From an uncultured Clostridium sp. (GTDB lineage: Bacteria; Bacillota; Clostridia; Oscillospirales; Oscillospiraceae), in the NCBI GenBank assembly GCA_904420465.1, contig CAJFVL010000013.1, forward strand, positions 1 to 33,539: a stretch of DNA of 33,539 nt, written 5' to 3'. The notes under the pieces are model-generated. The model worked only from the letters and a program-made list of their open reading frames with translations, had not been told where the DNA came from and searched no databases. Within the stretch, counting starts at the first letter, position 1; every line of letters begins with the position of its first letter. Position numbers and translations under genes: made by a program. Positions 1-33,539 of this stretch are shown here, one piece after another.

Positions 1-163
1 ACAGCTTTCCCCATTTGTCAACCGGAAAAAAGTTGAAAATTCTCAAATCTGAATATGATATGCTCTTCCACAAGAGCGGACACAATGTGTTTCCTCTATT
101 GAGGGATAGTAATGGTATGAAAAAGAGTCCGCAGAAAGGAAGAACAGGAATGAAAACAAAGAA
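1..163. other. AT-rich leading stretch, no supported gene
   Basis: This AT-rich stretch at the window edge holds no gene I can support. One reading frame runs from position 15 into the terminator and the Xre gene, but its product is basic and low in complexity, resembles no known family and has no good ribosome binding site. A short palindrome (GCTCTT, 4-base loop, AAGAGC) lies at 62-77. Confidence 0.4.
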
Positions 164-198
164 AAAACCGTGGAGCGGCAGTGCCGCTCCACGGTTTT
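164..198 (-). terminator. Strong intrinsic terminator overlapping the Xre gene stop
   Basis: A perfect 17-bp inverted repeat with almost no loop (164-180 against 182-198) is flanked by A and T runs on both sides. It can therefore end transcription from either direction. The stop codon of the minus-strand regulator at 197-199 lies inside its first arm, so it is that gene's terminator. Confidence 0.85.
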
Positions 199-409
199 AT
201 GTTTCCTCGTCCCAGTGGATCAAAAACAGGTTGTTGGTTGTGCAGTCCGAGATCTGACACAGCGTTTCGATCCGTGCAAGCTTGATGGACTTGGTTTGAT
301 TGTTCGCCGTCTTGTTGAAATTCTGGCAGCTCATCCCTATCTGCTTATAAAGCCAGGATCTGGTTTTTCCCCGCTGATTCAGCAGCGGCAGAATGTTCAT
401 CCGAACCAT
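197..409 (-). CDS. Small Xre/Cro-CI family DNA-binding regulator
   Basis: The 70-residue product is almost entirely one helix-turn-helix domain. An N-terminal helix precedes a scaffold helix (KTRSWLYKQIGMS), a recognition helix (QNFNKTANNQT) and the typical tail ending CTTNNLFLI, which matches the family pattern 'DCTPNDLFEI'. Proteins this short in the family are stand-alone DNA binders, often found on mobile elements or controlling a neighbouring operon. The start has a GAGGAA site 5 bases upstream; a second ATG three codons in is possible. The gene is more AT-rich than the housekeeping genes nearby and sits beside a repeat cluster, so acquisition by transfer is plausible. Its target is unknown. 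The family call rests on visible motif similarity only. Confidence 0.8.
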   Translation of the reverse strand: MVRMNILPLLNQRGKTRSWLYKQIGMSCQNFNKTANNQTKSIKLARIETLCQISDCTTNNLFLIHWDEET

Positions 410-435
410 AACTGTTCCTCACACATCCAAAGGGC

Positions 436-788
436 CATTTCCAACGTATATGCCGAGGGAAATGTCAAGTTCAATCTGCTTCCGCTCCCCACGGATACGG
501 GAATTCCATGTGAAAGGGGAATTTGCAGGCAGAAACACCGGGCCAAACGGCCCGGCGTGAGACTGTCGAAAAAGCGGCAAAGCCGCTTTTTCGAGAAAAT
601 AAGCACGCAAGGCGGGACTCGATTCCTAGCGAAAAAGTCGTCCCGCCTTGCGTGAGAGGTGTCATTTCCGACGTACATGCCGCCGGAAATGACGGGATTT
701 GATTTTATTCCGCCGTCTGCAGACGGCGGAACTCCTTGCAGGAGGGCTTTTTTTGACAAGCTGACGCCGGGCCAAACGGCCCGGCGTC
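436..788. repeat. Cluster of palindromic intergenic repeats, two diverged ~122-bp copies
   Basis: Two related units lie in the same orientation, at about 436-557 and 663-785. Each begins with a 29-bp imperfect palindrome (436-464 and 663-691, 25 of 29 bases the same) and ends with an identical GGGCCAAACGGCCCGGCG block (540-557 and 768-785). Between and within them are further hairpins: a 13-bp perfect stem at 566-594, a 14-bp stem at 604-617/641-654, a 20-bp perfect palindrome at 710-729 and an 11-bp stem at 763-788. No gene is supportable here; the ORFs follow the palindromes. The structure fits a degenerate non-autonomous mobile repeat. Confidence 0.75.
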
Positions 789-815
789 CCGGCATGTTGT
801 TCGGTTGGTGTTCCG

Positions 816-1298
816 TTATGCCTGTTCCCCTTTCAGGAACTCGTCCTCCTCATACTCGTTTTTCAGCCAGTCCTCATAGCTGCCGCGCACCGATTCCCAC
901 ACGGAAAGCCAGTCCACCCGGCTCAGCTCACGCTCATCCTGGAACAGGTTTTCGTAGAAGGACTGCATCTTATCCTCCGGGTTTTCCATGTACTCCTCAT
1001 AGAAGGCGTCCATGTAGGCGCCGAAGCGTGGGTCCTGGAGATTTTCCGGGCCGGCCATCGCGGCGGCAAATTCCTCCCGGGTCCAGGGCCTGCTGGTCTG
1101 GATGGAATTGGGCATGATGGACGCCCATTTAGAGAGCCGCTCCAGGTTTTTCAGAAAGCACTCACGGCCTTCCGGACTCCCCAGCAGGGGAAGGACATCT
1201 TCCACGAGGGTATAAAAAGCGTCGTCCATCTGAGCGGCTGTCCGGTCCGGTGAGGGAGACTGGGCAGGCGTCTGAACCTGGTTGTCTTTTGCTTCCAT
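816..1298 (-). CDS. Acidic orphan protein of unknown function
   Basis: I do not recognise this 160-residue protein. It is hydrophilic and strongly acidic, with a Gln/Pro/Ser-rich N-terminus and then mainly helical sequence rich in Asp, Glu, Trp and Tyr (for example EEYMENPEDK and YEDWLKNEYEEDEF). It has no signal peptide or membrane segment, so it is probably cytoplasmic. The start at 1298 is chosen because AAGGAGGAG lies about 7 bases upstream; the frame stays open further upstream, but that part overlaps the promoter. A consensus promoter lies about 75 bases upstream, so it is an independent, probably well expressed, transcription unit. It sits downstream of, and on the same strand as, the DUF421/DUF4363 pair, but is not tightly linked to it. 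Confidence 0.7.
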   Translation of the reverse strand: MEAKDNQVQTPAQSPSPDRTAAQMDDAFYTLVEDVLPLLGSPEGRECFLKNLERLSKWASIMPNSIQTSRPWTREEFAAAMAGPENLQDPRFGAYMDAFYEEYMENPEDKMQSFYENLFQDERELSRVDWLSVWESVRGSYEDWLKNEYEEDEFLKGEQA

Positions 1299-1373
1299 TT
1301 TGGACTCCTCCTTATTTTGGCAGATGATGAGGCGTTGAACTGTTGCGGCTGTGCAGGTCCTGTTCCTCGATTC

Positions 1374-1402
1374 ATTATAGCGCAGAGAAGGGGAAACGTC
1401 AA
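1374..1402 (-). promoter_or_regulatory. Consensus sigma-A promoter for the acidic orphan
   Basis: Read on the minus strand, TTGACG (1402-1397), a 17-bp spacer and a perfect TATAAT (1379-1374) precede the gene starting at 1298. The region just upstream (1403-1470) is unusually AT-rich, which may act as an UP-element-like stretch. Confidence 0.85.
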
Positions 1403-1474
1403 TTAAAATTGGACAACATATACATATTATACTATTATAATCAAACGATATTATGCAGTTAAACAAAAAGAAAG

Positions 1475-1855
1475 CTACAGCACATTGGTCAGCTCGGCCT
1501 GCTCCATCTCAGCCAGCAGCTCCAGCTGGACGATCAGGTCGGCGTTTGCGGCGGCATACTGATCCACTTCCTGTATGTCCAGATACTGCAGAACAGAACG
1601 GAAGGAGCGCAGGATCTGGTCTGCGTCGGAGTGGCGCATGACGACATGAAGATAGAATCCACGGTGGTCCCATGCTTCGTATGCCCGGAGGGTGATTTCC
1701 TCCGCCCGCTCCCAGTTTCCCGACAGGGCCTCCTGCTGAGCCCGGCTCAGGGCCTGGACCATATCGTCAGTGATCCGCTGGGCGTACCATGCGTTGAGCA
1801 GACAGCCGGCCAGCATGACAAGCAGCAGGCCGGAGGCAAAAAACAGCCGCCTCAT
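1475..1855 (-). CDS. DUF4363 family membrane-associated protein
   Basis: The 126-residue product has a hydrophobic N-terminus (residues 4-22, MRRLFFASGLLLVMLAGC) followed by a helical extracytoplasmic domain of the DUF4363 type, with WERAEEITLRAYEAW and an acidic C-terminus. The LAGC motif at residues 15-18 resembles a lipobox, so it is either a lipoprotein or held by an uncleaved signal anchor. It begins 21 bases after the stop of the DUF421 gene, with GAAAGGAG as ribosome binding site, so the two are almost certainly co-transcribed. The function of DUF4363 is unknown. Its pairing with DUF421 recurs in Clostridia and suggests that the two act together at the membrane. The family call is from recognition of sequence pattern and context. 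Confidence 0.75.
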   Translation of the reverse strand: MRRLFFASGLLLVMLAGCLLNAWYAQRITDDMVQALSRAQQEALSGNWERAEEITLRAYEAWDHRGFYLHVVMRHSDADQILRSFRSVLQYLDIQEVDQYAAANADLIVQLELLAEMEQAELTNVL

Positions 1856-1876
1856 TCTGTTCTCCTTTCCGAAGCG

Positions 1877-2551
1877 CTACCCCTTGGGAAGCAGATAGAT
1901 TTTGCCGGTCCGGTCGGCCAGCATAAGAAAGACAGAGGGGCACCCGCCCGGGCAGTTCCGCTCGGCCAGCCGCTGATCCAGCCACCGCCTGTCCCGGCCC
2001 AGGGCGCGCAGGTTGTGCTCCAGCAGCCGGCCGTCGCTGATTAACACCAGAGGGAGCTCCTGGTCCTGCACAGCGGTCCCCAGAGCTTTGGCGCTGGGGG
2101 GATTCTGACTGGCGTGGAGCAGGACGGACAGCTGGCCGTTGGTTTCCAGAATCGCGTATTTCACGGTGGAGGGATCGGTACAGCCCTTGGCGCGCAGCTC
2201 CTCCAGCAGCTCGTCCACCGTCAGACGGTTGCGGCTCATTTCCTTTTGGTCGATCTGACCGTCCCGGATGATGATGCTGGGCCGCCCGCACATCAGGGCG
2301 CGGAAGCGTACGCTCTTCATGGTCAGCACCGACAGAATCATGGTCAGAGACAGCAGGGTCAGAATAGGAATGACGCCGGTGAGCAGGGGGATGCCGAAGT
2401 CCTGCATGGGCACCGAGGCCAGGTCGGCGATGATGAGGGAGAGCACCAGCTCGGAGGGCTCCAGCTCGCCCACCTGGCGCTTGCCCATCAGGCGCACCCC
2501 GGCGATGATGAGGAGGTAGAGGATGATGGTGCGGGCAAAGCCGGTGAACAT
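1877..2551 (-). CDS. DUF421 (YetF-like) membrane protein
   Basis: The 224-residue protein has three N-terminal membrane helices (about residues 4-22, 33-50 and 55-75) and then a soluble cytoplasmic domain containing MKSVRFRALMCGRPSIIIRDG, LTVDELLEELRAKG and AILETNGQLSVLL, the hallmark blocks of DUF421/YetF proteins. B. subtilis relatives occur in spore and vegetative membranes, but the molecular role is not established. The start at 2551 is set by a GGGAGGAA site just upstream and by alignment of the first membrane helix with family starts; longer reading frames upstream would add an unrelated basic extension. It is the first gene of a two-gene unit with DUF4363. No convincing promoter is visible in the gap shared with carA. 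Confidence 0.85.
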   Translation of the reverse strand: MFTGFARTIILYLLIIAGVRLMGKRQVGELEPSELVLSLIIADLASVPMQDFGIPLLTGVIPILTLLSLTMILSVLTMKSVRFRALMCGRPSIIIRDGQIDQKEMSRNRLTVDELLEELRAKGCTDPSTVKYAILETNGQLSVLLHASQNPPSAKALGTAVQDQELPLVLISDGRLLEHNLRALGRDRRWLDQRLAERNCPGGCPSVFLMLADRTGKIYLLPKG

Positions 2552-2691
2552 GATGATTCCTCCCAAGGACGCAGGATTCGGACAGCCGCTTCTTCCCATC
2601 AGTGTGCCCCGCAGCGGACGGATTATCCGGCCTGCACAGGGCGGTGGGGGCAAACAGAAGAAAATTTCGTCAGAAAAGGCGGGAGAGCATC

Positions 2692-2720
2692 TTGCAAAGT
2701 GGGGGGATTTTCGATACAAT
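2692..2720 (+). promoter_or_regulatory. Promoter of carAB
   Basis: TTGCAA (2692-2697), a 17-bp spacer and TACAAT (2715-2720) lie about 70 bases before carA. No attenuator, PyrR-binding hairpin or arginine box could be recognised in the short leader. Confidence 0.7.
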
Positions 2721-2787
2721 ATCTTGAAACGGTTTGCGCGGGACAGCGGACAACTGGAGAACTGGAACGGAAGGCGTGTGAGAATTG

Positions 2788-3870
2788 ATGAAAGCGACTT
2801 TGATCCTGGCCAACGGAAGCGTATTTTCCGGGACAAGCATCGGCAGCACCTCCGACCGGGTCTGTGAGATGGTGTTCAATACCTCTATGACCGGTTATCA
2901 GGAGATCCTGACAGACCCCTCTTACGCGGGGCAGGGGGTAGTGATGTCCTATCCCCTGATTGGAAACTATGGCGTCAACCATGAGGACAACGAGTCCTCC
3001 CGCCCCTGGGTGGAGGCCTTTGTGGTGCGGCACCTGTCTCCCCGGGGCAGCAATTTCCGCTGTGAGGGCACGCTGGACGACTTTTTGAAGAAGCATGATA
3101 TCACGGGTATCCAAGGGGTGGACACCCGGGCGCTGACAAAGATACTCCGCAGTCAGGGGAGCATGAACGGCATGGTCACCTGTGCGGAGCATTTTAATGT
3201 GGCCGAGGTGCTGGAGAGCCTGCGCGCCTACCGGGTGGAGGGCTCTGTGGACCGGGTGACCCGGAAGGAGCCGGAGGTGTTTCCCGCCTACGGCGAGGAG
3301 AAGCACCGCGTGGCTATGATGGACTACGGCGTTAAGCAGCACATGATCGAGTGCCTGCGCCGCCGGGGCTGCCGCGTCACCGCCTTCCCGGCCCATACCC
3401 CGGCGGAGACGGTGCTGTCCGGCGGATTTGATGGGGTGATGCTCTCCAACGGCCCCGGCGACCCGGCGGAGAATACCGCTGTCATTGCCGAGCTGAAAAA
3501 GCTGTATGAGAGCAATATCCCTCTGTTCGGCGTCTGTCTGGGGCATCAGCTTCTGGCCCTGGCCACCGGGGCCAAAACCGGCCGGCTGGATTACGGCCAC
3601 CGGGGGAGCAACCACCCCGTCCGGGACCTGGAGAAGGGCAGGGTGTTCATCACCAGCCAGAACCACGGCTATATGGTCCTGTCCGACACGGTGGATCCGG
3701 CGGTGGCCGAGGTATCCCATGTCAATGTGAACGACGGCACCTGCGAGGGCCTGCGCTACAAGCGCCCCAACTGCTTTACCACCCAGTTCCACCCCGAGGC
3801 CAACGCCGGCCCCCGGGATACCGAGTATCTGTTCAACCGCTTTGTTGCGTCTATGGGAGGTGACAAATAA
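2788..3870 (+). CDS. carA: Carbamoyl-phosphate synthase, small (glutaminase) subunit
   Basis: CarA hydrolyses glutamine and passes ammonia through a tunnel to CarB for carbamoyl phosphate, the precursor of pyrimidines and arginine. The 360-residue length is normal. The N-terminal CarA domain (about 1-150, with [19 protein letters not shown]) is followed by a class I amidotransferase domain (about 175-355). The catalytic triad is intact: Cys250 in FGVCLGHQ, and His335 and Glu337 in TQFHPEA. The start is ATG at 2788, directly preceded by an in-frame TTG; no strong ribosome binding site is visible, only a purine-rich stretch. The stop overlaps the carB start by one base (TAATG), indicating translational coupling. 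Its intact triad contrasts with the glutaminase domain of the GMP synthase two genes downstream. Confidence 0.97.
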
Positions 3871-6800
3871 TGCCGAAGAATCCTGATATCAAGAAGGTGC
3901 TGGTACTGGGCTCCGGCCCCATTGTCATCGGTCAGGCCGCCGAGTTTGACTATGCCGGCACCCAGGCCTGCCGCGCCCTGAAGGAGGAGGGGCTGGAGGT
4001 GGTGCTGGTCAACTCCAACCCCGCCACCATCATGACGGACAAGGATATCGCGGACCATGTGTATATTGAGCCGCTGAACATCCCCTCCGTCACCCAGGTC
4101 ATTGAGAAGGAGCGCCCTGACTCCATTCTGCCCACCCTGGGCGGACAGACCGGTCTGAATCTGGCCATGGCCCTCCATGAGGACGGAACCCTGGCCAAGT
4201 ACGGCGTCAAGCTGCTGGGCACCAGCCCTGACTCCATCCGCAAAGCGGAGGACCGCCAGGGCTTCAAGGACTGCATGGAGTCCATCGGCCAGCCCTGCGT
4301 CACCTCCAAGGTGGTGGAGAGCGTGGAGGACGCGGTGTCCTTTGCCGGAGAGATCGGCTATCCCGTCATCGTCCGCCCCGCCTATACCCTGGGCGGCACC
4401 GGCGGCGGCATCGCATACGACCAGGCCGGCCTGGAGGAGATCGCCGACCGGGGCATCAACCTGTCCCGCGTGGGCCAGGTGCTCATTGAGCGGTGCATCT
4501 CCGGCTGGAAGGAGATTGAGTTCGAGGTCATGCGGGACGGCGCCGGCAACGTAATCACCGTCTGCTCCATGGAGAACATTGACCCGGTGGGCGTCCACAC
4601 CGGCGACTCCATTGTGGTGGCCCCCACCCAGACCCTGGCCAACAAGGAGTTCCAGATGCTCCGCTCCGCCGCGCTGGATATCATCTCCGCCCTGGGGATC
4701 GAGGGCGGCTGCAACGTCCAGTTTGCCCTGAACCCCGATTCCTTTGAGTACGCGGTCATCGAGGTCAACCCCCGTGTGTCCCGGTCCTCTGCCCTGGCCT
4801 CCAAGGCCACCGGCTACCCCATCGCCAAGGTGGCCGCCAAGGTGGCCCTGGGCTACCGCCTGGACGAGATTCCCAACGCGGTCACCGGCAAGACCACCGC
4901 CTGCTTTGAGCCCACCATCGACTACTGCGTGCTGAAGATCCCCCGCTTGCCCTTTGACAAATTCACCACTGCCAGCCGCACCCTGGGCACCCAGATGAAG
5001 GCCACCGGCGAGGTCATGGCCATCGCCAACTCCTTCGAGGGAGCCCTGATGAAGGCCATCCGCTCCCTGGAGCTGAATGTCCGGGCCCTGAAGCTGGACA
5101 AGCTGGAGGGCCTGTACACCGACGAGATCGAGGACATGCTGGTCCAGGTCACCGATGAGCGCCTCTTTGTGGTGGCTGAGGCGCTGCGGCGGGGCTTCTC
5201 CCCCCAGAAGATCAACCATATCACAAAAATGGACATCTGGTTCCTGGACGGCTTCAAGCGGATCATCGACATGGAGGAGGAGCTGAAGGCCTGCCGGGGC
5301 GTCCCCGATGCCGACACCCTGAAGCGGGCCAAGGAGATGTGCTTCGCCGACAGCTACATCGGCACGCTGTGCGGTATGAAGCAGTCTGAGGTCAAGGCCC
5401 TGCGGGAGAAGTACGGCATCGTCCCCTCCTTCAAGATGGTGGACACCTGCGCCGCCGAGTTTGACGCCGAGACTCCCTACTACTACTCCACCTACGACGG
5501 GGAGAACGAGGCGGTGGACACCGGCGACGGCCGCAAGAAGGTGCTGGTGCTGGGCTCCGGCCCCATCCGCATCGGCCAGGGCATCGAGTTTGACTACTGC
5601 TCGGTCCACTCGGTCTGGGCCTTCAAGCGCATGGGCTACGAGACCATTATCATCAACAATAACCCGGAGACTGTCTCCACCGACTTTGACGTGGCCGACA
5701 AGCTGTACTTCGAGCCCCTCACCGCCGAGGATGTCCAGAACATCGTGGAGCAGGAGAAGCCCTGGGGCGCCGTGGTCCAGTTCGGCGGCCAGACCGCCAT
5801 CAAGCTGGCCAAGGCCCTTACCGATATGGGGGTGCGCATCCTGGGCACCTCCTCCGACGGGGTGGATGCCGCCGAGGACCGGGAGCGCTTTGACGACATC
5901 CTCCAGAAGTGCGGCATCCCCCGTGCCAAGGGCCGCACCGTCTATACCACTGAGGAGGCTCTGGCTGCCGCCCACGAGCTGGGCTATCCCGTGCTGGTCC
6001 GGCCCTCCTACGTTCTGGGCGGCCAGGGCATGGAGATCGCCTATTCCGACCGCAACATCGAAGAGTTCATGCGCATCATCAACATGACCGTCCAGGAGCA
6101 TCCCATCCTGGTGGACAAGTACCTCATGGGCCGGGAGCTGGAGGTGGACGGCGTGTTCGACGGGGAGGACATCCTCATCCCCGGCATCATGGAGCATGTG
6201 GAGCGGGCCGGCGTCCACTCGGGCGACTCCATCGCGGTCTATCCGCCCCTCCACCTGGAGGACAAGCACCGGGAGCTGATCCTGAAGCACACCAAGAACA
6301 TGGCCAAGCACCTGGGGGTCATTGGGCTCATCAACGCCCAGTATATCCTCTATAACGACGACATCTATGTCATCGAGGTCAATCCCCGCTCCTCCCGCAC
6401 CATCCCTTATATCTCCAAGGTCACCGGGGTCCCCATCATCGACCTGGCCACCAAGGTGATGCTGGGGCAGAAGCTGAAGGATCTGGACTACGGCACCGGC
6501 ATCTACAAGGAGGCCGATTACTTCGCCGTCAAGGCCCCGGTGTTCTCCTTTGAGAAGCTCACCGACGTGGACACCGGCCTGGGCCCCGAGATGAAGTCCA
6601 CCGGCGAGGTGCTGGGACTGGCTGAGACCTTCCCTCAGGCCCTGCTCAAGGCCTTCAAGGGGGCCGGACTGAAGGTGCCCAAGCGGGGCGGCCGCATCAT
6701 CATCACCGTGAAGGACGAGGACAAGGGGGAGATCGTCTCCATCGCCCGGGGCTTTGAGGAGATGGGCATCGAGCTGTACGCCACCTCGGGCACCTGCCAG

Positions 6801-7079
6801 GTGCTCAACGACGCGGGCATCGAGTGCAAGCGGGTCAACCGGGTCTCCCAGTCCCACCCCAACATCCTGGACATGATTCAGAGCGGCACCATCGACCTGA
6901 TTATCAACACCCCCACCCGGGGCCGCAAGCACGACTCCGACGGCTTCCGCATCCGCCGCTCCGCCGTGGAGCACGGGGTGGGCTGTGTCACCGCCATCGA
7001 CACCGCCCGGGCGCTCCTCACCGTCCGGCAGCAGAGCCGCAGCGAGGACCTGACCCCCATTGACATTACCAAAATTTGA
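3870..7079 (+). CDS. carB: Carbamoyl-phosphate synthase, large subunit
   Basis: CarB makes carbamoyl phosphate from bicarbonate, ammonia supplied by CarA, and two ATP. At 1069 residues it is full length. It has two homologous ATP-grasp halves (about 1-400 and 550-935), each opening with the same motif ([20 protein letters not shown] and [19 protein letters not shown]), an oligomerisation region between them, and a C-terminal MGS-type allosteric domain from about residue 937, where UMP and ornithine act in characterised enzymes. Glycine-rich ATP-binding loops are visible ([24 protein letters not shown]). It overlaps carA by one base. A single carAB copy here would have to serve both arginine and pyrimidine synthesis; that is inference from this window only. 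The strand opposite carries a long open frame that is a codon-bias shadow. Confidence 0.98.
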
Positions 7080-7109
7080 GCTTCGGATTCCCGTTTCGCA
7101 GCCAGACGT

Positions 7110-7148
7110 TTTGGAGGTGCCCGCCCTCAAAAGGCGGGCACCTCCAAA
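7110..7148. repeat. Perfect 16-bp hairpin between carB and guaA
   Basis: A perfect 16-bp stem (7110-7125 against 7133-7148) encloses a 7-base loop, CTCAAAA. It lies 31 bases after carB and about 57 bases before guaA. It is not followed by a T tract on the plus strand, so it is not a classical terminator. It could protect or process a carAB-guaA transcript, or weakly attenuate it. No separate promoter for guaA was recognised. Confidence 0.7.
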
Positions 7149-7204
7149 GAGACAGCAGGAAAAGCCTGGTCCATACCGGCTGACAGAAAGAAAGGAGCGC
7201 CACC

Positions 7205-8494
7205 ATGAAACAGGACATGATCGTCATTCTGGACCTGGGCAGCGAGGAAAACCCCCGTCTGGCCCGGGAGATCCGCGCCCTCGGCGTATATTCGGAAATT
7301 TATCCCCACGACATCACCCTGGAGCAGCTGAAGGCCCTGCCCAATGTAAAGGGCGTCATTCTCAACGGCGGCCCCAACCGGGTGGTGGACGGCGTGGAGA
7401 TTGACGTCTCTCAGGACATCTATAACTGCGACCTGCCTGTCCTCCTGGCCGACCACAAGGGGGACGCCCCCTGGCCGGAGGAGGAGGGGGCCCGGAAGGA
7501 GGCCATCTCCAACTTCGTCTTTGGCCTGTGCGGCGCCCAGGCCAACTGGAATATGGAAAACTTCATCGCCGACCAGGTGGAGCTGATCCGCCGCCAGGTG
7601 GGGGACAAGAAGGTGCTGCTGGCCCTGTCCGGCGGGGTGGACTCCTCGGTGGTGGCCGCCCTGCTCATCCGGGCCATCGGCAGCCAGCTTACCTGCGTCC
7701 ACGTCAACCACGGCCTGCTGCGCAAGGGCGAGCCCGAGCAGGTGGTGAAGGTGTTTCGGGACCAGCTGGGGGCCAACCTCATCTATGTGGACGCGGTGGA
7801 CCGCTTCCTGGATAAGCTGGCCGGGGTGTCCGACCCGGAGCGCAAGCGGAAGATCATCGGCGCGGAGTTCATCCGCGTCTTTGAGGAGGAGGCCCGCAAG
7901 CTGGACGGCATCGAGTTCCTGGCCCAGGGGACCATCTACCCCGACATCATCGAGTCGGGCACCAAGACAGTCAAGGCGGTCAAATCCCACCACAACGTGG
8001 GCGGCCTGCCCGAGGACCTGAAGTTTGAGCTGGTGGAGCCCCTGAAGATGCTCTTCAAGGACGAGGTGCGCGCCTGCGGCGCGGCCCTGGGCCTGCCCGA
8101 CTCTATGGTGTACCGCCAGCCCTTCCCCGGCCCCGGTCTGGGGGTGCGCTGCCTGGGGTCCATCACCCGGGACCGACTGGAGGCGGTGCGGGAGAGCGAC
8201 GCCATTCTCCGGGAGGAGTTTGCCAAAAACGGCCTGGAGGGCAAGGTGTGGCAGTACTTCACCGTGATCCCCGACCTGAAGAGCGTAGGCGTGCGGGAGG
8301 GCCGCCGGGCCGACGAGTGGTGCGCCATCATCCGCGCCGTCAATACGGTGGACGCTATGACCGCAACTGTGGAGAACGTGCCCTTCGATCTGCTCCAGCA
8401 TATCACCGCCCGCATCACCGCTGAGGTGAAGGGGGTCAACCGGGTGCTGTTTGACCTGACGCCCAAGCCCACGGGGACCATTGAATGGGAATAA
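7205..8494 (+). CDS. guaA: GMP synthase with a catalytically deleted glutaminase domain
   Basis: The ATP-pyrophosphatase half is complete: PP-loop SGGVDSS at residues 142-148, the dimerisation domain and the C-terminal signature ending LSPKP-like TPKPTGTIEWE, so amination of XMP to GMP is expected. The N-terminal amidotransferase domain is reduced to about 107 residues. It keeps the first strands (MIVILDLGSEEN, GVYSEIYPHD, GVILNGGPNRVVDG) and the last helix (AISNFVFGLCG). About 85-90 residues are missing in between, including the GICYG nucleophile elbow and the His/Glu pair; where the elbow should be, the sequence reads LPVLLADHKGD. The total of 429 residues compares with 510-525 usually. The reading frame is clean, with AAAGGAGCG before the ATG, so this is not an obvious pseudogene. 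It should depend on free ammonia or on a separate glutaminase. It follows carAB on the same strand. Confidence 0.93.
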   Translation: MKQDMIVILDLGSEENPRLAREIRALGVYSEIYPHDITLEQLKALPNVKGVILNGGPNRVVDGVEIDVSQDIYNCDLPVLLADHKGDAPWPEEEGARKEAISNFVFGLCGAQANWNMENFIADQVELIRRQVGDKKVLLALSGGVDSSVVAALLIRAIGSQLTCVHVNHGLLRKGEPEQVVKVFRDQLGANLIYVDAVDRFLDKLAGVSDPERKRKIIGAEFIRVFEEEARKLDGIEFLAQGTIYPDIIESGTKTVKAVKSHHNVGGLPEDLKFELVEPLKMLFKDEVRACGAALGLPDSMVYRQPFPGPGLGVRCLGSITRDRLEAVRESDAILREEFAKNGLEGKVWQYFTVIPDLKSVGVREGRRADEWCAIIRAVNTVDAMTATVENVPFDLLQHITARITAEVKGVNRVLFDLTPKPTGTIEWE

Positions 8495-8503
8495 CTGGAA
8501 TTT

Positions 8504-8547
8504 AAAAGCCCGCAGAGCCTATCATATCTGGGCTCTGCGGGCTTTTT
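8504..8547 (+). terminator. Intrinsic terminator of guaA
   Basis: A perfect 16-bp stem (8504-8519 against 8531-8546) with a loop of about 11 bases is followed by TTTTT, ten bases after the guaA stop. Its right arm is closely repeated in the terminator near 9191-9210. Confidence 0.95.
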
Positions 8548-8693
8548 GCGTCTCATTGGCTGTGAGATTCAGATTTGACGGATACCGTTGAACAGCAGGA
8601 AAAGGCCGCAAGCGGCCCCGGCGCTCCGTTGACCGGGGAGAGCGATAAGAAACTAAAATTAAGAAAACCCTAATAGATTTATATGATTTGTTG

Positions 8694-8702
8694 TGTTATA
8701 CT
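8694..8702 (+). promoter_or_regulatory. Extended -10 promoter for the small AT-rich ORF
   Basis: TGT followed by TATACT (8697-8702) forms an extended -10 element. The -35 position holds only a weak match. The short gene with its AAAGGAGG site begins about 55 bases downstream. Confidence 0.5.
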
Positions 8703-8756
8703 GTACTCAAAATAAGCAGGGGGATTGTGTCACAAATTATATAAAGGAGGAATTTT

Positions 8757-8939
8757 TTGGATATTAAACTCACAGAAAAAGAGGCGATTGCTTTATATAG
8801 AATTATCCTGCGCTGGGACGAAACTAATTTGATTACAACACAGGATACGGAAGAACAGCAATTACTTTGGGATTTACACTGTATATTGGAGAAAGAACTG
8901 GAGCCAGTAAATGATGACATTACTTATAGGCTTGTCTAA
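8757..8939 (+). CDS. Small hypothetical protein, AT-rich, probably acquired
   Basis: The 60-residue product is acidic and helical (DIKLTEKEAIALYRIILRWD and LLWDLHCILEKELEPVND). I do not recognise it. The start is TTG at 8757, supported by a strong AAAGGAGG site 6 bases upstream and an extended -10 promoter. Codon use is AT-rich, unlike the GC-rich genes on both sides, and it lies in a segment flanked by two similar terminators, so it probably came in with an accessory element. A short helical product of this kind could be a regulatory or element-maintenance protein, but nothing in the sequence establishes that. Good signals make it likely to be translated. Confidence 0.6.
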   Translation: MDIKLTEKEAIALYRIILRWDETNLITTQDTEEQQLLWDLHCILEKELEPVNDDITYRLV

Positions 8940-9165
8940 AAGTGTTATGGAGGTAAACTTAAGTGATGTTACTGATGATATAGCGTAGTTCAGAAGTAAA
9001 TTCCAGGCTATCGGGAAGATAGCAGTCCCGGTCGGGGCCGTCAATGGTCAAGATGAACGGCGCACCTTTGTGCGCTGCCATTGACTGTCCCGCCCGGCCC
9101 TGCTCCGCAGCTAAAGCAAGTGTATCCTGGCCGAAACCCTTTCTCTTTGGGAATAGTTGAAAGCT
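8940..9165. other. Structured accessory spacer, no supported gene
   Basis: This stretch has no convincing ORF. It contains a large imperfect hairpin: GTCAATGG at 9040-9047 pairs with CCATTGAC at 9078-9085, with GCGCA/TGCGC nested inside and a partly matched extension outward (about 9034-9091). On the minus strand a frame reads ILTIDGPDRDCYLPDSLEF and then continues to 8959 without belonging to a family I can name. The mixture of AT-rich and GC-rich DNA suggests a decayed mobile-element remnant. Confidence 0.4.
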
Positions 9166-9208
9166 GTAACCCCGCGGAGGCCTGATTACAGGCTCTGCGG
9201 GGCTTTTT
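9166..9208 (+). terminator. Intrinsic terminator closing the accessory segment
   Basis: An imperfect GC-rich stem (about 9168-9182 against 9190-9203) with a short ATTA loop runs into CTTTTTGC. The right arm GGCTCTGCGGGGCTTTTTGC (9191-9210) nearly repeats that of the guaA terminator at 8531-8549. Confidence 0.8.
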
Positions 9209-9287
9209 GCACGCCCCGCGGGGAGATCCGTGCCCCTCTTTTTGAAAACGCGGGCTGCTTCAGAACGGAAGAGGACACTGAATTGCC

Positions 9288-9316
9288 TTGCGGTGTGGGA
9301 CGAAACATGATACAAT
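9288..9316 (+). promoter_or_regulatory. Promoter of the GH25 muramidase gene
   Basis: TTGCGG (9288-9293), a 17-bp spacer and TACAAT (9311-9316) lie about 55 bases before the chosen start. Confidence 0.65.
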
Positions 9317-9370
9317 CAACCAAAAAGCGACAGGATGCGTCTGAATACCCGGCCGGCGCACCGGAGGAGA

Positions 9371-10321
9371 ATGGAGCGTGGTGGCGCGATGGAGGACCGG
9401 ATGGACCCGCGGCGGCCTGAGGGTGGGACAGAGTACCCCCGTCCCAGGCGCAGGAGGGGCGGCGGAGGCTGGAAGGGGAAGCTGCCCCTGCTTCTTGCGG
9501 CGGCGGCCCTGGCGGTGGCCTGCTTCAGCTTGTACTTGACCCTTTCCAATGACCGGGAGGAGCCGGCGGAGCCGGAACCGGAGACCTTTTTGTATGGGGA
9601 CCGGCGGCTGGAGGTGCTGGAAGGCGTGCCCCTGAATCAATATGACCCCGCAGCCTTCACGCTGGAGGAGTCGGGGCGGGTGAGCTATCAGGGGGATGAG
9701 GTGTCCGTGCGTTCGGGCGTCGACGTCTCGGTCCACCAGGGGGAGATCGACTGGCAGGCGGTGGCGGCGGACGGCGTGGATTTTGCCATGATCCGACTGG
9801 GCTACCGGGGCTATACCCAGGGAGGCCTGAATCTGGATAACTGTTTTCAGCAGAACATGCAGGGGGCGCTGGAGGCGGGGCTGGATGTGGGAGTTTACTT
9901 CTTTTCCCAGGCCATCTCCGAGGAGGAGGCGCGGGAGGAAGCCGATTTTGTGCTTCAGGCACTGGAGGCGTATGATCTGAGCGGCCCCGTGGCCTTTGAC
10001 TGGGAGTTTATCACGCCGGGAAACGGGGCCAGGACAGATGGAATGGACGGCGAGACCCTGACCCGCTGTGCCCTGGCCTTCTGCGGCCGGGTACAGGAGG
10101 CGGGGTTTCAGCCCCTGATTTATTTCAACAAAAACCTGGGCTATTTAACCTACGATCTGTCCCAGCTGACGGAGTATCCTTTCTGGCTGGCCGAGTACGA
10201 CAGTGTGCCCGAGTTTTACTACCATTTCGGCCTGTGGCAGTACAGCAACCAGGGAGCGGTGGCCGGAATCCAGGGGAACGTGGACCTGAATCTGGAGCTG
10301 CGCTGGAAGCAGAAGGAGTAG
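9371..10321 (+). CDS. Membrane-anchored glycoside hydrolase family 25 muramidase
   Basis: GH25 enzymes cleave the beta-1,4 bond between N-acetylmuramic acid and N-acetylglucosamine in peptidoglycan. After an Arg/Pro/Gly-rich cytoplasmic tail (about residues 1-36), a single membrane anchor (about 37-58) and a linker, the GH25 barrel starts near residue 115 with GVDVSVHQGEIDW. The proposed catalytic acids are present: the Asp of DVS and the acidic pair in VAFDWEF. YFFSQAISEEEA, YFNKNLGY and LWQYSNQGAVAGIQGNVDLN complete the fold. The active domain should face the cell wall. Start choice is uncertain: ATG 9371 has GGAGGA very close (3 bases), while ATG 9335 and 9389 are in frame. It is a single-gene unit with its own promoter and terminator. 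A role in wall remodelling is more likely than phage lysis because no phage genes lie nearby. Confidence 0.93.
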   Translation: MERGGAMEDRMDPRRPEGGTEYPRPRRRRGGGGWKGKLPLLLAAAALAVACFSLYLTLSNDREEPAEPEPETFLYGDRRLEVLEGVPLNQYDPAAFTLEESGRVSYQGDEVSVRSGVDVSVHQGEIDWQAVAADGVDFAMIRLGYRGYTQGGLNLDNCFQQNMQGALEAGLDVGVYFFSQAISEEEAREEADFVLQALEAYDLSGPVAFDWEFITPGNGARTDGMDGETLTRCALAFCGRVQEAGFQPLIYFNKNLGYLTYDLSQLTEYPFWLAEYDSVPEFYYHFGLWQYSNQGAVAGIQGNVDLNLELRWKQKE

Positions 10322-10322
10322 G

Positions 10323-10362
10323 AAAAGGCCGGTTCAGTTTAGGAAACTGGACCGGCTTTTCG
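10323..10362 (+). terminator. Intrinsic terminator of the muramidase gene
   Basis: AAAAGGCCGGTTCAGTTT pairs almost perfectly with AAACTGGACCGGCTTTT across a 3-base loop, starting just after the stop codon. Confidence 0.9.
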
Positions 10363-10381
10363 TTTCAAAAGGAGCTGCGCG

Positions 10382-11467
10382 TCAGAGAGCCAGAATTTCG
10401 TCTCCAATGGACTGAGCCATCTGGTCGGCCAGGGAGAAGTCCACCCAGGGGTTGTAGACAGCCTCCAGGTCATCATGCATGGCCTTGGCCTGGGCCAGGG
10501 AGATTACCGCCTCCTCCTCCACGGCGGCGGCGACCTTCCGGGCAAAGCGCAGCCTGGGACGGCTGCGGCGCAGCAGCTCTCGGTCGGCGGCCGCGTCCAG
10601 CCGGATTCGTCGGTAGGGGTCGCCGGGGAAGGGAAGGGCCGGAGAGGAGGAGAGAAAGGCCAGCCCCAGCTGGGGAATGAGAAGGTGGGCGAGACGGTCG
10701 GGAGCCATGGGGTCCGGGCAGGCTACCACGTCAAAGCCGGCAGCGGCGGCGCCGGCCAGCAGGGGGGAGAGCAGCTCGTGGGCCAGACCATAGCCGTCTG
10801 ACAGCTCATAGATTCGATCACATTGGGCCAGGGCCGTGCCGTACAGGCACAGCCGCCCCCTGTGGGTGACGGCGCCCAGGAAGCGCTGCTTCACCCGCCC
10901 TGGAAGCGCGGCGTCCCTTCTGCGGCCCAGCTCCCGGGCCAGGATTCCCCGGGCCCGCTTGGCCAGCTTTTCAGACAAGGAATCGGTGAGCAGGGTGGTG
11001 CGGATGTCCTCCGCAATGCTGGCCGAGGCGTCCAGACAGCGGTAGGCCCGCTGATAGCAGCCCTTGTAGCCGGACATGCAGGACATGATTTCCTCCCGCA
11101 GGGGAAACAGGGCGGCCGTGTTGTAGCAGAGTCCCATATTCACATAGCGCTCCACTGCCCCGGGATATTTGGGCTCCACCACATGGGGCGCTGTCCCGTC
11201 CACCAGGGCCACCTTCAGCTGGGGCAGCACCAGGGCGTCCAGCGAGGCCGGGTCCCCGGAGCACAGGATGTACTCGGTTTCCAGTCCCTCCAGCTCCATG
11301 CGGGCGCCGATGCGGCGCATCAGGGTGGATTTGCCGCAGCCGGGTCCCCCCTTGAGGATGTAGATGGCTCTGGCCTCCGCCGGGGGCAGCAGCTCGCTGT
11401 AGAGGGAATAGAAGCCAGAGGGGGCGTTGGCCCCGAGGAAATATTCAATATGAGGTAAAGCAGACAT
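10382..11467 (-). CDS. P-loop ATPase of the PRK06851 type
   Basis: This 361-residue protein carries a clear Walker A motif, GGPGCGKST, at residues 40-48, following FLGANAPSGFYSLYSELL, which is typical of the PRK06851 group of P-loop proteins found in spore-forming Firmicutes. Its biochemical role is unknown to me. The C-terminal half repeats the layout (FLGAVTHRGRLCLYG... then GFDVVACPDPM), but at the place where I expect a second P-loop the sequence is SDGYGLAHELL, so only the first nucleotide site looks functional. That comparison is from memory of the family. No signal peptide or membrane segment is seen. The start is ATG 11467 with GGAGGG 6 bases upstream. It is divergent from the zinc transporter operon and has no obvious partner gene. 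Confidence 0.75.
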   Translation of the reverse strand: MSALPHIEYFLGANAPSGFYSLYSELLPPAEARAIYILKGGPGCGKSTLMRRIGARMELEGLETEYILCSGDPASLDALVLPQLKVALVDGTAPHVVEPKYPGAVERYVNMGLCYNTAALFPLREEIMSCMSGYKGCYQRAYRCLDASASIAEDIRTTLLTDSLSEKLAKRARGILARELGRRRDAALPGRVKQRFLGAVTHRGRLCLYGTALAQCDRIYELSDGYGLAHELLSPLLAGAAAAGFDVVACPDPMAPDRLAHLLIPQLGLAFLSSSPALPFPGDPYRRIRLDAAADRELLRRSRPRLRFARKVAAAVEEEAVISLAQAKAMHDDLEAVYNPWVDFSLADQMAQSIGDEILAL

Positions 11468-11548
11468 AGACAACCCTCCGTATCAACTGGTCTGTACCCC
11501 AGACTATGCCGGCGTTTCTCCCTTGGTGCGGGGGGAGAAAAGGAGAGA

Positions 11549-11577
11549 TTTACAAGCGGAGGAAAATGCGGTATACT
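11549..11577 (+). promoter_or_regulatory. Promoter of the znuACB operon
   Basis: TTTACA (11549-11554), a 17-bp spacer and TATACT (11572-11577) lie about 55 bases before znuA. I could not identify a Zur-type palindrome with confidence. Confidence 0.7.
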
Positions 11578-11632
11578 GGCTTAGAACCGTCTCCGCAGGC
11601 GGGCGGTGCACCCTGAGAACCCGAGGTATGAT

Positions 11633-12595
11633 ATGAGAAAGACCATTTGCTTTGTGCTGGCGGCGCTGCTTCTGCTGCCTGGCCTGTCCGGCTGCGGGAC
11701 GGGAAAGGAGAGCGCGCCCCGGCTGACCGTTGTGGCCGCAACTTACCCCATATATCTTTTTGCATGTGCGGTAACCGGCGGAGTGGAGGGTGTGGAGGTG
11801 GAGCGGCTGAATACCGGCTCGGTCAGCTGCCTTCATGATTACACCTTGTCGGTGGACGACATGAAGAAACTGGAGAGAGCCGACGTGATCGCCCTGAATG
11901 GAGCGGGGCTGGAGGATTTTATGGAGGATGCCCTGGCCTCCTCCCGGGCTGCGGTGGTGGACTGCTCCGCCGGGGTTGAGCTGCTGGAGAACCTGTCCCA
12001 CTCCCATGAGGAGGGGGACGAGGGCGGCCACGACCATGGACACTGGGACCCGCATTACTGGATGGCTCCGGACAACGCTGCCATCATGGTGGAGAACCTC
12101 CAGGCGGGCATGTCGCAGGCCGACCCGGACCATCAGGAGCAGTATCAGAACAACGCGCTGGACGCTGCGGACCGGCTGCAGGACTTCAGCGTCTTGGCCA
12201 GGGAAACGCTTGCTGCGTCGTTGAAGGAGGGCGGCGTGGAGGTAGGGGGTCTCATCACCTTCCACGACGGCTTTCAATACTTTGCCCAGGCCTTTGACCT
12301 GCCTCTGCTGGCCGCCATCGAGGAGGAGGCTGGCAGCGAGGCCAGCGCTAAAGAGATTGTTGAGATCACCGGCCTGGTGGAGGAGTATCAGCTGCCCGTT
12401 ATCTTCACCGAGGTCAACGGCTCCGACGCCACCGCCCGGGCGATCTCCCGGGAGACGGGGTGCGCTGTCTCCCAACTGACCATGGTGATGGACGGTCCGG
12501 AGGATGGAGGGGTGGACGCATACTGTGACGGGATGATGTCCAACATTGCAGCCATCGTCAACGGCTTTGCGGGAGAGGAGGTGGTTGCCCCGTGA
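11633..12595 (+). CDS. znuA: Zinc-type ABC transporter substrate-binding lipoprotein
   Basis: The 320-residue protein is a cluster A-I metal-binding lipoprotein. It starts with a signal peptide and lipobox (LPGLSGCG), so it is anchored on the outer face of the membrane. The fold keeps VVAATYPIYLFACAV, the LHDYTLSVDDMKKLERADV block with a metal-ligand His, a His-rich loop (HSHEEGDEGGHDHGHW) and the DPHYWMAPDN block. The His/Asp-rich loop is typical of zinc binders rather than manganese binders, but the substrate is inferred. The start at ATG 11633 is chosen because it gives a compact signal peptide; an upstream in-frame GTG at 11606 would add nine residues. Its stop overlaps the GTG start of the ATPase gene by four bases. 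Confidence 0.93.
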   Translation: MRKTICFVLAALLLLPGLSGCGTGKESAPRLTVVAATYPIYLFACAVTGGVEGVEVERLNTGSVSCLHDYTLSVDDMKKLERADVIALNGAGLEDFMEDALASSRAAVVDCSAGVELLENLSHSHEEGDEGGHDHGHWDPHYWMAPDNAAIMVENLQAGMSQADPDHQEQYQNNALDAADRLQDFSVLARETLAASLKEGGVEVGGLITFHDGFQYFAQAFDLPLLAAIEEEAGSEASAKEIVEITGLVEEYQLPVIFTEVNGSDATARAISRETGCAVSQLTMVMDGPEDGGVDAYCDGMMSNIAAIVNGFAGEEVVAP

Positions 12596-13395
12596 GAAAG
12601 ATGAAGCATGGCATCATGTCCGGCGGCTGCGGGGACGCCTGCTGCCTGAAGCTGGAGGGAGTCTCCGTCCACATCCAGGGGGAGGAGATCCTGGAGGATG
12701 TGTCCTTCCACCTCCACTGCGGGGAGATTACCGCCCTGATCGGGCCCAACGGAGCGGGCAAGTCCACTCTGTTCCGCAGCATCCTGGGCCAGCTCCACTA
12801 TGGGGGGAACATCACCTTTTCCCCGGTGGGGGGGCCGGCCATCCGGCTGGCCGACGGGACGGTCATGGGGGGGAGCCGCCCCCTCATCGGCTATGTGCCC
12901 CAGTCCCCCAGCTTCGACCGGGGGGACCCGGTGTCGGTGCTGGACTTCTTTACAGCGGCCACCGCCAAATGGCCGGTGTGCCTGCCCATCCCCCAGCGGT
13001 ACCGGGAGCGGTGCCGCCGCAGCCTGGACCGGGTCCACGGGGGCGACCTGCTGGATAGGCCCATGGGGGGGCTGTCGGGCGGCCAGCTCCAGCGGGTGCT
13101 GCTGGCCCTGGCCCTGGAGCCGGTGCCCCACATCCTGATCCTGGATGAACCTCTTTCCGGAGTGGATGTGGAGGGGGAGCACCAGCTGCTGGATATGCTG
13201 GACGAGCTGCGCACCGAGTATGACCTGTCCATCCTGCTCTCCACCCACGACTTTGCCACTCTGGGGCAGTTTGCCGACAAGGTGATCCTGCTCAACAAGC
13301 GGGTGCTGAAGGCAGGGCCGCCGGAAGAGGTGCTCTCCTCCCCGGAGTTTTACCAGACCTTCCATCTGCGTATGGGGAAAGGAGGCGGGGCGTGA
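12592..13395 (+). CDS. znuC: Zinc-type ABC transporter ATP-binding protein
   Basis: This 267-residue ATPase powers the metal importer. Walker A (GPNGAGKST), the Q-loop (YVPQSPSF), the ABC signature (LSGGQLQR), Walker B (ILILDEP) and the switch His (STHD) are all present. The Cys-containing N-terminus (SGGCGDACC) is unusual and could bind metal, though that is speculation. The GTG start overlaps the znuA stop (GTGA), with AGGAGG ten bases upstream; ATG 12601 is a less well placed alternative. The stop in turn overlaps the permease start, so all three genes are translationally coupled. Confidence 0.95.
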   Translation: MRKMKHGIMSGGCGDACCLKLEGVSVHIQGEEILEDVSFHLHCGEITALIGPNGAGKSTLFRSILGQLHYGGNITFSPVGGPAIRLADGTVMGGSRPLIGYVPQSPSFDRGDPVSVLDFFTAATAKWPVCLPIPQRYRERCRRSLDRVHGGDLLDRPMGGLSGGQLQRVLLALALEPVPHILILDEPLSGVDVEGEHQLLDMLDELRTEYDLSILLSTHDFATLGQFADKVILLNKRVLKAGPPEEVLSSPEFYQTFHLRMGKGGGA

Positions 13396-14240
13396 TGGAG
13401 CTTTGGTATGCTCTGGTGGACCTGCTGCCCTTTGAGTGGGCGGAGACCGGGTCCATGTACTTTATGAAGAACGCCCTGCTGGCCGTTCTGGTTATTTCCC
13501 CACTGTTCGGAATCTTGTCCACCATGGTGGTCCACAGCCGGATGTCCTTCTTCTCCGACGCCCTGGGCCACTCCGCCTTTACCGGCATGGCCATCGGGGC
13601 CCTGTGCGGCTTTGCCGAGCCCACCTGGGCTGCGGTTGTTTTCGCGGTGATTTTCGCCCTGCTGTTCAACTGGGTGCGCCGCCGCTCCGCCCTGGCCAGC
13701 GACACGGTGATCGGGGTGTTCTCCTCCACCGCCGTGGCCCTGGGCATCCTCATTTCCACCCTGAACGGCCGCTCCTTCACCCGGTTCAACAGCCTGCTCA
13801 TCGGCGACATTCTGTCGGTGGAGCCCGGCAAGATCGGCCTGCTGGCCCTGATTCTGCTGCTGATCTGCGCCCTGTGGGCCCTGTCCTTCAACCAGCTGAT
13901 GCTCTCCGCCGTCCACCCCGCCCTGGCGGACAGCCGGGGAGTGCGGGTGTTCTGGCAGGAGGCGGTGTTCTCGGTGGCCATCGCCGTGGTGGTCACCCTG
14001 TCCATGACCTGGGTGGGCCTGCTGGTCATCAACTCCCTGCTGGTGCTGCCCGGGGCGGCGGCCCGGAATGTGTCACGCAACCTGTTTCAGTATCACCTGG
14101 TTTCCCTGCTGGGGGCGTTGGGGTCCGGAATTGCCGGCCTGATGACCTCCTACTACATCGGCGCCTCGGCGGGCGCCGCCATTACCCTGTATCTGGCGGC
14201 CTGGTTTCTGATCACCTTCCTGCTGCGGAAGCGGGGGTAA
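13395..14240 (+). CDS. znuB: Zinc-type ABC transporter permease
   Basis: This ABC-3 family permease of 281 residues has about eight hydrophobic membrane helices and the family blocks SRMSFFSDALGHSAFTGMAIG and SFTRFNSLLIGDILSV. It forms the membrane channel of the metal importer. ATG 13395 overlaps the znuC stop by one base; a GTG directly before it is also possible, with GGAGGC upstream. The transporter operon ends here: the methyltransferase gene follows after about 40 bases with its own ribosome binding site and may be transcribed by read-through. Confidence 0.94.
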   Translation: MELWYALVDLLPFEWAETGSMYFMKNALLAVLVISPLFGILSTMVVHSRMSFFSDALGHSAFTGMAIGALCGFAEPTWAAVVFAVIFALLFNWVRRRSALASDTVIGVFSSTAVALGILISTLNGRSFTRFNSLLIGDILSVEPGKIGLLALILLLICALWALSFNQLMLSAVHPALADSRGVRVFWQEAVFSVAIAVVVTLSMTWVGLLVINSLLVLPGAAARNVSRNLFQYHLVSLLGALGSGIAGLMTSYYIGASAGAAITLYLAAWFLITFLLRKRG

Positions 14241-14279
14241 GGGAACCGGAGCAAACAATTCAGTGAAGGAGAGCGAGCC

Positions 14280-14912
14280 GTGATCACCAGCAAGGATTTT
14301 TGGAACATGCGGTCCCGGAGCTATGACCAGCAGATGGGTCCGCTGTACGCCCAGGCTTATGAAAAGACGATCCAGCACACCATTCCTTACCTCAGGGAGG
14401 GAGACCAGGTGCTGGACTTTGCCTGCGGAACTGGGATTCTCACCCTGCAGATGGCGCCCCATGTGGCACGGGTGCGGGCCATTGATATTTCGGATGAAAT
14501 GGTGCGGCGGGCTGCGGCAAAGCTGGAGGCCAACGGAGTGGACAACGTGGAGCTGTCCCAGACCGAGCTTTTCGACTCCTGCCTGGAGCCGGAGAGCTAT
14601 GACGTGGTCACCGCGTTCAACGTGCTGTGCTATGTGGATGACCAGAACGAGGTGCTCTCCCGCATCCGGTCCCTGCTCAAGCCGGGCGGGCTGTTTCTGT
14701 CCGCCACCGACTGTCTGGGGGAGCGGCCCACCCGGGTCGGGCTGCAGAAGCTGTGGCGCAGCCGCACCGGGGCCATGCCCTATGTGGCGTTTTACCGCAT
14801 GAAGGGGCTGGAGCAGGCTATCGCCCGGGCGGGCTTTGTGGTGCTGGAGCGGGAGAACCTGTTCCGCGCGCCGCCCAACCTGTTTGTGGCGGCCCGAAAG
14901 GCGGGACGGTAA
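14280..14912 (+). CDS. Class I SAM-dependent methyltransferase
   Basis: The 210-residue protein has a class I methyltransferase fold. Motif I is VLDFACGTGILTL at residues 44-56, an acidic residue ends beta-2 (VRAIDIS), and DVVTAFNVLCYVDD matches the motif IV region, followed by LLKPGGLF. The C-terminal part (YVAFYRMKGLEQAIARAGFVVLERENLF) fits the Methyltransf_11/UbiE-like group acting on small molecules or lipids. The substrate cannot be deduced. GTG 14280 is the start, with AAGGAG about 8 bases upstream. It follows znuB by 39 bases with no terminator between, so it may share the zinc operon's transcript. Confidence 0.85.
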   Translation: MITSKDFWNMRSRSYDQQMGPLYAQAYEKTIQHTIPYLREGDQVLDFACGTGILTLQMAPHVARVRAIDISDEMVRRAAAKLEANGVDNVELSQTELFDSCLEPESYDVVTAFNVLCYVDDQNEVLSRIRSLLKPGGLFLSATDCLGERPTRVGLQKLWRSRTGAMPYVAFYRMKGLEQAIARAGFVVLERENLFRAPPNLFVAARKAGR

Positions 14913-14913
14913 G

Positions 14914-14943
14914 AAAAAACGCCCGCAGCCAAAGCTGCGGGCG
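14914..14943 (-). terminator. Intrinsic terminator of the minus-strand orphan
   Basis: A 10-bp stem CGCCCGCAGC/GCTGCGGGCG around a CAAA loop is followed on the minus strand by TTTTTTCTT. It lies between the two convergent genes and serves the minus-strand gene. Confidence 0.85.
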
Positions 14944-14965
14944 GCCATTAAGATAAAAAGCTGAT

Positions 14966-15379
14966 TCAGCGGTCAATGTCCACCAGGATGTTGTCCGTGC
15001 CGTGCTCTTCAAACTCCGCGATGTAGGCGTCAATACGGCTGGTCAGCTCGGCGTAGTTGCTCTCGTCGATGGGGACGTCATCCATGTCACGGCGGGCCAG
15101 ATCCTCAGCCAGAATGTCGAAAAAGACGTTGTTCTCATACTCCGCGATGGCCTCGTGGATGCCCCCCTCCACAAAGGCGCGGGAGGGCACAATCTCCCCC
15201 TGGTACAGCTCGGCCAAAGAAGGCATACCCTCCAGGGCGGCCCGGCCAAAGACCAGGCTCTCCACCTCGTCATAGTCGGCAAAGCGCTGGTCTCCGCGGG
15301 TGGAGTTCAAAATCCAATTTCCGATATACACCAAGTCCAGCAGCCGGCGGAATTGCTTTTTGCTCAGTTCCAGATTCAT
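14966..15379 (-). CDS. Conserved-looking hypothetical protein, acidic
   Basis: The 137-residue protein is soluble, acidic and predicted mostly helical, with no signal peptide. It opens MNLELSKKQFRRLLDLVYIG and contains NWILNSTRGDQRFADYDEVE, a pattern I have an impression of from other Clostridia but cannot name. The start at 15379 has GAGGAGG upstream. A consensus promoter and a clear terminator frame it as a single-gene unit. No operon partner gives a clue to its role. Confidence 0.75.
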   Translation of the reverse strand: MNLELSKKQFRRLLDLVYIGNWILNSTRGDQRFADYDEVESLVFGRAALEGMPSLAELYQGEIVPSRAFVEGGIHEAIAEYENNVFFDILAEDLARRDMDDVPIDESNYAELTSRIDAYIAEFEEHGTDNILVDIDR

Positions 15380-15424
15380 GAATGTGGCCTCCTCTCCCGG
15401 GCATACAGGATTTGTTCGCTACCT

Positions 15425-15452
15425 ATTATAGCGGATGAACGGGATTTGTCAA
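15425..15452 (-). promoter_or_regulatory. Consensus promoter for the 137-residue orphan
   Basis: On the minus strand, a perfect TTGACA (15452-15447), a 16-bp spacer and a perfect TATAAT (15430-15425) lie about 45 bases before the start codon. Confidence 0.88.
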
Positions 15453-15546
15453 ATGGGGAAAGGCGTACTTTTCTGTGGAAAATCCACCTTGTCTTTCCAT
15501 AAAGCGCGGCGTGCGGCGGTCTGTGCGGGATTTGATGGCTCCGCTC

Positions 15547-15575
15547 TTTACAAAAGCGGCCGGGACGTGTATAAT
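15547..15575 (+). promoter_or_regulatory. Promoter of the DUF1934-argS-NUDIX unit
   Basis: TTTACA (15547-15552), a 17-bp spacer and TATAAT (15570-15575) lie about 58 bases before the DUF1934 start. Confidence 0.85.
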
Positions 15576-15633
15576 AACCCCCGCTGTGGGCGTGGTGCGC
15601 CCGCATAGAAAGCAGAGTCATGGGAGGCAGCCA

Positions 15634-16077
15634 ATGGAAAAGGATGTGGTTATCTCCATCAAGGGGATGCAGCAGTATGAGGACGCCGATCCGGACACCA
15701 TTGAGCTGGTGACGGCAGGCCGCCTGCAGAAGGAGGGTGAGAGCTACACCCTCTCTTACCAGGAAAGTGAGGTCACCGGCCTGGAGGGAACCCTGACCAC
15801 CATTCAGGTGGAAGGGGAGCAGGTCACCCTGATGCGGATGGGCGAGTTCAACGCACAGATGGTGTTTCAGGAGGGGCGGCGCCACCTCTCCATGTACAAT
15901 ACACCTTATGGCGCCATGGCAATCGGGGTGAATACCCGCCGTCTGCTGGCCGATTTGAACGACCAGGGCGGGGACATCGAGATCGACTATGCCATCGAGA
16001 TTGACCACGCCATCGCAGGACGGAATATCTTCCAGATCAAGGTGAAGGAAGCGAATGGCATCAGCCTGAAGCAGTAG
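15634..16077 (+). CDS. DUF1934 (YwiB-like) protein
   Basis: The 147-residue protein matches the DUF1934 beta-barrel family: it begins EKDVVISIKGMQQYEDADPD and ends with an antiparallel-strand region (IEIDYAIEIDHAIAGRNIFQIKVKE). In B. subtilis the relative YwiB is encoded beside argS, and the same order is kept here, but the function is unknown. The start at ATG 15634 is set by GGGAGG 7 bases upstream; the longer open frame upstream runs through the promoter and is rejected. The last 77 bases of the gene (15999-16075) are repeated almost perfectly at 16172-16248, an odd feature discussed under findings. Confidence 0.88.
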   Translation: MEKDVVISIKGMQQYEDADPDTIELVTAGRLQKEGESYTLSYQESEVTGLEGTLTTIQVEGEQVTLMRMGEFNAQMVFQEGRRHLSMYNTPYGAMAIGVNTRRLLADLNDQGGDIEIDYAIEIDHAIAGRNIFQIKVKEANGISLKQ

Positions 16078-16248
16078 TGCGGGGCGGGGTCAATCTCGCC
16101 GCCGCAGGACGGGCTTTGCCCGGCCGAGGACCAAAGAGAGGGGGCCCCACGGCGGCTGGCCGCCGTGGGAGGATTGACCACGCCATCGCAGGACGGAATA
16201 TCTTCCAGATCAAGGTGAAGGAAGCGAACGGCATCAGCCTGAAGCAGT
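15999..16248. repeat. Duplicated 3' end of the DUF1934 gene around a GC-rich insert
   Basis: The gene's terminal 77 bases (15999-16075) recur at 16172-16248, an offset of 173, with a single T-to-C transition. The stop codon differs (TAG in the gene, TGA after the copy). The roughly 96 bases between the copies contain an 11-bp hairpin arm pair (CCCACGGCGGC/GCCGCCGTGGG). Sequences just before and just after the two copies differ, so this is not a simple tandem duplication. Confidence 0.95.
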
Positions 16249-16250
16249 GA

Positions 16251-16343
16251 GGAGTTAGGAGATAGGAATTTATGTGTCCGGCAAAGCCGGACGATTTAAA
16301 ATCGTTTCGCAAAAGGCGAAACACCACAACTTCTCACTCCTAC
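16251..16343. repeat. Palindromic mini-element, copy A
   Basis: The element starts with GGAGTTAGGAGATAGGAATT and ends with the opposite-strand pattern CTCACTCCTACC. Its core holds two hairpins: GTCCGGC/GCCGGAC (16275-16291) and GTTTCGC/GCGAAAC (about 16304-16325). The same layout recurs in copy B at 18764-18922. It lies between DUF1934 and argS and ends about 35 bases before the argS start. Confidence 0.85.
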
Positions 16344-16378
16344 CTCAATATAACGACGTTGAAAAGGACGAGTTGTTT

Positions 16379-18130
16379 ATGTCGAACATGATTCAATCCG
16401 CCCGGCAGCAGGTGGCCCAGCTGACCCAGGCGGCATACGAAAAGGCGGCTGGGGCGGGACTGCTCCCCGCCGGGGCGCAGGTCAGCGCCACCATCGAGAT
16501 TCCAAAGGACACCGCCCACGGGGATTACGCCTCCTCCTTTGCCATGGCGGGGGCCAGGGCCCTGCACATGGCCCCCCGGCAGATCGCCCAGATCATCGCG
16601 GACAACCTGGAGCTGGAGGGCAGCTATTTCCAGAAGGTGGAGATTGCCGGACCCGGCTTTCTCAATTTCACCCTGGGCCCCAGGTGGTTCGGGGAGGTCC
16701 TGTCCGCCGTGGAGGACCAGGGACTTCGCTACGGCGCGGGCACCGAGGGGGGCGGAAAAAAGGTGATGGTGGAGTTTGTCTCCGCCAACCCCACCGGCCC
16801 CATGCACATGGGCAACGCCCGGGGAGGCGTGCTGGGGGACACCCTGGCCAACGTGCTGGAGCGGGATGGCTGGAACGCCTGGAAGGAGTTCTATGTCAAC
16901 GACGCCGGCAACCAGATCCATAAATTTGCCTCCTCCATCTACGCCCGCTGCATGCAGCTGACGGTGGGGGAGGAGAACTACTCCTTCCCCGAGGAGGGGT
17001 ACCACGGGGACGACATCCGGGAGCTGGCCCGGGGCTTTCTGGCCCAGGCGGGGGAGTTCCCCGGCCAGACCGCCCGGGAGGACTGGGAGCGGGCCATGGC
17101 CGAGTACGGCCTGTCGGTGAATATCCCCCGGATGAAGGAGGACCTGAGCAAGTACCGCATCGAGTATGATGAGTGGTTCCTGGAGTCCTCCCTCCACCAG
17201 TCCGGCTATGTGGCCGAGACGGTGGGGCTGCTCACCGACAAGGGCTGGACCTATGAGAAGGACGGGGCCCTGTGGCTGAACACCACTCAGCTGCTCAAGG
17301 AGAAATACATGCGGGAGGGCAAAAGTCAGGAGCAGGTGGACAAGCTGGACCTGAAGGACGACGTGCTGCGCCGGGCCAACGGCTTCTATACCTACTTCGC
17401 CGCCGACATCGCCTACCACCGGAACAAGCTGGATGTGCGGGGCTTCGACCTGGCCATCAACATCTGGGGGGCGGACCACCACGGCCATGTGGCCCGGCTC
17501 CAGGCGGCCCTGGACGGGCTGGGGCTGGACGGCTCCCACCGGCTGGTCATCGTGCTGATGCAGCTGGTCAACCTGATGCAGGACGGCAAACCGGTGCGCA
17601 TGTCCAAGCGCTCGGGCAAGGCCATCGCCCTCCACGACCTGCTGGACGAGATCAGCGTGGACGCCGCCCGGTACTTCTTCAACTCCCGGGCCGCCACCAC
17701 CCCCCTGGACTTCGATCTGGATCTGGCGGTGCGGGAGGACAGTGAGAACCCGGTGTACTATGTCCAGTACGCCCACGCCCGCATCTGCTCCCTGGTATCC
17801 CGGCTGGCCCAGGAGGACGGGGCGAAGGTGCCTGCCGCCGCGTCGGTGGACGCCGCCCTGTTTGCCGCGCCGGAGGAGCTGGCCCTGATCAAGTCCCTGG
17901 CCCAGTTCCCAGAGGAGATCCATCTGGCCGCCCGGGACTATGACCCCAGCCGGATCAACCGCTATCTGGTGGCCCTGGCGGGGGATTTCCACCGCTTCTA
18001 CAATTCCTGCCGCATCAGGGGGGAGGAGCCCGCCCTGCTTGCCGCCCGGCTGAAGCTGGCCGACACGGTGCGCTCCGTCCTGGCCAACGGCCTGGGCCTG
18101 CTGGGAGTCTCCGCCCCGGAGAAGATGTGA
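16379..18130 (+). CDS. argS: Arginyl-tRNA synthetase
   Basis: ArgRS charges tRNA-Arg with arginine and is essential. At 583 residues it is slightly long but complete. It has an N-terminal Add1-like domain, the class I HIGH-type motif seen as PTGPMHMGNARGG (His143), the KMSKS-type motif VRMSKRSGKA (Met408) and the C-terminal DALR anticodon-binding domain (from about 460, YVQYAHARICSLV). The start at ATG 16379 follows AAGGACGAG; the open frame upstream passes through the mini-element and is rejected. The second ATG, three codons on, cannot be excluded. The stop overlaps the NUDIX gene start (GTGA). The native argS leader appears to have been replaced by repeat DNA, so regulation may have been altered. 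Confidence 0.97.
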   Translation: MSNMIQSARQQVAQLTQAAYEKAAGAGLLPAGAQVSATIEIPKDTAHGDYASSFAMAGARALHMAPRQIAQIIADNLELEGSYFQKVEIAGPGFLNFTLGPRWFGEVLSAVEDQGLRYGAGTEGGGKKVMVEFVSANPTGPMHMGNARGGVLGDTLANVLERDGWNAWKEFYVNDAGNQIHKFASSIYARCMQLTVGEENYSFPEEGYHGDDIRELARGFLAQAGEFPGQTAREDWERAMAEYGLSVNIPRMKEDLSKYRIEYDEWFLESSLHQSGYVAETVGLLTDKGWTYEKDGALWLNTTQLLKEKYMREGKSQEQVDKLDLKDDVLRRANGFYTYFAADIAYHRNKLDVRGFDLAINIWGADHHGHVARLQAALDGLGLDGSHRLVIVLMQLVNLMQDGKPVRMSKRSGKAIALHDLLDEISVDAARYFFNSRAATTPLDFDLDLAVREDSENPVYYVQYAHARICSLVSRLAQEDGAKVPAAASVDAALFAAPEELALIKSLAQFPEEIHLAARDYDPSRINRYLVALAGDFHRFYNSCRIRGEEPALLAARLKLADTVRSVLANGLGLLGVSAPEKM

Positions 18131-18771
18131 GCGGGATGGACACCGAACGTCTGGCGCAGTTTTTGCAGCAGCGCACCCCCGGCCTGATGGACGCCACCGG
18201 CCGCTATGCGGTGCTGGTCCCTCTGGTCCGGGGGAGGGAGGGCCGCCTTTCCCTCCTCTACGAGGTGCGCGCCCGCAGCCTGCGCCGCCAGCCGGGGGAG
18301 GTGTGCTTCCCCGGCGGCCGGCTGGAGGGGGAGGAGACCCCTGAGGCCTGCGCCCTGCGGGAGACCTGGGAGGAGCTGGCCATCCCCTCCGACAAAATTC
18401 AGGTGCTGGGCCGGCTGGACTTCATCGCCCACCGGGCCAATTTCCTCATGTGGCCGGTGCTGGGGCTGGTGGAGGAGGAGACCCTGTCCGCCTGCATGCG
18501 GCCCAGTCCGGCGGAGGTGGAGGAGACCTTCCAGATCCCCCTGTCCCACCTGATGAACACCCAGCCCCTGGAGTACACCAGCCGGCTGGTGCCCCAGCCG
18601 GGGGAGGAGTTCCCCTATGAACTGGTGGGGGTTCCCCGGGACTACCGCTGGCTGGCGGGGAGCGAGCGGGTACCCATCTACCCCTGGGGGGAGCACGCGG
18701 TTTGGGGCCTCACCGGCCGCATCACACGGCACCTGGTGTCCCTGCTGAAGGAACTGGGGGAGGGGAGTTAG
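18127..18771 (+). CDS. NUDIX CoA pyrophosphatase (NudL-like)
   Basis: The 214-residue protein holds a full NUDIX box at about residues 64-86 (GRLEGEETPEACALRETWEE and so on). It is preceded by SLRRQPGEVCFPGG, the UPF0035 signature that marks CoA pyrophosphatases, which cut CoA to 4'-phosphopantetheine and 3',5'-ADP. It therefore probably acts in the cytoplasm in CoA turnover or removal of oxidised CoA. The GTG start at 18127 overlaps the argS stop; ATG 18136 is an alternative. The final codons and stop (GGGGAGGGGAGTTAG) coincide with the first bases of mini-element copy B, so the original C-terminus may have been altered by that insertion. Confidence 0.9.
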   Translation: MSGMDTERLAQFLQQRTPGLMDATGRYAVLVPLVRGREGRLSLLYEVRARSLRRQPGEVCFPGGRLEGEETPEACALRETWEELAIPSDKIQVLGRLDFIAHRANFLMWPVLGLVEEETLSACMRPSPAEVEETFQIPLSHLMNTQPLEYTSRLVPQPGEEFPYELVGVPRDYRWLAGSERVPIYPWGEHAVWGLTGRITRHLVSLLKELGEGS

Positions 18772-18922
18772 GAGTTAGGAATTAGGAGATAGGAGATAGG
18801 AGTTTTGGTGTCCGGCGGAGCCGGACCGCTTGAGATCGTTCCGCCTCCGGCGGAACACATCAATAATTCCTAACTCCTAATTTCTAATAGAAACTCCTAT
18901 CTCCTATCTCATCACTCCTATC
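18764..18922. repeat. Palindromic mini-element, copy B
   Basis: The left arm is a run of GGAGTTAGGA / GGAGATAGGA units (18764-18805). The core holds hairpins GTCCGGC/GCCGGAC (18810-18826) and GTTCCGCC/GGCGGAAC (18838-18856). The right arm (18864-18922) carries the complementary units CCTAACTCCTAATT and CTCCTATCTC. The core lines up base for base with copy A at 16274-16326. The flanking stretch to 18992 is GC-rich with a hairpin (CCGCCGCGCC/GGGCGGCGG) and no gene. Confidence 0.88.
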
Positions 18923-18992
18923 TGTCCCACGCGCCCCATCCGGCTTTGTAGGCCTCCCGCCGCGCCCGGCAGGGCGGCGGCGAAAAAAGGAC

Positions 18993-19021
18993 TTGACAGC
19001 GGGGACCGAAGCGGCTATAAT
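18993..19021 (+). promoter_or_regulatory. Consensus promoter of the T-box / trpXYZ transcript
   Basis: A perfect TTGACA (18993-18998), a 17-bp spacer and a perfect TATAAT (19016-19021) stand about 25 bases before the T-box leader, giving a strong constitutive start that is then gated by the riboswitch. Confidence 0.93.
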
Positions 19022-19044
19022 AGCCCCAACAACTCAATCAGCAC

Positions 19045-19308
19045 CAAACCTGTGAGAAAGAGTAGTACCCGGCACAGCAAACCTTCAGAGAGCCCTGGAT
19101 GGTGGGACCAGGGCGGGGCGCGGCCGAGGGAATGGACTTTCGAGGGCGGCTTGAACGGGCAACCAAGTAGATGCCGACGGGGACCCACCCGTTATCCACC
19201 GGGCACGCGTGATGGCGCGTGAAGCGAGCGGACGTCGCAGACGTCAATTTGGGTGGTATCGCAGGAGTACGGCTCTTGTCCCATGTGGGATGAGGGGCGT
19301 TTTTTTAT
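19045..19308 (+). promoter_or_regulatory. T-box riboswitch with a Trp specifier
   Basis: The leader shows the ordered T-box landmarks. There is an AGTA loop-E-type motif near 19061, an AGAGAGCC segment and a GATGGTGGGACC distal loop (19098-19110). The specifier loop is GAATGGACTTTC with TGG (Trp) at 19133-19135, and the T-box itself is GGGTGGTATCGCAGGA (19251-19266). An intrinsic terminator follows (stem about 19272-19299, T run 19300-19306). Uncharged tRNA-Trp should stabilise the antiterminator and switch on the downstream transporter. The bulge reads UGGU rather than the UGGC expected for a G73 discriminator, so pairing would need a G-U wobble or an A73 tRNA. Confidence 0.93.
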
Positions 19309-19422
19309 TCTCCGGAATAAAAAATAGTCAAATACTCCCAATCAAGGCCGTTGGCAGCGGTCCCTCCATCGCCCACCCAGAGATATTTCAGCCCAACGGG
19401 CAACATAATGGAGGTTATCACA

Positions 19423-20487
19423 ATGAAACAGAACAGCACCATGAAGAAGATCCTGGCCGCGGCCCTCTCTCTGGCCATGGCCCTGTCCCTGGCCGCCTGC
19501 TCCGGCGGCACCTCCGGCTCCGGCACCACCGGCGGCGCAAGCTCCTCCGACACCTCCGGCTCCGGTTCAGGCTCCTCCGGCGGTACCACCTACAAGGTGG
19601 CCATCGTCAAGCAGCAGGACCACGCCTCCATGGACGAGATCGCAAACGCCATCGCCGCCCGGCTGGACGAGATCGCGGCGGAGCAGGGCGTCACCATCGA
19701 CTACGGCCAGATCTACAGCGGCCAGGGGGATGAGACCACCCTGAACCAGATCGGCGCCCAGGTGGTGGCCGACGGCGTGGACGTGATCATTCCCATCGCC
19801 ACCACCGCCGCCCAGCTGATGACGGTGGCCGCCGAGGGCAGCGGCATCCCCGTGGTGTACGCTGCCGTCAGCGACCCGGAGCAGGCCGACCTGCTGGGAC
19901 TGGAGGGGGTTACCGGCATCAGCGACGCCCTGAACACCGAGTTTATCCTGGACATGATGCTGGCCCAGAACCCGGAGATCCAGACCGTGGGCCTGCTCTA
20001 CTCCATGTCCGAGCCCAACTCCACCAAGCCCATCGCCGAGGCCAAGGCCTACCTGGAGGGGAAGGGTATCGCCTATGAGGAGTTTACCGCCACCACCAAC
20101 GACGAGGTCATCGCCGCCGCCGGCGCCCTCATTGCCGCCGGGGTGGACGCGGTGTTCACCCCCACCGACAACAAGATCATGGACGCGGAGCTGGCCATCG
20201 CCCCCGACCTGGCCGAGGCGGGCATCCCCCACTACACCGGGGCCGACTCCTTCGTCCGCAACGGGGCCTACGCCACCTGCGGCGTGAACTATACCCGGCT
20301 GGGGGCCGAGGCGGCCGACCTGGCCTATGAGGTCCTTGTGAACGGAATCGCGGATAAGGAGGACTACTACCTGTCCGAGGGAGGCATCATCACCGTCAAC
20401 ACCGAGACTGCCGCCGCCCTGGGCCTGGACTACTCCCTCTTTGCCGACATGGGCGAGCTGGTGGAGGTCACAACCACCGAGGACTGA
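19423..20487 (+). CDS. trpX: Tryptophan-type ABC transporter substrate-binding lipoprotein
   Basis: The 354-residue protein belongs to the ABC_sub_bind family (PF04392). It has a lipoprotein signal peptide with lipobox LAACSGG, a Gly/Ser/Thr-rich flexible linker (about residues 27-55), then the binding domain with YKVAIVKQQDHASMDEI, VIIPIATTAAQLM, VYAAVSDPEQA and VFTPTDNKIMDAE. It should sit outside the membrane and deliver substrate to the permease. Tryptophan as substrate is inferred from the Trp T-box directly upstream, the known arrangement for trpXYZ. The start at ATG 19423 has GGAGG upstream and gives a clean signal peptide; the open frame upstream overlaps the leader and is rejected. 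Confidence 0.93.
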   Translation: MKQNSTMKKILAAALSLAMALSLAACSGGTSGSGTTGGASSSDTSGSGSGSSGGTTYKVAIVKQQDHASMDEIANAIAARLDEIAAEQGVTIDYGQIYSGQGDETTLNQIGAQVVADGVDVIIPIATTAAQLMTVAAEGSGIPVVYAAVSDPEQADLLGLEGVTGISDALNTEFILDMMLAQNPEIQTVGLLYSMSEPNSTKPIAEAKAYLEGKGIAYEEFTATTNDEVIAAAGALIAAGVDAVFTPTDNKIMDAELAIAPDLAEAGIPHYTGADSFVRNGAYATCGVNYTRLGAEAADLAYEVLVNGIADKEDYYLSEGGIITVNTETAAALGLDYSLFADMGELVEVTTTED

Positions 20488-20521
20488 TTTCACCCAAAAA
20501 CTGCCTGATTGATCTGCCAGT

Positions 20522-20548
20522 CCCTCCGGCGGGAGCGCCGGAGGGGCT
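20522..20548 (+). repeat. Intercistronic hairpin between trpX and trpY
   Basis: CCCTCCGGCG pairs perfectly with CGCCGGAGGG around a GGAG loop, followed only by GCTTT. It may protect the 3' end of the trpX message or partly terminate, lowering permease expression relative to the binding protein. Confidence 0.7.
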
Positions 20549-20572
20549 TTGGCCCGAAAGGATGAGTCAACG

Positions 20573-21478
20573 ATGCTCTATATCCTCCAGACCGCCCTGG
20601 AGCTGGGCTTCCTCTATGCCCCCGTGGCTCTGGCCCTGTTCCTCAGCTACCGCATCCTGGACATCGCCGACCTGACCACCGACGGGTGCTTCACCCTGGG
20701 GGCGGCGGTGTCTGTGGTGGTGTGCGCCGCCGGGCACCCCATCCTGGCCGTTCCGGCGGCCATGGCCACCGGGGCGGCGGCGGGCTTTGTTACCGCCCTG
20801 CTCCAGACCAAGCTGGGGGTGCCCTCCATCCTGGCGGGTATTGTCACCAACACCGGCCTGTACACCGTCAACCTGATGGTGATGGGCTGGACCTCCACCG
20901 CCAGTCTCATCCGGCAGAACACCATCTTCCGCATGTTCGAGAGCACCGGCATCGGCGGGGACTGGTGCGACATCATCCTGGGCGGCGCAGTTACGGTGGG
21001 GGCCGCCCTGCTGCTGGTGGCCTTTCTGGGCACCCGGCTGGGGCTGTCCATCCGGGCCACCGGGGACAACCGGGACATGGTCCAGGCCTCCTCCATCAAT
21101 CCCACCTTCACCATCACGGTGGGCCTGTGCATCGCCAACGCCCTCACCGGCCTGTCCGGGGCCCTGGTGGGCCAGGCCCAGCGCAGCGCCAACGTGAACC
21201 TCGGCACCGGCATGGTGGTCATCGGGCTGGCCTGCCTCATCATCGGGGAGACGGTGGTGGGCCGGGGCTCCATGCTCCGGGGCGCCCTGTCCGTCTTTGT
21301 GGGCAGCATCATCTACCGCATCATCTACGCCGTGGCTCTCAGCTCCCGCATCTTCCCCATCGAGGCCATGAAGCTGGTGACCGCTGTCATCGTGGGGCTG
21401 GCCATCGCCGCCCCCGCCATCAAGCGGTGGGCGGCCCTCCAGCGGCGGAAGGCCGCGGCAGGAAAGGGGGCGCGCTGA
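20573..21478 (+). CDS. trpY: Tryptophan-type ABC transporter permease
   Basis: The 301-residue membrane protein has about eight hydrophobic helices and the branched-chain-type permease blocks DIADLTTDGCFTLGAAVS, PSILAGIVTNTGLYTVNLMV and GTRLGLSIRATGDNRDMVQA, the last being the likely coupling segment that contacts the ATPase. It forms the pore of the importer. ATG 20573 is chosen with AAGGA about 11 bases upstream; an in-frame TTG at 20549 would add eight polar residues. It follows trpX after a hairpin and ends one base before trpZ, so it is part of the same T-box-controlled operon. Confidence 0.92.
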   Translation: MLYILQTALELGFLYAPVALALFLSYRILDIADLTTDGCFTLGAAVSVVVCAAGHPILAVPAAMATGAAAGFVTALLQTKLGVPSILAGIVTNTGLYTVNLMVMGWTSTASLIRQNTIFRMFESTGIGGDWCDIILGGAVTVGAALLLVAFLGTRLGLSIRATGDNRDMVQASSINPTFTITVGLCIANALTGLSGALVGQAQRSANVNLGTGMVVIGLACLIIGETVVGRGSMLRGALSVFVGSIIYRIIYAVALSSRIFPIEAMKLVTAVIVGLAIAAPAIKRWAALQRRKAAAGKGAR

Positions 21479-21479
21479 T

Positions 21480-22268
21480 ATGCTGAAGCTGGACCACATC
21501 TCCAAGACCTTCAACCCGGGCACCGTCAATGAGAAAAAGGCGCTGGAGGGGGTGACCCTCCATCTGGTCCCCGGGGATTTTGTGACCATCGTGGGCTCCA
21601 ACGGGGCGGGCAAGTCCACCCTGTTCAACGCGGTGGCGGGGGACTTCTATGTGGACGAGGGGTCTATCACCCTGGACGGAGAGGATATCACCTATCTGCC
21701 CGCCCACCGCCGCAGCCGTCAGATCGGCCGGCTGTTCCAGGATCCCCTGCGGGGGACCGCCCCCCACATGACCATCGAGGAGAATCTGGCCCTGGCCGCG
21801 GGGAGCGGGGGCTGGTTCGCCCGCATGACCCGGCAGGACAAGGCCCGCTTCCGGGACCGGCTGGCCCTGCTGGAGATGGGGCTGGAGGACCGGATGAAAC
21901 AGCCGGTGGGCCTCCTCTCCGGCGGGCAGCGGCAGGCCCTCACCCTGCTCATGGCCACCATGAACCCGCCCAAGCTGCTGTTGCTGGACGAGCACACCGC
22001 CGCTTTGGACCCGGCCACGGCGGAGAAGGTGCTCTCCCTCACCCGGCAGATTGTGGAGGAGCACCACATCACGACCATGATGGTCACCCACAATATGAAA
22101 AACGCTCTGGAGCTGGGCAGCCGCACCCTGATGATGGACGGGGGGCGGATCGTCCTGGACGTTCAGGGGGAGGAGCGAAAGGGCATGACGGTGAACGACC
22201 TGCTGGTCCGGTTCCGGGCCGGGGCGGGGAAGGAACTGGACAACGACCGGATTCTGCTCTCCGATTGA
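21480..22268 (+). CDS. trpZ: Tryptophan-type ABC transporter ATP-binding protein
   Basis: The 262-residue ATPase has Walker A GSNGAGKST, Q-loop RLFQDPLRGT, ABC signature LLSGGQRQA, Walker B LLLLDEHTAALDP and switch His VTHN. It carries EHTA after Walker B, where most ABC ATPases have EPT; this variant is common in this transporter group. It drives uptake through TrpY. The start codon follows the trpY stop by one base. It is the last gene of the operon and is followed by a large hairpin. Confidence 0.93.
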   Translation: MLKLDHISKTFNPGTVNEKKALEGVTLHLVPGDFVTIVGSNGAGKSTLFNAVAGDFYVDEGSITLDGEDITYLPAHRRSRQIGRLFQDPLRGTAPHMTIEENLALAAGSGGWFARMTRQDKARFRDRLALLEMGLEDRMKQPVGLLSGGQRQALTLLMATMNPPKLLLLDEHTAALDPATAEKVLSLTRQIVEEHHITTMMVTHNMKNALELGSRTLMMDGGRIVLDVQGEERKGMTVNDLLVRFRAGAGKELDNDRILLSD

Positions 22269-22285
22269 ATATGGGAATCTGGAAA

Positions 22286-22318
22286 AGCGGCCGCCGCGGA
22301 ATTTCCGCGGCGGCCGCT
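22286..22318 (+). terminator. Hairpin ending the trpXYZ operon
   Basis: AGCGGCCGCCGCGGAA is followed by its complement with only a tiny AATT-type loop, 18 bases after the trpZ stop. It lacks a T tract directly behind it; the nearest T-rich stretch is in the next hairpin (22343-22349). It abuts, and shares its last bases with, the left end of the element at 22313. Confidence 0.7.
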
Positions 22319-22544
22319 CAGTCTGTCAAAAAAGCCCCCGGACTTTTTTGACAGACTTCACAATGCCGTTACTTTTGCACCGCAGCGCGGTGCAAAAGTC
22401 CCCGCTGCGCGGTGAGCACGCCTTGCCGAGCAAGGCTTTGCGGGGCATTCGATCCCATTCGAGGCGGGCTGCCGCCCCCTCGAGCTCCCCCGCCGCGAAA
22501 GATCTCTGTTTTTCTGCTAGCAGTTTTTTGATAGACTGAGCGGC
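22313..22544. mobile_element. MITE-like element with 21-bp terminal inverted repeats
   Basis: The ends match over 21 bases with one difference: GCCGCTCAGTCTGTC then A6 on the left (22313-22333), and the reverse complement on the right (22524-22544). Inside lie a second arm of the left end (22343-22357 pairs perfectly with 22320-22334), a perfect 13-bp hairpin around 22371-22400 and a CTTGCCGAGCAAGG hairpin. There is no transposase; the short frames inside follow the repeats. At 232 bp it fits a non-autonomous element. The remaining bases to 22655 are the leader of the sigma gene. Confidence 0.75.
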
Positions 22545-22655
22545 TTTTGTCCTGGACGAAAAAATTTTTTCTTGGGGTGGGATTTTCGGACCCACTCAGG
22601 GATATTCCAAGTGAAGGGCCTTTCAAGAACGTATTTCCAAAGGAGGTGAGCCGCC

Positions 22656-23171
22656 GTGACACAGGAGGAATTCAGCCGGGCCGCCCGTACCTACGGCGAC
22701 ACCATATACCGGGTGGCACTCCACGCGCTGAAAAATCCCGCCGACGCGGAGGATGTGATGCAGACGGTGCTGCTCAAGCTTTTTGAAGAGAAAAAGTCGT
22801 TTGAGAGCGAGGAGCACCGGAAGCACTGGCTGCTGCGGGTGGCGGTGAACGAGAGCCGCAGGCTGATGCGCTCCTTCTGGCGGCGGACCACGGTCCCCCT
22901 GGAGGAGTGGCAGGACAGTCCTGCGCTGGAGGACCCGGCCAGGGCGGAAGTGCTCCGGGCGGTGATGGGGCTGGAGACGAAGTACCGGCTGACCGTCTAT
23001 CTCTATTACTACGAGGGCTGCACCGTGGCCGAGGTGGCCGCCGCCCTCCGGGCCAACCCATCCACCGTGCAGACCTGGCTGCTCCGGGCCCGGGAGCGGC
23101 TGCGCCGGGAGCTGTCCGGCCAGGAAGAAAAGGAGGGACCTGGGTATGTTCGACCCCAGATTGTACCGTGA
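22656..23171 (+). CDS. ECF-type RNA polymerase sigma factor
   Basis: The 171-residue protein has a region 2 (TQEEFSRAARTYGDTIYRVA, NPADAEDVMQTVLLKLFE, KHWLLRVAVNESRR) and a region 4 helix-turn-helix (YLYYYEGCTVAEVAAALRAN then STVQTWLLRARERLRREL), with the linker typical of extracytoplasmic-function sigma factors. It should redirect RNA polymerase to a small regulon on an outside signal. The start is GTG 22656 with AAAGGAGGTGAG upstream. The next gene, a membrane anti-sigma candidate, overlaps its end by 26 bases. No recognisable ECF promoter was identified upstream, so autoregulation is untested. Its regulon is unknown. Confidence 0.92.
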   Translation: MTQEEFSRAARTYGDTIYRVALHALKNPADAEDVMQTVLLKLFEEKKSFESEEHRKHWLLRVAVNESRRLMRSFWRRTTVPLEEWQDSPALEDPARAEVLRAVMGLETKYRLTVYLYYYEGCTVAEVAAALRANPSTVQTWLLRARERLRRELSGQEEKEGPGYVRPQIVP

Positions 23172-23805
23172 AGCGTGCGGGGAGCTGCGTGCCCCCCAGG
23201 AAAAAATTGAGGAGATCATTGCCATGACAGAGAATCACAAGAGCAGGAAGAACCGCCGCCCTGTCCGCGCTGTGCTGGCGGCCGCCGCTGCGGTGGCCGC
23301 CATGGCCATTGGAGTGAGCGCCGCCAACCCGGAGGTGCTGGAGGGCATCACCATGCAGATCACGTCCGTCCTTCAGGTGGGCCGGCTGCGCCAGGACATG
23401 ACCACCGCAGAGGGGGAGACTGTCACCACGCTGGAGATGCCCGAGGCCCGTGTGGAGGACCGGGACGGCCGGGCCGTCCTGCTGGTGATGGGGGAGGAGA
23501 TTGACATCACCGACGCCCTGGAGCGGGAGGGACAGTATACCTACACCTACACCGACGAGGGCACCGAGCTCACCGTTCTGGTGGAAGGCACTCTGGAAGA
23601 TTGGACCATGACCACCAGCGTGGGCGTCCCCGGCGAGGAGCCGGGAGTCCGCATTATAACCACCAGGGAGGAGCAGGAGCAGAGCCCCGGCGGTTCGGCC
23701 TATGCCACATTTGGGGACCTGGGCGCCCCGGAGGGCGGCCAGGCCCTGACTGAGGAAGCGCAGGCCACCGTGATCCCCGGCCCTGGCGAAGAAGCGGAAG
23801 ATTAA
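23146..23805 (+). CDS. Probable membrane anti-sigma factor
   Basis: This 219-residue single-pass protein has a cytoplasmic N-terminus (about residues 1-40, MFDPRLYREACGELRAPQEK) that probably binds the sigma factor, one membrane helix (about 40-59, Ala-rich) and an acidic extracytoplasmic domain rich in Thr, Val and Glu. The domain order and the overlap with the sigma gene are the basis for the anti-sigma call. No zinc-binding HxxxCxxC motif of the ZAS class is present. The acidic Gly/Glu-rich tail (ALTEEAQATVIPGPGEEAED) may be unstructured. Start ATG 23146 has AAAAGGAGGG upstream, inside the sigma gene, pointing to coupled translation. Confidence 0.82.
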   Translation: MFDPRLYREACGELRAPQEKIEEIIAMTENHKSRKNRRPVRAVLAAAAAVAAMAIGVSAANPEVLEGITMQITSVLQVGRLRQDMTTAEGETVTTLEMPEARVEDRDGRAVLLVMGEEIDITDALEREGQYTYTYTDEGTELTVLVEGTLEDWTMTTSVGVPGEEPGVRIITTREEQEQSPGGSAYATFGDLGAPEGGQALTEEAQATVIPGPGEEAED

Positions 23806-23825
23806 AAAACGCAGATGAGAATACA

Positions 23826-23856
23826 GCCCCCGGCGCGGCCGCGCCGGGGGCCGTTT
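23826..23856 (+). terminator. Terminator of the sigma/anti-sigma pair
   Basis: GCCCCCGGCGCGG and its complement form a nearly loop-free GC stem (23826-23851) followed by CGTTTT, 20 bases after the anti-sigma stop. Confidence 0.8.
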
Positions 23857-23868
23857 TACAGGAATCGG

Positions 23869-23897
23869 TGGACAAGCCGGGCCTGTTCTGCTATGAT
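23869..23897 (+). promoter_or_regulatory. Promoter of the MGMT-like gene
   Basis: TGGACA (23869-23874), a 17-bp spacer and TATGAT (23892-23897) stand 26 bases before the start codon. Confidence 0.65.
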
Positions 23898-23923
23898 GTT
23901 CCCAAAGAAACGGAGGCGTTCCC

Positions 23924-24253
23924 ATGAAAACAGAGGGAAACAATACCTTTCAGGCGGTCTACCGCCTCACGGGGCAGATCCCTTACGGCCGGGTGACCAC
24001 CTACGGGCAGATTGCCCGGCTGATCGGCAACCCCCGCCTGTCCCGCATCGTGGGCTGCGCCCTCAACGCCGCCCCGGAGGGCCTGCCCTGCCACCGGGTG
24101 GTCAACCGGCAGGGGGGACTGAGCGGCGCCTTTCTGCCCCTGGGCCGGGACAGCCAGCGGCTGCTGCTGGAGCTGGAGGGGGTGCCCTTCCGCCCCGACG
24201 GCACCGTGGACCTGGAAGCATGTATGTGGTACGGACCGGAGGACCGGGAATAA
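23924..24253 (+). CDS. Small MGMT-family DNA alkyltransferase-like protein
   Basis: The 109-residue protein is just the C-terminal DNA-binding and active-site domain of O6-methylguanine methyltransferases. The PCHRVV motif keeps the acceptor cysteine and is preceded by VGCALNAAPEG (the Asn hinge) and GRVTTYGQIARLIGNPRLSRIVG (helix-turn-helix with the Arg finger region). Alkyltransferase-like proteins of this size usually replace the Cys with Trp or Ala and only flag lesions. The Cys here means that true suicide repair is possible. It lacks the N-terminal ribonuclease-H-like domain of Ogt/Ada. GGAGG lies upstream of ATG 23924. It has its own promoter and a shared terminator with coaBC. Confidence 0.88.
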   Translation: MKTEGNNTFQAVYRLTGQIPYGRVTTYGQIARLIGNPRLSRIVGCALNAAPEGLPCHRVVNRQGGLSGAFLPLGRDSQRLLLELEGVPFRPDGTVDLEACMWYGPEDRE

Positions 24254-24261
24254 AACATAAG

Positions 24262-24294
24262 CCGCCCCCCAGCTTGTTCCAAGCCAGGGGGCGG
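24262..24294. terminator. Shared terminator between the convergent MGMT-like and coaBC genes
   Basis: CCGCCCCC (24262-24269) pairs with GGGGGCGG (24287-24294) across a 17-base loop, with short T-containing stretches on both sides. It lies in the short gap between two convergent genes. Confidence 0.7.
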
Positions 24295-24300
24295 TGTGCT

Positions 24301-25497
24301 TTACTGTCCGGCCAGGGCCAGCGCCCGGTCCAGAATGCGGCCGGCGGCCTCCTCCTTGGACATGAGGGGCAGCTCCTCCGTGTCCCCGGCGGTGATGAGG
24401 GTGAGCACATTGGTGTCGGTGCCGAAGCCGGCCCCCTCCACCTTCAGGTTGTTGGCGCAGATCATGTCCACGCGCTTTTTCTCCAGCTTGGCACGGCTGT
24501 TCTCTACCATGTCCCGGGTCTCCATGGAGAAGCCGCAGATGACCTGCCCCGGACGGCGGTGCTCCCCCAGGTACTTCAAGATGTCCTGGGTGCGCTTGAG
24601 GGGAATGGACAGGTCTCCGTCCTTCTTCTTCATCTTGTCGTCGGCGTACTGGGCGGGGGTGTAGTCGGCCACGGCTGCCGCCTTGAAGATGAGGTCGGCG
24701 GCTTCGCACCGGGCGGCCACCGCCTCAAACATGTCCTGGGCGGATACCACCGGCACCACCTCCACAAAGGGGGGCGGCTCCAGGGCGGTGGGGCCGGAGA
24801 TCAGGGTGACCCGGGCCCCCCGCAGCATGGCCAGGCGGGCCAGGGCGTAGCCCATCTTGCCCGTGGAGTGGTTGGTGAGGAAGCGCACCGGGTCCAGAGA
24901 TTCCTGGGTGGGTCCGGCGGTGACCAGAACCTGCTTCCCGGCCAGATCATGGGGCAGGGCGATGGTCCGCAGAACGTGCTGGACCAGCAGGTCAGGCTCG
25001 GGCAGCTTGCCCGGCCCCACCGCTCCGCAGGCCAGCCGGCCGGAGGCGGGGGCGATGACCTCCCAGCCGTAGCGGCTAAGTAGGTCCAGGTTGTCCCGGG
25101 TCACCGGGTTTTCGTACATGTTGGTGTTCATGGCCGGGGCGATCAGCTTGGGGCAGGTGCAGGCCAGCACCGTGGTGGTCAGCATGTCGTCGGCCAGACC
25201 GTGGGCCAGCTTGGCGCACACATTGGCGGTGGCCGGGGCGATGAGCACCAGGTCGGTGCGGTCGGCCAGGGCGATGTGCTCCACCTGGTGGCTGAAATTG
25301 CGGTCAAAGGTGTCCACCATCACCCGGCGTCCGGTGAGCTGTTCAAAGGTCAGGGGGGCGATGAACCGGGTGGCGTGGTCGGTCATCACCACCTCCACGT
25401 TGGCGTGGAGCTTGACCAGGGCGGAGGCCAGATAAGCGGCCTTGTAGGCGGCGATGCCGCCGGTGATCCCCAGCAGAATGGTTTTTCCCTTGAGCAT
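24301..25497 (-). CDS. coaBC: Bifunctional phosphopantothenoylcysteine synthetase/decarboxylase
   Basis: CoaBC joins cysteine to 4'-phosphopantothenate and decarboxylates the product to 4'-phosphopantetheine, two steps of CoA synthesis. The flavin-binding CoaC half (about 1-180) has GITGGIAAYKA, the active-site His in SHQVEHIAL (His74), the PAMNTNMY clamp (121-128) and GRLACG (153-158). The CoaB half (from about 186) has LVTAGPTQESLDPVRFLTN, NHSTGKMG and the KMKKKDG loop. At 398 residues it is full length. The start at 25497 has GAGGAGG upstream; longer frames run into the promoter. It is a single-gene unit. The presence of a CoA pyrophosphatase elsewhere in the window is suggestive but not linked. 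Confidence 0.97.
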   Translation of the reverse strand: MLKGKTILLGITGGIAAYKAAYLASALVKLHANVEVVMTDHATRFIAPLTFEQLTGRRVMVDTFDRNFSHQVEHIALADRTDLVLIAPATANVCAKLAHGLADDMLTTTVLACTCPKLIAPAMNTNMYENPVTRDNLDLLSRYGWEVIAPASGRLACGAVGPGKLPEPDLLVQHVLRTIALPHDLAGKQVLVTAGPTQESLDPVRFLTNHSTGKMGYALARLAMLRGARVTLISGPTALEPPPFVEVVPVVSAQDMFEAVAARCEAADLIFKAAAVADYTPAQYADDKMKKKDGDLSIPLKRTQDILKYLGEHRRPGQVICGFSMETRDMVENSRAKLEKKRVDMICANNLKVEGAGFGTDTNVLTLITAGDTEELPLMSKEEAAGRILDRALALAGQ

Positions 25498-25543
25498 GGA
25501 GCTTCCTCCTCTTAATATGGCGGGATGCGGTGCTGATTTTTCC

Positions 25544-25572
25544 ATTATACCTGGTTTTGCCTGCGGTGTAAA
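25544..25572 (-). promoter_or_regulatory. Promoter of coaBC
   Basis: On the minus strand TTTACA (25572-25567), a 17-bp spacer and TATAAT (25549-25544) stand about 47 bases before the start codon. Confidence 0.85.
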
Positions 25573-25578
25573 GCGCGC

Positions 25579-25622
25579 GGCCGGAGGAATGGCCGAAGCC
25601 GGCCGGAGGAATGGCCGAAGCC
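25579..25622. repeat. Exact 22-bp tandem duplication
   Basis: The 22-bp unit GGCCGGAGGAATGGCCGAAG plus CC occurs twice in perfect tandem (25579-25600 and 25601-25622), followed by a partial GGC. It lies just upstream of the coaBC -35 box, between two divergent promoters. It could be slippage or a duplicated operator. Confidence 0.9.
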
Positions 25623-25666
25623 GGCACGCCAAAAGGGAGAAAGTTTGACTTTTTCGGCGGGAATAC

Positions 25667-25695
25667 TTGACAGGGGAAAGTGGAGCGTCTATAAT
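25667..25695 (+). promoter_or_regulatory. Consensus promoter of the desulfoferrodoxin gene
   Basis: A perfect TTGACA (25667-25672), a 17-bp spacer and a perfect TATAAT (25690-25695) stand 36 bases before the start, predicting strong expression. Confidence 0.93.
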
Positions 25696-25731
25696 AAAGA
25701 AAAAGATTCAATAATGAGAGGAGTTATTATT

Positions 25732-26100
25732 ATGAAGTTCTATCGCTGTGACCACTGCGGCAACATTATCACATTTGTCCACTCCGCCGGCGTGCCCGTG
25801 ATGTGCTGCGGCCAGAAGATGACTGAGCTGGTCCCCGGCACAGTGGACGCCGCCCAGGAGAAGCATGTCCCCGTGGTGGAGGTCAAGGGGAATGTGGTCC
25901 ATGTGAAGGTGGGTGCTGTGGCCCACCCCATGCTGGAGGAGCACTCCATCCAGTGGATCGCACTGGAGACCAGCCAGGGCAGCCAGATCAAGTATCTCAA
26001 GCCCGGTGAGCAGCCCGAGGCTGTCTTTGCGCTGGCCGAGGGGGAGCAGGTGGTAGCCGCCTACGAGTACTGCAACCTCCACGGACTTTGGAAGGCCTGA
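25732..26100 (+). CDS. dfx: Desulfoferrodoxin (superoxide reductase)
   Basis: Superoxide reductase turns superoxide into hydrogen peroxide without releasing oxygen, a standard defence in anaerobes. The 122-residue protein has both iron centres: a rubredoxin-like FeCys4 site (Cys6, Cys9, Cys25, Cys26) and the catalytic Fe(His)4Cys site (His45, His65, His71, Cys114 in CNLHG, His117). That makes it the two-centre desulfoferrodoxin class rather than the one-centre neelaredoxin. Residue Glu43 in QEKH corresponds to the conserved Glu-Lys-His loop over the active site. GAGAGGAG lies upstream of ATG 25732. It is a single-gene unit with its own promoter and terminator; an electron donor is not encoded nearby. 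Confidence 0.97.
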   Translation: MKFYRCDHCGNIITFVHSAGVPVMCCGQKMTELVPGTVDAAQEKHVPVVEVKGNVVHVKVGAVAHPMLEEHSIQWIALETSQGSQIKYLKPGEQPEAVFALAEGEQVVAAYEYCNLHGLWKA

Positions 26101-26114
26101 TGCGGATTTGACGG

Positions 26115-26150
26115 ATTGTCCCGGCCCGGACAGGGCCGGGACAATTTTTT
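26115..26150 (+). terminator. Intrinsic terminator of the desulfoferrodoxin gene
   Basis: ATTGTCCCGGCCC pairs with GGGCCGGGACAAT around a GGACA-type loop and runs into TTTTTT. Confidence 0.95.
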
Positions 26151-26246
26151 GTTGAAATCGCCCGGAAAAAATTTTGCCGGGGGAGAGGAAAACCGCCGCA
26201 GATTTCGTATATTTATAGTAGCTGATGAAAGAGGGGGGAAGTGCCT

Positions 26247-27251
26247 GTGACGCTGCGGGAAGAGACTCAGCGGAGGGAGAAGGCTTTTTTGTCGGCCTAC
26301 GCCTGCCGGGCCGAGCAGTCGAGAGGAAGGGCGCGGCAGGAGGAGGAGTGCTCTGTCCGCACCTGCTTTCAGCGGGATGTGGACCGGATCGTCTACTCCA
26401 AGGCTTTCCGGCGGCTCAAGCACAAGACCCAGGTGTTTCTCCAGCCCGAGGGGGACCACTACCGCACCCGGATGACCCACACCCTGGAGGTCACCCGAAT
26501 TGCCCGGACCATTTCCCGGGCCCTGTCCCTCAATGAGGACCTGACCGAGGCCGTCGCTCTGGGCCACGATTTGGGACATACTCCCTTTGGACACGCCGGG
26601 GAGCGGGCGCTGAATGAGCTGATGCCCGGCGGTTTTGCCCATTACAGGCAGTCGGTGCGGGTGGTGGACCGGCTGGAAAAAAACGGCGAGGGGCTGAACC
26701 TGACCTGGGAGGTGCGCAACGGCATCCTGTGCCACACCAGGGGGGAACCCGCCGCCACGCTGGAGGGGCAGGTGGTCCGTCTGGCCGACCACATCGCCTA
26801 CATCAACCACGATATTGAGGACGCGCTGCGGGGAGGCATCATCTACCCCATGGATATCCCCTTGGCGATCTCCTCGGTGCTGGGCTTTACCCACGGCGCC
26901 CGCATTGACGCTCTGGTGCGGGACGCCATCCAGGCCAGCCAGGGACAGTCCTCCATCCGCCAGTCCCCGCCGGTGGAGGAGGCCATGCTGGCCCTGAAGG
27001 ATTTTATGTTTGACAGCGTCTATACCAACCCTCTGGCCAAAGGGGAGGAGGGCAAGGCCCAGGACATGCTGAGGATGCTCTTTGCTTACTACCAGAAAAA
27101 CCCGGACGAGCTGCCCGCTGACTTCCAGGCCATCCGGGCGGAGGAAGGTGTGGAGCGGGCCGTGTGCGACTATATCGCCGGCATGACCGACCCCTTCGCG
27201 GTGGAGCAGTTCCAGAGGCTGTTCATCCCCAAGGGCTGGACGGTGAAATAA
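26247..27251 (+). CDS. dgt: dGTPase-like HD-domain triphosphohydrolase
   Basis: The 334-residue protein is an HD-superfamily deoxynucleoside triphosphohydrolase, which cuts dNTPs to the nucleoside and tripolyphosphate. The metal ligands are present: RMTHTLEVTRIAR (His78), GHDLGHTPFGHAGE (His107, Asp108, His111) and a distal Asp in RLADHIAYINHD. The N-terminal SRGRARQEEE then RDVDRIVYSKAFRRLKHKTQVF block is the family hallmark. GTG 26247 is chosen because GAGGGGGG lies 8 bases before it and family members begin at this point; GTG 26241 is too close to that site. Its place ahead of dnaG and rpoD is the conserved clostridial arrangement, linking dNTP control to replication priming. Confidence 0.93.
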   Translation: MTLREETQRREKAFLSAYACRAEQSRGRARQEEECSVRTCFQRDVDRIVYSKAFRRLKHKTQVFLQPEGDHYRTRMTHTLEVTRIARTISRALSLNEDLTEAVALGHDLGHTPFGHAGERALNELMPGGFAHYRQSVRVVDRLEKNGEGLNLTWEVRNGILCHTRGEPAATLEGQVVRLADHIAYINHDIEDALRGGIIYPMDIPLAISSVLGFTHGARIDALVRDAIQASQGQSSIRQSPPVEEAMLALKDFMFDSVYTNPLAKGEEGKAQDMLRMLFAYYQKNPDELPADFQAIRAEEGVERAVCDYIAGMTDPFAVEQFQRLFIPKGWTVK

Positions 27252-27348
27252 GGACTCAAAAGTGCCCGGCTGGGGCAAAAGCGGATAATATAGCTGAAAA
27301 ACGGCTAAAAATAGGGTGCCGCAGTGATAAAGGAGAGGAGGGAGCAGA

Positions 27349-29112
27349 TTGCCCATTCCCCAACAATTTCTGGACGAGCTGGTGTCCCGCACCGATCTGG
27401 TGGATCTGGTGTCGGAATCGGTCCGTCTGACGAAGAAGGGGAACAGCTACTGGGGCTGCTGCCCCTTCCACAGTGAAAAAACCCCATCCTTTCATGTGGT
27501 GCCTGACCGGCAGATCTACAAGTGCTTCGGCTGCGGAAAGGGCGGGGGGGCCATCAACTTCATCATGGAGCTTGAGAACCTCTCCTTTCGGGAGGCGGTG
27601 GAGGTCCTGGCCAAGCGGGCGGGGATGGAGGTCCCGGACAGCGGCGGGCCCGATGCCGGGATGCGGGCCCGGCGGGAGAAGCTGCTGGAGCTTAACCGGC
27701 AGGCCGCACGGGCCTTTCACCAGTGGCTCTGGCAGCCGGAGGGAGCGCGGGGGCTGGACTATCTTCAGCGGCGAGGGCTTTCCAAGGGGACCCTCACCCG
27801 GTTTGGCCTCGGCTATGCTCCCGACGGATGGGACAACCTGATCCGGGCCATGGCCGGACAGGGCTATGACAAGCGGGACCTGCTGGACGCGGGTCTGGCG
27901 GTGAACAACAAGGACGGCCGCATCTATGACCGGTTCCGCAGCCGGGTGATCTTTCCCATCATTGACGTGCGGGGCAGCGTCATCGGCTTTGGCGGGAGGG
28001 TGATGGACAACTCCACCCCCAAATATCTCAATTCCCCCGACACCCCGGTCTATAACAAGAGCCGCAACCTGTTCGCTTTGAACATTGCCAAAAAATCCAA
28101 GGCGGGCCGGGTCATTCTGACGGAGGGGTATATGGACACCATCTCCCTCCACCAGGCGGGCTTTGACAGCGCGGTGGCCTCGCTGGGCACCGCCCTCACC
28201 CCGGAGCACGCCCAGCTCCTCTCCCGGTACTTTAAAGAGGCCATCATCTCCTATGACGGAGATGGGGCCGGCGTGGCTGCCGCCCAGCGGGCCATTCCCC
28301 TGCTGGAGCGGGCGGGGCTGAAGGTGCGGGTGCTTCAGGTTGCCGGAGCCAAGGACCCGGATGAGTTCATCAAGGCCTACGGCAGGGAGGCCTTTGCACG
28401 GCTGCTGGATCAGAGCGAGAATCAGGTGGACTACCGACTGGAACAGCTGCGCCGGAGGTACGATTTGGCAGATGACGGGCAGAGGATCGCCTTTCTTCAG
28501 GAGGCGGCACAGCTGGTGGCCTCCCTGTCCAGCGCGGTGGAGCGGGAGATCTACGGCGGCCACGCCGCCCAGACCGCCGGCGTCACCCCGGAGGCCATGG
28601 CCCAGGAGGTAGGGCGGGCCCTTCGAGCCCGTCTGCGAAAGGAGAAAAAGCAGCAGGAGCGCCGGGACCTGACCCCGGCCAGCCAGCTTCAGCCCCAGCA
28701 GCGGGGCCTGCGTTACGAGAACATCCGCTCGGCCCGGGCGGAGGAGGGGCTGGTCCGGCTGCTGCTGCTGGACCCGGAGCTTCTGTCCGACATGAAGGGG
28801 ATCACCGGGGCGGAGTTCTCCTCTCCGGTGCTGGGAAAGGCCTTTGACCTGCTGGCGGAGCGGGCACGGGAAGGCCGTCCCGTCCACCTGGCCGCTTTGG
28901 CGGGTGATCTGACGGGGGAGGAGATGAACCATCTGGCCCAGGTGGCCGCCCGGCCCGAGTCGGTGGCGCAGGCCGGCCAGTCCATCCCTGATTACATATC
29001 CCTCATCCGCGGGGAAGCCCTGCTCCGCCGGGGCGGCGGAGAGGACGCGCAGCTGCTGGCCGTCCAGAAAAGATTACAAGAGAAGAGAGCATATTTGGAG
29101 GAAAAGCCATGA
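27349..29112 (+). CDS. dnaG: DNA primase
   Basis: DnaG makes RNA primers at the replication fork. The 587-residue protein has the N-terminal zinc ribbon (Cys38, His41, Cys59, Cys62 in [15 protein letters not shown] and [10 protein letters not shown]), the catalytic core with the TOPRIM domain (LTEGYMDTI with Glu259, and SYDGDGAG) and a C-terminal helicase-binding domain. The start is TTG 27349, with AGGAGGGAG about 7 bases upstream; no ATG fits the conserved N-terminus. Its stop overlaps the rpoD start (ATGA). It belongs to the dgt-dnaG-rpoD macromolecular synthesis operon. Confidence 0.97.
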
Positions 29113-30488
29113 GCACGAAGAAGAAAGATGAAATGATACTGGAACCCGCCCCCGAGACCTCGGAAAAGATTGCTGCGGCGGCGCCGGAGGCTGAGACAGA
29201 GGCCGCCCGTCCTGCCCGGGAAGGGGAGAAGGGACCCGATATCCAGAGCCGCATGGAGGCCGGCAAGGCGGAAATTATCAAGATTTTGGGGAACACGCCA
29301 GGGGCAGAAAAGCTGACCGCCCTCATTGAGCGCGGCAAGAAAAAGGGGAACCTGTCGGCCAGCGAGCTGTTGGACGTGCTGGAGGATATGGACCTGGGCG
29401 CCGAGCAGATGGACAGGATCTACGACACCCTGGAGAACCTGGGGATTGACACGGTGGGAGAGGACTATATCCCTGACCTGCCTGATGACGCCGAGCCCCC
29501 CTTGGAGGCCATGGAGGAGCTGTCGGAGGAGGAGATCGTGGATCCCAACTCCATGGTGGACGCCTTCGGCACTGACGACCCGGTGCGGATGTACCTGAAG
29601 GAGATCGGCAAGGTAAACCTGCTCACCTCCGAGGAGGAGATCGAGCTGGCCCAGGACATGTCCGCCGGAGCGGCGGCCACGGAGCAGCTGGAGGAGCTGG
29701 AGAAGTCGGGGGAGGAGATCCCGGCGGAAACCCGGGCCGAGCTGAACAAGGCTATCAAGAAGGGCGAGCGGGCCAAGCAGCGGCTGGCCGAGGCCAACCT
29801 GCGCCTGGTAGTGTCCATCGCCAAACGGTATGTGGGCCGGGGCATGCAGTTCCTGGATCTGATCCAGGAGGGCAACTTAGGGCTGATCAAGGCGGTGGAG
29901 AAGTTCGACTACACCAAGGGCTACAAGTTCTCCACCTACGCTACCTGGTGGATTCGCCAGGCCATCACCCGGGCCATCGCCGATCAGGCCCGCACCATCC
30001 GTATCCCGGTCCACATGGTGGAGACCATCAACAAGGTCATCCGGGTGTCCCGCCAGCTCCTCCAGGAGCTGGGCCACGACCCCACCCCCGAGGAGATCGC
30101 CGAGGAGATGTCCATGCCGGTGGAGCGGGTGCGGGAGATTTTGAAGATCGCCCAGGAGCCCGTCTCCCTGGAGACCCCCATCGGCGAGGAGGAGGACAGC
30201 CACCTGGGGGACTTTATCCCCGATGAGGACGCCTCCGAGCCCGCCGAGGCCGCCTCCTTCACCCTGCTGAAGGAGCAGCTTATCGAGGTGCTGTCCACCC
30301 TGACCCCCCGGGAGGAGAAGGTGCTCAAGCTGCGCTTCGGCATCGAGGACGGCCGCACCCGCACCCTGGAGGAGGTGGGCAAGGAGTTTAACGTCACCCG
30401 GGAGCGCATCCGCCAGATCGAGGCCAAGGCATTGAGAAAACTGCGCCACCCCAGCCGGAGCAAGAAGCTGAAGGACTTTTTGAATTGA
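29109..30488 (+). CDS. rpoD: Primary sigma factor RpoD/SigA
   Basis: This is the housekeeping sigma factor. Its 459 residues comprise a variable acidic N-terminus (1-60), region 1.1 (about 60-125), region 1.2 ([17 protein letters not shown]), region 2 with the core-binding and -10 helices ([37 protein letters not shown]), region 3 and region 4.2 ([20 protein letters not shown]). The non-conserved stretch between 1.2 and 2.1 is short, as in Firmicutes. ATG 29109 overlaps the dnaG stop. The last 46 bases of the gene, coding for the basic tail [14 protein letters not shown], are repeated exactly 200 bp downstream. Confidence 0.97.
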
Positions 30489-30688
30489 CAGAGGAACGGA
30501 TACGTTCCCTGACGCGGGGCGCAGTTTTCGGGGCCCCCGCGGGAGCCCAGCGGAGCGGGTCCCGTGGGGAGAGCCGGAGCGGCGGAAGGAGCGAGCCTTC
30601 GCCGCTGGCGGAGGCGAGGGATCTGGAGCTTGTGACGGCGACGCGCCACCCCAGCCGGAGCAAGAAGCTGAAGGACTTTTTGAACTGA
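30443..30688. repeat. Duplicated 3' end of rpoD around a GC-rich insert
   Basis: The last 46 bases of rpoD (30443-30488) recur at 30643-30688, exactly 200 bp on, with one T-to-C change in the final Asn codon and the TGA stop retained. The 154 bases between include hairpins GGAACGGATACGTTCC and GGCGGAAGG/CCTTCGCC. A 67-codon frame, starting at a TTG that overlaps the rpoD stop, runs through the insert and ends in the same [14 protein letters not shown] tail. I do not call it a gene because it lacks its own start signals. No terminator lies between the copies. Confidence 0.95.
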
Positions 30689-30724
30689 GGCGGTCTGTCT
30701 TGTTTGTCGGGAGCGGACCGAAGG

Positions 30725-30776
30725 AAAACAGGAGTGCACGGCAGTCTGCCATGCACTCCTGTTTTGTTTATTTTTT
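30725..30776 (+). terminator. Terminator of the dgt-dnaG-rpoD operon
   Basis: AAAACAGGAGTGCA (30725-30738) pairs with TGCACTCCTGTTTT (30752-30765), with a small inner hairpin, then GTTTATTTTTT. It lies after the duplicated rpoD tail, so the duplication is within the operon transcript. Confidence 0.92.
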
Positions 30777-30874
30777 AGGGAGAGCTTCTTCTAATTTTTT
30801 GAAAGGAACCGTATTTTATAGTAAATTTTATCTTTTTGGCACCTTGGCGATAGATCAGGCAGGTCCATTCGATT

Positions 30875-31066
30875 TCATGCAAGAAAAACACATTGATGAA
30901 TGGAAGATCGGGAAACTCCATGTTTCTTTGCAAGTGTATCGAATACAGCATGAGAGAGGATATGATCTTCGGCTATCAGTTCTAAGATATCACCCAAATA
31001 TTGAAAGCCCAAATATTTGGGCGTCAATCCATAGGACCAAAGAAGGTTTTCTGTCGATTTTTTCAT
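30875..31066 (-). pseudogene. Spo0A C-terminal-domain-like regulator, probably frameshifted
   Basis: The 63-residue frame aligns with the DNA-binding effector domain of Spo0A, the master sporulation regulator. TENLLWSYGLTPKYLGFQYL corresponds to the 'GVPAHIKGYQYL' region, then LGDILELIAEDHILSH and LAKKHGVSRSSIH match the helix before and at the recognition helix. It stops abruptly inside that helix (IHQCVFLA). Removing one base from the A5 run at 30884-30888 would let the frame continue as LHEIEWTCLIYRQGAKK to a stop at 30775-30777, giving about 97 residues, the normal domain size. There is no receiver domain. AAGGGAG lies upstream of the start. The DNA is AT-rich, unlike its neighbours. The identification is by eye and moderate. 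Confidence 0.55.
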
Positions 31067-31110
31067 ACAAAGCCGCTCCCTTAATCATCTTTGACATAAG
31101 AGGGGTCCTT

Positions 31111-31356
31111 ATGAGATTGTATCAGTATCAAGGGAGAAGCAACCTGGCCGGCCGGAGGATTCAGCAGGCCAGGGAGGAGGCGGGACTCTCCCAGGAGCAA
31201 CTGGCCGCCAGGATGCAGCTGCTGGGAATCGAGCTGGGCCAGAACGCGGTCAGCCGCATCGAGCGGGGGCTGCGGGTGGTTCCCGATTTTGAACTGAAAT
31301 GGTTTGCGGTCTGCTTTCGAAAGCCAGTGGAGTGGTTTCTGGCAGAGGAAGGCTGA
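31111..31356 (+). CDS. Xre/Cro-CI family helix-turn-helix regulator
   Basis: The 81-residue protein is a stand-alone HTH domain: LAGRRIQQAREEAGLSQEQL, ARMQLLGIELGQNAVSRIER and a C-terminal block (LRVVPDFELKWFAVCFRKPVEWFL) typical of the Cro/CI family. ATG 31111 is set by GAGGGG a few bases upstream. A longer open frame reaches back to 30700, but it crosses the operon terminator and the AT-rich segment with no family match, so it is rejected. It is divergent from the Spo0A-C-like gene with 44 bases between them, which suggests, without proof, that one controls the other. Confidence 0.8.
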   Translation: MRLYQYQGRSNLAGRRIQQAREEAGLSQEQLAARMQLLGIELGQNAVSRIERGLRVVPDFELKWFAVCFRKPVEWFLAEEG

Positions 31357-31361
31357 AACAG

Positions 31362-31390
31362 GCCCCGCGGCGCCAAAGGCGCCGCGGGGC
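31362..31390. terminator. GC-rich hairpin between the convergent Xre and buk genes
   Basis: GCCCCGCGGCGCC, an AAA loop and the perfect complement form a 13-bp stem. T tracts are weak on both sides, so termination efficiency is uncertain. Confidence 0.65.
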
Positions 31391-31412
31391 GTGCGCTGTC
31401 TGCGGGGAAGGG

Positions 31413-32501
31413 TCAGCCCCCGGTGAGAGGACAGACAGGGTGATAGGTGTGGACCTCCTCCTGCCCGGTGAGCAGCCGCAGGGCGCCCAAGGCCAGAGCC
31501 TCCATCTCGTTCTCCCCGGGGAGGACCACAACCCGGCAAAGGGTGTGGAGGTAGCCGATGACCATGTCGGTGAGCATCTTGGAGTGGGCCAGCCCGCCGG
31601 TGAGGATGACCGCGTCGATGAGCTCGGTAAAGCAGCCCAGCATGATGCCCACCCCCTTGGCAATCTGAAGGGCCTGGGCCCGGTAGACCAGGGCGGCCCG
31701 CTCGTCCCCGTTTTGAATGCGTGCCTCGATCTCCCGGCAGTCATGGGTGCCCAGCAGGGCGGACATGCCCCCCTCCCCCCGCAGCTTCTTCAGCATCTCC
31801 GCCTTGGTGTACTTTCCCGAGTAGCACATCTCCACCACATACAGCATGTTCAGGCTGCCCGAGCGGTCGGGGGAGAAGGGCCCCGCGTCGTCGGCCACCG
31901 AGTCGATGATCCGGCCGCGGCTGTGGGCCGAGATGGAGATGCCGCCCCCCAGGTGGGCCACCACCAGATTCATGTCCTCGTAGCTCCGGCCCATGGCCTG
32001 GGCGTACTTGTGGCCCATGGCGCGGGCGTTCAAGACGTGGCAGAAGCTGGTGCGGGTGACCTCCTTAAAGCCGGTGACCCTGGCCTCGGGCAGCAGTTCG
32101 TCGCTGGTCACCGCGTCATAGATGTAGGCGGGGACGCCCAGGGGGTCGGCGAAGGCCCGGGCCATCAGCCCGCCCAGGTTGGAGGCGTGGTCAAAGACGG
32201 TGTGGTGAAGCAGGCAGTCCACCAGGGCGTCATCCACCCGGTAGCCTCCTGCCACGATGTTGGGGATGATGCCTCCCCGGCCCACCACGGCGGACAGGGT
32301 GGTCAGGTCGAAGGACTCCTCCTCCAGCCACTTCCGAACCAGGGACACCCGGTAGTCCAGCTGGTCGGTGAGGGCGGGAAAGGGGGCCAGGTCCTGATTG
32401 GTGTGGAGAATGCTGGTGGAGCATACCGGCTGTTCGTCCTGGTAGACGGCGGCCTTGGTGCTGGTGGAGCCGGGGTTGAGAACCAGAATCAAATGGGACA
32501 T
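31413..32501 (-). CDS. buk: Butyrate kinase
   Basis: Butyrate kinase converts butyryl phosphate and ADP to butyrate and ATP, the energy-yielding last step of butyrate formation. The 362-residue protein is a member of the acetate kinase/Buk family: LVLNPGSTSTKAAVY is the phosphate-1 motif, AVVGRGG and VVAHLGGGISISAHSRGRI follow, and VILTGGLAHSKMLTDM is the adenosine motif. AVVGRGGIIPNIVAGGYRVD is characteristic of Buk rather than AckA. Branched-chain acids could also be substrates. The start at 32501 has AGGAGG upstream and lies 16 bases after the ptb stop, so ptb and buk form an operon. The kinase route is an alternative to butyryl-CoA:acetate CoA-transferase. Confidence 0.95.
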   Translation of the reverse strand: MSHLILVLNPGSTSTKAAVYQDEQPVCSTSILHTNQDLAPFPALTDQLDYRVSLVRKWLEEESFDLTTLSAVVGRGGIIPNIVAGGYRVDDALVDCLLHHTVFDHASNLGGLMARAFADPLGVPAYIYDAVTSDELLPEARVTGFKEVTRTSFCHVLNARAMGHKYAQAMGRSYEDMNLVVAHLGGGISISAHSRGRIIDSVADDAGPFSPDRSGSLNMLYVVEMCYSGKYTKAEMLKKLRGEGGMSALLGTHDCREIEARIQNGDERAALVYRAQALQIAKGVGIMLGCFTELIDAVILTGGLAHSKMLTDMVIGYLHTLCRVVVLPGENEMEALALGALRLLTGQEEVHTYHPVCPLTGG

Positions 32502-32517
32502 CGTGTGTCGCCTCCTG

Positions 32518-33435
32518 TCAAGGGGTGGGGCCGCCCCGGGACAGGGCGGAGCAGATCAGGATGGAGAGGTACTTCTCCTCGGGGGTGGCCCCCCGGGAGT
32601 TGACGGTGATGGGGACGGAGGCCCCCAGCACCACGCCGGCCATCTTTCCTCCGGCCAGACCATAGAGGGCCTTGCCCAGGATGTTCCCGGCGGCGATGGA
32701 GGGGACCAGCAGGATGTCGGCGTCCCCCGCTGCCGGGCTGCGGTAGCCCTTGACCCGGACGGCCTGGGGATCGGTGGCCAAATCCAGAGAGATGGGTCCC
32801 TCCACAAAACAGGGACCGAAGGCACCCGCTGCCCCCAGCTTCTTTAGGGCGGCGGCGTCCTGCGTCTCGGGCATGTGGGGGCTGACCTCCTCCACCGCGC
32901 ACAGCACGGCGGCCTTGGGCTGTTCGTAGCCTAAAAAGCGGCACAGGTTCGCCGCATTGTTTAAAATATGCTGCTTTTCCTCCAGGGTGGGGGCCACCAC
33001 CATCCCCCCGTCGGTGATGAAGAGCAGCTTGTGGTAGCGGGGGACCTCCAGGATGGCCACATGGGACATGACCCGGCTCTCCCGGATGCCCGTTTCCTTC
33101 TGCACCACGGCGTGGAGCAGACTTCCCGTCTGGAGCAGGCCCTTGATGAGCATGTCTCCCCGTCCCTCCCGGATGAGGGCCACCGAACGGCGGGCGCAGT
33201 CCTCCTCATCATCGGCGTCCACGATTCGCCCGGGGTCCGGGTCCCGGCCCAGCTGACGGGCCAGGGACCGGATCTCCTCCCGCCGCCCCACCAGAATGGG
33301 GGAGATCAGGCCGTCCTGCTGGGCGGCGAACACCGCCTCCAGGGTGTGGAGGTCGTGGGCGGCGGCCACCACGGCTGGCCGCCGGGGAGCGTCGGGCAGC
33401 TGGGCCCGGAGAGCGGAAAAGTTAGAGATAACGAT
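32518..33435 (-). CDS. ptb: Phosphate butyryltransferase, with a possible ATC start
   Basis: Ptb converts butyryl-CoA and phosphate to butyryl phosphate, the substrate of the butyrate kinase encoded next. The sequence shows VVAAAHDLHTLEAVFAAQ, LIKGLLQTGSLLHAVV, SHVAILEVPRYHKLLFITDGGMV and GASVPITVNSRGATPEEKYLS, all typical of the Ptb/Pta family. The start is unusual. An AGGAG site (33446-33450) is followed 9 bases later by ATC at 33435-33433, opening the frame VISNFSALRAQLPDAPRRPA, which looks like a normal Ptb N-terminus. The first standard start codon is GTG 33372; it has no ribosome binding site and would drop 21 residues. The 305-residue form matches family length. Either an ATC start, a mutated ATG or a base error explains this. 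Confidence 0.9.
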   Translation of the reverse strand: MVISNFSALRAQLPDAPRRPAVVAAAHDLHTLEAVFAAQQDGLISPILVGRREEIRSLARQLGRDPDPGRIVDADDEEDCARRSVALIREGRGDMLIKGLLQTGSLLHAVVQKETGIRESRVMSHVAILEVPRYHKLLFITDGGMVVAPTLEEKQHILNNAANLCRFLGYEQPKAAVLCAVEEVSPHMPETQDAAALKKLGAAGAFGPCFVEGPISLDLATDPQAVRVKGYRSPAAGDADILLVPSIAAGNILGKALYGLAGGKMAGVVLGASVPITVNSRGATPEEKYLSILICSALSRGGPTP

Positions 33436-33470
33436 GGGAAATCACTCCTATTACAATAAATTTGGACAGG

Positions 33471-33495
33471 AAAGCCGGACAGCCAGTCCGGCTTT
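33471..33495. repeat. Hairpin upstream of ptb
   Basis: AAAGCCGGAC pairs perfectly with GTCCGGCTTT around AGCCA, 36 bases before the presumed ptb start. T runs are only three bases, so it may be the end of a neighbouring gene's transcript or a leader hairpin. A TACAAT at about 33517-33522 and GAGAGGAG beyond suggest that a plus-strand gene begins past the window edge. Confidence 0.55.
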
Positions 33496-33539
33496 CCCTC
33501 CATCTCGTGCCTAAGCTACAATGAGAGGAGCAACTGGCT

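Follow-up and report, generated by a model that had tools for sequence, protein, structure and literature searches.

Can a guaA gene whose product has lost the glutaminase active site still encode a working GMP synthase, and where would the nitrogen come from? The window (the whole stretch of 33,539 nucleotides analysed, from an uncultured Clostridium sp. of the Oscillospiraceae) contains such a gene, with AAGGAG preceding its ATG, and the clean reading frame described in a sequence-only reading was confirmed as an open frame of 429 aa (Table 1). The synthetase half, likewise read as intact, is matched from end to end by TIGR00884 (guaA_Cterm; residues 119–429, profile positions 1–310 of 310), with 451.9 bits against a cut-off of 338.75. 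TIGR00888 (guaA_Nterm) reaches 51.5 bits against a cut-off of 172.15 and covers profile positions 1–74 of 188; by this profile the protein lacks a complete GuaA glutaminase domain, and Pfam GATase matches residues 8–80 only (profile positions 2–76 of 190). The whole-protein profile NF000848 gives 541 bits, above its cut-off of 400, but its best stretch is residues 98–429. NF000848 describes the glutamine-hydrolysing GMP synthase, which we take to be EC 6.3.5.2; the ammonia-dependent GMP synthase is presumably EC 6.3.4.1. The window genome is a draft of 2.35 Mb in 133 contigs (88.6% complete) and carries a second, complete guaA (515 aa) on another contig. Compared with this full GuaA, the short form is missing 86 aa (258 bp), close to the gap of about 260 bp estimated before. 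The amidotransferase domain is indeed cut short, but its remnant, thought to end at about residue 107, runs to about residue 117 and consists of a conserved core (1–66), a variable elbow and linker (83–98) and a retained C-terminal helix.

Table 1. Positions of the features discussed, in the window or in the locus named.
Feature	Positions	Strand	Basis or remark
Window: short guaA, glutaminase-less GMP synthase, 429 aa	7205..8494	+	open reading frame and profile matches
Window: class-I glutaminase remnant, residues 1–117	7205..7555	+	profiles, conservation, dN/dS, model
Window: helix alpha1, residues 16–25	7250..7279	+	A20, R21, R24 invariant in 78/78
Window: former nucleophile elbow LPVLLADHKGD, residues 77–87	7433..7465	+	alignment; replaces GICYG
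Window: intact ATP-pyrophosphatase/synthetase and dimerisation part, residues 118–429	7556..8491	+	profiles, structure matches
Window: PP-loop SGGVDS, residues 142–147	7628..7645	+	invariant in 45/45
Window: DxxES of interface helix alpha11 (D247, E250, S251)	7943..7957	+	invariant in 78/78
Window: KDEVR of interface helix alpha12, residues 285–289	8057..8071	+	invariant in 78/78
Window: C-terminal signature KPTGTIEWE, residues 421–429	8465..8491	+	
Window: carA, upstream neighbour	2785..3870	+	full catalytic residues GVCLGHQ and HPE
Window: carB, directly upstream of short guaA	3870..7079	+	125 bp gap to short guaA
L090 (Caryophanon tenue): purine riboswitch RF00167	5719-5820	+	
L090 (Caryophanon tenue): second purine riboswitch	13410-13511		
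L135 (G059): purF, carA, remnant-free GMP synthetase, purC	6451-10685	-	
L116: remnant-free form	5944-6921	+	
L121: free remnant-domain protein without synthetase	6571-6918	-	
L122: free remnant-domain protein without synthetase	6835-7203	-	
L123: free remnant-domain protein without synthetase	1107-1451	+	
L176 (G176): full-length guaA	6325-7851	+	one in-frame TAG in glutaminase match
L191 (G160): remnant-free GMP synthetase	2-799	-	3' end cut by contig
L193 (G455): distant truncated GMP synthase, 437 aa	2865-4175	+	
L194 (G342, order of Bacteroides): divergent 324-aa frame	3247-4218	+	below family cut-off

The active site was compared in an alignment of 78 short forms, 55 from a one-genome-per-species scan, 22 from relatives and one from the window. 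From the scan the best 80 of at least 589 relatives were retained, all of them short or remnant-free forms and a few cut by contig ends; L001 and L003 (duplicates of the window and of L002) and the incomplete short forms L022, L093 and L102 were dropped. PILGICYGCQ of the genome's own full GuaA aligns with PVLLADHKGD of the short form, and the column of the nucleophile, which is C in 21 of 21 full GuaA proteins, holds D in 52 short forms, G in 19, E in 3, A in 2, K in 1 and a gap in 1, and Cys in none. The columns of the triad His and Glu lie in the deleted stretch and are gaps in all 78. The Cys-His-Glu triad is present in 21/21 full and 0/78 short forms, which bears out the replaced elbow and the missing dyad noted at the outset. 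On the synthetase side, D247, E250, K260, H262, H263, N264 and K285 are invariant in 78/78 short forms, and R413, K421, P422, T425, I426, E427, E429 and the PP-loop in 45/45. The lid K-x-H-H-N, DxxES, KDEVR, the PP-loop and the C-terminal signature residues, the motifs by which an ATPPase domain was recognised, are all present. D247, E250, K260, H262, H263, K285, R413, K421 and E427 were equated with residues of PfGMPS named in PMC10526850 by motif and spacing. The alignments show the short forms to have no glutamine site, since the triad is absent and about 86 aa of the glutaminase are deleted, and to retain the catalytic synthetase residues examined.

A gene of this kind could be a decaying copy or the product of an assembly deletion. 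When full forms are included, 57 of 60 relatives match the window protein somewhere, and 22 of the 60 match residues 1–429 at 72–91% identity, so the same deletion is conserved among relatives. The sequence-only reading had stated that a second complete guaA would refute it if relatives also lacked the short form; the second gene exists, but the form is present in these 22, and the reading is therefore not refuted. The sources of the scan include contigs titled Bacteroides oleiciplenus, Parabacteroides goldsteinii, Anaerotruncus massiliensis and Caryophanon tenue, and nearly all the forms belong to Bacillota or Bacteroidota; two others are from MAGs, one with the title Victivallaceae (Lentisphaerota) and one with the title Kiritimatiellaeota, although such titles can be mistaken. 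Many of the bacteria with glutaminase-less forms are gut bacteria. Misassembly is excluded because short forms recur across the contigs of many species. Short guaA is rarer outside the order than within: in the order of Bacteroides it occurs in 2 of 99 genomes, of which one is the chosen centre and each also carries a full gene, and in the phylum sample in at least 10 of 299 (E up to 1e-130), including the window's own and G455.

Mean pairwise identity among the 78 short forms is 73% for residues 1–66, 40% for 67–82, 29% for 83–98 and 58% for 99–117, and 85% and 76% for the two parts of the synthetase. The corresponding values for 21 full GuaA proteins, a set differing in breadth from the short forms, are 55% for the N-terminal half of the glutaminase and 63% for the synthetase. 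Median dN/dS, calculated over 237 close pairs drawn from 27 genes without gaps, was 0.074 for the remnant core (1–66), 0.237 for 67–82, 0.328 for 83–98 and 0.233 for 99–117, compared with 0.066 for residues 118–318 and 0.092 for residues 319–429 of the synthetase. The remnant core is under purifying selection as strong as that on the synthetase, and its low dN/dS against the high value of 83–98 shows that selection maintains the core and constrains the position of the former elbow less. The variable, faster-evolving elbow and linker (mean identity 29%, median dN/dS 0.33) is what decay would predict, but the same architecture in 78 sequences from many genomes, the intact frame and the strong purifying selection on the core leave decay or an assembly deletion with practically no probability; the conservation of the short form excludes both, and the earlier judgement in favour of selection stands.

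The gene content of the order indicates what the short form may be doing. The sample comprised 108 genomes, at least 95% complete except the window's own, of which 104 have a GMP synthetase domain; they were sorted by hand on open-frame length, all loss-only cases being checked on the DNA and the others partly. Full-type genes only were found in 51 of the 104, counting G176 (in-frame TAG), G103 (a divergent 637-aa frame) and G100 and G171 (contig-end cuts), and both kinds in 31 (the full gene of G077 being cut by a contig end). The TAG-bearing guaA is the sole GMP synthetase-domain match of G176. The glutaminase-less form is the only one in 19 of the 104, at 70–84% identity to the window protein (G038, G046, G051, G052, G055, G056, G057, G068, G071, G088, G089, G099, G102, G112, G115, G126, G138, G148 and G174); G136, G160 and G162, with genes cut by contig ends, are three further genomes outside the 19. 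Four of the 108 genomes (G157, G158, G167 and G175) have no GMP synthase, yet have an IMP dehydrogenase (IMPDH) homologue, over the cut-off in three; absence of a gene in these drafts is therefore not always real, and about 4% serves as the rate at which a gene is either missed in a draft or truly lacking. By arithmetic, if each of the 50 intact carriers had a full gene as well, hiding at that rate would make about 2 of them appear loss-only, against the 19 observed. An IMPDH homologue was found in 18 of the 19, over the family cut-off in 13 (below it in G046, G057, G112, G115 and G174), and the search of the loss-only genomes found none in G056. These species thus appear to make XMP, and no other enzyme from XMP to GMP is visible in them. 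A GuaA-type GATase (TIGR00888) over the cut-off, as a separate subunit would require, was found in 0 of the 19; sub-cut-off GATase matches occur in most, the best at 103.7 bits with one stop (G068). Together, the comparisons show a conserved, selected form, and about one-fifth of the sampled genomes of the order have no other detectable GMP synthase. As a side observation, the divergent frame L194 is the only GMP synthetase match of G342 and is possibly archaeal-type.

The reading that we consider probable is that short guaA encodes an active GMP synthase which converts XMP, ATP and free ammonia or ammonium to GMP and makes no use of glutamine. The sequence-only reading had proposed an ammonia-dependent or partner-dependent enzyme whose remnant is retained as a scaffold or docking surface, and the results support that proposal. 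In known GMPSs, the synthetase module is described as working independently of the glutaminase and as accepting external ammonia (PMC10526850, PMC4673825). The C89A variant of PfGMPS keeps its ammonia activity and loses its glutamine activity (PMC4673825), and the Km for NH4Cl of C89A/C113A is given as 6.7-fold lower than that of wild type (PMC10526850, PMC4673825). Known GMPSs have a much higher Km for NH4Cl (up to 174 mM) than for glutamine (PMC10526850), so ammonia use in the cell would need high ammonium or a better site. In the window genome and in 30 others, the short form need not carry the flux, since a full GuaA is also there.

Two other accounts keep the protein functional. In the first, the short form would be a partner-dependent synthase that receives ammonia from a second protein, either by pairing with full GuaA or by using the remnant or its synthetase face to borrow the glutaminase of CarA or of some other class-I enzyme. 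Sharing of a glutaminase has a precedent in PabA/TrpG. Several genomes have full and glutaminase-less genes in tandem (G058, G031 and G049; L061, L071, L072, L096 and L120), and carAB adjoins the short gene in the window and in G010, with the window's CarA keeping its full triad, as had been noted; in G059, a remnant-free synthetase immediately follows carA, and the stretch examined there contains no carB match. CarA-sized GATase frames (identity by frame length) also lie 3–6 kb from full guaA in G003, G011, G012, G016, G019 and G031, which argues that carAB linkage is not specific to the short form. G055 (98% complete) and G057 (97%) have one class-I GATase match each, in frames of 223 and 204 aa, and G046 (97%) has one weak match in a 311-aa frame; none of these three genomes has a CarA-sized match, and CarA as a dedicated partner was rejected on both grounds. 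The 19 genomes with neither a full GuaA nor a GuaA-type GATase over the cut-off favour ammonia over a partner. Species that have full GuaA or CarA might employ a partner glutaminase, but this can hardly be general; as an account of the short form, it is unlikely. The second account makes the short form a paralogue with another job, which would either regulate full GuaA by forming mixed dimers or act as a PP-loop enzyme on a different substrate. Coexistence of both kinds in 31 of the 104 genomes, at times in tandem, would suit a regulator, as would the conserved C-terminal signature and R413 of the dimer and XMP region. The invariant residues of the XMP and ATP sites, the 19 genomes in which the short form stands alone (18 with an IMPDH homologue) and the purine context of the genes speak against it, and we regard it as improbable; a regulatory role is possible where both genes occur, but leaves the 19 unexplained.

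That context is seen in several genomes. In Caryophanon tenue (L090), the first purine riboswitch lies 180 bp upstream of short guaA, and full guaA then follows the short gene; no other purine riboswitch besides those of L090 was found in 44 sources, not all of which include the short gene with its upstream region. A remnant-free synthetase stands in a row of purine genes in G059 (Table 1) and adjoins purC in G071. The riboswitch, the rows of purine genes and the tandem pairs point to purine synthesis. Many other neighbours of glutaminase-less genes are unrelated (DUF1846, methyltransferase, DAP dehydrogenase, GH43, SLH). Two further elements of the window were noted. Between carB and short guaA, a perfect 13-bp inverted repeat with a 7-base loop and no T run, which may be a terminator, an attenuator or a repeat element, was seen by eye (7113-7145), and at 19043-22265 a T-box leader (RF00230) precedes genes for an ABC substrate-binding protein, a permease and an ATPase, likely an amino-acid importer.

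The history of the loss was traced in trees of the synthetase part alone, with 108 rows and later, after thinning, 90 and then 54. From the 108-row tree, 20 short and 7 remnant-free rows had been thinned out, and only full-type rows were added from a further locus set. All the glutaminase-less forms of these sets group into a single clade (SH-aLRT 100 with 108 rows; 100/99 with 90 rows, bootstrap not settled), and full GuaA proteins fall outside it. Remnant-free forms sit in a derived part of this main clade, except L100 and L108, which are labelled remnant-free and look like short forms cut by contig ends; since the remnant-free forms are derived within the clade, the catalytic half was probably lost first, the remnant being retained and only later lost. 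In the 108-row tree, the majority of the Bacteroidota sequences fall together inside the Clostridia, which suggests transfer. Three further glutaminase-less genes, in G455, G160 and G077, are more distant. The protein of G455 (L193) has no triad and, by eye and alignment, shows the same elements as that of the window (strand 1, alpha1, strand 2, helix 2, strands 3 and 4, C-terminal helix); its synthetase is on average 59.5% identical to one-third of the short forms and 60.1% to the full ones, which favours neither side. It lies outside the main clade in the 90-row tree and is sister to it in the 54-row tree (54/85, not firm). An independent, convergent truncation in G455 was dropped on the latter placement, and the gene could represent an early offshoot of the main clade's own loss. 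The G160 gene (L191), downstream of purF-carA-carB, is sister to the full GuaA of G077 (100/99, 90 rows), and its placement in the main clade is rejected (p-AU 0.0002, 54 rows). On these trees, the glutaminase has therefore been lost at least twice, in the main clade and in the G160 gene; for the second gene of G077 (L178), p-AU against placement in the main clade is 0.26.

Why the main clade would keep half a domain may be read from its interface. In GMPSs, the GATase helix alpha1, with (K/R)(K/R)XRE, is described as facing DXXES of alpha11 and KD(D/E)V(K/R) of alpha12 on the synthetase (PMC10526850). The first basic residue (R21) and the later R24 of alpha1 are invariant in all 78 short forms, but E or A mostly occupies the second basic position and A mostly replaces the final Glu; the motif is thus half kept. 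These changes may mean that the cross-talk that switches on the glutaminase is gone while docking stays, or may argue against tight docking. A model of the window protein, built from 45 sequences (pLDDT 85.5, pTM 0.82), shows the remnant as a compact alpha/beta mini-domain with blocks at pLDDT 86–97; the lid loop has low confidence, a stretch un- or partly mapped in most crystal structures. The top PDB matches are GMP synthetases over both domains (7SBC, TM 0.83 by query). From the invariant interface residues, the compact remnant of the model and the two-domain structural matches, we infer that the remnant may be a fixed cap, which would retain the docking face minus the glutamine pocket; a docking role fits these observations. 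Such a cap would not be indispensable in every lineage, given that remnant-free relatives exist. The model of a remnant-free form is poor (pLDDT 65, 16 sequences). In the alignment of these 16, the remnant-free forms, such as L116, share N-terminal NKRPExMERITT and a shortened lid loop, ESDGVKAHHN. Free remnant proteins of 114–122 aa, 52–61% identical to one another and without the triad, occur in G187, G014 and G036 and may be relics or small regulators; an EF-G/TetM-like gene was seen by eye alongside L122 and L123.

In the proposed mechanism, the short GMP synthase would take ammonia as its nitrogen donor. The remnant would fold back onto the synthetase, with alpha1 against alpha11 (DxxES) and alpha12 (KDEVR) as in unrotated full enzymes, and the docked remnant would keep both lid and active site in their ATP-charging form, with none of the rotation by which full enzymes deliver glutamine. 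A derived subclade has probably dispensed with the remnant entirely, and species with both enzymes might use the short form when ammonium is plentiful and the full form when it is scarce. The free 114–122-aa protein may act in trans on full GuaA. Taken jointly, the picture of bacterial GMP synthases divided, like NAD synthetases, into glutamine and ammonia types, with at least two losses, a cap formed in the main clade from the beta1-alpha1-beta2...C-terminal-helix piece that locks the charging state, and a free piece working in trans is tentative, and in our estimate somewhat more doubtful than credible.

GMP synthetase is a classic glutamine amidotransferase. Bacterial and eukaryotic GMPSs have been described as two-domain and archaeal ones as two-subunit enzymes (PMC10526850, PMC9312489; 2022–2023). 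With two-domain GuaA (E. coli 1GPM, A. baumannii 7SBC), the short form shares the fold of the synthetase and dimerisation domains, the synthetase-side interface motifs and a homologous N-terminal half of the glutaminase; it differs in having no Cys-His-Glu triad, with about 86 aa of the glutaminase deleted. The archaeal ATPPase subunit (M. jannaschii 6JP9, P. horikoshii 2DPL) is likewise a synthetase chain without an active glutaminase, and 6JP9 matches the model of the window protein with a TM of 0.94 by target length; the archaeal type has a separate GATase subunit, whereas none over the cut-off was found in the 19 loss-only genomes. The fusion of the remnant to the synthetase suggests that the short form arose from an ancestor with two domains. 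Ammonia-type (type N) NadE, also an adenylating synthetase without a glutaminase, appears comparable, although it belongs to a different family. Table 1 of a 2012 survey gives NAD synthetase a value of 44 under 'No Glnse' in 886 genomes (PMC3376133). For GMP synthetase, surveyed in 730 genomes, the 'Fusion' entry is 100, meaning 100% fused to the glutaminase, and the 'No Glnse' entry is empty (PMC3376133). Human CPS1 is described as retaining an inactive ancestral glutaminase-like domain and taking ammonia from its surroundings (PMC4655335); CPS1 swapped Cys for Ser, kept the domain and has an unrelated synthetase, whereas short GuaA has half the domain deleted. No report of a glutaminase-less bacterial GMP synthase was found among the titles and abstract openings searched in the open-access literature. 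A natural, conserved class with a selected remnant thus seems undescribed, while its expected chemistry is known in vitro.

A guaA of Bacteroides thetaiotaomicron (BT_4265), of full or short form, is reported to affect gut fitness (PMC4380924). If the short forms are a conserved bacterial class without glutaminase, their automatic annotation as glutamine-hydrolysing GMP synthase is incorrect, and the GMP supply of some gut anaerobes may be tied directly to ammonium. The family would also offer a natural removal of the glutaminase with part of the allosteric interface kept, and short forms allow the role of that interface in synthesis to be tested separately from glutamine hydrolysis. Inhibitors directed at the glutamine site of GuaA should leave the short forms unaffected.
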